Of a DNA stretch of 47,381 nt, positions 1 through 47,381 are shown piece by piece. The stretch lies in assembly GCA_012800435.1 (NCBI GenBank), contig JAAZJH010000037.1, forward strand, positions 1 through 47,381, written 5' to 3'. Each line of letters opens with the position of its first letter. The first letter of the stretch is position 1. The DNA is from Clostridiaceae bacterium. Lineage in GTDB: Bacteria; Bacillota; Clostridia; Saccharofermentanales; DTU023. Under the pieces are notes generated by a model that was given only the letters and a program-made list of their open reading frames with translations, ran no database searches and was not told where the DNA came from. Position numbers and translations under genes: made by a program.

Positions 1-2
1 AA

Positions 3-87
3 TTTTCAGATGCCATCAAAATCTTTTAACTAAAACGGTTGCTCAGCGTCCTTAACCAAACTTTCAGATGCCGTCTAAACCTTAATC
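3..87. repeat. Degenerate direct repeat, ~58 bp period, 3' of msmX
   Basis: The 11-mer TTTCAGATGCC occurs at 4-14 and again at 62-72, with similar flanks (CATCAAAATCTTTTAA versus GTCTAAACCTTAATC). The second copy runs into the last bases of the ABC ATPase gene, whose stop codon lies at 82-84. This matches the pattern seen 3' of several other genes in the window. The array may continue beyond the left edge. Confidence 0.55.
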
Positions 88-1218
88 AGCTATGAACTCA
101 ATCAAATTATTTTCTGTTTCTTTGTCGAACAGATGACAGTCAGTGCCGGGTAGCAGGAAACTCACGTTCGCTCCGACGTCATAGGGAACATGGCCGACGC
201 CCTCTCGCGTTCCAGTTGGACGGACAATTATTACTTCCTGTTCGCCCATTTTTATATGCAAATGCACACTACTCCCCATCATCTCGCTGAAAAGCAGAGT
301 GCCGGATAGTCCTTCTTCAACATCGTCTTCGCTTAAAAGCGCGATGTGCTCCGGACGAACGCCGACCGTTATTTTCTTCTCTTCATGTGCCGCTTCACGT
401 AGCGCGCGCTGTTTTGATTCAGGAAGTTCAATATATGCTTCTCCTACACGAACAGAATACGACGCGTCATCTTTTTTGAGTTCGCCGTCGAAAAAATTCA
501 TCTGCGGAGTACCGATAAAACCTGCTACAAAAAGATTCGCCGGATGATTGAACACCTCGTGCGGCGTCCCCGTCTGTTGGATAAAGGCATCTTTCATGAT
601 TACAATTCGATCGCCCAGCGTCATCGCTTCCGTCTGATCATGCGTCACATACACAAACGTTGTGTCAATTCTTTGGCGTAGCTTGATGATCTCCGCTCGC
701 ATCTGATTTCTGAGTTTTGCGTCTAGATTGGAAAGCGGTTCATCCATCAGAAAAACCTGCGGCTCACGTACAATTGCCCGTCCGATCGCCACACGCTGTT
801 TTTGCCCTCCAGAAAGCGCTTTAGGCTTCCTTTTTAGATATTCCGTAATATCGAGAATCTCCGCTGCCCGACGTACCGTCTTATCGATTTCCTTTTTTCC
901 CATTTTTCGGAGTTTCAGCGAGAAGGCCATGTTGTCATATACCGTCATGTGAGGATATAGCGCATAATTTTGAAAGACCATCGCAATATCTCGATCCTTC
1001 GGAGCCACGTTATTTACCAAGCGATCACCGATATAGAGCTCGCCTTCCGTAATCTCCTCAAGCCCCGCGATCATTCGAAGTGTCGTTGACTTGCCGCATC
1101 CGGATGGACCCACCAGTACCACAAATTCTTTATCCGCAATCTCCAAGTCGAAGTCACTTACCGCAAGCACATCTTTATCGTAGATTTTCTTGATCCCCTT
1201 GAGCGTTACTGTTGCCAT
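82..1218 (-). CDS. msmX: CUT1-family sugar ABC transporter ATP-binding protein (MsmX/UgpC/MalK type)
   Basis: 378 aa, the usual length for MalK/MsmX ATPases that energise oligosaccharide or glycerol-phosphate ABC importers at the cytoplasmic face. Walker [10 protein letters not shown] lies near residue 37, the signature LSGGQKQR near 135, Walker [13 protein letters not shown] near 155 and the H-loop VTHDQ near 190. The C-terminal 130 residues form the TOBE/OB regulatory region with the family motif VGVRPEHI. The start ATG has the Shine-Dalgarno GAGGTG. No permease or binding-protein gene adjoins it, so it probably serves several sugar importers encoded elsewhere, as MsmX does in Bacillus. The family call is secure; the exact substrate is inference. 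Confidence 0.92.
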
Positions 1219-1573
1219 CGACGCACCTCATCTGTTTCCAGGTTGCCCGCTGGAGCTAATTCTAGCTTATCCGGTTCTAGGTTATCTATTTGTAAAGTTG
1301 TCGTTGTCATCACTCTAGGCACTGTTAGCCATCTCTGCATGTTGTTATTTCCGGACTCTATACTACTGGCATTTTGTCGTTGTGCTAAACAATATTGTGA
1401 CAACATCGTTATCTCATTGTACTTGTTTTTCCGGACGTCTGTGAAGTCATCCATACAAAGTAACCGTTTTCCTCTTTTCGATCGACACAGAAAAATTAAA
1501 CAAAACTGAGGCTCCCGCACTTCCCGTTGTCCGGTTTTGCTTGATATTCACCTTTATTACTTCAAAACGCTGA

Positions 1574-1757
1574 TTGGCAAAGCAATTTGACGACACATGA
1601 TCCTTACCGTCAGCTTTACGTTGGCATCAAGTTCTATGAATTTATAATACATGCGCCATACCTTAATAAGTTGTTGAATGCCAAAGTAAACTGGACGACC
1701 AAGGTGTCTTACTGTCTAACTTGTTTTGGCATCTAGCTATCTAGATATGTGATACAT
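1574..1757. repeat. Degenerate ~80 bp direct repeat (period 104) in the 1219-1822 intergenic region
   Basis: The region between the ABC ATPase and the tRNAs holds no credible gene. Two related blocks can be aligned by eye: 1574-1652 and 1678-1757. Shared landmarks are TTGGCAAAG/ATGCCAAAG, TTTGACGAC/CTGGACGAC, CTTACCGTC/CTTACTGTC, GTTGGCATC/TTTGGCATC and AATACAT/GATACAT, all in the same order. Within 1271-1434 the tetramer CCGG also recurs exactly every 80 bp, but the sequence in between is only weakly alike. No function is evident. Confidence 0.5.
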
Positions 1758-1773
1758 CCTTTATTTTTAAAAC

Positions 1774-1802
1774 TTGACACTTCCTTTTCGACGTGCTATT
1801 GT
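1774..1802 (+). promoter_or_regulatory. Sigma-A type promoter for the tRNA pair
   Basis: TTGACA at 1774-1779 and TATTGT at 1797-1802 are separated by exactly 17 bp and lie about 20 bp before the tRNA-Leu gene, as expected for a stable-RNA promoter. The -35 is a perfect consensus; the -10 matches 4 of 6. Confidence 0.75.
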
Positions 1803-1822
1803 ATCAAGGCGTTTTGAAGGAT

Positions 1823-1909
1823 GCTCGTGTGGCGGAATCGGCAGACGCAGCGGACTTAAAATCCGCGGGATCACCATCCTTGCCGGTTCGAGTCCGGCCA
1901 CGAGCACCA
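1823..1909 (+). tRNA. tRNA-Leu (anticodon UAA)
   Basis: An 87-nt class II tRNA. The acceptor stem GCTCGTG pairs with CACGAGC, followed by discriminator A and an encoded CCA. The anticodon stem GCGGA/TCCGC encloses the loop CTTAAAA, giving anticodon UAA. A variable arm (GGGATCACCATCC) is present, and the T-arm GCCGGTTCGAGTCCGGC is canonical. It is 12 bp before the initiator tRNA and presumably co-transcribed with it. Confidence 0.97.
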
Positions 1910-1921
1910 TACAACGAATAC

Positions 1922-1997
1922 CGCGGAGTGGAGCAGCTGGTAGCTTGTCGGGCTCATAACCCGGAGGTCGTAGGTTCGAATCCTGCCTCCGCAACCA
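1922..1997 (+). tRNA. Initiator tRNA-fMet (anticodon CAU)
   Basis: A 76-nt tRNA with anticodon CAT in the loop CTCATAA. Three initiator hallmarks are visible: the unpaired C1-A72 end of the acceptor stem (CGCGGAG against CTCCGCA), consecutive G-C pairs closing the anticodon stem (GGG/CCC), and an encoded CCA at 1995-1997. This is therefore an initiator rather than an elongator tRNA-Met. Confidence 0.95.
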
Positions 1998-2000
1998 AAC

Positions 2001-2041
2001 GCAAAACCCTTGTGGCTCTAAGCTTGCAGGGGTTTTGCTTT
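2001..2041 (+). terminator. Rho-independent terminator of the tRNA operon
   Basis: GCAAAACCC (2001-2009) pairs with GGGTTTTGC (2030-2038) around a 20-nt loop and is followed by TTTCT. It lies directly behind the tRNA-fMet CCA end. Confidence 0.8.
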
Positions 2042-2230
2042 CTAAAAGAATCCACATTTGGCAGAAAATTGTATGCGTTTCTATATGCAATTCGAGAAAC
2101 AAATAATCACTCATAGCCGATGTCTCCTGGATAGCTTGATCCGCTCATTTTCTGTATACTAGCAAAGAGAAACGTATTCGCGTCACGCAAAAGAAGCGCC
2201 CAATATACCTCAAATATAAGGAGAAAACTA

Positions 2231-2713
2231 ATGAGCACAACGTTAACATTTGATTTTTTGCCTGAAACACTTGAAGACTTCATGAGTATTCCTGCGTCTG
2301 CTTGCCGGACACCGCATGAAGCTGCCGCAATGACAGTGCTTGCCTGCTTGCGCTATGTCGATGATCCTGTTGAAGGCGAGAAAATGCTCAACGTACTCAA
2401 GGGACCAAAACCGCTCAACATGTTTGACAAGCAGTTCTTAAGAGATCGTCTAACCGGAAAAGATTATGTGCCAAGATCCTACCTTAAGGGCACATCGCCG
2501 GAAAACGACTATGAGCCAGCTCAACCCTACATCATTGAAGTTCTCGAAAACCCTTACAGTTATGATAACGACGGTTACGCGAAACTGTACATTCGTTCAA
2601 GCGGCGCGGATAGCCCTCGCCCGATTGTGTTAAAACAAAGCAAGCAGGGATCATGGCATCTTTTTGAAAATCTGCTTCTAGCGGACATCCGAAAACCTGA
2701 AAGCATTGAGTAA
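2231..2713 (+). CDS. Conserved hypothetical protein (DUF6935-like)
   Basis: 160 aa with no signal peptide or membrane segment. The start is preceded by AAGGAG with a good spacer. The protein looks globular and cytoplasmic, with the segments LKGPKPLNMFDKQFLRDRL near residue 55, GKDYVPRSYLKG near 75 and YAKLYIRSSGADSPRPI near 116. These resemble an uncharacterised Firmicutes family that I recall as DUF6935; this is from memory and not checked. No catalytic motif is recognised. The gene stands alone between the tRNAs and a repeat array that appears to copy its 3' end. Confidence 0.8.
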   Translation: MSTTLTFDFLPETLEDFMSIPASACRTPHEAAAMTVLACLRYVDDPVEGEKMLNVLKGPKPLNMFDKQFLRDRLTGKDYVPRSYLKGTSPENDYEPAQPYIIEVLENPYSYDNDGYAKLYIRSSGADSPRPIVLKQSKQGSWHLFENLLLADIRKPESIE

Positions 2714-2721
2714 TGCCATTT

Positions 2722-2930
2722 CCCCTCCCCCGGAAAAAACGAATGAGCCAAATCTTTTGCGGCGTTGACTGAAGGACCATTTTTTCACGCCCGGAAAAGA
2801 CGTCGGCTGTATTGCTGGCCGCGTTGGGCCTTGTAACCCTTTTCCCCTCGCCCGGAAAAGACGTCGGCACCATTGAAAAATTTGTCTAGAGTGAATCCAA
2901 TGCCACCTGCCTGCTCTCGGAAAAAGACTT
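2722..2930. repeat. Degenerate 61 bp tandem repeat array behind the 2231-2713 gene
   Basis: The core CCGGAAAA-GACGTCGGC recurs: CCGG lies at 2730, 2791 and 2852 (61 bp spacing exactly), with a weaker TCGGAAAAAGAC copy at 2917 (65 bp). The stretch GCCCGGAAAAGACGTCGGC is identical at 2789-2807 and 2850-2868. The end of the upstream gene (TCCGAAAACC...ATTGAG-TAA...TTTCCCCTC) has the same layout and looks like copy zero. The fourth copy lies inside the N-terminal codons assigned to the next gene. Confidence 0.8.
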
Positions 2931-3643
2931 CAACCACGATATCGAGCCTGCGCTTGATCGACGGTCTCTCTGTAGAAATCACAAAAAGGAACCGCCAGAA
3001 AAATCTATATGTGAGAGTACATCCGCCTGATGGAAAAGTAACCGTTTCGGCACCGCTACATTACCCTGATCAAAAAATAATATCTTTTGTTTTGCAAAAG
3101 CTTCCAAGGATTAAAGCGTCGCAGGAACGGATTCGTTCGGAATTCAGGCACGCATTCCGTGAATATATTTCGGGAGAAACGCATTATCTTTGGGGTAAAC
3201 CTTATATGCTTGAGGTCGTGACGGAGGGCAGACAATACCTCATTCAAGAAGAATCGTCTAAGCTCATTTTTACCGTTCCTAAAGGGGCAACTAGAGAATC
3301 TAAAGAGCGAGCTTTTAACGCATGGTACCGCCAAGAACTCCAAAACGTTTTACCGAAAATCGCAAAACCCATTGAAGAGAAAATGGGACTACACGCTCAT
3401 GAATACCGTATAAAAAACATGAAAACGCGGTGGGGTACCTGCAACATCGAGAAAAAGCGGATATGGGTCAACCTCCAACTTGTAAAAAAACCGGTGGCTT
3501 GTCTTGCTTCCATTATTACGCACGAACTCGCGCATCTTGTGGAAAAAAACCACAACGAGTGTTTTTATGCTCTTGTTGAGCGCTATGATTCAAACTGGAA
3601 AGAGACGAAGAAGATCTTAAACACGCCACCGTATGTCGTATGA
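2900..3643 (+). CDS. YgjP-type zinc metallopeptidase family protein (M48/SprT-like, DUF45)
   Basis: About 247 aa from the ATG at 2900. A TTG at 2873 would add nine residues, and no start has a convincing Shine-Dalgarno. The C-terminal half carries the DUF45/YgjP signatures: KNMKTRWGTCN, then WVNLQLVKKP, then the zinc motif THELAHLVEKNHNECFY (HExxH plus a downstream His/Glu) near residue 190, and a final WKETKKIL. Homologues are predicted metal-dependent hydrolases, often near restriction or housekeeping genes; the physiological substrate is unknown. The first 25-30 codons overlap the 61 bp repeat array and do not resemble the family, so the true N-terminus is uncertain. Confidence 0.85.
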   Translation: MPPACSRKKTSTTISSLRLIDGLSVEITKRNRQKNLYVRVHPPDGKVTVSAPLHYPDQKIISFVLQKLPRIKASQERIRSEFRHAFREYISGETHYLWGKPYMLEVVTEGRQYLIQEESSKLIFTVPKGATRESKERAFNAWYRQELQNVLPKIAKPIEEKMGLHAHEYRIKNMKTRWGTCNIEKKRIWVNLQLVKKPVACLASIITHELAHLVEKNHNECFYALVERYDSNWKETKKILNTPPYVV

Positions 3644-3674
3644 TACGATAAAAATGTTACACAAAGGAGGGATT

Positions 3675-4814
3675 ATGCTTTATCGAAAATTTCAAGATCT
3701 TTATATTTCTGCGCTCGGGTTTGGCCTGATGCGCCTTCCCTACTTAGATGATAACCGGAATCAACTTAATATGACGAAAGTGCGTGAAATGGTGCATTAC
3801 GCGATGGAGCACGGTATCAACTATTATGACACGGCATATAACTATCATGATGGCCAATCAGAGCGTGTCGCAGGCGAGCTTCTAAACGAATACCCGCGTG
3901 ATCGGTTTTTCTTGGCGACGAAATTTCCCGGCTTTGATCGTGAACGATTCTTGCGGTCGCAGGAGATTTTCCAAGAGCAGCTCGACAAGTGTCAAGTCGA
4001 TTTCTTCGACTTCTATTTAATGCATTCCGTCTCGGACAACAACATTGCCTTGTATATGGATGATGAGCTCGGACTGATGGATTATTTGTTGAAAGAAAAA
4101 AAGGCGGGGCGCATTCGGCATCTTGGATTTTCAACACATGCCAGCAATGACAATCTTAGACTTTTTCTGAAAAAATATCACGACGCCGTTGAATTCTGCC
4201 AAATTCAGATCAATTGGATCGATTGGACGTACCAAAACGCTAAGGAAAAGATGGAAATACTTAACAATTACGGTATTCCCGTCTGGGTCATGGAACCACT
4301 GCGCGGCGGTTATCTTGCATCACTTGCCGAAGATGAGGAAACGACGTTGAGGACAATGCGGCCGGATGAAAGTATACCTGCTTGGTCCTTTCGCTACTTA
4401 CAACAATTTCCAGAAATTGGCGTCATTTTATCCGGCATGTCAACGATGACACAGCTCAAGGAGAACATTGAAACATTCTCTCAATTCAAGCCTGTCTCTA
4501 GGGAGGAAAATAAGGCACTGCTCACCTTAGCTGAAAACAAACTCGCAAAAATGGTCGTTCAGTGTACAGTTTGTCGCTACTGCGTACCTGAATGTCCACT
4601 ATCGCTTGACATACCTGTGATTTTAGAAACATGTAATACATACGCCTTTGTTAAGCAAATCTCAAGTGTGCCTCGAAAGCTTCAACAGGTGGGCGAAGCG
4701 GGAGATCCGCGACGCTGTATTGCCTGCGGTTCCTGCGAAAGCGCATGTCCGCAAAACATCCCCATCGCAGAGACTATAAGCAAATTCGGAGCGAAGTGGA
4801 AGCTAAAAGACTAA
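3675..4814 (+). CDS. Aldo/keto reductase with C-terminal 4Fe-4S ferredoxin domain
   Basis: 379 aa from the ATG at 3675, chosen for the strong AAAGGAGGGATT just upstream. The N-terminal 270 residues form the AKR barrel with the catalytic tetrad visible: Asp and Tyr in NYYDTAYNYHDG, Lys in FLATKFP, His in FYLMHSV. The C-terminal 100 residues contain two tetracysteine sets, CTVCRYCVPECP and CIACGSCESACP, predicted to hold Fe-S clusters. This architecture is common in anaerobic Clostridia. The carbonyl or quinone substrate cannot be told from sequence. It follows the metallopeptidase by 31 bp and may share its transcript. Confidence 0.93.
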   Translation: MLYRKFQDLYISALGFGLMRLPYLDDNRNQLNMTKVREMVHYAMEHGINYYDTAYNYHDGQSERVAGELLNEYPRDRFFLATKFPGFDRERFLRSQEIFQEQLDKCQVDFFDFYLMHSVSDNNIALYMDDELGLMDYLLKEKKAGRIRHLGFSTHASNDNLRLFLKKYHDAVEFCQIQINWIDWTYQNAKEKMEILNNYGIPVWVMEPLRGGYLASLAEDEETTLRTMRPDESIPAWSFRYLQQFPEIGVILSGMSTMTQLKENIETFSQFKPVSREENKALLTLAENKLAKMVVQCTVCRYCVPECPLSLDIPVILETCNTYAFVKQISSVPRKLQQVGEAGDPRRCIACGSCESACPQNIPIAETISKFGAKWKLKD

Positions 4815-4863
4815 ACATAATAAACCTGATCTCAACGCATAAGCTGCAAAACAACAATGGAGA

Positions 4864-6189
4864 TTAATCGACTACGTAATCCCTTACAATATTGACCTCA
4901 TCTTGATGATACCTGCATGGTTTAACGTAAGTCTCATAAGAGGATGCCGTGACACCGTGATCACGAATCATTTGAGCGTAGAACTTCGCGCTTTTTTTGA
5001 GCGTACGCTTTTGGGTCTCGTAATCGCAGTGCACAAGACCAAATCGTGCCAACTCGCCGACCGCCCATTCGAAATTATCGAGAAAACACCAATGATAATA
5101 CGCCTCAAAAGGCAGCTCTGAATCCGTCATCAGAAGTAGGTGATCGTATATATAACGCGGACGGAAAAGATCTTCGTTGTCACAGCAACCATTTTCACTG
5201 ATCACAATGGGAAGAGGCAAATGTGCATAACAGCGCCGGGCTTCTTCGATGAGTCCCTTCGGGTAGATTTCCCAGCCAAGATCGTTTTTCGGCACGTCGC
5301 TCAATGTCGTATCTTGAAAGAAACGCGTGGCGCCGCGGGAGTAATAATTCAACGCGATGAAATCGATATAACGGCCTTTTTCTGCTTTTGCCAAGTTTTT
5401 AAAAGGGAACGCAAATTCGCCCATCGCCGCTGCGCAAAAAAGCCCATCCTGAAAAAGATATGACAGCAATCGCGCACCCAACCGATCGTGCGGCCACGCT
5501 GTTGCCGGTGTAAAATGGCGCACATGATGGGCCAAACTCACACGCGTGTTCGTGTACCCTCGCTTTTTTCGAAATTGATGAATGAGTTCGTATGTGCGAA
5601 TATGCAGAGCGATGAACACATTCATCATTTGGAGTGTATTCCGCAGGCTTTTTTTATATCGCATCCACTCTCCAAAGAAATAAGTATTAACAGCGTATAC
5701 ATTAGGCTCATTTACCGTGCAGTAATCGGACACCAAATCGGCAATGTAGTCAAGACTTTTTTCTACATATCGAAGAAAAGCATCCAGATTCTCATAATGC
5801 AGAAAAGCGCCTTTTTTCTCAAACCATTGCGGATGGCTGAAATGATGAAACGTCAGAAAAACGTGGATACCCAAATCACACATTTTTTGAATTTCTGTCC
5901 TATATCTTTCGAATGCTGCTTCATCAAAAACGCCTTCTTCGGGTTCAATCCTCGCCCAGTCAAGACTCATCCGATAATGCTTGATACCAAGCTCTTCCAA
6001 CAGCGCAATATCTTCCTCATAAAGCTCCCAGTGCCGATTGGCGCGCTGAACATGTGAGCCATCTAAAATAGCTCCTGGTATCTCTGAAAAATGAAACCAG
6101 TTGGAATCGACCTTGCCCCCTTCAATCTGTGCTGCTGCTGTCGCAACACCTAGTTGAAATCCCGGTTTAAATTGAAACGCTCTCGTCAT
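4864..6189 (-). CDS. Glycoside hydrolase family 1 beta-glycosidase
   Basis: 441 aa from the ATG at 6189, which has GAGGAGGCG eight bases upstream; an in-frame upstream extension is not supported. GH1 hallmarks: acid/base Glu in TVNEPN (about residue 161), nucleophile Glu in PIVISENGC, and C-terminal WCFLDNFEWAVG and RFGLVHCDYETQKR. The F-x-x-GVATAAAQIEGG N-terminus is also typical. Retaining beta-glucosidases, beta-galactosidases and 6-phospho-beta-glycosidases all fall here. There is no PTS gene nearby and the neighbour is a GPH symporter, which favours an unphosphorylated substrate. No signal peptide, so cytoplasmic. Last gene of a minus-strand sugar cluster. Confidence 0.93.
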   Translation of the reverse strand: MTRAFQFKPGFQLGVATAAAQIEGGKVDSNWFHFSEIPGAILDGSHVQRANRHWELYEEDIALLEELGIKHYRMSLDWARIEPEEGVFDEAAFERYRTEIQKMCDLGIHVFLTFHHFSHPQWFEKKGAFLHYENLDAFLRYVEKSLDYIADLVSDYCTVNEPNVYAVNTYFFGEWMRYKKSLRNTLQMMNVFIALHIRTYELIHQFRKKRGYTNTRVSLAHHVRHFTPATAWPHDRLGARLLSYLFQDGLFCAAAMGEFAFPFKNLAKAEKGRYIDFIALNYYSRGATRFFQDTTLSDVPKNDLGWEIYPKGLIEEARRCYAHLPLPIVISENGCCDNEDLFRPRYIYDHLLLMTDSELPFEAYYHWCFLDNFEWAVGELARFGLVHCDYETQKRTLKKSAKFYAQMIRDHGVTASSYETYVKPCRYHQDEVNIVRDYVVD

Positions 6190-6374
6190 TAGATCACGCC
6201 TCCTCATATATTCTTGTCTTTCATACTGATGCCACCTTGACAGCATTTGCTGTCCACTCCGCAATCAATTTAGATTTACGAACCTTGCTTTTACACGGAA
6301 CGTCGTCACGCAGCTCATCCCCTCACCTACACTCCATACAAAGAACAAAATCGTAATATTGCAAGGTTATCGTT

Positions 6375-7838
6375 TTATGCGTCTAGGTTGAGTTCGCCTC
6401 GATCGCTCAGATCCCTTAGCATCTTAACGTACATCTCTTCGTCGATTTTATATTTCCAACGATAGATCAGATAACCCACCACAATTAAAACAAGAGGAAT
6501 CACAACCATGGCGGTTCGGATGACCATTTTGCCTGGTGTGTCGATTGTTGTGGCGGCCGTATCACCTTGCTTTATACCGGAAATGACAAGCGCTACACTC
6601 ACAATTCCCGTTGCGAGTGCGCCGCCGATCTTATTGATCAGCGGTTGCACTGAAAGTGTAATGCTTTCATTGCGCTTGCCCAGTTTCCACTGTCCGTATT
6701 CAATCGTATCTTCAAGGAACATCAACATCAGAAGTTGAATAAACGCTTGCCCGATGAATAAGAAAAGGGCCGCCACCAACAAAATGATAAAGTTTGATGC
6801 CGCGAAGAAAAAAAGTCCGTAGGAACAAATCACTAATATCGTAGACCAAAAATACAATTTTGCACGTTTGAAGTGTTTAGAAACTGCTGGAAAAATGACA
6901 AGCGCTATGATTTGAGCTACACCTACGACTAGAGCCAGAATGGGGTAAAGATCCTTGTTGCCGAACACGTATTCCATGAAATAAATAGAGATGGTCGCCG
7001 TCGTGACATAACCAATCGTAAAGAGCGACATGGAAATCGTCGTCCAAAACAGCTGATCATTTTTTGTCAGGATATGCCACATATCCCTGAATGTCGTTTT
7101 CTCTTGCGTAGACTCAAAGACATCGCGTTTTTCGCGGACACCGAAAATCGTAAAAAGTTGAAAAAGGAGCATTAAGATGGTCACGACAAGCGCGACGCTC
7201 GTCCAAGCCTTTGGAGTATTCCCCAGTGCTGTGGTTACGGGTTGCCATGCGACCATGATGATGTACATTCCGATATTGGCGCATATCCTCGCAAAAGCAC
7301 CCATCTTTTCACGCACTTTTTGATTAAGACTAAGTGACGGCAACATTGACCAATAAGCGATGTCATTGAGTCCGTAGAAAATATCCCAAAGGATATAGGC
7401 TATGCCGAAGACAACGACAAATCGATAGTCCCGAAGGCCAAAATCCGTAAAAAATACCATATAGCAAAGCGCACCGACAATCGCGCCAACCAACATAGGC
7501 GGTTTAAACTTTCCATAACGAGATCGTACGTTATCGATTATGAGACCGCTGACGGGATCATTCAATGCATCAAATATGCGTAAAACAGTGAACACCAAAC
7601 TTGTCGCAACAAAAATCGATTGCGGCAATGTCAGCACATTGGAGAGATAGTAAATCAGGGCGTTTGCCTCTAGCGCATAAAACATATCCCTTCCAACAGT
7701 TCCAAGCCCAAAATAGATCATATTTCGGCGATCAAATGCCGACATTTTGTTGCTTGTTTGTAGCACAGCAACTGTAGTTTCTGCCGGCGCCACTGTAGGA
7801 CTTTCCGATTTCTCTTTTTCAAGTTGAAGATTTGTCAT
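6375..7838 (-). CDS. GPH-family glycoside/pentoside/hexuronide:cation symporter (MelB-like)
   Basis: 487 aa with about 12 hydrophobic segments. The MelB-family cation-site motif is clear near residue 90: RIFDALNDPVSGLIIDN. FYGLNDIAYWSMLPS near 165 and REKMGAF are also typical of the family. A 40-residue hydrophilic N-terminus precedes TM1. GPH proteins import glycosides with Na+ or H+. Position between an alpha-galactosidase and a GH1 enzyme suggests melibiose, raffinose or a beta-glycoside as substrate (inference). Shine-Dalgarno GGGAG lies about ten bases before the ATG. Confidence 0.92.
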   Translation of the reverse strand: MTNLQLEKEKSESPTVAPAETTVAVLQTSNKMSAFDRRNMIYFGLGTVGRDMFYALEANALIYYLSNVLTLPQSIFVATSLVFTVLRIFDALNDPVSGLIIDNVRSRYGKFKPPMLVGAIVGALCYMVFFTDFGLRDYRFVVVFGIAYILWDIFYGLNDIAYWSMLPSLSLNQKVREKMGAFARICANIGMYIIMVAWQPVTTALGNTPKAWTSVALVVTILMLLFQLFTIFGVREKRDVFESTQEKTTFRDMWHILTKNDQLFWTTISMSLFTIGYVTTATISIYFMEYVFGNKDLYPILALVVGVAQIIALVIFPAVSKHFKRAKLYFWSTILVICSYGLFFFAASNFIILLVAALFLFIGQAFIQLLMLMFLEDTIEYGQWKLGKRNESITLSVQPLINKIGGALATGIVSVALVISGIKQGDTAATTIDTPGKMVIRTAMVVIPLVLIVVGYLIYRWKYKIDEEMYVKMLRDLSDRGELNLDA

Positions 7839-8058
7839 GACCTTCTTCTCCCTCTGTGTTTGGCTATCATCAGGTACTTTGCCCTATTACACGAACCCTG
7901 CATTGTTCCTCCTGCGTGTGAAGATCTCCATTATTGATATTGTTGACAAAATCACCCACGCACCGAGCTCATTTACCTCTTTTTGCAAAATCAACGTCAA
8001 TACTATCTGAATTAGAACTCGTTGTTGATATGTCTTCTTCTATGTTCTAAGTCCAAAG

Positions 8059-10731
8059 TTAATTCGACTGATACATATTAGGTGTATCGTCTTCTTGAGA
8101 GTTATTACCAACTGGCTGTGCCGTTATGATATACATCTGCGATCCAAAATCTCCCCATAAGCGCAAATCAGGATCGTAACCGGTACCAATATATTGATTA
8201 TTTAATCCAATGCCACTTTCTAACGCAGATCCACATGCCGTTAAATCGAGCAAGCCGTCTGACAATGCGTAATAACGGTTGGCAAGAGTAAGCGCTAATC
8301 CATCCGCCTTCAACTTAACAGGTGACACAAAATTGATCAAATGACCAAACCGAGCTATATGGACTTTCTGAGGACGTGTCCGCAATCTATACACCGTGTC
8401 CGTATCAAGTCCAACCACTCGTAGCCAATCGTTCTCTTCTCCTGATTTTGCAAGTGTCGTCGCGAATACCGCAATCGACTGTCGTCGATCTTCGGAAACG
8501 ACCGAAAAAGCTTCTTGGTTCGGTCGTGGCCAATCATATCGATAAAAACGTCCAAATTGAAAAAGTGCCCTGTGCTTTTTATAAAAAATTATCTGCTCTT
8601 TGATCTCCTCGCGCTCAACATGGTTCAACGCGGTTAGATCCATCTCATATCCGAAGGCACCGAACGCCGCCACATTAAAGCGCGTGCTAAGCGGCGTATT
8701 TCTGAGTGTCTGAGTATGTGGTGCCGCTGAAATATGTGCGCCCATTGTGTTTTGAGGATAAAAATACGAAAGGCCTTTTTGTATTCGCAGTCGCTCTATC
8801 GGATCGGTGTTATCTGACGCCCAAATTTGTGCGGCGAAACAAAGCATTCCTAAGTCGAAGCGATTACCTCCGGAGGAGCACATTTCAAGGAGGATTTCCG
8901 GACGCGAGCCGAAAATACGTTTTAACACTTGATAAAGCCCGAGAACATATCGATGCGCAAATTCTCCCGCATGCGTTTGCTTTGAAAAAAAATCGCTCAT
9001 GTGGCGGTTCATGTCCCACTTGACATACTTAATAGGCGCTCCGTCCAGGATTCTCGTCACATTATCTACAACATAATCCTGCACGTCAGGATTCGTAAAA
9101 TCCAACAACAGTTGATGTCGTCCCTGAACCGGTGTGCGACCAGGTATCTGAATTGCGTATTCCGGATGCGCCCTGTAAAGCGAACTGTTCGGATTAATAG
9201 ATTCCGGTTCAAACCAAAGTCCAAAACTCATCCCCAATTTTTCAATTTTTTTAGAAAAACCCTTCAGACCAGATGGTAACTTTTTTCGGTTGACCTCATA
9301 ATCTCCCAGTCCGGCAAGATCATTATTACGCGCTCCAAACCAACCGTCATCAAGCACAAACAACTCAATTCCAAGCTCTTTTGCTTGGCGCGCAAGTTTT
9401 AAAAGCTTTCGTTCATTGAAATCGAACATGAAAGCTTCCCAGCTGTTGATTAAAATGGGACGTTCGCAGTCGCGCCAAGGGCCTCTGACGATATGGCGCT
9501 GGATAAAACGATGAAACTGATAGCTCATCCCATTAAAGCCTTGATCGGAATAGGTGAACACTGCTTCAGGCGTTTCAAAAAACGTTCTTGGCTGAAGTTT
9601 CCATTGGAAATTCTCCGGTTGAATGCCGGACATCACTCGCACAAAACCGCGGCTTGAGCGTTCTACAGACGTTTGATGGTTGCCGCTATACACTAAATTA
9701 AAACCGTACACCTCTCCATAGTGTTCAGTCGCACGTTGATCAGCTAGGGCAAGAGCCGGATTTTGCCTATTGGACGAACTTCCGGTTCTACTTTCATTAA
9801 CAAATCGCCCATACGTCAGCGGTGTGACGACTAGGTTCGCTTCAGCATTCCAGTCACCACATATCGTTAACACATTAAACTCGCGTCCCGGCAAATCCAT
9901 CATTTGACTCATCATTTTGCGCAGATTTACCGGATCCTTGCCCCAGTTCCACAGAACAGCACGCCTCGAAATCACATTTTCATCCGGGAAAACGGTATAG
10001 ATAAGTTGCAACTCAAGCGGCCAGACTGCCTCTTTCAAAAAAATACTTAGCGTCTCTACTCCTGAAGAATGAGTAATTCCAGCGGTAATGTCACACCCAG
10101 CAGTATCGGCATCGCTCTGATCGGTCATGATTACATCATCGTATTCGTCTCCACAAGCATCGCCATATTTGTTTCTACTGCCATTTCCTTGTTCTCTTCC
10201 GACGTAATCTCTATATTCATTTCTACTTGTATCTTTGCCGTCATTTCCAGAGGCATCATCATATGCTGTAGGCAATGTCTTAGCCGGAAACACGCCTCGT
10301 TTTATTTCATAACGGTTAAATAAGAAGTCGGTGGTGAAGGTGCCGTCCAAAAATTCAACTTCAATAGGTGAAGTTCTAAAATCCCCGCGTCCACAACCAG
10401 ACCATTCAAGAAGTACGTTATCTAAGCAATACGTTTGATCGGACTTTCGATCGATACTTTCTAGACATGCTGAAGATGGGTAATCAAGCGCATGTGGCAA
10501 CTGTGGCGATTGATCCTCTCTAAGACAGGTGTGCGAAACGGGATCGGGATAAACCAACAACGAACCATAGGGTATCGTTCGTTTATAGCGTAATGCCTCA
10601 GCGTCCTCAATTCGCACCTTTTTTCCATAATGAATGCGCTCTATGTGCCCATATTCATTAGCCATGAAAAGATATGACGTATTCTTCGTATTCAACAAAA
10701 ACGTCCGATCACGAATCTCTATTGCTGACAA
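8059..10731 (-). CDS. GH36 alpha-galactosidase with an octapeptide-repeat insertion
   Basis: 890 aa, well above the roughly 730 aa usual for GH36. It releases alpha-1,6-linked galactose from melibiose/raffinose-type sugars. The nucleophile Asp is in YVKWDMNRH, the acid/base Asp in WASDNTDPIERL, and VLDDGWFGARN and the Cys-containing EMCSSGGNRFD match the family. The extra length includes about 56 hydrophilic residues at 156-211, made of eight-residue repeats inside the N-terminal beta-sandwich domain. The start is TTG at 10731, supported by AAGGGGG eight bases upstream. No signal peptide, so intracellular, matching import by the GPH symporter. It lies 29 bp behind the alpha-glucosidase gene. 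Confidence 0.93.
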   Translation of the reverse strand: MSAIEIRDRTFLLNTKNTSYLFMANEYGHIERIHYGKKVRIEDAEALRYKRTIPYGSLLVYPDPVSHTCLREDQSPQLPHALDYPSSACLESIDRKSDQTYCLDNVLLEWSGCGRGDFRTSPIEVEFLDGTFTTDFLFNRYEIKRGVFPAKTLPTAYDDASGNDGKDTSRNEYRDYVGREQGNGSRNKYGDACGDEYDDVIMTDQSDADTAGCDITAGITHSSGVETLSIFLKEAVWPLELQLIYTVFPDENVISRRAVLWNWGKDPVNLRKMMSQMMDLPGREFNVLTICGDWNAEANLVVTPLTYGRFVNESRTGSSSNRQNPALALADQRATEHYGEVYGFNLVYSGNHQTSVERSSRGFVRVMSGIQPENFQWKLQPRTFFETPEAVFTYSDQGFNGMSYQFHRFIQRHIVRGPWRDCERPILINSWEAFMFDFNERKLLKLARQAKELGIELFVLDDGWFGARNNDLAGLGDYEVNRKKLPSGLKGFSKKIEKLGMSFGLWFEPESINPNSSLYRAHPEYAIQIPGRTPVQGRHQLLLDFTNPDVQDYVVDNVTRILDGAPIKYVKWDMNRHMSDFFSKQTHAGEFAHRYVLGLYQVLKRIFGSRPEILLEMCSSGGNRFDLGMLCFAAQIWASDNTDPIERLRIQKGLSYFYPQNTMGAHISAAPHTQTLRNTPLSTRFNVAAFGAFGYEMDLTALNHVEREEIKEQIIFYKKHRALFQFGRFYRYDWPRPNQEAFSVVSEDRRQSIAVFATTLAKSGEENDWLRVVGLDTDTVYRLRTRPQKVHIARFGHLINFVSPVKLKADGLALTLANRYYALSDGLLDLTACGSALESGIGLNNQYIGTGYDPDLRLWGDFGSQMYIITAQPVGNNSQEDDTPNMYQSN
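10099..10266 (-). repeat. 24 bp (octapeptide) tandem repeat inside the alpha-galactosidase gene
   Basis: Residues 156-211 divide into seven eight-residue units: AYDDASGN, DGKDTSRN, EYRDYVGR, EQGNGSRN, KYGDACGD, EYDDVIMT, DQSDADTA. Consensus is acidic/Lys-Tyr-x-Asp-x-x-Gly/Arg-Asn/Asp. At DNA level TATTCGTCTCC, TATTTGTTTCT and TATTCATTTCT on the plus strand start at 10142, 10166 and 10214, that is 24 and 48 bp apart. The reading frame is kept throughout. Confidence 0.75.
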
Positions 10732-10760
10732 ACTGCGCCCCCTTCATATCAAAAAATTGC

Positions 10761-12590
10761 TCATAAAACCTTTAGAATAGCGGCCTCATAAGGATCTAGC
10801 ATGCTTCCAATCTCATCTCGCTCGTAAGAAGAGAAAAGACATGGTCCTTGATAAGGACTTTTTTTACGTTTGCCCGACAAATTTACAACTATAATCAGTT
10901 TTTCCTTTTGCTCATGTTCTCCTGACAACGAAGTCCCAACATGCTTTATGGATTCTAGAACGTTTGTCAACTTTTGATCTACCTGTGAATAAGAACGTTC
11001 AAAAGCGTAAACTGATCCGCGTCGATGTAGCTCTCTAAAATCACCACAACGCATCGCCTTACTTTTTTTCCTGAAGCGAATGATCCTCTGATAAAATTGT
11101 AAAATTGATTCAGCATCCAGTTTTTCACTTTTAACATTAATTTGTTTGTAATTGCGGTTTATACCTAACCATGGCTTCCCTGTTGTAAAACCTGCGTTCG
11201 GCTCATCACTCCATTGCATCGGCGTTCTCGCGTTATCACGACTTTTGGTTGTCATCATTTTCCAAAGAAGTCGTTTAGGGAAGCGTAATCGCTTGCCAAT
11301 TTTCCAAATATTGTGTGATTCTATATCACGAAGCTCATCCATCGAGGCAAAATCGAAATTCGTCATCCCAATTTCCTGCCCCTGATAAAGAAAAACTGTA
11401 CCCTTCAGACCCATTAGGAGAAGAGCCAAGGCCTTCGCACTCTCCCGATGATATAGATCGGCATCCCCAAAACGAGACACCGACCTAGGCTGATCATGAT
11501 TTTCAAAATAAATCGTGTTCCAGAACAAGTTTTCCTGCCACCTTGACAGTGTTTTGAAAAATCTATTTGGCGAAAATGGGCGCAAAAACCATTTAATCTT
11601 GAAACAGTCAGTTTCCATATGCTCAAACGAAAAAACAGCACTTAATTCTTGTCGTGCAGGATTGGCCAAATCATCTGCCATTTTCGTCGTTATGAACACT
11701 GTCTCGCCAACCGTAAAAGCGTCGTACTTTGACCAAACATTTTGGTTGAAACGCCGAAGCAGTTGATGCAAACCCGGTGTCGACAAATAATGCTCAATGC
11801 CTGTCAATGCAGGTTTTGGTTTCCCGTTTTTTAGTGTATTTTTGTAAAGAATGTTAATCACGTCGCATCGAAAACCTACGACGCCACGGTCTAGCCAAAA
11901 TTCCATAACCTTTTCAACCGCTTCAATTACTTTTTCATTTCGATAATTGAGATCCGGCTGTTCTTTTGCAAAAAGGTGTAAATAATATTCTCCGCGCATC
12001 TCATCATATGTCCATGGAATCTCGCCGAAGAAATTGCCCCAGTTGTTAGGTACTTTACCCGGTGACATTTTTTCAATTTTAGTATTATCTTTCGCTTCCT
12101 TTGCCGAATCAACTGATAAAGTTGAATTTTTGCTTTGTTCTTCGATTTTTTTCAGTTCATTACCTTCATTATCTGGAAAGGTTGAATTATTGTCGTTTTG
12201 ACCCGGTTGCCAAATATAAAAATCAGTATAGGGATCAATTCGCTGACGACTTTTTTGGAACCATACGTGCTGATCTGACGTATGGTTGATTACTAGATCC
12301 ATCAAAATCTTAATGCCTCGTTCACCGGCAAGCTTAACAAGACGGTCAAAGTCATTCATCGTTCCATAGTTGGGATGAATCGCGCAATAATCACTAATAT
12401 CATAGCCGTTGTCGCGATTAGGCGATGGATAAAGTGGTGAAATCCATAAAAGATCTACACCAAGTTGTTCAAGATAATCGAGCCTGTTAATAATCCCAAG
12501 GATATCGCCAACTCCATCTCCATTAGAATCACTAAAACTCATCGGGTAGATTTGATAAACAATTTTGTCTTGCCACCAATTTCGTTTCAT
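10761..12590 (-). CDS. GH13 alpha-glucosidase (oligo-1,6-glucosidase / sucrase-isomaltase type)
   Basis: 609 aa against about 555 for typical oligo-1,6-glucosidases. GH13 motifs appear in order: MDLVINHTSDQHVWF near residue 98, GFRCDVINIL with the nucleophile Asp, FTVGETVFI with the acid/base Glu, and YFENHDQPRSVSRFG. The start KRNWWQDKIVYQIYPMSF is typical. Between the usual Y-I-W and the P-N-N-W segment sits an Asn/Ser/Lys/Glu-rich insertion at about 131-178, built from an imperfect duplication. Likely cleaves isomalto-oligosaccharides or the sucrose moiety left after alpha-galactosidase action. No clear Shine-Dalgarno is seen before the ATG. First gene of the minus-strand cluster. Confidence 0.93.
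   Translation of the reverse strand: MKRNWWQDKIVYQIYPMSFSDSNGDGVGDILGIINRLDYLEQLGVDLLWISPLYPSPNRDNGYDISDYCAIHPNYGTMNDFDRLVKLAGERGIKILMDLVINHTSDQHVWFQKSRQRIDPYTDFYIWQPGQNDNNSTFPDNEGNELKKIEEQSKNSTLSVDSAKEAKDNTKIEKMSPGKVPNNWGNFFGEIPWTYDEMRGEYYLHLFAKEQPDLNYRNEKVIEAVEKVMEFWLDRGVVGFRCDVINILYKNTLKNGKPKPALTGIEHYLSTPGLHQLLRRFNQNVWSKYDAFTVGETVFITTKMADDLANPARQELSAVFSFEHMETDCFKIKWFLRPFSPNRFFKTLSRWQENLFWNTIYFENHDQPRSVSRFGDADLYHRESAKALALLLMGLKGTVFLYQGQEIGMTNFDFASMDELRDIESHNIWKIGKRLRFPKRLLWKMMTTKSRDNARTPMQWSDEPNAGFTTGKPWLGINRNYKQINVKSEKLDAESILQFYQRIIRFRKKSKAMRCGDFRELHRRGSVYAFERSYSQVDQKLTNVLESIKHVGTSLSGEHEQKEKLIIVVNLSGKRKKSPYQGPCLFSSYERDEIGSMLDPYEAAILKVL
12057..12200 (-). repeat. In-frame duplicated insertion in the alpha-glucosidase
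   Basis: GTTGAAT occurs on the plus strand at 12121 and 12181 (60 bp apart), and TTCAATTTT/TTCGATTTT at 12072 and 12141 (69 bp apart). The encoded halves begin NSTFPDNEGN and NSTLSVDSAK and end KKIEEQS and TKIEKMS. Both spacings are multiples of three. The insert is hydrophilic and lacks the sequence conservation of its flanks. Confidence 0.6.
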
Positions 12591-12811
12591 AGTTTAATAC
12601 CCGCAAAATTTCAAGTTTTTTTCATTAGAGAGTACGATGTCTAATTATACCCCACTTGCGCGTTTAAACTTGATTTTTTGTCTGACTTTTCATGCCATGA
12701 TGTCGTCAATGACACGCCATACCACAAACACTTTATCGTTAATTTTATGCTATAGTCTGTCTACCATGACCCACATGATGATGGTGTACATGTATAGATG
12801 GGGATCCGATC
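12591..12811. promoter_or_regulatory. Divergent promoter region between alpha-glucosidase and galK
   Basis: On the minus strand a perfect TATAAT (12644-12649) faces the alpha-glucosidase gene. On the plus strand TGC-TATAGT (12751-12756), an extended -10, faces galK. Neither has a good -35, which would fit activator-dependent transcription. The palindrome GTTTAAAC lies just upstream of the minus-strand -10. I see no certain LacI- or AraC-type operator. Confidence 0.4.
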
Positions 12812-14137
12812 ATGAATCGCAGTGCTTTTCGCTCTTTGTTGTCAGAAAAATCACTTCAAAATCGCCTTGCTTTTCTATATGGACAAGACGCGACTGATCA
12901 TAACTACTTTCGTTATAGCAACGCACTTTCGCAATTTGAACGTTGTTTTCCCGAAGATGAAGATATCATCGTTATATCAACACCTGGACGTACGGAGATT
13001 GGAGGCAACCACACAGATCATAATGCAGGCCTAGTTTTAGCAGCTTCGCTTGATCTTGATATGATAGGCATCGCGGCAATAAATAATCACAACATCATGA
13101 GAATATACAGCGATCATCACGATCCTGTTGAGGTCGAAACATCTAATCTGCACCCTAATGCAGAGGAGCGACATACTTCTAAGGCATTGCTTCGAGGCGT
13201 TGCGGCTCGGATGCAACAATTAGGTTACCGTATCGGTGGGTTCGATTGCTGGCTGACGTCTAATATTTGGCAGGGCGTGGGTATTTCTTCGTCCGCTGCC
13301 TTCGAAGTCGAAATGTGCTCTATCCTCAATCATCTTTATAATGAAGGTGAGATCGATCATATTACCATCGCGAAAATCGCCCAATACGCCGAAAATCACT
13401 TTTTTGAGAAACCGTGCGGTTTGATGGATCAGCTCGCTTGTGCGGTCGGAGGAATAATACTTATCGACTTTGAGAATCCCGAGAACCCAAAAATTACGAA
13501 GATCATTTCTAACGGCGGCAGTAAGAACAATGAAATAGACGGCACATGGAACATCTTTGGATTTGAAAAATTAGACCATACATTATTTTTGATTGAAACC
13601 GGCACATCTCACACAGGACTAACGGATGAATATGCAGCCGTTGAACGTGAGATGAAACAAGTAGCCAACGTGCTAGGAAAATCGTTGCTTCGACAATGCT
13701 CTAAAGAACAGTTCCTAGGCCAATTATTCAACTTAAGAGAACAAATATGCGATCGCGCCTTGCTTCGCGCATACCATTACTTCAATGAAAATGAGCGCGT
13801 TCTAGCTCAGTTCAATGCACTAAAAGCGGGAGATATGTGCCGTTTCAAGGAGCTTGTAATTGAGAGCGGTCGTTCATCTTATATGTATTGTCAGAACATC
13901 TATCCAAATAAAGAGTGGCACACGCAACCATTAAGTCTTGCGTTCATGTTAGCTGAAAATATTCTTCGAGAAGTGGGCGCTTGGCGTCTACAAGGCGGCG
14001 GATTCGGTGGTATGCTTCAAGCTTATGTACCGATCAACCTGGTTAAGGATTTCGAAAACGGAATGAGTATGCTTTTTGGTGATCATGCTATGCATCGGGT
14101 TAGAATTCGCCCCATCGGAACAACAAGGATTTTTTAA
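12812..14137 (+). CDS. galK: Galactokinase
   Basis: 441 aa GHMP kinase that phosphorylates galactose to galactose-1-phosphate, the first Leloir step. The galactokinase signature appears as TPGRTEIGGNHTDHNAGLVL near residue 50. The ATP-binding motif is GVGISSSAAFEVE near 155, with GLMDQLACAVGG following, and the C-terminal GHMP motif is LQGGGFGGMLQAY. The Glu-Ile-Gly-Gly-Asn-His form replaces the more common Asn-Leu-Ile-Gly-Glu-His and is seen in other clostridial galactokinases. It is transcribed divergently from the alpha-galactosidase cluster, which would supply its substrate. Shine-Dalgarno GGGGAT precedes the ATG. galT and galE are not in the window. Confidence 0.94.
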   Translation: MNRSAFRSLLSEKSLQNRLAFLYGQDATDHNYFRYSNALSQFERCFPEDEDIIVISTPGRTEIGGNHTDHNAGLVLAASLDLDMIGIAAINNHNIMRIYSDHHDPVEVETSNLHPNAEERHTSKALLRGVAARMQQLGYRIGGFDCWLTSNIWQGVGISSSAAFEVEMCSILNHLYNEGEIDHITIAKIAQYAENHFFEKPCGLMDQLACAVGGIILIDFENPENPKITKIISNGGSKNNEIDGTWNIFGFEKLDHTLFLIETGTSHTGLTDEYAAVEREMKQVANVLGKSLLRQCSKEQFLGQLFNLREQICDRALLRAYHYFNENERVLAQFNALKAGDMCRFKELVIESGRSSYMYCQNIYPNKEWHTQPLSLAFMLAENILREVGAWRLQGGGFGGMLQAYVPINLVKDFENGMSMLFGDHAMHRVRIRPIGTTRIF

Positions 14138-14340
14138 TATCTGAAACCGAAGTATACTTTGCTTGCCCGCTTGTCGTCATTTTTTCAAGTTGCACGTTAG
14201 AAAACAATGCTAAAAGAAAATGTGCGTTGCTACTTGCAGATGATTTTCTAAATTATTTCTTTTTTTGAGGATTCAAAAAACGAATATGATTTCAAAAGAC
14301 AGCTTAAAGATAGCGCTAAGGAAGCTTCTTGCGTTTTATG

Positions 14341-15330
14341 TTATCGCGCTTTGAACAAAGTGTGTTTCGGGTAATTACGAAGATTATTCCATGCTATTTC
14401 GTAAATTTCATAGATTATCCGAACGCCTGGAAATTTTGGGACTTCATGAAAAAGTACTTTTTGTGCCCGCGATCGACATGCTCTGGCACCTTTAAGAAGC
14501 AAGTCAGTAATAGCAATAAATCCTTCAAAGAATTTGCGGGCACGAATACGTATTTTTTTGCCTATTCGGGATGCGATATCGAGTGCAAGAATCTCAAAAT
14601 GATGTGTCTTAGCAAGCTGTTCGTAACAAACGGACACAACTTGATATCCTTCTACGGACAGATTCGTTGCTCGTATTTTATCGCGGTAAAATGATTGATC
14701 GTTATTATGAAAATCTTTGCTGTCATACTCAATAATGAGTTTGTGGGATGGCACATATAAGTCAGCATAATAGAGCTTGCCGGTTTTCTCGGTTGTGATT
14801 TGAGCGTTGAATTGTAGATTGGTGATACCACATCCACCAAGTGCATTCGGAAGGCGTAAAAACATAAATAGGTAGGATTCCATTGGCGATCGTGAGCCCT
14901 CTTCTATGTAACGTAATGCACGCAATGCTTTTCTTCTCCCTCGATGGCCATAGAGTTCTTTTGCACAATTGAGAAGTTCTTTCTTGGAGCAAAGAGGATA
15001 GTAACCGTGTTGACAGGAACAGATTTGTAGTCCTAAAAAAATTAGCTTGTGTATGCTGTACTCATTTGCCATTTGCAAAAAAACAAGCGGAAGGGTGCAA
15101 ACTCCTTCTTGAGTGTACTTATCTGCACCCTTAATCCGACAAGTGTGCAAAATAATACCCTGAGGTCTATAAATCGTTCTATCAGTAAAGATTACATGCT
15201 CCTCAGGTATTACAATGTCGCTCGGTTCAAGCCCGCCCTTTAGATTTGGCACTTGCCAATATTCGAGGGCTGCCCGACCACACAAGTATTTTTCCAGCTT
15301 TGTATTCGAATGTTCATTCTTTGTATTCAT
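14341..15330 (-). CDS. DUF559-like PD-(D/E)XK nuclease-fold hypothetical protein
   Basis: 329 aa. The C-terminal half has the layout of DUF559/Vsr-like nucleases: RSPMESYLFMFLRLP near residue 152 supplies the first conserved Glu, and YADLYVPSHKLIIEYDSKDFH near 187 supplies the D-(x)n-E-x-D core. A basic, Arg/Lys-rich C-terminus follows. The N-terminal half resembles the AbiEi/DUF559 proteins common in Clostridia and Actinobacteria. No partner antitoxin or methylase gene adjoins it, so a defence role is speculative. The Shine-Dalgarno is poor (AGGTAG is 17 bases upstream). The gene lies alone between galK and the NSS transporter, and lateral origin is possible. Confidence 0.75.
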   Translation of the reverse strand: MNTKNEHSNTKLEKYLCGRAALEYWQVPNLKGGLEPSDIVIPEEHVIFTDRTIYRPQGIILHTCRIKGADKYTQEGVCTLPLVFLQMANEYSIHKLIFLGLQICSCQHGYYPLCSKKELLNCAKELYGHRGRRKALRALRYIEEGSRSPMESYLFMFLRLPNALGGCGITNLQFNAQITTEKTGKLYYADLYVPSHKLIIEYDSKDFHNNDQSFYRDKIRATNLSVEGYQVVSVCYEQLAKTHHFEILALDIASRIGKKIRIRARKFFEGFIAITDLLLKGARACRSRAQKVLFHEVPKFPGVRIIYEIYEIAWNNLRNYPKHTLFKAR

Positions 15331-15774
15331 ATGTTCATTTTAGTTCTACCTGCCATGGGCATTGTATGGCGTTTTCGTCGATGTCTCCCTTTAGTCGTCA
15401 AATTGACGGATGATCCGTCTTTTTGCTCTCATAATCTTTCGAATATTTGGTGGCTTTATTATTCCTGTGGTCATATGGGATGAGTCATCCCATTGTTCGC
15501 ACAGTCACTGTGATTATTTCGTTTTCGCAATTACGTTGCAGTTCTCTGTAATTATATTTACGACAGTACAATATTTTCATGAAATTGATATACTTTAGGA
15601 AACGGAAATAACGTTTTAAATAGTAGCATTAGGCAATTCTTTCAAAGAAAAGGAATTTCTGAAGATTCAAGATTTACTGAGAAAAAAAAACACCTGAAAA
15701 ACTATAACGGAATCATATCTTCTAGAAACTGTGTGTTTCGATGAAATGTTACCGGTCATGTATGAGGGGGACTT
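15331..15774. other. Intergenic region with a double palindrome and T-run
   Basis: No gene is seen. CGTCAAATTGACG (15396-15408) overlaps GACGGATGATCCGTC (15405-15419), which is followed by TTTTTG. The second palindrome plus T-run could be a small plus-strand terminator, but nothing obvious upstream needs it, so an operator is also possible. Nearer the transporter a possible -10 TATACT lies at 15589-15594 without a good -35. Confidence 0.35.
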
Positions 15775-17151
15775 ATGTCACAACAACGTGAATCATTTAC
15801 GAGCAGAATTGGGTTTATATTGGCCGCGGCTGGTTCTGCGGTCGGTCTTGGAAATTTATGGCGTTTTCCTTATCTCGCGGCCCAGCAGGGCGGTGGCGTT
15901 TTTCTGCTAGTCTATATTCTTTTTGCTCTGACCTTTGGTTTATCCTTGCTCATTACGGAAGTAGCCATCGGTCGGCGCACGAGGTTATCAGCGATGAGCG
16001 CGTATACCGCAATGCATCCAAAATTTTCTTTTCTCGGCGTACTGGCCATGATTGTACCGACGATTATTCTTTCTTACTACTGTGTAATCGGAGGGTGGGT
16101 CACAAAATATGGCTATGAGTTTATCGTGGGTTCAGGCCAAAAACTTGCTGAGCAATCAGAAGATTATTTCAATACATTTATTACAATGGGAGGCCGCGGA
16201 CTCATCCATAACGCCGAATTCTGGTTCATTATCTTTCTTGGCGTGACAGCAGTTATCATCTTGTTTGGTGTACAAAAAGGAATTGAAATAGCAAGTAAAA
16301 TTATGATGCCTTTGCTCATTATCATATCCGTAGGTATTGTAGTCTATGTATTAACAATTCCCGGCGTAGCGAATGGACTGAAATATTACCTTGTTCCCGA
16401 TTTTTCTTTTATCTCATCATTTAAGGATTTTACAAATTTATTGCTATTGGCATTAGGGCAGCTTTTTTACTCGCTTTCGCTTGCGATGGCCATTATGATT
16501 ACGTATGGTTCCTACATGAAACAGGAAGATGATCTTCAAAAATCCTCTGCCCAAATTGTTGCTTTGGACACCTTTGTGGCATTTCTAGCCGGATTAATGA
16601 TTATACCGCCGGTTGTCGCATATAGCGGCGGAGATCCTACTCTGATACGTTCGCAGGCGGGACCTGGCTTGATGTTCGTAACGTTGCCCAAGGTATTCGC
16701 TGATATGCCGGCAGGTAATATCGTTGGCGCCGCTTTCTTTATCCTCGTTTTCTTTGCTGCACTCACGTCCTCTATTTCTCTTATGGAAGCAGTCGTTTCA
16801 ATCGTTATGGATGTCACAAAAATTAAGCGTACGACGGCAACTTTAACCGTTATCGGCGTTTCCGTGTTGATCGGCACTTTATCCTGTCTCGGGTATGGCC
16901 CGCTTGCAGGTATTCAAATTATAGGACGTGCTTTTCTCGACTTTTTTGACTTTATTACCAATTCAGTCATGATGCCCATTGTCGCGATCTTTACCTGTAT
17001 TTTGGTGGGTCATGTGGTAAAGCCGGACTACATAGAACATGAAGTGCTAAAGTCAGGTAATTTTAGGGCCAAGAAAGCTTATGAGATCATGATCAAGTGG
17101 ATAGCCATTCCTATGCTGGTCGTGATTTTGCTGTCCAATCTTTTCGCGTAA
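15775..17151 (+). CDS. Sodium-dependent transporter, neurotransmitter:sodium symporter (NSS) family
   Basis: 458 aa with about 11-12 membrane helices. The NSS signature is plain at residues 15-40: GSAVGLGNLWRFPYLAAQQG, which holds the unwound TM1 Na+/substrate site. FYSLSLAMAIMITYGSY (TM6 region) and FFAALTSSISLMEAVVS (TM8) are also typical. Bacterial members such as LeuT, TnaT and MhsT import amino acids with Na+. Substrate is not readable here; aromatic or branched amino acids are the usual guess. A GAGGGGG Shine-Dalgarno precedes the ATG. Single-gene unit. Confidence 0.94.
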   Translation: MSQQRESFTSRIGFILAAAGSAVGLGNLWRFPYLAAQQGGGVFLLVYILFALTFGLSLLITEVAIGRRTRLSAMSAYTAMHPKFSFLGVLAMIVPTIILSYYCVIGGWVTKYGYEFIVGSGQKLAEQSEDYFNTFITMGGRGLIHNAEFWFIIFLGVTAVIILFGVQKGIEIASKIMMPLLIIISVGIVVYVLTIPGVANGLKYYLVPDFSFISSFKDFTNLLLLALGQLFYSLSLAMAIMITYGSYMKQEDDLQKSSAQIVALDTFVAFLAGLMIIPPVVAYSGGDPTLIRSQAGPGLMFVTLPKVFADMPAGNIVGAAFFILVFFAALTSSISLMEAVVSIVMDVTKIKRTTATLTVIGVSVLIGTLSCLGYGPLAGIQIIGRAFLDFFDFITNSVMMPIVAIFTCILVGHVVKPDYIEHEVLKSGNFRAKKAYEIMIKWIAIPMLVVILLSNLFA

Positions 17152-17334
17152 TATCTTCTGTGCGATATGGCGCTTACAGTGCTGAAGAAAGATCTTACGT
17201 ACATTTGACTTAGCAAGTGATGTTGATGTAGCTCCAATCTGTGAGCGATCTCGGTTGAACTTTTCTTGTAATAGTTATAGGTACATATTGGAAATAATTG
17301 ATTTTAGAATTGATTTAAGAAAGGATAGCTTGCG

Positions 17335-18441
17335 ATGAATACTTCATTAAATTTTACCTTTCAATCAGAAGACGGTCTTGAAATATTTTGTTACTGTTGG
17401 TTTCCGTCGCATTCTTCTTTCTCATTTTCTTCAGAGGTACTGAAGTTTACGAATAACGTCAAAAATGCAACTATCTTAGAAAAAATGGCTGATTCGTCTA
17501 TTAACTCGCCGACGCGAGCGTCTGACGTCCATGGAGCAGGTAACTCCGATACTAAAGAAAAGCATTGCGCTTCATCGCCAGATGAAATACCTCTAAAAGG
17601 CATTGTACAGATTGCGCACGGAATGGCAGAACACGCACCTCGATACGCTGATTTCGCACACGCTTTGAATGAAGCCGGCTACGCCGTTTATGCCAATGAT
17701 CACCGTGGACATGGTCGCACGGCGGAAAGCGAATCACAGCAGGGGTATCTTGGCGGAAAAGATGGATTTGATCGACTCATCGCAGATATGGCACATCTAG
17801 CTCAGATCATACGCTCAAATCACCCGAATATTCCTTTGTTCTTATTCGGACATAGTATGGGATCTTTCGCTTCACAGCGTTTTATCATGGATTATCACGA
17901 TATGATTGACGGACTGATCCTTAGCGGATCAAATGGTAAACAGGGAACGGTGCTGTCGATCGGACGTTTGATTGCAGGCATTGAACGTATATTTCGTGGT
18001 GATCGAGCCAAATCAAATCTCCTTAACCGCCTATCCTTCGGCGCTTATAATAAAAAATTCGCACCTAACCGGACATCCTATGACTGGCTTTCTCGCGATG
18101 AGGAATCCGTTGACCGCTACATCTCCGATCCTTGGTGTGGCGCCATATTTCCGACCAGCTTTTTTTCCGGATTTTTTGACACCCTTCTTTACATTGAAAA
18201 TCAAGAACATTTCCATAAAATCCCGGTGTCCGTTCCGATTATTATTCTTTCCGGAGATCAAGATCCGGTCGGTTCTTTTGGAAAAGGGGTAACTGAGCTT
18301 TACAATCGTTATCGGAATGCGGGTGTCCTCGACGTAAATATGAAGTTATATCCCGGCGCTCGCCATGAAATTCTGAATGAAATAAATCGTGAAGATGTTA
18401 TACGCGACATCATTGATTTTCTTGACGTGCACATCTCTTGA
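17335..18441 (+). CDS. Alpha/beta hydrolase, monoacylglycerol-lipase-like (Hydrolase_4), with hydrophilic insertion
   Basis: 368 aa. The core from residue 87 matches serine hydrolases of the lysophospholipase/monoglyceride lipase group: VQIAHGMAEH (oxyanion region), NDHRGHGRT, nucleophile Ser in FGHSMGS (about 174), Asp in LSGDQDPVG and His in GARHEILNE. Between the first strand (NFTFQSEDGLEIFCY) and KGIVQIAHG lies an unconserved insertion at about 25-86, rich in Ser, Asn, Lys and Asp, where homologues have only a short turn. This matches the habit of hydrophilic insertions seen in three other enzymes of the window. Likely cytoplasmic esterase or lipase. AAGAAAGGAT serves as ribosome binding site. 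Confidence 0.88.
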   Translation: MNTSLNFTFQSEDGLEIFCYCWFPSHSSFSFSSEVLKFTNNVKNATILEKMADSSINSPTRASDVHGAGNSDTKEKHCASSPDEIPLKGIVQIAHGMAEHAPRYADFAHALNEAGYAVYANDHRGHGRTAESESQQGYLGGKDGFDRLIADMAHLAQIIRSNHPNIPLFLFGHSMGSFASQRFIMDYHDMIDGLILSGSNGKQGTVLSIGRLIAGIERIFRGDRAKSNLLNRLSFGAYNKKFAPNRTSYDWLSRDEESVDRYISDPWCGAIFPTSFFSGFFDTLLYIENQEHFHKIPVSVPIIILSGDQDPVGSFGKGVTELYNRYRNAGVLDVNMKLYPGARHEILNEINREDVIRDIIDFLDVHIS

Positions 18442-18480
18442 GCACACAACATGACGTCTTATCGTGCTTATCTCTTATGC
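18426..18480. repeat. Short direct repeat of the hydrolase 3' end
   Basis: CGTGCACATCTCTTGAGC (18426-18443), which includes the last codons and the TGA stop, is repeated as CGTGCTTATCTCTTATGC (18463-18480) with 14 of 18 bases matching and a 37 bp period. Confidence 0.5.
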
Positions 18481-18490
18481 GAACTGAACA

Positions 18491-18523
18491 GGCAGTTTTT
18501 CAACTTTTGTCAGAAAAACTGTC
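18491..18523. terminator. Hairpin between convergent hydrolase and asparaginase genes
   Basis: CAGTTTTTC (18493-18501) pairs with GAAAAACTG (18513-18521) around an 11-nt loop, extendable by one G-U and one G-C pair. It sits midway between two convergent stop codons. There is no strong T-run on either side, so a bidirectional terminator is likely but not certain. Confidence 0.5.
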
Positions 18524-18590
18524 TAGAAATATGAAGCAAGCAAAATATTTTCAGACAAAGTTGAATTTTTGTCTAATCTAAAGAAGGTCC

Positions 18591-19580
18591 TTAGAAATTG
18601 ACTTTGGTTTCGCCGACAACTTCGCCGCGATGGTTACGGATTTTCTTGTCAAAAATCCGGTCAAAATAGTCCTCATCTTCTTTTCGAATGACTCCCATTT
18701 TCTTCAAAAGTTCAAGGAGAATGATATCTCTATATTCTGAGATTCCGTCATAGGTTTTGAGCGCAAAGCCATACTTTTGATGAGTTAAAATGCCTGTAAA
18801 ATAGCCATTTGCTCCGCCTTTTAGAACTAACTCTCTAGGGTATTTTTTAATGATGTAATTTTCCGTGCCGTCGGTACCGCTAATGTATTCCGGATAGCTC
18901 ATGATGGCTTCCATAATGTCTTTTGCATGAGGTGCTAAATACTCAGGAAGATTCTCGGTGTCAGCGAAGCGCGCCATTCCATAAGCAAAGTGGTATAAGG
19001 GAAGCGCATGCACTGGCACACCACATCCATCAATGGCGATTTGCTCGTCCGCAATCGGATAATCACAGAGCATGCTGAGCAATTCAAGAATGCGTTGTTG
19101 TATAGGATGTTCAGGCATGTAATAGTCGTTCAGCGAAGCTCCGAGCAACTTAGTGCCAAGTAGCATGCCGGTATGCTTGCCTGAGCAGTTATTGTGGATC
19201 GCTTCAGCTTCAATACCTCTCTTTTTCATCTCTAATGCAACTTCCGGTTTAAAGGGATAATGAGCGCCGCATTTTAAATAGGACTCATCTAGACCTGCTT
19301 TTTGCAAAAGCTCTCGAATAGTACGGACGTGGAAAACTTCGCCACGATGTGACGAACAGATTTGAGCGATTTCTTGCCCGGTCATTTGAAAAGAATCCTT
19401 TGCTCCAAGACTAAGTGTGGCAAGCGCTTGTATAAGCTTCTCACTCGATCGAGGGAATACCAATTCATTCGGATCACCTTTTGCGTAAATGATCCTGCCT
19501 GAAGTGTCTACTACAACTAAACTTCCGAAAACAAAAAGATCAGCTACATTTCCACGGTAAATGGTTAATAATTTATCCAT
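18591..19580 (-). CDS. L-asparaginase II family protein (PF06089 type)
   Basis: 329 aa, full length for the family. The conserved segments are RSSEKLIQALATL near residue 44, ICSSHRGE near 74, EAIHNNCSGKHTGML near 128 and IDGCGVPVHALPL near 183. Characterised relatives of the Rhizobium inducible asparaginase II type hydrolyse L-asparagine to aspartate and ammonia and are unrelated to the bacterial type I/II amidohydrolases used in medicine. No signal peptide, so cytoplasmic. AAGGA precedes the ATG. It stands alone and convergent to the hydrolase gene. Confidence 0.88.
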   Translation of the reverse strand: MDKLLTIYRGNVADLFVFGSLVVVDTSGRIIYAKGDPNELVFPRSSEKLIQALATLSLGAKDSFQMTGQEIAQICSSHRGEVFHVRTIRELLQKAGLDESYLKCGAHYPFKPEVALEMKKRGIEAEAIHNNCSGKHTGMLLGTKLLGASLNDYYMPEHPIQQRILELLSMLCDYPIADEQIAIDGCGVPVHALPLYHFAYGMARFADTENLPEYLAPHAKDIMEAIMSYPEYISGTDGTENYIIKKYPRELVLKGGANGYFTGILTHQKYGFALKTYDGISEYRDIILLELLKKMGVIRKEDEDYFDRIFDKKIRNHRGEVVGETKVNF

Positions 19581-20054
19581 CCTTTTTAATTCCTTTCTCT
19601 AAAGCAAGTTAGGTTAATAATGATTATCCCGCTACGCGGTGTTAATCATGTGCGTGCAAATACGTGCTTAATGCCGTATTTTCTGAAACTGTAAAGCAAT
19701 GCTTAGTGGTAGCTAAATATACGAAACCGCCTGTCTAACCCTGTGCTTTCTGTAAATTTAATCCCAAGCCTGATGGTCATCATGTACATAATGGCAACCA
19801 TATATACGAGAGCATATGATCAATGTCAGTTTTTCAGCTTTAATTCTTGTTCTTCATTATAGAACGAATACTTGACATATGCGTGTATGAGACACAACGT
19901 CTGTATAGGTATCAATCTACAACCATCATTGAAACCGAGAACTTATGCATGATATGGTTAGAGCGCATAGTCGAATGCATGTGAGAATAATTTAATAATA
20001 GAAACTAGGCTTGTTGTTAGCGTTATTGCTAAACCGGACTTGGGAGGGCTATAT
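19581..20054. other. Divergent intergenic region between asparaginase and FNT
   Basis: No gene is seen in this 474 bp region. TTAGC-GTTATT-GCTAA (about 20019-20034) is a small inverted repeat just upstream of the FNT Shine-Dalgarno and could be an operator. A TTGACA occurs at about 19873 but has no matching -10 at 17 bp. Confidence 0.3.
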
Positions 20055-20867
20055 ATGATTTCAGCTACGGATTTTATTGACCTTTACGCTGAGCTGGGAG
20101 CAAAGAAAGCGTCCTCGCCTTTCAGAAAACTCTTTTCACTTGGCATGCTTGCGGGTTTTTTGAATGGGATGGCCGGTATAGCTTACGGCATCGCGTCGTA
20201 TTCACAAGAATCTGTTTCTGCGGCAAGGCTCGCAGGTAGCTTGATCTTTCCTTTTGGACTGATTATGGTTATTTATTCCGGCGCTGAGTTATTTACGGGC
20301 AACAACTTGATCACTATTTCCGTGTTGAATGGCAAAACCACTGTCGGCAAAATGCTCCGCAGTTGGTTGTTTGTATATCTCGGAAACTTCGCCGGCTCAA
20401 TTATCTTGGCGGCCGGCTACGTATACGCGGGAATATTTTTCGAATTCGGAAATAATGCTCTTGCCCTCGCTATAATGGAAACCGCTGCATACAAAACGGC
20501 GCTTCCTTTTACGAAGGCTATCATTCTCGGCTTTTTTTGCAACATACTGGTCTGTATTGCTGTAATGGGCGCTCTCATGAATAAGGACGGCATCAGCCGT
20601 GCTGCGGCGGCGTATTTTCCGGTCGCTTTCTTTGTTATAGCAGGCTTTGAACAAAGCGTCGCCAACATGTACTACATTTCAGCCGGACTTTTCTTAAGAA
20701 TTCAGCCATTTTATCAAGAACTGGCAATGTCTGCCGGCATGGATATTTCTAGGCTGACAACGCGCGGATTTCTGTTAAACAACATGCTCCCTGTTACTCT
20801 GGGGAATATTTTTGGAGGTGTCCTCTTTTCTTTTCTCGTATTTTTCTGTCATCGCAAGCGAGACTAG
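20055..20867 (+). CDS. Formate/nitrite transporter (FNT) family channel
   Basis: 270 aa from the ATG at 20055, chosen because TGGGAGGG lies six bases upstream. Six membrane helices are expected. The family motif GAELFTGNN occurs near residue 79, and the repeat-related segment GFEQSVANMYYISAGLF near 199 corresponds to the second half of the pseudo-two-fold channel. FNT pentamers pass formate, nitrite or hydrosulfide. In a fermentative anaerobe formate is the most likely cargo, but no pfl or hydrogenase gene is nearby to support this. Monocistronic by position. Confidence 0.92.
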   Translation: MISATDFIDLYAELGAKKASSPFRKLFSLGMLAGFLNGMAGIAYGIASYSQESVSAARLAGSLIFPFGLIMVIYSGAELFTGNNLITISVLNGKTTVGKMLRSWLFVYLGNFAGSIILAAGYVYAGIFFEFGNNALALAIMETAAYKTALPFTKAIILGFFCNILVCIAVMGALMNKDGISRAAAAYFPVAFFVIAGFEQSVANMYYISAGLFLRIQPFYQELAMSAGMDISRLTTRGFLLNNMLPVTLGNIFGGVLFSFLVFFCHRKRD

Positions 20868-20990
20868 GATAGGCGGATAGTGAATAATGCTACATGACAC
20901 CTCATACAACAGTGGATTTATTGACCTGCTAGACTTGGCAAAGCGAGACTAGACAGTCGAACAAGGGAAAATAATACTCTCGGTGATTTA
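20856..20990. repeat. Duplicated 3' end of the FNT gene (85 bp period)
   Basis: AAGCGAGACTAG, the last three codons and stop of the FNT gene (20856-20867), recurs exactly at 20941-20952. The following bases are also related, with GTGGATTTATTG at about 20911 and GTGATTTATTG at about 20982. Confidence 0.7.
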
Positions 20991-21056
20991 TTGCTAATTT
21001 GATAAAATCACAAAAATTGCCTTGAAAGATATTGGTGTCATTCTCCTATCGATCTT

Positions 21057-22652
21057 CTATTGCTTGTTCGTTTCTATTCTCAAAATCACCGTGCCGCCAT
21101 CGTCTTTTGAGGGAATGGTGACGGGGAATTTCCCCCACTCATCTGCGCTGTATTTGTTTCCGTTATATAGATCCACAACCTTGCATCCCTTATCTAGACC
21201 GAGGGAAAGCATAAGAACTTGTGTTTCAGGCGTGATATTCACACCAATTACCATCTTCTCGCTTTCATAGGTGCGTGAGAAAAAGCTGATGCCTGCCTCT
21301 TCGTCGATAAAAACTGTTTCGCGATCTCCCTTGCTGAACAATTCCGAATACTGACGACGGACGGCAAGCAATGTCCGGTAGTGATCCAGCATCGGATTGT
21401 TTTTCGTTTTTTTCCAGTCAAAATCGTAACGGTTCTCTGAGAATTCACCTTTGTCCATATTCCTCACTGTTTTTCCGGAAAGACCGATTTCTTCACCGTA
21501 ATAAATTACGGGTTGGCCTTTTGCAGTGATTTGTAGCGTCGCTGCGACCTTAAAAAGCCCTGTATCACCGCCAAGTCTTACAGCTAAAAAGCCGTCTTCA
21601 TCATGCGACGACAAGAATTGACCAACTGTTTTCTCAGGAGTCAGCATTTGATTACGATTCTGGAGGATTTTTTCACACTGTTCAAAATCACCGCGAAGAT
21701 ACCCACGCACAGTGTTTTAAAAAAAAAAGTCAAGCACGGAATCCATGCCGCCGAGTTCAAGTACTTTGCCGTTTGACACAATATCACCGTCAAAATATTC
21801 TCCGATCATCTTGAAATCAGGCTTGACAAGCGTGGCGGCATCTTTGAAAGCTTTGAGCTCTTCGAGGCGTACATGTTTTACTGTATCAACTCGAAAATAA
21901 TCAATCGTACCCCCTTGCGCTGTTGTCGCTTTTTTAATCCAGCCGACTTGCCATTCAATCACTTGATTGAGGACATCCGGGTCTTCTGTTATAAAATCGG
22001 GCAGGCCGGCAAGCTCTCCTTCTATTGCACCCACGCCGGGCTCAAGACGAAGCATCTCTCTGAATACTGCTTGCTCTTCCTTCGTTGGAAAATTCGGGAT
22101 TCCAGGGTTTCTATCAATTTCTTTCATCCCGTAACCGGCGTGGTTGATCACCACGTCTACCATGAGCTTCATTCCGCGATCATGTACTTCGTCCACAAGC
22201 ATTTTGAGTGTCTCAATATCTCCCAAATGCTCATCTACTGATGTAAAATCTTTCGCCCAGTACCCATGGTAACCATACTGCGCGCTCTCTCCATAGCGGA
22301 CATTGAAATCAATATTATCGACTATCGGACTCACCCAGATCGTATTGACACCGAGCTCCTGCAAATAATCCAGCTGATTGATGACCCCTTGCAAATCCCC
22401 TCCGTGGTACGTCTCCGGGTGTGTTACATCATAGTTCTCACCATTCGGATCATCATTCGACGGATCTCCATTGAAGAAGCGATCTGTCAGAAGAAAATAC
22501 ACCACAGCCTCATCAAAATCGAAATCACCTTGCCACATGTCGGACTTAATAACAGAATCTTTTCTAGGAAGGAAAATCAGCACGCAAATAATAAGCAACA
22601 CCGCCGACAACACATAAACAAGCCATCGCTTATTCCGGTCATAAAATTTCAT
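21057..22652 (-). pseudogene. Membrane-anchored GH13 alpha-amylase interrupted by an in-frame TAA
   Basis: Two open segments in the same frame, 22652-21717 (311 codons) and 21716-21057, make one amylase. N-terminal hydrophobic residues 11-29 form an uncleaved anchor or signal, so the enzyme would act outside the membrane. GH13 motifs continue across the break: DVVINHAGYG, YFRVDTVKHV (nucleophile Asp) and MIGEYFDG (acid/base Glu) before it, FLSSHDEDGFL (third Asp) after it. The break reads V-L-D-F-F-F-stop-N-T-V, and the minus strand there is T10 followed by A4. A Lys codon AAA at the stop position would need a single base change. Relatives degrade alpha-glucans such as maltodextrins. It may be a recent nonsense mutation or a sequence error at the homopolymer boundary. 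Confidence 0.85.
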
Positions 22653-23118
22653 ACCTTGTTATCCTCTCCGCATAATGGAAATGTCCAGCGGAACGCGACA
22701 TAATTTAATATTCGATGTCCCTGCGCATGCCATGCTGTCAATCTGTCGCAGCTAAGTTTGGTCCACATAGAGTGTCCTTGCGTACACCAAGCTCTACTCT
22801 AGTGCAAACCACTCGTTCGATTGTCTAAACAAGTGTCTGTAATAAGCTGCCAATCAACAGAATCCATATTTTCAATTAAAATATAAATTCAATACATTTC
22901 ATTATGCCTCATCAAGCCTATCGTCTGTTGTGCAATTATGTGATAATCGTTATGCCTCTCCTTTTTGGATTTTGAGATAATACTGGATATAGAAAGCATC
23001 ACAGCGAACTTCATTTTTGTTGACAACAGGCTTTCTTATAATTAAGACTGCTGTGTTTCATTTACCGGTTTTTTACTTTTTTAAAACTGTTTACAGACAA
23101 CGGACAACTGCTACTTGC
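22653..23118. other. Intergenic region with weak ~60 bp periodic repeats
   Basis: No gene is seen. TGTCC/TGTCT-centred blocks (GATGTCCCTGCGCATGCC, GTGTCCTTGCGTACACC, GTGTCTGTAATAAGCTGCC) start at about 22714, 22772 and 22833, 57-61 bp apart, and look like decayed tandem copies. This region should also hold the amylase promoter, which I cannot place. Confidence 0.35.
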
Positions 23119-23182
23119 TATAATGGAATTGATCTTTTAAAAATGTAGTTATTTCAAGATGCTGTGCTTCATCGAGCACAGC
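23119..23182 (+). promoter_or_regulatory. Extended -10 promoter and leader hairpin of the TPR-like gene
   Basis: TGC-TATAAT (TATAAT at 23119-23124) is an extended -10 without a good -35. The leader contains a perfect hairpin, GCTGTGCT (23161-23168) with AGCACAGC (23175-23182) and a six-base loop, ending 11 bases before the Shine-Dalgarno. It has no T-run, so it is not a terminator. Confidence 0.5.
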
Positions 23183-23207
23183 GCAATAAGGAATGAGGAT
23201 GTGCTTT

Positions 23208-23696
23208 ATGGCATTGTTCGCTAATTTGCGCGACGGTCGCAGGAATAAAAAAACAGTGAACGGTAAGCTCTCTCCACGTTTTGCAAAGAAGGTGATCCGA
23301 AAAACAGCTAAAGGAAATCGGATTGAGAGCTATGGCAATGCAAAGCGAGCTGAAAAAATCTGGCGTCGAGCATACAACGCAATTCCTGAACCAAAAAATC
23401 AATTTGAGCAGTCCGTATGGCTTGAGATTTTTCTTGGTGACATTTTCTTCAGTTCACAGATATATGCAGAAGCATTGCCTTTTTTCCAATCTGCCTATTC
23501 AAATATTTCCGGTAAGGGAAAATCAAATCCCTATGTTCATTTACGACTTGGAGCGTGCCTGTTGGAAACGGGACAGCACGACGAAGCCATTGACCATTTA
23601 TGGCGCGCCTACCAAATGGAAGACCGGCAATTTTTTAGGGGAACTGACTTAAAGTATCTCGACTTTTTAAAAAGCAATCTTAACTTGTCTATGTAG
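23208..23696 (+). CDS. Small TPR-like protein of unknown function
   Basis: 162 aa from the ATG at 23208, selected because GAGGAT lies seven bases upstream; ATG 23193 lacks such a site. The first 45 residues are very basic (RRNKKTVNGK, RFAKKVIRKTAKGNR). The rest is helical with tetratricopeptide spacing: WLEIFLGDIFFSSQIYAEAL, then LRLGACLLETGQHDEAIDHLWRAY near residues 110-135, which fits the TPR A/B helix pattern. Two to three repeats are probable. TPR units usually hold protein partners; the partner is unknown. No membrane segment. Confidence 0.75.
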   Translation: MALFANLRDGRRNKKTVNGKLSPRFAKKVIRKTAKGNRIESYGNAKRAEKIWRRAYNAIPEPKNQFEQSVWLEIFLGDIFFSSQIYAEALPFFQSAYSNISGKGKSNPYVHLRLGACLLETGQHDEAIDHLWRAYQMEDRQFFRGTDLKYLDFLKSNLNLSM

Positions 23697-23770
23697 GTTA
23701 CCTCTGTTTAATCCGCTAGTTTAAGAGGATTGATATCTCTCTTTTCACAATATGTAAGAAAAACAAAAAG

Positions 23771-24469
23771 ATGGATATTACGCTCTATTATCAGTCATAC
23801 GGAAGCGGTGAGCCTCTGATTCTGCTCCATGGAAACGGTGAAGACTCGGGTTATTTTATCCATCAGATTGACTTTTTTGCCGAAAACTATCATGTCTTCA
23901 CAGTCGATACGCGCGGACACGGGAAATCACCAAGGGGTACCGCGCCTTTTACGATCAAACAATTCGCGGATGATCTCCAAGATTTCATGGACGAGCATAA
24001 TCTTGAAAAAGCTATTATTTTAGGTTTTTCAGATGGTGCAAATATCGCGATGAAATTCGCGCTTTACTATCCGGAACGTACTCGCGCATTAATTTTGAAT
24101 GCCGGCAACCTCAATGTCTGGGGACTTGAGGCGTCTATACGTCATAAAATCGGAAAACGCTATGCCAAGGCACTTTTTCGCTCCCGTAAATCCAAACGTG
24201 AGAAACATATTCTCGAGCTACAGCGCCTCATGCTTTTTGATCCCAACATTCGCCCGAAAGCTCTTAAAGCAATTCAAGTACCGACTCTAGTTATCGCAGG
24301 AACTGAAGATCTCATCAAACCGGAGCATACCGATCTCATCGCGCGAAGCATCTCCGGTTCCGTGAAAACGCTGATTCCCGGTGATCACGCGGTAGCTTTT
24401 AAGAATCCTACCGCCTTTAATCGTGCTGTCGATGATTTTTTAAGTCAAACATTCTCTACACAAAAATAA
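23771..24469 (+). CDS. Alpha/beta hydrolase
   Basis: 232 aa serine hydrolase of the alpha/beta fold. The oxyanion segment is LLHGNGEDSGYF, followed by DTRGHGKSPRG. The nucleophile elbow GFSDGAN near residue 88 has Asp after the Ser. The acid Asp is in VIAGTEDLIKP and the His in GDHAVAFKNP. It resembles small carboxylesterases and Bacillus YdjP/YugF-like hydrolases; no substrate can be assigned. It follows the TPR gene by 74 bp and may be co-transcribed. The ribosome binding site is weak. Confidence 0.87.
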   Translation: MDITLYYQSYGSGEPLILLHGNGEDSGYFIHQIDFFAENYHVFTVDTRGHGKSPRGTAPFTIKQFADDLQDFMDEHNLEKAIILGFSDGANIAMKFALYYPERTRALILNAGNLNVWGLEASIRHKIGKRYAKALFRSRKSKREKHILELQRLMLFDPNIRPKALKAIQVPTLVIAGTEDLIKPEHTDLIARSISGSVKTLIPGDHAVAFKNPTAFNRAVDDFLSQTFSTQK

Positions 24470-24521
24470 AACTGCTCACGGAAGTCGAAAACTTGAGTTG
24501 CAAAACACAGCTCCTATTCCT
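24442..24521. repeat. 40 bp imperfect tandem repeat at the hydrolase 3' end
   Basis: The final codons and flank of the hydrolase gene (from AAGTCAAAC at 24442) are followed directly by a related block (from AAGTCGAAAAC at 24482). Ordered matches include ACACAAAAAT/GCAAAACAC and CTGCTC/CAGCTCC. Similarity is partial. The rest of the intergenic region to 24735 shows nothing else. Confidence 0.4.
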
Positions 24522-24735
24522 ACGCATTGGTCGCAATGTCTATTCTGTGACCGCCGCGTCGATGTGACCGATCCGTGTTTCTCTCGTATTGATGTTCACT
24601 AAGGCCTGGTACCATAGCGGCATCTTTCTGTTCATCCCATAAGCCACGCTAGCAAAACTCCATCTTGCCAAACAAAAACATCTTCATTTTCTAAAGTTCA
24701 TACAATGTAATAGTCTTCACTCTTTCGTAATGGGC

Positions 24736-24741
24736 TATAAT
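24736..24741 (+). promoter_or_regulatory. -10 element of the flippase gene
   Basis: A perfect TATAAT lies 23 bp before the GTG start and is followed by AGGAGG. No recognisable -35 is present at 16-18 bp. The leader would be only about 15 nt. Confidence 0.4.
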
Positions 24742-24763
24742 TAATAAGATTTTAGGAGGATTT

Positions 24764-26524
24764 GTGAGCAAAAAAAGGCTTAGGGAAAACAGTTTCGTAG
24801 AGGGCTCGCTCATCGCCTATCTTGCCATCATCTTCACTAAAGTGATGGGGCTTTTGTATAATATCCCCTTCTATCAGATGATTGGCGATGAAGGCGGGTT
24901 TATTTATTCCTGCGCCTACAGCATTTACGTCCTTTTTCTATCCGTCTCTACCTCGGGAATTCCCGTCGCAATCAGTATCCTAATCGGAGAATATAATGCG
25001 CTCGGCAAGTTCAAATCGACTCAGCGAGCCTATCGTCTCGGACGGCGTTATGTCGCGCTCGTCTCATTTATTAGTTTCGTTCTTATTCAAATCTTCGCTC
25101 CTGCTCTAAGCCGATTCTTTATTAGCGGTTCTGAAACAGGTGCACAACTCGGCGATCTTACAATCGCTTTTCGCGTGATATCACTGTGCCTTTTAATTGT
25201 GCCTTTTCTGAGTGTTGAACGCGGTTATTTCCAAGGACATAAATTCATCGGAGTATCATCGGTAAGCCAGATTATTGAGCAGGCAGTTCGCATCGCTTTT
25301 GTTTTATTCGGCGCCTATGTGACTCTTTACGTGCTCCGTCAAAGTCAAGTAAGCGCTGTCTATGTTGCACTTTTTGGCGCCGCATTCGCTGCGCTTGTCG
25401 CTTGGCTTTATGTTCTTATTAAAAAACGTTCTAACAAAGACACTTTCCATCGGCTTTCACATGAAAATATCAACGACATTGATCTTTCGGATGTATCATT
25501 GCCTCCTGTTGAACGACATCCGGATTCGGCGAGCGTCATCGCTAAAAAATTGATTCGTTACTGCAGTACGGTAGTGATTTATACCATTTCCATTCATATC
25601 TACACCGTCGTCGATATGAAACTGCTGCTTTACGGCCTCGATAAAATCGGTTATTCCGTTGTCGAGACACAAACGGTCGTCGGCATTGTTTCCAACTGGG
25701 CGCCTAAGATAGCTATGATCACCGCAGCACTCCCGATAGGCATGGCAAACAGTATCGCTCCACATATAGCGAACAGTTACGCGAAACGAGATTTACTTGA
25801 TGTTAACGTCAAATTGAATCAAGCGATCGGCGTGATTTTTTGTATCAATCTTCCTATGACGATCGGCTTAAGTCTTTTTTCACCGACTGTCTACAATATT
25901 TTTTACGGCTCGAGTCCGCATGGCCCCAGTGTCCTCGTTATGACACTTCTACTTACTATGGTTAATAGTTTTGTTAATGTATTCAGCATGGCTGCGCAGA
26001 GTATGGGAAAAGGAAAGCTGGTTATCACAAGCACTCTTACAGGCATTGTGATCAACGCAGTGTGTGACCTTCCATTGATTTTTCTGTTCCATCGACTAGG
26101 ACTGCGTCCGTATACCGGCGCCTCAGCATCCAGCATTTTGGGTCAATTAATCGTTTTGGGTATTCTGACACGCGCGCTCCATCGAGAGGTCCGCTTTAGC
26201 GCAAAACCATCGTTACAGATGGCAAAGAAAATGTCACTCCCGATTGGAGCGATGACTGCCGGTCTTTTCCTTTTGAGATGGCTCTGGCCGACCGATGGAC
26301 ATGGAAGACTTTTCCAAACACTGCAAATGATCATTTTTGCGCTTGCCGGTGTCGTTGTCTATCTCCCGCTCGCCGGGCGCACCGGTGTCATCGATCCTCT
26401 GCTTACGCATCCCGTCGCTAAGCGTCTATTAACCTATAAACCCATTGCTCTTTTGCTCGGCCGCCGTTTTCGATCGAATCCAATCGTTGAAAAAGCGCCG
26501 CAAGAAAATGAGACAACGGACTAA
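24764..26524 (+). CDS. SpoVB/MurJ-like polysaccharide (MOP superfamily) flippase
   Basis: 586 aa with about 14 hydrophobic segments. The start is GTG at 24764, directly behind AGGAGG. The N-terminus has the SpoVB/YtgP features FVEGSLIAYLAIIFTKVMGL and YNIPFYQMIGDEGGFIYSCAYSIYVLFLS (in two stretches), and the middle carries VERGYFQGHKFI and WAPKIAMITAALPIGMANSI. Family members flip lipid-linked wall precursors across the membrane; SpoVB acts in spore cortex synthesis, while paralogues such as YtgP/MurJ serve vegetative wall growth. The sequence does not decide between these. The FemAB gene downstream supports a peptidoglycan role. Confidence 0.88.
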   Translation: MSKKRLRENSFVEGSLIAYLAIIFTKVMGLLYNIPFYQMIGDEGGFIYSCAYSIYVLFLSVSTSGIPVAISILIGEYNALGKFKSTQRAYRLGRRYVALVSFISFVLIQIFAPALSRFFISGSETGAQLGDLTIAFRVISLCLLIVPFLSVERGYFQGHKFIGVSSVSQIIEQAVRIAFVLFGAYVTLYVLRQSQVSAVYVALFGAAFAALVAWLYVLIKKRSNKDTFHRLSHENINDIDLSDVSLPPVERHPDSASVIAKKLIRYCSTVVIYTISIHIYTVVDMKLLLYGLDKIGYSVVETQTVVGIVSNWAPKIAMITAALPIGMANSIAPHIANSYAKRDLLDVNVKLNQAIGVIFCINLPMTIGLSLFSPTVYNIFYGSSPHGPSVLVMTLLLTMVNSFVNVFSMAAQSMGKGKLVITSTLTGIVINAVCDLPLIFLFHRLGLRPYTGASASSILGQLIVLGILTRALHREVRFSAKPSLQMAKKMSLPIGAMTAGLFLLRWLWPTDGHGRLFQTLQMIIFALAGVVVYLPLAGRTGVIDPLLTHPVAKRLLTYKPIALLLGRRFRSNPIVEKAPQENETTD

Positions 26525-26652
26525 AGAATTGGGGATCATTGGCTTTACACAATAAGCGAGAGCAACCCGGCGAAGGAACGGAGAAAAATTGGCAAAGGAA
26601 AAGAATAAAGATCGCAGATGAACAAAACAATCCTGCTAAGCACTAAACAAGA

Positions 26653-26688
26653 CAAATCGACTAGACAAACCAAATCGATTAGACACGC
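26653..26688. repeat. 18 bp tandem repeat, two copies
   Basis: CAAATCGACTAGACAAAC (26653-26670) is followed at once by CAAATCGATTAGACACGC (26671-26688). Both resemble the end of the flippase gene (GACAACGGACTAAAGAA around its stop). The rest of 26525-26867 is A-rich and holds no other recognisable feature. Confidence 0.5.
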
Positions 26689-26885
26689 TAGGTATTGATA
26701 ACAGAAAACTTAAAAATGACGAAGAAGAAAGTCGGTCAGTCATTGAAAAAAAGCCGCTTGAATATTAAAAACTCAACAATAATTAAACAATATAATAGAA
26801 AAAACTGAGATCATATTAGGGCCTAGCGATAGAAAACTGATAACTGACAACGTGAAAGGAAAATACCATTAAGAAGATCGCTCAC

Positions 26886-28118
26886 ATGACTTATACATAT
26901 GTCGATCACGTCGATCCTGTTGAATTCGACGTATTCGTTAAGCAGCATGCCTACTGCAACCTTTTGCAATCCTCCAAATGGGGCAAGGTAAAATCCAATT
27001 GGGAGCATAGGCTAACAGGCTTACGTGACGAACATGATAAGCTTATCGCTGCTGCTCTCGTTCTCATCCGTCGCATAAAGTCCGGTCACACGCTCTGGTA
27101 CATCCCGCGTGGCCCCATTATGGACTATCAAGATCGGAAGGCCGTTACATTCTATTTGGAGGGCTTAAGACAACAAGCTTACGTTGACCGCTCTGTTTTT
27201 ATCAAAATAGACCCTCCTGTAGTCGCGCACACCGCGCCCCTTGTAGCATTTGAGGATGTCGTCGATCCTGAGGCACTCGACACTAAAGCGATTTTGGAAT
27301 CGCTCGGATTTCGACATCAGGGATTTGCTAAAGGATTATACGATACATTTCAACCGCGCTATCAGGCAGTCACATTTGATAATGGACTCCTGATTGAAGA
27401 TCGCCTCACTTCACGACGTCGCCGCGCAATTAAAAACGCTGAAAAGCGGATGCTTGAAGTGCATCGCGGTAACACTGATGATCTCGATGACTTCTGTTAT
27501 CTCATTGAAAAGACAGAAGAAGCTAAGGACGTCATATTGCGTGACAAAACATACTTCAAAAGGCTTATGGATCTCTATGGTGATGATTGCATCCTTTACA
27601 TCGCGCGCATCGATCTACCCACAGCCATCGCTCAAGCAGAAAAACAAAAGCAGGGCATCGAAGCGCGAATGGCCGCGCTTCCTGAAAATTCACCGAAAAA
27701 AAGCCGCATCTATCAAGAGCAACTCGACGCTTGTGACGCATCGTTACAACTCTATCAAGAAATGCGCAAGAAAGAAGGTGATCGAGCGCTGCTCGCCGGT
27801 TGTTTGTCGGTGCTTTACGGGCGTTCCTGTGAATTGCTGTACGCAGGCTTTAACCGTGATTACACACGTTTCGCTGCACAAGACGCGGCCTACGTAGCAA
27901 CTATGAACGAGGCCTTTCGAAAAGGTGCGGGTTATGTTGGCATGGGCGGTATTTCGGGCGATTTGGAAGACGGCCTTCTCGAATATAAAAGCCACTTTGA
28001 TCCACATGTCGTTTCTTATCTAGGAGAATTCGACCTCCCCGTACGTCCGTTCTTATATCGACTCTACCGTCTCATGAAGAACAAACTCGGGCACCGTCTC
28101 ATAAGACTTATGCGCTAA
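26886..28118 (+). CDS. FemAB/FmhB-family peptidyltransferase (peptidoglycan cross-bridge)
   Basis: 410 aa from ATG. It has the two GNAT-like domains of FemX/FemAB enzymes, which add amino acids from aminoacyl-tRNA to the lipid II stem peptide. QSSKWGKVKSNW near residue 30 and YIPRGPIMDY near 75 are typical of the first domain; a charged helical arm at about 240-295 (KQKQGIEARMAALPENSPKK) is the seryl-tRNA-synthetase-like insertion; MGGISGDLEDGLLEYKSHF closes the second. An ATT codon at 26868, eight bases behind AAAGGA and in frame, has a better ribosome site than the ATG. Its stop overlaps that of the convergent aminotransferase gene. Confidence 0.92.
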   Translation: MTYTYVDHVDPVEFDVFVKQHAYCNLLQSSKWGKVKSNWEHRLTGLRDEHDKLIAAALVLIRRIKSGHTLWYIPRGPIMDYQDRKAVTFYLEGLRQQAYVDRSVFIKIDPPVVAHTAPLVAFEDVVDPEALDTKAILESLGFRHQGFAKGLYDTFQPRYQAVTFDNGLLIEDRLTSRRRRAIKNAEKRMLEVHRGNTDDLDDFCYLIEKTEEAKDVILRDKTYFKRLMDLYGDDCILYIARIDLPTAIAQAEKQKQGIEARMAALPENSPKKSRIYQEQLDACDASLQLYQEMRKKEGDRALLAGCLSVLYGRSCELLYAGFNRDYTRFAAQDAAYVATMNEAFRKGAGYVGMGGISGDLEDGLLEYKSHFDPHVVSYLGEFDLPVRPFLYRLYRLMKNKLGHRLIRLMR

Positions 28119-29275
28119 TCATGCGCGTTGGATACCAAGTGCTGTGAAATATCGCGCAGTGCTTCAATTGCCCGATCAACCTCATCCTCAGTATTGAACC
28201 AAGAAAAACTGAAGCGCACGGCTCCTTGTGATACGGTGCCCAACACTTCATGCATTCTAGGAGCGCAATGTGCACCTGCTCGCGTTGCGATACCGTATGT
28301 CGTACTAAGAATATCTGCGACAATGGCCGAATCGATCTTACCCAGATTAAGTGCCACGATGGGCGCACGATCATCAACTGAAAAATCGCCGTAGATCTGT
28401 ATATCGGGAAGCGAAACGACTCCATCGTAAAAACGCCTTGTAAGAGACATTTCATGCCGATGAATTTTTTCAATTCCGGTACTTTGGACAAAGGAAATGC
28501 CGGCTGCAAGTCCAGCAATTCCGTGCGTATTGAGTGTTCCGGCTTCAAGACGCTCCGGATAGGTCTGCGGCTGCGTTTTGCTAAAGGACTGAACACCGGT
28601 GCCGCCCACTTTAAAAGGACGAATATCGATACCCTCGCGAAGACACAGGCATCCGGTGCCCTGCGGTCCAAAAAGTCCTTTATGTCCCGTCACACACAAC
28701 ACATCGATGTGGAGATTCTCCATATCGATGGGCATTGAACCTGCCGTCTGTGCCGCATCAACGACAAAGAGAATATCTCTTGCTCGCGCGAGCTGACCTA
28801 TACGGCGTACATCAACAACATTACCTGTTAAATTAGATGCATGTGTGATAACGATCGCGCGCGTTGAGGAGCGTATCAGAGACTCCACCACATCGAGATG
28901 AATATTGCCGCAAGAGTCGGCAGGCACGATGCTCAACATGATATCTCCGCGCTCTTGCAGACGGTAAAGCGGCCGAAGCACAGCGTTGTGCTCAAGATCT
29001 GTCGTTATGACATGATCACCTCTTATGAAAAGGCCGTTAAGCACAATATTGAGTGCTTCGGTCGCATTTGAGGTAAAGATCACATGATCGGGGCGTGACA
29101 CATTGAAAAACGTAGCGACTTGAACCCGAACCTCGAATATAAGGCGTGATGACCATAAGGCAGCCTCTCCCATGCCCCGTGCAGCATTTCCTGCAGTTTT
29201 CATAGCTTGGACAACTGCCTCGATCACTCCACGCGGCTTTTGCATAGTCGTCGCTGCATTGTCAAGATAAATCAT
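28115..29275 (-). CDS. Class V aminotransferase / cysteine desulfurase-like protein (EF2568 type) of the selenium-molybdenum hydroxylase system
   Basis: 386 aa from ATG 29275, with GGAG nine bases upstream. PLP-fold hallmarks: IYLDNAATT at the N-terminus, THASNLTGNV, VDAAQTAGSMP, the Schiff-base Lys in CVTGHKGLFGPQGTG and a Cys in TRAGAHCAPRMHE that would carry the persulfide or selenide. This subgroup of NifS-like proteins is known to co-occur with YedF and DUF3343 in genomes with selenium-dependent molybdenum hydroxylases (Haft and Self; Zhang and Gladyshev groups). Role: probably mobilises S or Se for the labile Se ligand of the Mo cofactor. Last gene of the yedF operon. Confidence 0.92.
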   Translation of the reverse strand: MIYLDNAATTMQKPRGVIEAVVQAMKTAGNAARGMGEAALWSSRLIFEVRVQVATFFNVSRPDHVIFTSNATEALNIVLNGLFIRGDHVITTDLEHNAVLRPLYRLQERGDIMLSIVPADSCGNIHLDVVESLIRSSTRAIVITHASNLTGNVVDVRRIGQLARARDILFVVDAAQTAGSMPIDMENLHIDVLCVTGHKGLFGPQGTGCLCLREGIDIRPFKVGGTGVQSFSKTQPQTYPERLEAGTLNTHGIAGLAAGISFVQSTGIEKIHRHEMSLTRRFYDGVVSLPDIQIYGDFSVDDRAPIVALNLGKIDSAIVADILSTTYGIATRAGAHCAPRMHEVLGTVSQGAVRFSFSWFNTEDEVDRAIEALRDISQHLVSNAHD

Positions 29276-29376
29276 CAACAATTACTCCATATCACTTGCG
29301 CATCACTTTTGGAGGCGAATAAGAACGCACATGTCATGCACAACTTACATCCGTTGCCGACACATTCAGTTATTAA
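29275..29376 (-). other. Cysteine-rich cryptic reading frame between DUF3343 and aminotransferase genes
   Basis: In the -1 frame relative to the DUF3343 gene an open stretch encodes ITECVGNGCKLCMTCAFLF and onward to ...WSNC-stop. Its four close cysteines are spaced C-x4-C-x2-C-x2-C, and a fifth is the last residue. Its TGA overlaps the next gene's ATG as TGATG, a classic coupling arrangement. No ATG, GTG or TTG opens this frame. It would be reached by a -1 slip at the last DUF3343 codon (CTT before TAA), or if one T had been lost from the CTTTAA run. Whether it is expressed is unknown. Confidence 0.35.
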
Positions 29377-29609
29377 AGGAGCATTCGGTAGTCCTTGTCG
29401 TAGCGAAGTCCCTCTCTCCTTAGTGCGGTCAAGAGCTCATCACGATCTTCTGCCGGAGCTTTCCATGCCATCCCACAACCTGCCGTAATTGATGTCGGTA
29501 CAGGAATGAGACGTCCGCGAAGTGCTTTTTTATTAAAAAAAAGCTCAGCTGCCATCGCATCTGTCGTAGATGTGAAAGTGATGACGACACTGTCTTCTTT
29601 GAGTTTCAT
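29373..29609 (-). CDS. DUF3343 putative Se/S carrier-like protein
   Basis: 78 aa, normal for DUF3343. Family features: VVITFTSTTDAMAAE at the start and the motif GRLIPVPTSITAGCGMAWK, in which the Cys is conserved. DUF3343 proteins are found with YedF, SelD and class V aminotransferases in the selenium-dependent molybdenum hydroxylase system and are proposed selenium or sulfur carriers. The ATG lies two bases behind the yedF stop, so the two are translated from one message. A cysteine-rich open frame follows its stop. Confidence 0.88.
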   Translation of the reverse strand: MKLKEDSVVITFTSTTDAMAAELFFNKKALRGRLIPVPTSITAGCGMAWKAPAEDRDELLTALRREGLRYDKDYRMLL

Positions 29610-29611
29610 AA

Positions 29612-30256
29612 TTAAGGTTTGACGATTCGATCAGCTTCCAACATCATCGCGACGATCTCGTACATGTTGGTCGACTCACCTACACCTAATTTATCGGAAA
29701 GATCATAAAAATTTAAGCAAGTGCCACAACTGAAAATCGTCACACCGCGCGATTTCATCTCTTTCAAATCATTGAGTGCAGGCGATCCCTCACATGCAAG
29801 TTTTACGCCGCCATTATACGTGAGAATAGTATCAGGAAGACGGTCCTGCTGGGTTAACGCGTAGACAAAACTTTTCATGAGTGTTTCGCCGAGTGCGTCA
29901 TCACCCGAACCCATCCGATCAGATGCAATCACGACAACTACTTTTTTAGGTTTGTCTTCACACACAAGAGGACTGCATGAGAGATACTCCTCAATAGCAT
30001 CCTTTTCGCCTTCCGGAGCGCTTTCTTCAAATGATGATGCCGGCACCTCAATTACTACTGCAAACGCATTCTCCCCTAACGTTTTTTGTTTGGCGACCAA
30101 CCCTCTATTTTTCGCAAATCTTAATAGATTCTGGACAGCAACATCATTATCAACAAGCGTCTCAATAATATCGGCACTTGTCAGACTCTCGAGCGCATTC
30201 TTCGTTTTAACAACCGGAAGCGGGCACGCATCGCCCATAGCATTGACTTGAATCAT
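29612..30256 (-). CDS. yedF: Selenium metabolism protein YedF
   Basis: 214 aa from ATG 30256, chosen because AAAGGAG lies eight bases upstream and the TusA-like domain begins there; the open frame extends further upstream without support. The N-terminal 75 residues form a TusA/SirA fold with the active-site motif GDACPLPVVKTKNAL. The C-terminal half is DsrE-like with VIASDRMGSGDDALGETLM, TYNGGVKLACEGSPAL and IFSCGTCLNFY. YedF marks selenium-using genomes, particularly those with the labile-selenium molybdenum hydroxylases. It heads the yedF-DUF3343-aminotransferase operon. selD is not in the window. Confidence 0.93.
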   Translation of the reverse strand: MIQVNAMGDACPLPVVKTKNALESLTSADIIETLVDNDVAVQNLLRFAKNRGLVAKQKTLGENAFAVVIEVPASSFEESAPEGEKDAIEEYLSCSPLVCEDKPKKVVVVIASDRMGSGDDALGETLMKSFVYALTQQDRLPDTILTYNGGVKLACEGSPALNDLKEMKSRGVTIFSCGTCLNFYDLSDKLGVGESTNMYEIVAMMLEADRIVKP

Positions 30257-31130
30257 CGTTTGACTCCTTTCATATAAAACGATCATGAACAGATAAACTA
30301 GGCTTTCTCTGTTATACGAGTTGGATTTAATAATAACACGAACCATCAAAACCGATGCATCCATCATTACTCTCTTCGTCAAAGCAGCCAATAGCATTTC
30401 ATCTTGTTTTTGTTGGGAACGAATGATCTTAAACACAGTTATTATCTCTGGCCAGTTTTTCAATTAGTTGAGAAAAAATGCCCGATTCAAGGGATCTCTT
30501 GTGATAATTTTTTCAGCTATCTGAGAAAGACCGCTCTTACAAGCAGAAAGTGCGGTCAATTATTCAGTTAATTAATAAAAATGGTGTAGCGCGAGATCAC
30601 CGTTGCCCTTTTTTCTGTAAAAAAGTGAAAAATTGCCCACATCTTATTAACGTATGTCCCACCAGCAATACTTTTTTCTATCAAAAATGAATAACTGTCC
30701 ATAAGTGCGTAAGTAGTTGGCATAATCATTCCTGTTTCGACGGGATCTTAATCCAAAATTGTACGCACGCGTGATCGCTGTGATCAACATGCCGTTCAAA
30801 TTGAAAAACTGTCATCAAGAGTAGTTTGGTAAAGAAATAACTGTCATTGAGAGTATTTAGCAATGACAAAAGTATGAGTAGGATATTTCTACAGTGCCAT
30901 ACATTGCTAAATAAAGAGAATAGGGCTGTATGTTTTTTCATTACACGGGTAATATTTTCTGAGAGAACGTATTCATGATAATAGAAGGTTCAGTACGTTT
31001 AAACACTGTTTTCCTACGGATGTTCAGTATAATGTGAGCAGATCTATTAAGATGATCAAAACTTTTACTGTTCGTTCCATATTAGCGACATGAGTGAGAA
31101 TGTCTCTTTCTTGAGGGGGAGGAGAAATCG
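30257..31130. other. Long divergent intergenic region with decayed repeats
   Basis: 874 bp without a convincing gene. AACTGTCAT-AGAGTA occurs at 30807 and 30839 (32 bp apart: AACTGTCATCAAGAGTA and AACTGTCATTGAGAGTA), with a weaker AACTGTCCATAAG at about 30692. GACCGC(T)CTT and AAGTGCGGTC near 30529-30558 form a hairpin without a T-run. Several A/T-rich blocks of the type TTTTTCA..GAGAAA repeat loosely between 30450 and 30640. The region must contain the yedF promoter, which I cannot place. Confidence 0.45.
31028..31033 (+). promoter_or_regulatory. -10 element upstream of the enoate reductase
   Basis: A perfect TATAAT about 98 bp before the start codon. The -35 is not clear. The leader between them contains only a five-pair hairpin, GACAT...ATGTC. 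Confidence 0.35.
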
Positions 31131-33185
31131 ATGAAAGATATTTATGAACCTTTGTTTACACCGTGGCACATCGGCAATCTGGAAATTAAAAATCGCATTG
31201 TCATGACTTCCATGGGCGGCACTTCTATTTTCGGTTGGATGGAACCGAACCATTTTGATGAAGAAGCTGCCCGATTTCTGCTTGAACGCGCGAAAAATAA
31301 TGTCGGATTGATTTTGCCCGGCATTGCGCCCGTACGAAATATTCTTTTTGGTCAATGGCTTTACAAAGGCGATCGCAAATTTGAACGCCTTGCCGATTTT
31401 ATGAAGGATTTTCACAAGACGGGATGCAAATTGTTCATCCAGTTGACGGCAGGGTTTGGGCGTTCACTCGCCATTAACGACATTATGATCAAAGCATTAC
31501 AAAATAAAGTTCTTCGCGCGCTTGTGAAACCGGTCATTGATGTGAGCTATCTAACTGCAAGCGCGAGCGCAACACCGAATCGCTGGTACGATGAGGTCTA
31601 TTCGCGTCCAATGACAGTCGAAGAGATTCATGAAATGGTGGATGCTTTTGCGAAAACAGCCAAACGCTGCAAAGATGCCGGCGTGGACGGGATTGAGGTT
31701 CATGCAGTACATGAAGGGTATCTGCTTGACCAATTTACGATGAAATATACGAACCAGCGCACCGATGAATACGGCGGCTCATTCGAAAACCGTTACCGCT
31801 TTCCTGTTGAGATCGTGCAGGCAGTAAAATCTGCGTGTGGCGACGATTTTCCTGTTTCGCTTCGTTATTCTGTCGTATCGAAAACGAAAGGCTTCGGCCA
31901 GGGAGCCCTTCCTGGTGAAGAATATGTTGAAGTCGGACGTGATATGGAAGAAAGCAAGCAGGCGGCCAAATATCTGCAAGATGCCGGTTACGACATGCTG
32001 AATTGCGACAACGGCACGTACGACGCGTGGTACTGGTCGCACCCGGCGCCATATATGCCCACGAACTGCAATTTGTCGGACGCGGAACAAATCAAACCTT
32101 TCGTCGATATCCCCGTCGTCTGCGCGGGACGTATGGAGCCCGATGTTGCAGCTAATGCCATTGCCGAAGGTAGGATTGATGCCATGGGAGTTGCCCGCCC
32201 GTTCTTAAGCGATCCTGAATGGGTGACCAAACTCATCAACGATGACATGGCTTCGATACGCCCCTGTATCTGCTGCCACAACGCCTGCTTTAATATGGCA
32301 AGCTACGAGGGTGTCGGCAACGACCAGCTTCTTAGCGACAATGCAGGCATGGCGCGATGCGCGATCAACCCGAAAACGATGCAATCTAAAAAATACAAAA
32401 TCGTGCCAACCTCCAATCCGAAGGATGTCGCTATCATTGGCGGAGGCATCGGCGGAATGGAGGCTGCTCGCGTATTAAAACTTCGAGGTCACAGACCTGT
32501 CATTTATGAAAAAACGGATCAACTCGGCGGCATTTTCAACGCAGCTGCCGCACCTTCTTTCAAGGAAAAAGACCGCGAACTCCTTGCTTGGTATGACAAA
32601 GAGATGCAAGATCTTGCCATTCCGATCCATTTCAACAGCAACGTCACCGACACAGCAACTCTTACAGCAGATGAGATTATTATCGCTACCGGAGCAAAAC
32701 CTCGTCAACTCCGGGTGCCCGGCATCGAAAAAACGATAGAAGCATGCGAGTATCTCGACGGCACTAAAGACGTCGGCGACCGCGTTATCATCATCGGTGG
32801 CGGCCTTTCCGGCTGCGAAATCGCGCTGGATCTTCACCATAAAGGTAAACAGCCCGTTATCGTGGAGATGATGAACGATCTTATCGCCGTACAAGGTGTT
32901 TGCCTTGCAAACTCATCCTATCTGCGCGAATATTTTGCTCTTCATGATGTCGAAGTGCATTTAAACAGCAAACTTATCGAAGTGACGGGTACCGGTGTCG
33001 TCGTCAAACGCAAGGACGGTTCAGCATATACAATTGAAGGCGACACCGTCCTGATGTCTGTAGGCTACGAGCCCGATCCTCTAGCCGCTTCTTCAAGGAA
33101 AGTACACCTCGTAGGCGATTGCAAAAAAGTGGGGAATCTTCGCACCGTCATTTGGCGCGCATGGGATGTCGCCATGTCCATTTAA
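31131..33185 (+). CDS. NADH:flavin oxidoreductase / 2-enoate reductase (Old Yellow Enzyme, two-domain Fe-S type)
   Basis: 684 aa. An N-terminal FMN TIM barrel (residues 1-370; GIEVHAVHEGYLLDQFT near 190) is joined to a 4Fe-4S motif, CICCHNAC near 379 with the fourth Cys 23 residues later in ARCAINP. A C-terminal FAD/NAD(P) half carries AIIGGGIGGMEAARVL near 433 and VIIIGGGLSGCEIALDL near 551. Relatives include 2,4-dienoyl-CoA reductase, cinnamate reductase FldZ and bile-acid enzyme BaiCD; the substrate is an activated C=C bond, otherwise open. The fourth-Cys spacing is longer than the roughly 11 residues of E. coli dienoyl-CoA reductase and points to a distinct subgroup. GAGGGGGAGGAG gives strong translation. 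Cytoplasmic, monocistronic. Confidence 0.92.
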   Translation: MKDIYEPLFTPWHIGNLEIKNRIVMTSMGGTSIFGWMEPNHFDEEAARFLLERAKNNVGLILPGIAPVRNILFGQWLYKGDRKFERLADFMKDFHKTGCKLFIQLTAGFGRSLAINDIMIKALQNKVLRALVKPVIDVSYLTASASATPNRWYDEVYSRPMTVEEIHEMVDAFAKTAKRCKDAGVDGIEVHAVHEGYLLDQFTMKYTNQRTDEYGGSFENRYRFPVEIVQAVKSACGDDFPVSLRYSVVSKTKGFGQGALPGEEYVEVGRDMEESKQAAKYLQDAGYDMLNCDNGTYDAWYWSHPAPYMPTNCNLSDAEQIKPFVDIPVVCAGRMEPDVAANAIAEGRIDAMGVARPFLSDPEWVTKLINDDMASIRPCICCHNACFNMASYEGVGNDQLLSDNAGMARCAINPKTMQSKKYKIVPTSNPKDVAIIGGGIGGMEAARVLKLRGHRPVIYEKTDQLGGIFNAAAAPSFKEKDRELLAWYDKEMQDLAIPIHFNSNVTDTATLTADEIIIATGAKPRQLRVPGIEKTIEACEYLDGTKDVGDRVIIIGGGLSGCEIALDLHHKGKQPVIVEMMNDLIAVQGVCLANSSYLREYFALHDVEVHLNSKLIEVTGTGVVVKRKDGSAYTIEGDTVLMSVGYEPDPLAASSRKVHLVGDCKKVGNLRTVIWRAWDVAMSI

Positions 33186-33249
33186 TCGATTGGATCTGAC
33201 ATATTAACCGATAATAGACTTCGCATTCTCGATTATGTTTAATAATAAA

Positions 33250-33294
33250 GAACGATATTGTTATCCTCTGCACATAATGATAACAATGTCGTTC
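33250..33294 (-). terminator. Long perfect hairpin, probable terminator of the alcohol dehydrogenase transcript
   Basis: GAACGATATTGTTATC (33250-33265) and GATAACAATGTCGTTC (33279-33294) form a 16-pair stem with one G-U and a 13-nt loop. On the minus strand it is followed by TTTATTATT. It lies about 300 bp behind the dehydrogenase stop, beyond the repeat array. Confidence 0.55.
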
Positions 33295-33326
33295 ACATTC
33301 AACGATTGAATCTAACCGAAACGAAA

Positions 33327-33368
33327 CGCCGATAACGGATTGTTGTGCCCGCTGTCGGCGCCTGTTTT
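33327..33368 (+). terminator. Probable terminator of the enoate reductase gene
   Basis: CGCCGATAACGG (33327-33338) pairs imperfectly with CCGCTGTCGGCG (33349-33360), 11 of 12 positions counting one G-U, followed by CCTGTTTTC. It is about 140 bp behind the stop codon. Confidence 0.5.
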
Positions 33369-33392
33369 CATTTAATATATTTATTTATCTAT

Positions 33393-33655
33393 GTAAGGCG
33401 ATAGACATCCTTAAAAAATTGACGGTTGTACGACTAGATTTAATCGGCAAGCCAACACACGCCGTCAGTCGGTTGGCGTTTGTACGACTAGACTTAATAG
33501 GCAATTCAATACGCATCCTCGATCTTTTGGCGATGGAATGACTAGACATAATAGGCAAGCCGTTCACGTCATCAATCTGTTGGCGATTGTGCAACAAGAC
33601 TTAATAGGCTAGCCGATAAACTTCCTCTATTTGCTGACGATTGAGCGGACGATAG
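33393..33655. repeat. 53-54 bp tandem array derived from the alcohol dehydrogenase 3' end
   Basis: Units begin with AATAGGC/AATCGGC-like bases at 33394 (weak), 33442, 33496, 33550 and 33603; the last is the real gene end. Read on the minus strand, the gene ends NRQQIEEVYRLAY-stop. The neighbouring unit reads NRQQIDDVNGLPI, the next RQKIEDAY-stop, then RQPTDGVCWLAD-stop and finally NRQFFKDVYRLT-stop. The array is thus a run of decayed copies of the terminal codons plus about 12 bp of flank. Confidence 0.88.
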
Positions 33656-34773
33656 AAGCCGAAAAGATCGCCATTATTCATCTGAATGCGAGAGGCTAAC
33701 AAAGGGATGTCTTCTTCAGGCACAGCAATATCCCGCAGTGTCAACGGCATGCCAATGCTTTTTAGGTATGCCCTAAAGCGGAAAATGCCTTCTTCTGCCA
33801 TCGCAGTCAAGTCATCGGAAGGCTCAACATCAAAAACCTCCGATGCGAACGCCGCTAGCCGTTTCGGATTGTGATCAAGTTGATATTCCATAAAGGCCGG
33901 TAACATCACGGCCAGTCCGGCGCCATGTGCAACTCCGTACAACGCAGATAGCTCGAGTTCCAGCTTATGACTTGACCAATCCTGTTCACGATCCATACCA
34001 AGAATATCGTTGTGCGCGACGGTTCCTGCCCACATCAGGTTAGCGCGCGCCTGATAATCACACGGATTCTTCATCGCGATCTCTCCCTGATGGACAATAG
34101 TTTTCATGACGGCAAAAGACATGCGATCCGTTAATTCGACACCTTCCGTATTCGTAAGATAGCGCTCCATTACATGAGCAATCATATCTGTAATCCCGCA
34201 CGCCGTCTGATAAGGCGGTAACGTAAACATCAATTCGGGATTCATAATTGAAAAAACAGGGCGTATGAGATCTGAACGAATACTCCACTTTGAACGATTG
34301 TTCTCTACATGCGTGATCACACTGGAATTAGATCCCTCAGTGCCTGTTGCGGCAAGCGTGATTACTGTTGCAATCGGCAGCACGCACTCCACCTTCTTTT
34401 CTCCTTTGAAAAAATCCCAAAAATCACCGTCGTATGGGACACCTACAGCAATTGCTTTCGCCGAATCGCAGGCGCTTCCGCCACCTACACCAATGATAAA
34501 ATCGACACCTTCCCTTCTCGAAAGCTCAATACCTTCGTACACTTTGGAAGCTTCAGGATTTGGCACAACGCCGCCAAGGCGAACCGTTTCAATCCCCGCT
34601 TCTTGAAGCGACTCATCAACACGGTCAAGCAATCCTGATCGGATCACCGATCCCTGCCCATAATGCAACAAAACTTTCGTTGCGCCGAAACGCTGTACCA
34701 GCTCCCCAACACGAGACTCGCTATTCCTTCCGAATGCAAAATACGTCGGACTATAAAAACTGAAATCAAGCAT
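33601..34773 (-). CDS. Iron-containing alcohol dehydrogenase (BdhA/YugJ type)
   Basis: 390 aa from ATG 34773, which has GGAAGGAGTG just upstream; a further in-frame ATG seven codons upstream is disfavoured. NAD(P)-binding features are VGGGSACDSAKAIAVG near residue 90 and the domain hinge ATGTEGSNSSVIT near 140. Metal-ligand His residues lie in DMIAHVMERY and GVAHGAGLAVMLPAFMEY, plus His in ILGMDREQDWSSHKLELELS. Clostridial BDH-type enzymes reduce butyraldehyde or acetaldehyde with NAD(P)H. It is followed by a tandem array copying its own 3' end. Confidence 0.93.
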   Translation of the reverse strand: MLDFSFYSPTYFAFGRNSESRVGELVQRFGATKVLLHYGQGSVIRSGLLDRVDESLQEAGIETVRLGGVVPNPEASKVYEGIELSRREGVDFIIGVGGGSACDSAKAIAVGVPYDGDFWDFFKGEKKVECVLPIATVITLAATGTEGSNSSVITHVENNRSKWSIRSDLIRPVFSIMNPELMFTLPPYQTACGITDMIAHVMERYLTNTEGVELTDRMSFAVMKTIVHQGEIAMKNPCDYQARANLMWAGTVAHNDILGMDREQDWSSHKLELELSALYGVAHGAGLAVMLPAFMEYQLDHNPKRLAAFASEVFDVEPSDDLTAMAEEGIFRFRAYLKSIGMPLTLRDIAVPEEDIPLLASRIQMNNGDLFGFYRPLNRQQIEEVYRLAY

Positions 34774-34863
34774 AAAAACACTCCTTCCTATCATCTTCTT
34801 AAAATAACATCGAGATCTTCTGACTTTATTATAGATCAGATTGTATGCTTAACTATCATTTCG

Positions 34864-34908
34864 AATATTTTAAAGGACTCACCTATCGATGAGAGTCCCT
34901 TAAATATT
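34864..34908. terminator. A/T-rich hairpin between dehydrogenase and nucleoside phosphorylase
   Basis: AATATTTTAAAGGACTC (34864-34880) and GAGTCCCTTAAATATT (34893-34908) form a stem of about 15 pairs around a 12-nt loop. It lies beyond the repeat array 3' of the phosphorylase gene and may terminate that minus-strand transcript. No separate T-run follows, but the stem base is A/T only. Confidence 0.45.
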
Positions 34909-34994
34909 CAAGAGATTAAATTTGAAAGATTCTTGAGAATGTTTTATTCGATATTCAGCAGATAATTCTAGGTTCTTTGACAAACCTTTGTCAT

Positions 34995-35190
34995 GAGCTT
35001 TATCAGATTAATCTACGTAAAAATCTTGATGGAGACCTTGGAACGAGCTTTGGCGGACAAATCTACTAAAGATACTCGATAAAACCTCTGCAATGAGTTT
35101 TGGCAGATAGGTATGCAAATAATTCTTAGCGGAGTCTTCCGGTAAGCCTTATGTAAATAGGGGCAGATTGATGTTCGATTTGGCAACTAA
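34995..35190. repeat. 50 bp tandem repeats 3' of the nucleoside phosphorylase gene
   Basis: GAGCTTT-AT/GG-C begins at 34995, 35045 and 35095, exactly 50 bp apart; GAGCTTTGGCGGACAAAT and GAGTTTTGGCAGATAGGT are the clearest pair. A looser further copy carries GGCAGATTGATG at 35162, and a fifth possible copy lies just before 34995 (CAGCAGATAATTC). On the minus strand CCGCTAAGAATTATT in this array resembles CCGCTAATCTATG and AAATTATTC at the end of the phosphorylase gene. Confidence 0.7.
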
Positions 35191-35206
35191 GCCTTCGCTA
35201 TTACGC

Positions 35207-36535
35207 TCAAACATCTTCGCCTCGAATAATTTCATAGATTAGCGGAAATTTTTCCAGAGGCGTTGAGCCGATTTGGACGGCGCTTAATACTCTGTTGATT
35301 GAGTCTTGTTCATTCGTTTCATCGTTGATATAGAGCGTGCAAAGAGGCGTGTCTTGTGAAACGGAATCCCCTACACGTACATGCATCATGATACCTACAG
35401 CAGGATCGATAGGATCTTCTTTTCTCGCTCTACCAGCACCCAATACTTGTGCCGCTTTACCAAGTTCCTCTGTATCCATTGCTTGAATGATTCCGGCATT
35501 ACTTACATAGACTTGAACTTTTTTCTCAACTTTACAAAGCTCATTGATTTGATACGGATCGCAATAGCGCTCATCACCGCCCATGGCCTTTACCATCGCT
35601 TTAAATTTAGCCAGTCCTGCACCACTGATAATAGCCTCTTGTAAGCGGTCTGTAGCTTCTTCTTTATTTTGAGCCAGTCCGGAGAGCATCAGCATCTCGG
35701 CACCGAGCGTCAGGCAGAGTCGGAAGAGCGGATCTTCCGGAGCGATTCGATCTGAGAGCAGTTCTATGGCTTCGCGCACTTCCAGCGCATTGCCGATGGC
35801 CATACCCAAGGGTTGGTTCATGTCTGTAACGACCGCCGTAACGCTTCTATCAAGATGTTTTCCGAGTGCAACCATCAATCTTGCAAGATCAATGGCTTCT
35901 TTTGTCGTCCTCATAAATGCGCCATTGCCCGTCTTGACATCAAGAACGATCGCATCCGAACCGGCAGCTAGTTTTTTCGACATGATGCTTGACGCAATAA
36001 GCGGGATGCTCCTGACGGTTCCCGTTACGTCGCGCAAGGCATAGATGAGCTTATCCGCAGGCACGAGGTTTCCGCTTTGACCTATTACAGCAACACCTAC
36101 TTCGTTGACAATACGAAGAAATTGATCTGGACTTTGCTCAACATTAAGCCCCGGGAAAGACTCTAATTTATCAATCGTACCACCCGTAAATGACAATCCT
36201 CTTCCGGACATTTTAGCAACTACGCCGCCACAAGCGGCGACAAGCGGTGCTATGACAAGCGTTGTCGTGTCACCTACACCGCCGGTGGAGTGCTTATCCA
36301 CTTTAACTCCGTCAATGCCCGATAAATCAACAACATCACCTGAATGCATCATGGCATATGTCAAATCTGCCGTTTCACGATCGTCCATGCCGTTGAGGCG
36401 AACAGCCATCAACAATGCTGCCATCTGTTCGTCCGGAATTCGGCCGTTTGTGTAATTTTCTACCACAAAGTGAATTTCTTCTGTCGTAAGTGGCAGCTTC
36501 TCAACTTTCTTGTCGATACAGTCGATGATTCTCAT
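35207..36535 (-). CDS. pdp: Pyrimidine-nucleoside phosphorylase
   Basis: 442 aa, the normal size for Pdp/DeoA. It cleaves uridine, thymidine and deoxyuridine with phosphate to give the base and (deoxy)ribose-1-phosphate. The thymidine/pyrimidine-nucleoside phosphorylase signature is seen near residue 115 as SGRGLSFTGGTIDKLESFPG, with the phosphate-binding VDKHSTGGVGDTTTL near 82 and DVTGTVRSIPLIASSIMSKKLAAG (in two stretches) near 168. The broad-specificity Firmicutes enzyme is the closest match. AGGAG precedes the ATG. Usual partners (cdd, deoC, nupG) are not adjacent. Confidence 0.95.
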   Translation of the reverse strand: MRIIDCIDKKVEKLPLTTEEIHFVVENYTNGRIPDEQMAALLMAVRLNGMDDRETADLTYAMMHSGDVVDLSGIDGVKVDKHSTGGVGDTTTLVIAPLVAACGGVVAKMSGRGLSFTGGTIDKLESFPGLNVEQSPDQFLRIVNEVGVAVIGQSGNLVPADKLIYALRDVTGTVRSIPLIASSIMSKKLAAGSDAIVLDVKTGNGAFMRTTKEAIDLARLMVALGKHLDRSVTAVVTDMNQPLGMAIGNALEVREAIELLSDRIAPEDPLFRLCLTLGAEMLMLSGLAQNKEEATDRLQEAIISGAGLAKFKAMVKAMGGDERYCDPYQINELCKVEKKVQVYVSNAGIIQAMDTEELGKAAQVLGAGRARKEDPIDPAVGIMMHVRVGDSVSQDTPLCTLYINDETNEQDSINRVLSAVQIGSTPLEKFPLIYEIIRGEDV

Positions 36536-36739
36536 AACACGAAGCTCCTCTTTTGTTGCTCATACAACCGTATGGTGAAATTATGTTATCACGTCTAGTG
36601 CACGAAATGGTACTTCCTCTCGAAGATGCATGTTTGAAGAAGGATACTCGGCAACCGCTTCTTGCAGACGCTTTATCGATTTCCGTGATAGCGGCTTCTT
36701 GAGCCAACGATGCCTTCAACACCGGAACACTCTAGGTTT

Positions 36740-39316
36740 TCAACGTGTTTTGTCAGTTTTGCTCCTTTTTCTCTCATTTCTTTGAAGGATAATGACGCCG
36801 CCGAGGGTTGATAATGTAGCGAGGCCTAGGCCAACAGGAATGAGCGCATTAGGCATTTTCTCTCCGGTTTTTACGACGGCAGGCAGGAGACGAAAAGCCT
36901 CATTTTCAATCAAGAGAGGCACGTTTTCTGACGTCGCTTCGACGATTAACTCGTACGGCGTATCGTCTTGGAAGTAGCCCTCGGGTGCTGTTGTTTCCTG
37001 ACAGAGGTATTTACCTATCGGAAGCTTTTCGATCGTTACTAGACCATTGTCATTTGTAGTAAGTGTAATGATGTCGCCTTCCGAATCGTAAACATAGACT
37101 CCATCGTTTAACGTGAAAGATAAGGGAACCTGCTCTTCACCGTCTCCTATTTGATAAATGGCAAACTTTGTGCCCGAAAGAGGCATGTTTGTATCAGCGT
37201 CTTGCTTGAGGATGTCGACACGTGTTCGGTCGTTTCGCATCGTCACGTGCTGTGCCTTATCTGTTCCTTCGACGATGAATCGGATGTCTTCCGCGAGAGA
37301 ATAGCCTTCGGGCGCCATAATTTCGCGGAGGATGTACGTATCTCCCGCTGTCAGATAACGGATTAGGCGAGGCGATTTGTCGGATACCCACTCGTCGATA
37401 AGATCGCCGGTTGCTTCATGGATTACCTGAAGATGGGCGCCTGCAAGTTCTTCCTCTCCTGTAAGAAGCTTCTTCGAAATCACGACTTCTGTTGGCTTAT
37501 TCTCCACCTCGAATGTCACTGTACGCCCCAGATCATGAAGTATTGTCATCTCCATGTCGACGGTGACTTCAAACGATATGTCTTCCATTAAGATGTAGCC
37601 TTGTGGCGCTTCTATCTCTCGCAAAGTATACGTCCCCACAGAAAGCAAGCCCTCTGTGACTGCCACACCATCCCGATTGGTCGTGAAGCGATCCTTCTTC
37701 ACGATGTGATCGTCTTCTAGAACATTAAAAGAGACAACATTGCCTTGTGAATCCAAAACCTGAAAAACAGCACCGTGAATTGGAACTTCGGTTAGTGTGT
37801 CTTTCTTGATGGCACGCACGCGAACTTCCAGCTTTTCATTTTGAACATTAAGGATCTCCGTCTTTCCATGCTCCGCGATAGAGACGATATATGACTGTTC
37901 TTTCAAGAGGTAAGGTGACGGCACATGCGTTTCCAGAATGGTATACGTTCCAAATGGAAGACTTGTCGATACTGCTTCACCGGAATCGTCCGTTGTAAGT
38001 GTTGCTATTACTGTTGAACCATTGAGAACATCAAATGTGGCGCCGGAGATCGGCGAACCCTCTTTATTAGTTTTGACGATTTTAATGCGTCCGGTCACTT
38101 TTTCATTTGGAATCGGATTATCCCAGTAAAGACGATTGATATCGTCTTCAACGATCGTTAAAGGACACGGTGTGGAGTCAAGTACATATCCTTCGGGCGC
38201 TTTTGTTTCAACAAGACTATAGTTTCCGGGAATCAAATCCATCTCAGAGATATAGCCGTCCTGAGATACTTTAAAATGACGGCACTTCACCCCTTCTTCA
38301 TTGACGAGTTCGAATTCCGCGCCATCAAGTGCTATCCCGTCCGATCCGGTTTTTTTAATCATAAAACCGCCGTACGCCGGTTGGTTCATGAAGAGCGGAC
38401 GAGCTACAGCATAAATGTAATAACCTTTCCCGGGATCATCCGCAAACGGAGTATCAAGCAGATCCGTATAGACCAAACGGCCATTCTTTTCTGGGCCGGT
38501 CGATGCCATGAACATCTTGTCCTCGCGCCAAGGACAGGCCTCGTCAAAGACGAATCCTTCTTTTTCTTCAGCTGAAAGCTTTCCGATGACAAACATGCAG
38601 TGCATACGGTTGATGCTCCCATCCGCCTGCTCATAACCGGTAAAGAGCACATCTCCTATTCGCACTCGTGATTTGTCAAAATTCTGCTGACGTAATACGT
38701 CGTATCTCCGGACATCGTATAGATTCGGATATTGTCTGATTTCTTCCCAAAAACGGTCAACAGCAAGCTGCTGAAACACCAATCCGTTGGTCACGTAATA
38801 ACTGTAGCTGTTACTCAGCAAATCGCGATGCGAGACGTCTTGCCAACGTCCGACCGTCCAACCTCCGTTTGCCCATTCTCCCGCCACCCACTGGATGTCA
38901 ACGCGTCGCTTGGTCGCGGTAGACTGGTAAATGATGTGGGTCGTCTGATTGACACAAGAAAGATCGAACTGATGTTTCGTCACGTCGTCCTGATATCCGT
39001 ACCATTTGTAATAAACGGTATTTTGCAAAACGAAATTCGTTGGCCGCTCTACCCCGCCGACATTGCCGCCATAGGTGCTCGCGGAACGCTTCACCACTTC
39101 TCGTGCAGCATCGATGATGCGATCCCTTGACGTATCGACGTCCGACGCGTCAATTTCTTCCATTTGACGGATACCGTAGGCCGGATTTTTGCAGTAGGCA
39201 TACACGTTCTGCCGATTTATTCCGGATATCAACGACATTAATATCAGCGTGATAATCCAAATCGTCCGAACGAACCTTGTCTTTTTTCCGTCTTTTCGTA
39301 TTATTTGTCGTTTCAT
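36740..39316 (-). CDS. Secreted surface protein: peptidase-like N-domain, five SpaA/Cna-B repeats, sortase-type tail
   Basis: 858 aa. Residues 1-41 form a signal peptide. Residues 45-310 are a papain/NlpC-like domain by motif order (FDLSCVNQTTHIIY, RIGDVLFTGY, MHCMFVIGKL), so a Cys-His hydrolase or its inactive derivative is plausible but unproved. Then follow five SpaA/Cna-B prealbumin-like repeats, each with K-x-D/N...G-A-x-F near its start and E-x-x-A-P-x-G-Y near its end. Such domains normally form Lys-Asn isopeptide bonds. The tail is VVKTGEK, a hydrophobic segment and RNERKR, a sorting signal in which VVKTG replaces LPxTG. Role: wall-anchored adhesin or pilus-like protein. AAAGG precedes the ATG. 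No sortase gene is adjacent. Confidence 0.87.
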   Translation of the reverse strand: MKRQIIRKDGKKTRFVRTIWIITLILMSLISGINRQNVYAYCKNPAYGIRQMEEIDASDVDTSRDRIIDAAREVVKRSASTYGGNVGGVERPTNFVLQNTVYYKWYGYQDDVTKHQFDLSCVNQTTHIIYQSTATKRRVDIQWVAGEWANGGWTVGRWQDVSHRDLLSNSYSYYVTNGLVFQQLAVDRFWEEIRQYPNLYDVRRYDVLRQQNFDKSRVRIGDVLFTGYEQADGSINRMHCMFVIGKLSAEEKEGFVFDEACPWREDKMFMASTGPEKNGRLVYTDLLDTPFADDPGKGYYIYAVARPLFMNQPAYGGFMIKKTGSDGIALDGAEFELVNEEGVKCRHFKVSQDGYISEMDLIPGNYSLVETKAPEGYVLDSTPCPLTIVEDDINRLYWDNPIPNEKVTGRIKIVKTNKEGSPISGATFDVLNGSTVIATLTTDDSGEAVSTSLPFGTYTILETHVPSPYLLKEQSYIVSIAEHGKTEILNVQNEKLEVRVRAIKKDTLTEVPIHGAVFQVLDSQGNVVSFNVLEDDHIVKKDRFTTNRDGVAVTEGLLSVGTYTLREIEAPQGYILMEDISFEVTVDMEMTILHDLGRTVTFEVENKPTEVVISKKLLTGEEELAGAHLQVIHEATGDLIDEWVSDKSPRLIRYLTAGDTYILREIMAPEGYSLAEDIRFIVEGTDKAQHVTMRNDRTRVDILKQDADTNMPLSGTKFAIYQIGDGEEQVPLSFTLNDGVYVYDSEGDIITLTTNDNGLVTIEKLPIGKYLCQETTAPEGYFQDDTPYELIVEATSENVPLLIENEAFRLLPAVVKTGEKMPNALIPVGLGLATLSTLGGVIILQRNERKRSKTDKTR

Positions 39317-39610
39317 AGCAAACCAACCTTTCTCGTTTGTTCCAGTTCGCCATAAAACATCAACGCCTCTGCGACCTTTTATCTCGCTTTAGCTCCTTTC
39401 AACTGTCAATTTGTCGAAAACAAATGCCCCGAATCTACGTGCATCGCTAATAGTGCAAGGACTGGTAGCATAAAATAAACTTAAGACATGTTTACGTATG
39501 TAGCATGTAAAAGGGGACATGACACAAAAAAAGATTCACTTTTATCTAGGACATGAAAATTCTGAAAAAATAACGCGAATTTCATACTGCCTAAAAATGT
39601 CACGTACGAA
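39317..39610. other. Intergenic region upstream of the surface protein
   Basis: No gene. On the minus strand TTGACA occurs at about 39405 but only a poor -10 (GATAAA at 20 bp) follows. ACATG-centred short repeats (GACATGTTTACG, AGCATGTAAAAG, GACATGACAC) lie between 39485 and 39530. Nothing can be assigned firmly. Confidence 0.3.
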
Positions 39611-39640
39611 AAGGAGGCTGTCTTGATGCTAGACAGCCCC
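39611..39640 (-). terminator. Probable terminator behind thrS and its repeats
   Basis: GGCTGTCT (39616-39623) and AGACAGCC (39631-39638) form a perfect eight-pair stem with a seven-base loop. On the minus strand the stem is followed by TCCTTTTC. It lies beyond the tandem copies of the thrS end. Confidence 0.6.
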
Positions 39641-39669
39641 CACACAAATGAATTAATATTTTCAGCGTT

Positions 39670-39890
39670 TCTGCGACATCACGCCGATATCGCTTTGGAT
39701 GTGATTACTCGGTTGATTTTGAATCGACGATCGCACGCAATTTTTCTAGGAACTCTTTCTGCGACATCACGCCGATATCGCTTTGGACGCGATTACTCGG
39801 TTGATTTTGAATCGACGATCGAACGCAATTTTCCTAGGAACTCTTTCTGCGGCATCACGCCGATATCGCCTTTGGCGCGATGTCTGACGG
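39670..39890. repeat. 88 bp tandem duplication of the thrS 3' end
   Basis: TCTGCGACATCACGCCGATA begins at 39670 and 39758, and as TCTGCGGCATCACGCCGATA at 39846, exactly 88 bp apart each time. The first two units are nearly identical over their whole length, and each includes the stop codon and the last codons of thrS. Read on the minus strand the gene ends GDIGVMPQKEFLGKLRSIVD-SKSTE-stop; the next copy reads SDIGVMSQKEFLEKLRAIVD-SKSTE-stop and the last is cut off at SDIGVMSQKR-stop. Confidence 0.95.
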
Positions 39891-41586
39891 AAACGTGCCC
39901 GTTTTCTCTTTCCTTGTCGCCGACAATGAGCATAAATGGGATTTTCTCCACTTGTGCTTCGCGGATTTTTTTCCCGACTTTTTCGCTTCGATCATCCACT
40001 GTCACGCGGTAGCCTTCCTCTTTCAATGCGTCGGCAATGTCCTCAGCGTAGTCGTGGACGCGATCTGTAATCGGAAGGACCCGCACCTGCTCGGGAGCCA
40101 TCCATGTCGGCAGCGCGCCGCCGTATTTCTCAATGAGCAGGGCTAGCGTGCGCTCGTAACAGCCGATGGACGTGCGGTGAATGATATATGGCGTTTGCAT
40201 TTCGTTGTTGCTGTCCGTGTATTGCATACCGAATTGTTGCGCGAGCAGCATATCAATCTGAATAGTAATCAGCGTATCTTCTTTCCCAAATACATTTCTG
40301 AATTGGATGTCAAGTTTTGGGCCGTAGAAAGCCGCTTCATCAATGCCCACTTTGTAATCCAGATCAAGGTTATCGAGGATCATTTGCATGGCGGATTCCG
40401 CCTTCTCCCACTGCTCCGCAGTTCCCTGATATTTTTTCCCCTCATTTGCCGGATCCCATCTCGAGAACTGGTAATAGCAGTCCTCTTTGAGACCTAGCGT
40501 TTCAAGCATGAAGTTTGCAAGCTCAATACAAGCCTTGAATTCCTCTTCCAGCTGATCCGGCCGGATGATCAGATGCGCTTCCGAAATCGTAAACTGACGC
40601 ACGCGAATGAGTCCGTGCATCTCTCCGCTCTCCTCATTGCGAAATAACGTGGACGTTTCGTTGAGGCGCATGGGTAAGTCTTTGTAAGAACGCTTCCGGT
40701 TCAGGAATACTTGATATTGGAATGGACACGTCATCGGCCTCAGCGCATAACAATCCTTCGTTTCATCGTCCGGATCGCCGATGATAAACATGCCGTCTCG
40801 GTAATGATCCCAGTGGCCTGAAATTTTATAAAGTTCGCGTTTTGCCATATACGGCGTCTTGGTCAGATGGTAACCGCGTTTTTGTTCTTCATCCTCAACC
40901 CATCGCGACAGGATCTGAATAACGCGCGCGCCTTTGGGAAGCAGGATCGGCAGACCTTGACCGATGTAGTCCACCGTTGTGAAGTATTCCAGCTCACGCC
41001 CCAATTTATTGTGGTCATTCTTTAACGCTTCTTCGCGTTTTACGAGCCATTCATCAAGTTCGCTTTTCTTCGGGAACGCGATGCCGTAAATACGCTGGAG
41101 CATCTTATTCTTAGAATCACCGTGCCAGTAAGCGCCGGATGACGACAGAAGCTTAATGCCGTTATGCTTGATTCTGCCCGTAGAATCGATATGAGGACCC
41201 GCACAAAGATCGATAAACTCACCTTGTCGATAAAAAGAGATGTGTTCGCCTTCCGGCAAATCGTTAATAATCTCAACCTTGTACGGTTCGCCGCGCTCTT
41301 GCATCAAATGAAGCGCCTCGTCTTTCGGAAGCTCAAATCTTTCTATCGGAAGCTTTTCCTTGCAAATCTTACTCATTTCGACTTCTATAGCATCAAGATC
41401 ATCCCGCGTGAAGGGTTTCTCGACATCAAAATCGTAATAAAACCCTGCTTCGATAGCAGGACCGATCCCAAGTTTTGCCTCCGGAAAAAGTCGTTTCACA
41501 GCTTGTGCGAGAACATGGGAACAGCTGTGCCAATATGTTTTTTTGTATGCCTCATTCTCAAAAGAATAAATGCTTTTTTCCTTCAT
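39793..41586 (-). CDS. thrS: Threonyl-tRNA synthetase
   Basis: 597 aa class II synthetase lacking the N-terminal TGS domain: the protein starts at the editing (SAD) domain (WHSCSHVLAQAVKRLFP; HxxxH is the editing metal site, with CAGPHIDSTG completing it). Catalytic motifs follow: motif 2 LPMRLNETSTLFRNEESGEMHG (given here as the region near residue 310), zinc ligands Cys and His in MTCPFQYQ and HRTSIGCYER, and the C-terminal anticodon-binding domain from APEQVRVLPI. The short form without TGS is known in some Firmicutes. It charges tRNA-Thr. A T-box riboswitch precedes it and an 88 bp duplication follows it. Confidence 0.95.
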   Translation of the reverse strand: MKEKSIYSFENEAYKKTYWHSCSHVLAQAVKRLFPEAKLGIGPAIEAGFYYDFDVEKPFTRDDLDAIEVEMSKICKEKLPIERFELPKDEALHLMQERGEPYKVEIINDLPEGEHISFYRQGEFIDLCAGPHIDSTGRIKHNGIKLLSSSGAYWHGDSKNKMLQRIYGIAFPKKSELDEWLVKREEALKNDHNKLGRELEYFTTVDYIGQGLPILLPKGARVIQILSRWVEDEEQKRGYHLTKTPYMAKRELYKISGHWDHYRDGMFIIGDPDDETKDCYALRPMTCPFQYQVFLNRKRSYKDLPMRLNETSTLFRNEESGEMHGLIRVRQFTISEAHLIIRPDQLEEEFKACIELANFMLETLGLKEDCYYQFSRWDPANEGKKYQGTAEQWEKAESAMQMILDNLDLDYKVGIDEAAFYGPKLDIQFRNVFGKEDTLITIQIDMLLAQQFGMQYTDSNNEMQTPYIIHRTSIGCYERTLALLIEKYGGALPTWMAPEQVRVLPITDRVHDYAEDIADALKEEGYRVTVDDRSEKVGKKIREAQVEKIPFMLIVGDKERENGHVSVRHRAKGDIGVMPQKEFLGKLRSIVDSKSTE

Positions 41587-41606
41587 AAACTAATCCCTTT
41601 CCTTTT

Positions 41607-41825
41607 AAAAAATTCACCCCCGAATTCAGGGGTGAAGTCAAGACTCCACGGTTCCACCCTGCTTGCGGAATGATACATTCCGCCACTCGCATGCTCTATC
41701 ACGGGAGCACCCGTCCCGCTTATTTCGCGGGCAGCTCCGGAGTGGTTATGCCGGTGCGCACGCAGGCACTTCCAGCCAAGGTGCCATTCTCTGATCCGCC
41801 GCTTCCCGGTTTCGTCTCCATCAAG
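41607..41825 (-). promoter_or_regulatory. T-box riboswitch of thrS with ACC (Thr) specifier and terminator
   Basis: On the minus strand the T-box AGGGTGGAACCGTG is at 41660-41647. Stem I can be folded: GGAG and CCGG of the 5' arm pair with CCGG and CTCC of the 3' arm, enclosing a specifier loop with ACC followed by A (41746-41744), a threonine codon. The distal part AGAGAATGGC...TTGGCTGGAAG fits the AG-bulge and apical loop. Stem III is CCCGC/GCGGG. The terminator TTCACCCC...GGGGTGAA (41636-41613) is followed by six T. Uncharged tRNA-Thr should stabilise the antiterminator and allow thrS expression. Confidence 0.92.
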
Positions 41826-41999
41826 GCCATTTGGAGTTATTATAATCAGGGCGCATTTCAAAATCAACTAATAATTCATCCGGTAACCTATGTCTCCCAA
41901 CCCATCCTGTATTCCCAACTAAACCAAACAGAGAGACGGTTTGCTCAACAAGTCTCCCCCCGCCTTCTGCAGAGCTCGGGGCTAGAAGCTGAATTAAGT

Positions 42000-42083
42000 T
42001 ATCGACATTCGAGTATTCTTTGATATTTATCGATATTCGAGTATCCTGTGATATTTATCGATATTCGAGTGTTCTGCGATATC
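42000..42083. repeat. 28 bp tandem repeat, three copies
   Basis: TTATCGACATTCGAGTATTC starts at 42000, TTATCGATATTCGAGTATCC at 42028 and TTATCGATATTCGAGTGTTC at 42056, each unit exactly 28 bp and ending GATAT. The array lies eight bases behind the stop of the acyl-CoA synthetase gene. The stretch 41870-41999 between it and the T-box shows nothing recognisable. Confidence 0.93.
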
Positions 42084-42091
42084 GATAGCCG

Positions 42092-44029
42092 TTACTTTTT
42101 ACTTTGCTGGTGCTCCATCAAAAGATCGATGTTTTTTCCGCGAAGCTGTTGCCACGTTGCCTTTGAATTGCGTATAAATTCTTCTAGGCGGGACATTTCG
42201 ATATGGCGGCGTACCTTCAATGTTGTCGTCTTCACCATGTCTTGAAAACTGTAAAAATAAGAGCGAATCACCTTGAATGAGGGCAGCATACGGTTGACTT
42301 TCGCGATCAACGCTTCTACGGCATTCGAGTAATCATCTTCTGTAGGCTCCCGTTGCAAAATGTCTTGGAGCACTTGCCGATCCAGCACCAATTTCGCCGT
42401 TACCACCATATCGCCCGACGAACACTCATGCCCAAACACCAACGCGTCGCGAATCAACGCATCTTGATTTAACAGCGCTTCAATCTCTTCAGGAAATACT
42501 TTTTTGCCGTTCGCCAGAACGATCATCGATTTGCTCCGGCCGGTAATTATCAAGCTCCCGTGGCGTGTCCAACGTCCCACATCGGCCGTATGCAACCATC
42601 CGTCTTCATCGATTGCTTCCGCCGTCGCCTCCGGATCGTCAAGATAGCCTTTCATCACAATATCGGAACGCACCAATATTTCACCGGTGCCTGATCCATC
42701 ATCATCTATGGCGACTTCAACGCCTGCAAGCGGTTCTCCCGTCGTGCCGTACCGGTTGACTTTGGTGTTACCGCCACCGACAACAGGGGACGCCTCAGTC
42801 AAACCGTAACCGGCTAACACCTCGACACCGATCGCGCGGAAAAAGTAGAGCGTATCACGTGACACAGGCGCGGCACCGCAAATAACATATTTAAACTGTC
42901 CGCCTAGCTGATCAAGAACATCGCGGAAAATCGCGCGGCGCTTATCAATGCCGAGTTTGTAAAGCAGAGTGGAGAGTTTAAGTCCAAATTTTAGTTTTTT
43001 CAAACTACCTTGTTTCTCGGCTTCGTTTAGAATCCTACGCTTCATAGCGTCTAAAATCGCCGGTACCGCAACCGTTAATTGAACCTTATATTCTTTAAGA
43101 TTACGACCGATGTAGCGCAGACCGTCATTGAGGTGAATGGTGCCTCCCAAGGTCATTACTGTCAGGAAGCCGCACGTATTTTCAAAGGCGTGATGCAACG
43201 GAAGCATTGATAGCGTTTGCAGGGGATCCGGAAAAGAAACGGAGCCCAAAAGAGCGCGGAGATCCGCAGCGATGGATTTATTGGTAAGAATGACCGCCTT
43301 GGATGTAGCGCTTGTCCCCGATGTGAAGAGAATTGCGGCGTCATCTTCAACAGAGGCAAGCGGCAATAGCCCGTAGTCCTCTTCTTCGCTTTTGGAACCG
43401 GAAGATAATACATTTTGAGAGACTTCTGAAACAGTAGTGACGTTAGGCGAGTGCGCGATTTCCTCACTAGAAAGCGCATCATCAAGAAGGAAGAGTTTGG
43501 AATCGTTCGCTATCTCATCACGCAGCGTTTGGCGTTGTTCATCTTTCATCAGACCGCGATCCATAACACCACGCCATTCAAGACTAAGCACATCCTCCAT
43601 AAAATCACCGACCATGTCGTGCCAAGCCGCATCATAAATCAACATGGGAGCGCCGGAACGGCGAAGAATCGCCTTTACTTCGTGGACATTAAGCAGACGA
43701 TCGATAGGAACGATGACGCCGAATCCTGACGCGACTGCAAGCCAGACTACCATCCAGAGATAGCTGTTGTCGCCCACCAAGGCAATTCGACTTCCTTTCG
43801 GCAAACGCGCCGCCAAGCAAGACTGTACCGCAACGACATCTCGGGAGAACTCCTTGTACGTTCGCTCTTGCACCGTTTTGTCTTGAGAACGAATACGCCA
43901 ACGCACGGCAACGCGGTCACTGAAAAGTCGATTGCCTCGTATCAAAACATCGCGAAGTTCATAGACAGGAGGCGCCTCATACCATACACGCCCCACTCGT
44001 ATCTTGCGTCGTGTCTTAATAATTGTCAT
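42092..44029 (-). CDS. Long-chain acyl-CoA synthetase / AMP-dependent ligase
   Basis: 645 aa ANL-superfamily enzyme activating a fatty or related acid through an acyl-adenylate. The P-loop-like motif is ILFTSGTSATSKAVILTNKS near residue 233, then LPLHHAFE, GYGLTEASPV near 405, WLHTADVGRW near 470 and the hinge/lysine region SMIVLANGKKVFPEEIE near 495. A Ser/Glu/Asn-rich segment at about 184-219, just before the P-loop, is longer than in most relatives. No membrane segment. AAAGGA precedes the ATG by ten bases. Single gene; substrate chain length cannot be told. Confidence 0.92.
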   Translation of the reverse strand: MTIIKTRRKIRVGRVWYEAPPVYELRDVLIRGNRLFSDRVAVRWRIRSQDKTVQERTYKEFSRDVVAVQSCLAARLPKGSRIALVGDNSYLWMVVWLAVASGFGVIVPIDRLLNVHEVKAILRRSGAPMLIYDAAWHDMVGDFMEDVLSLEWRGVMDRGLMKDEQRQTLRDEIANDSKLFLLDDALSSEEIAHSPNVTTVSEVSQNVLSSGSKSEEEDYGLLPLASVEDDAAILFTSGTSATSKAVILTNKSIAADLRALLGSVSFPDPLQTLSMLPLHHAFENTCGFLTVMTLGGTIHLNDGLRYIGRNLKEYKVQLTVAVPAILDAMKRRILNEAEKQGSLKKLKFGLKLSTLLYKLGIDKRRAIFRDVLDQLGGQFKYVICGAAPVSRDTLYFFRAIGVEVLAGYGLTEASPVVGGGNTKVNRYGTTGEPLAGVEVAIDDDGSGTGEILVRSDIVMKGYLDDPEATAEAIDEDGWLHTADVGRWTRHGSLIITGRSKSMIVLANGKKVFPEEIEALLNQDALIRDALVFGHECSSGDMVVTAKLVLDRQVLQDILQREPTEDDYSNAVEALIAKVNRMLPSFKVIRSYFYSFQDMVKTTTLKVRRHIEMSRLEEFIRNSKATWQQLRGKNIDLLMEHQQSKK

Positions 44030-44272
44030 AGCTTCAAGGTCCTTTGCATAATTATTCCGGTTTTATAGCTCTATCTGTATAATCAGCGCAAACACGCTTT
44101 ATCGTACTCACTGGATGTGACGATGCCGGCTTCGAATCTTCAGTGTTTAGCTTATTCTTCGATTACGACATTATATACAAAATCGATACAGCTATTATTT
44201 TACCGCATTCGGAGCATAAGCGCGATACTAAATCTTAAAATGACGCAGATGTGCATACGCAAATCGACATGC

Positions 44273-45295
44273 CTAATCATTACATTTAATTTTCAGATCA
44301 TTGCGAAGTTCTTGTAAAAACGGCGTGAATATTTGCTCAAAAAGAGCGTTAACCTGTATCTGACTCGCCGCTACTAAGCTTTCATAGGCTCGAAGAAGGG
44401 CGCGGCCTTTTTCCGTCAATTGACTGCTTCCCCCTTCCACGCCGCCGGGTTGACGGGCGATGACTTCCGCACCAAGCTGCTTCTCCAATAAATTAATGAT
44501 TTGCCATCCTTTGCTATAGGAAAGCTTCATACGAAGACAAGCGCTGCGAACGTTGCCATACTGGTCGATCAGGCGTAGAAGTGTTGCCGGACCAGGACCG
44601 AAGAAAGGTTTTCCGCGCGCAAGAATCAGCTTCTGATTAATACGAAACGGCATAATGTCACCGTCATCCGACACACGGGAAGACGCCCAAGCCTCATCTT
44701 CAAAAAGCGGCTTTATCCCGGGATCATCTACCGGAAGACGATGTGTATCGGGAGGCATAAGATCTATAAGATCGCGCCCATATCCTTCATTAAGACGCTG
44801 CGCTAAAAGAGATACTGTAGCTCGGCTAACGACGATCGGCTCACCTTCTTGTTCTTCGAAAAGAGGAATCAGCGCGCCGCTATCATCACCCAAAAGCCGG
44901 ATCAATGTGTCGACTTCAACATTAGGAACATGCGGCGTCGCTATCCAGATCTTGTCGCACGCGCTACAGGTTTTTTCAATATATTCAAGCCCTTGCATCA
45001 CGTCTTCGCCGATTGATGTTTCCGACCATTCCGGACTGTAAAGGCAAACTGTCCCCATTTTTCCTAAGTGACGTTCCAGCAAATCATTTCCGAAGCCGGT
45101 GACGACAACAATAGGCATCGCGCCCGCAAGTTGAAATCGTATGATCAGGCTTTCGATATATGTAACATCACCGGCAGAATGCATCGCGGGCAAATAGGCT
45201 TCAGAGGTGTCCCTTCGGACGAGCGGTTTTGACGCAACGATTACGGCTGCCCCGCGCGGTATCGTTTCACTTTTTAATTGACTGTTATCGTCCAT
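44273..45295 (-). CDS. MobA/MocA-like domain fused to ModE-type winged-helix domain
   Basis: 340 aa. Residues 13-200 have the layout of MobA/MocA nucleotidyltransferases (PIVVVTGFGNDLLERHL, a Gly-rich VMQGLEYIE segment, CDKIWIATPHVPNVEVDTL), but the nucleotide-binding signature LAAGxSxRMGxxKP is missing; VIVASKPLVRRDT stands in its place. Residues 225-335 match the ModE N-terminal DNA-binding domain: GPGPATLLRLIDQYGNVRSA, MKLSYSKGWQIINLLEKQLG and RQPGGVEGGSSQLTEKG. It is probably a molybdenum- or molybdopterin-responsive regulator rather than an active transferase. It follows the molybdenum hydroxylase gene by 215 bp. GGGAGG precedes the ATG. Confidence 0.85.
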   Translation of the reverse strand: MDDNSQLKSETIPRGAAVIVASKPLVRRDTSEAYLPAMHSAGDVTYIESLIIRFQLAGAMPIVVVTGFGNDLLERHLGKMGTVCLYSPEWSETSIGEDVMQGLEYIEKTCSACDKIWIATPHVPNVEVDTLIRLLGDDSGALIPLFEEQEGEPIVVSRATVSLLAQRLNEGYGRDLIDLMPPDTHRLPVDDPGIKPLFEDEAWASSRVSDDGDIMPFRINQKLILARGKPFFGPGPATLLRLIDQYGNVRSACLRMKLSYSKGWQIINLLEKQLGAEVIARQPGGVEGGSSQLTEKGRALLRAYESLVAASQIQVNALFEQIFTPFLQELRNDLKIKCND

Positions 45296-45510
45296 GAGAA
45301 GCCTCCCTTGCTACCGATTATATTCTACGGCGTTACAAATCAAAAACGTCAGAAAAGCAATGTTTCTACTGATTAATTGCCTTTATATCATACGGCGCCT
45401 TCCTATGAAAAGCGCCGTAAAATTCCTTGATTCTAATTTGTATTGCCCTTTCTTTCAACGACATCTCTTTCTACGGCACCTCTAAGAGTTAAAGTATTTT
45501 AGAGTTGTCG
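45296..45510 (-). other. Spacer with a GC-rich stem-loop between hydroxylase and regulator genes
   Basis: TACGGCGC (45391-45398) and GCGCCGTA (45412-45419) form a perfect eight-pair stem around a 13-nt loop. TACGGC recurs at about 45328 and 45472, and ATTGCCTTTATATCA/ATTGCCCTTTCTTTCA precede two of the copies, so decayed repeats are again likely. There is no T-run, so the stem may be an attenuator, mRNA end or protein site. It does not match the Moco riboswitch as I know it. Confidence 0.45.
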
Positions 45511-47381
45511 TTACGACTTGCGCGCTTTTTTCCGATAGAAGGTGTTCTCCATCGGAAGCGACTTTCGCATGATGCCGTCAAGGCGACTGTACGCATGTGC
45601 GACGGCCGGAGCAATAGGAATACAGGCGAGTTCACCTATGCCGCGCGCACCGTAGGCAGCTTCCTTAACACCCGGACCGCGAACAATATGCGTCTCCAAA
45701 ATCGGCACTTGGCGCGCACGGAACAGACCGTAGGTGCCGAGCTTAAATTTCGGTACGCCGTCCGGATTGACAAAATCTTCCGTCAGCGCGTAACCGAGCC
45801 CCATAACGCAGCCGCCTTCAATCTGACCTTCGACAGCCGTAATGTTAATGGGCGTACCGACATCGTAAGCGCCGACCATTTTTTCTAACTCGCCTTTTTC
45901 ATCGATGATCGCTACTTCGCAACCGTAGCTGTAACCGATATGGCTTATGGGGTTCTTCTTATCCGAGCCCAAAGGATCGGTCGGAGGCCCGAATTCGCCG
46001 TCGAACTGCTTGCCTTCAAGGGCATTAAGATCACCGCCTGCTTCTTCAAGCGCTTTCTTTAATTGCAACGCGGCAATGCGCGTCGCTTCCCCTGTAAAGA
46101 GCGTTTGGCGTGAGGCCGTACTGGTGCCGGCGTCAGGCGTAAGATCGGTGTCAGGCTGTACGTAAACCGTCATGGAGGGCGGACAGCCGAGCGTTTCACA
46201 CGTGATAGAGACCACAGTCTGCGCAATACCCTGACCCGTGCAGGCAGCTGACGTAAGGACATAAATTTTGCCTTCTTTTACGGTGAGGCGACAACGGCCG
46301 ATATCCGGCACGCCGACCCCTAAACCGCTGTTTTTGAACGCGCAGGCGATGCCGGCTCTCGGACTCGAGTCGTAGGCCTCCTTGACGGCCTCAAGACACT
46401 CCGCGATGCCGCAACTTTCGTCCACAATTTGTCCGTTCGGCAACGTATCGCCCGGACGCACGACGTTCTTATAGCGGAACTCCCACGGGTCGATGCCGCA
46501 TTTTTCCGCCAGAAGATTCAAATTGCACTCCATGGCATAACAGCTCTGTGTCACGCCAAAACCGCGAAACGCGCCCGATACCACATTGTTTGTGTAAACG
46601 GCGTAGCCCTTGATGTCGATATTTTGGAAATTGTAAGGACCGCCGGCATGCGTGCAGGCACGCTGCGTTACCGGTCCGCCAAGCGAAGCATAAGCGCCCG
46701 TATCGGAAACAATTTCGGCAATCAATGCTGTCACGCGTCCTTCGGCGTCGCACGACGTTGTCATTTTCATCGTCATGGGGTGACGTTTAGTGTGGACGAG
46801 GGTGCTGTCCGAACGAGACAGTCTTACATTCACGCGACGTCCCGTTTTCCATGCGATTAACGCCGCATGATGCTGTACGCTCATATCCTCGCGGCCGCCG
46901 AAGGCGCCGCCAACAAGCCCTGAACGGACATGTACTTTCTCTCTGGGCAATTGAAGCATGTTCGAAACTTCGCGCTGTTCATCATAGATCGACTGCGACG
47001 CAGTAATCAGATGGACACCGCCATCTTCCGACGGCCATGCGATCGCGCACTCCGTTTCGAGAAAAGCGTGCTCCTGCCAAGAGACGTGATACGTTTCCGT
47101 CACGGTATACGCTGCTTCTTTTATGGCCTTCTCCGGATCTCCGCGGCGCAAATGTTCAGAGGAGAGAATGTTCCCTTTGGGGTGGATCTTCGGAGCATCT
47201 TCTTTCATCGCCTCAAAAGGATCAACAATCGGCTCAAACGGCGTGTAATCAACATCGATGAGTTCCAAAATTTCGGGAAGGCTTTCGCGCTTCTTGCTGA
47301 CCGCAAGCGCTACCGAATCGCCGATGTAGTGCGTTATATCGCCTTCCGCGATCATGACATTCCAATCCTGCACGATATGGC
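45511..47381 (-). CDS. Molybdenum hydroxylase, molybdopterin-binding subunit (selenium-dependent XDH-like), C-terminal part
   Basis: About 623 codons are inside the window; the frame stays open to the right edge, so the N-terminus is missing and no start inside is real. Xanthine dehydrogenase-family signatures: VGGAFGGREDMSVQHHAAL, GAFRGFGVTQSCYAMEC with the conserved substrate Arg, CTGQGIAQ, and the catalytic Glu in GARGIGELACIP near the C-terminus. Such enzymes hydroxylate purines, nicotinate or aldehydes with a Mo-pterin cofactor. It most resembles the Se-dependent group (TIGR03311-like), in which Se is a labile Mo ligand, not selenocysteine. The yedF operon at 28115-30256 supports this. 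Se dependence is inference. Confidence 0.9.
   Translation of the reverse strand, partial: HIVQDWNVMIAEGDITHYIGDSVALAVSKKRESLPEILELIDVDYTPFEPIVDPFEAMKEDAPKIHPKGNILSSEHLRRGDPEKAIKEAAYTVTETYHVSWQEHAFLETECAIAWPSEDGGVHLITASQSIYDEQREVSNMLQLPREKVHVRSGLVGGAFGGREDMSVQHHAALIAWKTGRRVNVRLSRSDSTLVHTKRHPMTMKMTTSCDAEGRVTALIAEIVSDTGAYASLGGPVTQRACTHAGGPYNFQNIDIKGYAVYTNNVVSGAFRGFGVTQSCYAMECNLNLLAEKCGIDPWEFRYKNVVRPGDTLPNGQIVDESCGIAECLEAVKEAYDSSPRAGIACAFKNSGLGVGVPDIGRCRLTVKEGKIYVLTSAACTGQGIAQTVVSITCETLGCPPSMTVYVQPDTDLTPDAGTSTASRQTLFTGEATRIAALQLKKALEEAGGDLNALEGKQFDGEFGPPTDPLGSDKKNPISHIGYSYGCEVAIIDEKGELEKMVGAYDVGTPINITAVEGQIEGGCVMGLGYALTEDFVNPDGVPKFKLGTYGLFRARQVPILETHIVRGPGVKEAAYGARGIGELACIPIAPAVAHAYSRLDGIMRKSLPMENTFYRKKARKS

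Follow-up and report, generated by a model that had tools for sequence, protein, structure and literature searches.

Mycobacterial interspersed repetitive units (MIRU) are tandem units located between genes; they overlap the ends of the neighbouring genes and form a dispersed family. Variable loci of Escherichia coli include minisatellites that belong to no repeat family, with units of at least 20 bp and at least 90% identity (Touzain et al. 2010, PMC2884548). Replication slippage is one accepted route to partial gene duplication (review PMC3449122). Our search of the literature on gene-tail duplications in bacteria, which left most subscription journals outside, yielded no direct precedent.

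The window, that is, the whole analysed stretch of DNA, is contig C10 (47,381 bp) of a 1.62-Mb draft genome consisting of 85 contigs (89% complete assembly), further referred to as G000. A tandem array is located here between two convergent genes encoding an FMN/FAD oxidoreductase (31131-33185, plus strand) and an iron-containing alcohol dehydrogenase (ADH; minus strand). The ADH product matches the Pfam domains Fe-ADH (9.8e-43) and ADH_Fe_C (2.7e-36), and its amino acid identity to the orthologues from the congeneric genomes G003 and G011 is 93% and 90%, respectively. G003, the nearest relative of G000 by this gene, matches the Clostridiaceae metagenome assembly JAAZJV010000208.1. The features of the locus are as follows.

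33601..34794, minus strand: iron-containing ADH gene, intact open reading frame of 397 aa ending in ...NRQQIEEVYRLAY*
33595..33647, minus strand: the ADH gene's own tail with its stop codon, which serves as unit 0 of the array and is subject to coding selection
33541..33594, minus strand: decayed unit u1, 39/52 (75%) identical to the ADH tail; NRQQIDDV, then a 1-nt deletion
33487..33540, minus strand: decayed unit u2, 37/53 (70%) identical to the ADH tail; RQKIEDAY*
33433..33486, minus strand: decayed unit u3, 34/53 (64%) identical to the ADH tail; RQPTDGVCWLAD*
about 33389..33432, minus strand: decayed unit u4, 28/53 (53%) identical to the ADH tail, borderline by itself; RQFFKDVYRLT*
33327..33361, no strand assigned: inverted repeat CGCCGATAACGG...CGCTGTCGGCG, a terminator-like hairpin that separates the array from the convergent FMN/FAD oxidoreductase gene and is preserved in the relative G003

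Starting from the ADH tail (on the minus strand, CTCAATCGTCAGCAAATAGAGGAAGTTTATCGGCTAGCCTATTAA), the units follow each other head-to-tail with spacings of 53, 54, 54 and 54 bp, and their nucleotide identity to the tail drops with distance from 75% to 53%. The first-pass annotation had described five decayed copies of the ADH C-terminus, regularly spaced by 53–54 bp and diverged in sequence. The array, its spacing and its divergence are real; its composition is one intact tail followed by four decayed copies. The further statement that most units end in a stop codon holds for u2, u3 and u4 and fails for u1, which has the 1-nt deletion and no stop. Units u1–u3 are approximately 69–75% alike; u4 is only 51–53% similar to any other unit, its kinship being indicated mostly by the 54-bp spacing and register, the position and the peptide. 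Tandem Repeats Finder reported the array twice, at 33419-33643 (period 54, 4.2 copies, 71% matches) and at 33432-33627 (period 107, 1.8 copies, 75% matches). The double unit scored above the single one, which is compatible with expansion in steps of two units.

The alignment of the ADH tail with the downstream gap scored 43, compared with a mean of 20 and a standard deviation of 2.6 for shuffled sequences (z = 9); none of 1000 shuffles reached this score. For the first unit against the tail, the score was likewise 43, with shuffles at 17.5 (standard deviation 2.6). The internal 54-bp periodicity of the array gave z = 22 against shuffles. The similarity is thus well above that of random A/T-rich sequence, the level which the first-pass annotation had named as fatal to its reading. 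As judged by alignment, homology to the ADH tail beyond the level of shuffles is established for u1–u3 and is borderline for u4. As all the units come after the intact TAA codon of the ADH gene, translation of the enzyme does not include them. GAY, or GGC as its likely descendant, is found in all four units where the ADH gene and both its orthologues have GAA. This shared state suggests that the template for the later units was an earlier unit rather than the gene.

We then compared the locus in the relatives, with one genome per species. In both G003 and G011 the same ADH gene ends with the same stop codon, with no clear array behind it. G003 shares with G000 the end of the neighbouring oxidoreductase gene and the terminator-like hairpin, which is the only convincing hairpin of the ADH 3’ region and lies beyond the array; it is thus retained in G003 without a clear array. 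A weak trace of one unit was observed behind the ADH gene of G011 (L003; p = 0.004 relative to dinucleotide-shuffled sequences, in one of several tests), and the trace in G003 (L002) was not significant (p = 0.14). The array either arose on the G000 branch, or is older and was nearly erased in G003 and G011. Given that a clear array is absent behind the ADH stop codon in both relatives, the number of copies has not been conserved between species.

The decay of the copies can be set against the evolution of the gene itself. In the ADH tail, differences from the orthologues L002 and L003 occur at third codon positions only (0, 0 and 9 by codon position). Between the ADH gene and u1 there are 0, 1 and 10 differences at codon positions 1, 2 and 3. 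The extant ADH gene contains derived synonymous bases (GTT for GTG, CTA for CTT, CAA for CAG), while u1 still agrees there with at least one of the two orthologues; hence the gene continued to evolve synonymously, under purifying selection, after the copy had arisen. The changes on the u1 branch, assigned by hand and small in number, also lean to third positions (about 6 of 7). Such a lean is not predicted by pure neutral decay. As a general sign of translated copies, the third-position excess was rejected, since it is absent when the other tail copies are pooled (43, 28 and 44 mismatches at codon positions 1, 2 and 3; p = 0.28).

A separate observation concerns the 5’ side of the ADH gene. 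About 290 bp of non-coding DNA (34795-35084) are 87% identical between G000 and G003 (L211), and the differences show no codon periodicity; the third codon positions of the ADH gene are 64% identical between the same genomes. This stretch contains a hairpin, GGACTC...GAGTCC, and has no match in Rfam. It is likely to be a conserved leader or regulatory region.

We consider it most likely that the ADH array represents relics of short tandem duplications spanning the 3’-end of the gene, which then underwent decay and turnover. Relic duplication was one of two explanations offered by the first-pass annotation, and it is borne out: the units share homology with the tail, have decayed, are not translated, and fit a pattern seen across the genome. 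Slippage during replication, or else unequal recombination, would copy the last 50 or so bases of the ADH gene, stop codon included, in tandem. The upstream copy would retain the reading frame and the stop codon, leaving the enzyme unaffected, and for this reason the extra copies would be tolerated and free to multiply, drift and be deleted. Duplications of this kind arise throughout the non-coding DNA of G000. Selection purges those that break a frame or displace a start region, and the survivors are found between genes, across stop codons, and in frame within genes.

In a survey of gene tails, the final 200 bp of every gene were compared with the 500 bp behind it, and scores of at least 32 were counted. 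In G000 the survey covered 856 kb, about half of the genome. Tails passed the threshold in 15 cases out of 416, whereas none of 413 gene heads compared with the upstream DNA did so, and 0.2 cases were expected from mis-paired tails. The list of 15 takes in two cases of the repeat-spacer-repeat type considered below; 13/416 remain after their removal. The ADH array itself scores below the threshold of 32, which makes the count a conservative one. A simpler gene caller gave 13/395 tails and 2/407 heads for G000 (p = 0.003). This one caller, applied to all samples, yielded 3/83 tails in G003 and G011 together and 3/517 in a comparison set that draws on further members of the genus and of the order and on diverse loci surrounding homologous genes. 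Tail copies were accordingly found at 16/478 gene ends (3.3%) in the clade of three species (G000, G003 and G011) and at 3/517 (0.6%) elsewhere (p = 0.002). This rate is unusual and speaks against a simple relic view.

Tandem arrays were further sought as repeats with periods of 18–160 bp. G000 contained 53 non-coding arrays: 39 intergenic, 13 across a stop codon, and one across a start codon. The 18 arrays within genes all have periods that are multiples of three. Such a distribution is what should remain when duplications arise generally and purifying selection then acts as a filter. The density of non-coding arrays in G000 was 3.2–3.4 per 10 kb, compared with approximately 1–1.7 in pooled samples of other genomes; individual samples varied from 0.4 to 2.5 per 10 kb. 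Loss of repair was considered as a cause of the high duplication rate. MutS, RecJ and SbcD are all present in G000, so their loss does not explain it. As an aside, the SbcD homologues of the clade (G000:C39:15851, G003:C110:14494, G011:C55:7412) have open frames of 467–511 aa and are longer than the over-threshold homologues of other relatives (298–406 aa).

Other genes in the window and in the relatives show comparable arrangements. Those in the window are listed here.

39705..39792, minus strand: copy of the end of the threonyl-tRNA synthetase (ThrRS) gene (39793-41586, minus strand), 88 bp, 82/88 identical to the gene tail
39658..39704, minus strand: partial third copy of the ThrRS tail, 39/47 identical to copy 1
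34988..35126, no strand assigned: tandem array of diverged 50-bp units following the pyrimidine nucleoside phosphorylase gene (35207-36535, minus strand), not derived from the coding tail of this gene, to which it has no similarity
41999..42082, no strand assigned: tandem array of three 28-bp units directly following the AMP-ligase gene (42092-44029, minus strand), unlike the gene tail; its units contain TATCGATA-like palindromes

The last 88 bp of the ThrRS gene are thus copied 1.5 times behind the stop codon in G000. A copy of the same length is located behind the ThrRS gene of G011 (L231), and in G003 (L232) a 36-bp stretch behind the stop codon resembles, by eye, a remnant with internal deletions, the alignment giving only 17/36. 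Each of the full copies from G000 and G011 has changes specific to the gene of its own species, and the G011 copy preserves older synonymous bases no longer present in the G011 gene. The duplicated tail in G011 is flanked by the near-identical 6-mers ATCGCT (left) and ATCGCG (right), a microhomology read at this one locus, which agrees with what slippage between short direct repeats predicts. The second example is a TrkH-like gene (named by eye), with tail copies in G000 (period 61) and G011 (period of about 71), each resembling its own gene; the G011 copies are identical over 32 bp. The resemblance to the own gene in two species calls for recurrence or gene conversion and not for one old event; tail copies thus recur or are renewed at the same genes. 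An array homologous to that at 34988-35126 is present in G003 (lag 99). Elsewhere in the window, an alpha-amylase-like gene is split into two adjacent frames on the same strand (21057-21710 and 21717-22652), which may reflect a frameshift, an assembly error or a pseudogene.

The ThrRS and TrkH-like copies, each closest to its own gene, speak in favour of a different reading, in which a lineage-specific continuing process acts on the 3’-ends of genes in particular and copies them into the DNA behind the stop codon, e.g. when replication stalls at the hairpins of terminators or when gene conversion between tail and copy is repeated. The tail copies would thereby be renewed as the gene itself changes. 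The 32-bp identity of the TrkH copies in G011, the period differing between species, and the high rate in the clade agree with it. If it were true, gene ends of this clade would be recurrent hot spots of duplication and a source of new C-termini. We regard this explanation as unlikely, though it retains more weight than the other alternatives. Tandem arrays are more frequent throughout the non-coding DNA of G000, and of the 39 intergenic ones 17 are nearest a 3’-end, 19 are nearest a 5’-end, and three are undecided; as they are equally common near both ends, no special preference for 3’-ends is needed. Moreover, the ADH copies are older and not homogenized.

Distinctly less probable is selection of the array as an element of the 3’-UTR, be it an mRNA stabilizer, a processing site or a structural RNA around the stop codon. 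The array lies between the stop codon and the hairpin shared with G003, and so is probably within the transcript, and the outer parts of the units (GTCTAGTCGTACAA, GGCTTGCCTATTAA) appear to be better preserved than the middle. However, the 361-nt 3’ region comprising the gene end, the array and the terminator folds no better than shuffled sequences (z = −0.37). The consensus structure of the five units has −0.5 kcal/mol and 4 pairs, that is, no structure is shared by the units. The Rfam search of the window returned two tRNAs and no family at the array. Finally, a clear array is missing from two congeners and the units are only 51–75% alike. The suggestion of the first-pass annotation that selection may keep a structural RNA around the stop codon thus finds no support, and no function is indicated for the ADH array.

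Gene 3’-ends are frequent targets of integrases, so that the array might be a footprint of attachment-site duplication at the 3’-end of the gene or of off-target integration by Cas1-Cas2. In three to four places of G000, about 29 near-identical bases flank about 32 unrelated bases with a period of 61 bp, and two of these pairs are at gene ends.

L111:2311-2400, L123:4114-4203 and L144:5409-5496: repeat-spacer-repeat pairs with period 61 and unrelated repeat sequences
2788-2868 of the window: 20-bp version of a repeat-spacer-repeat pair

In their geometry, these pairs resemble a type I-E CRISPR unit and the product of off-target Cas1-Cas2 integration. The CRISPR systems of the relatives have other periods: G003 encodes cas4-cas1-cas2 with a 32-bp repeat and a 66-bp period (type I-C-like), and in G011 cas1-cas2 adjoin an array with a period of about 64 bp. 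Cas1 was not found in G000, whose assembly is 89% complete. The ‘spacer’ at L123 holds a partial tail copy, and this pair probably represents a tail array that has degraded. For the L111 spacer, a core of 27 bases had no match among viral contigs. At the ADH locus, the whole 53–54 bp unit is homologous, with neither an unrelated spacer nor an island, and no recombinase gene is apparent nearby. A Cas1-Cas2 scar was therefore rejected for this locus, and a mobile-DNA origin as a whole is very improbable. Chance similarity between A/T-rich sequences has practically no probability: it could appeal to u4, which is borderline alone, and for u1–u3 it is refuted by the tail match and the periodicity, the u1 mismatches being moreover concentrated at third codon positions.

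The relic reading thus places the array among short tandem duplications, and the ADH locus together with the genome-wide counts demonstrates how selection shapes them: they are kept in frame within genes, tolerated across stop codons, and nearly absent across start codons. The three-species clade is flagged because copies of gene tails are unusually frequent in it. They are a source of confusion in gene annotation and provide raw material from which altered C-termini can arise.

Among the described systems, MIRUs resemble the array in their position at gene junctions. They are dispersed, whereas the ADH unit has no relatives elsewhere in G000: apart from the locus itself, the genome search gave three weak matches of 14–29 bp (best E = 0.013), which rules out a dispersed repeat family of the REP or MIRU type. 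Partial (3’-terminal) gene duplicates share with the ADH case the tandem duplication of a part of a gene; here, however, only about 45 coding bases were duplicated, several times over, and no new gene was formed. Bacterial minisatellites, or VNTR loci, produced by slipped-strand mispairing, are likewise head-to-tail, have units of tens of bases, are mostly intergenic, and differ in number between related genomes. The ADH array differs from them in that it was founded by the coding end of the neighbouring gene and its copies are old (51–75% identity), below the threshold of the minisatellite survey. With these distinctions, the array belongs to a known kind, that of partial gene duplications and minisatellites.
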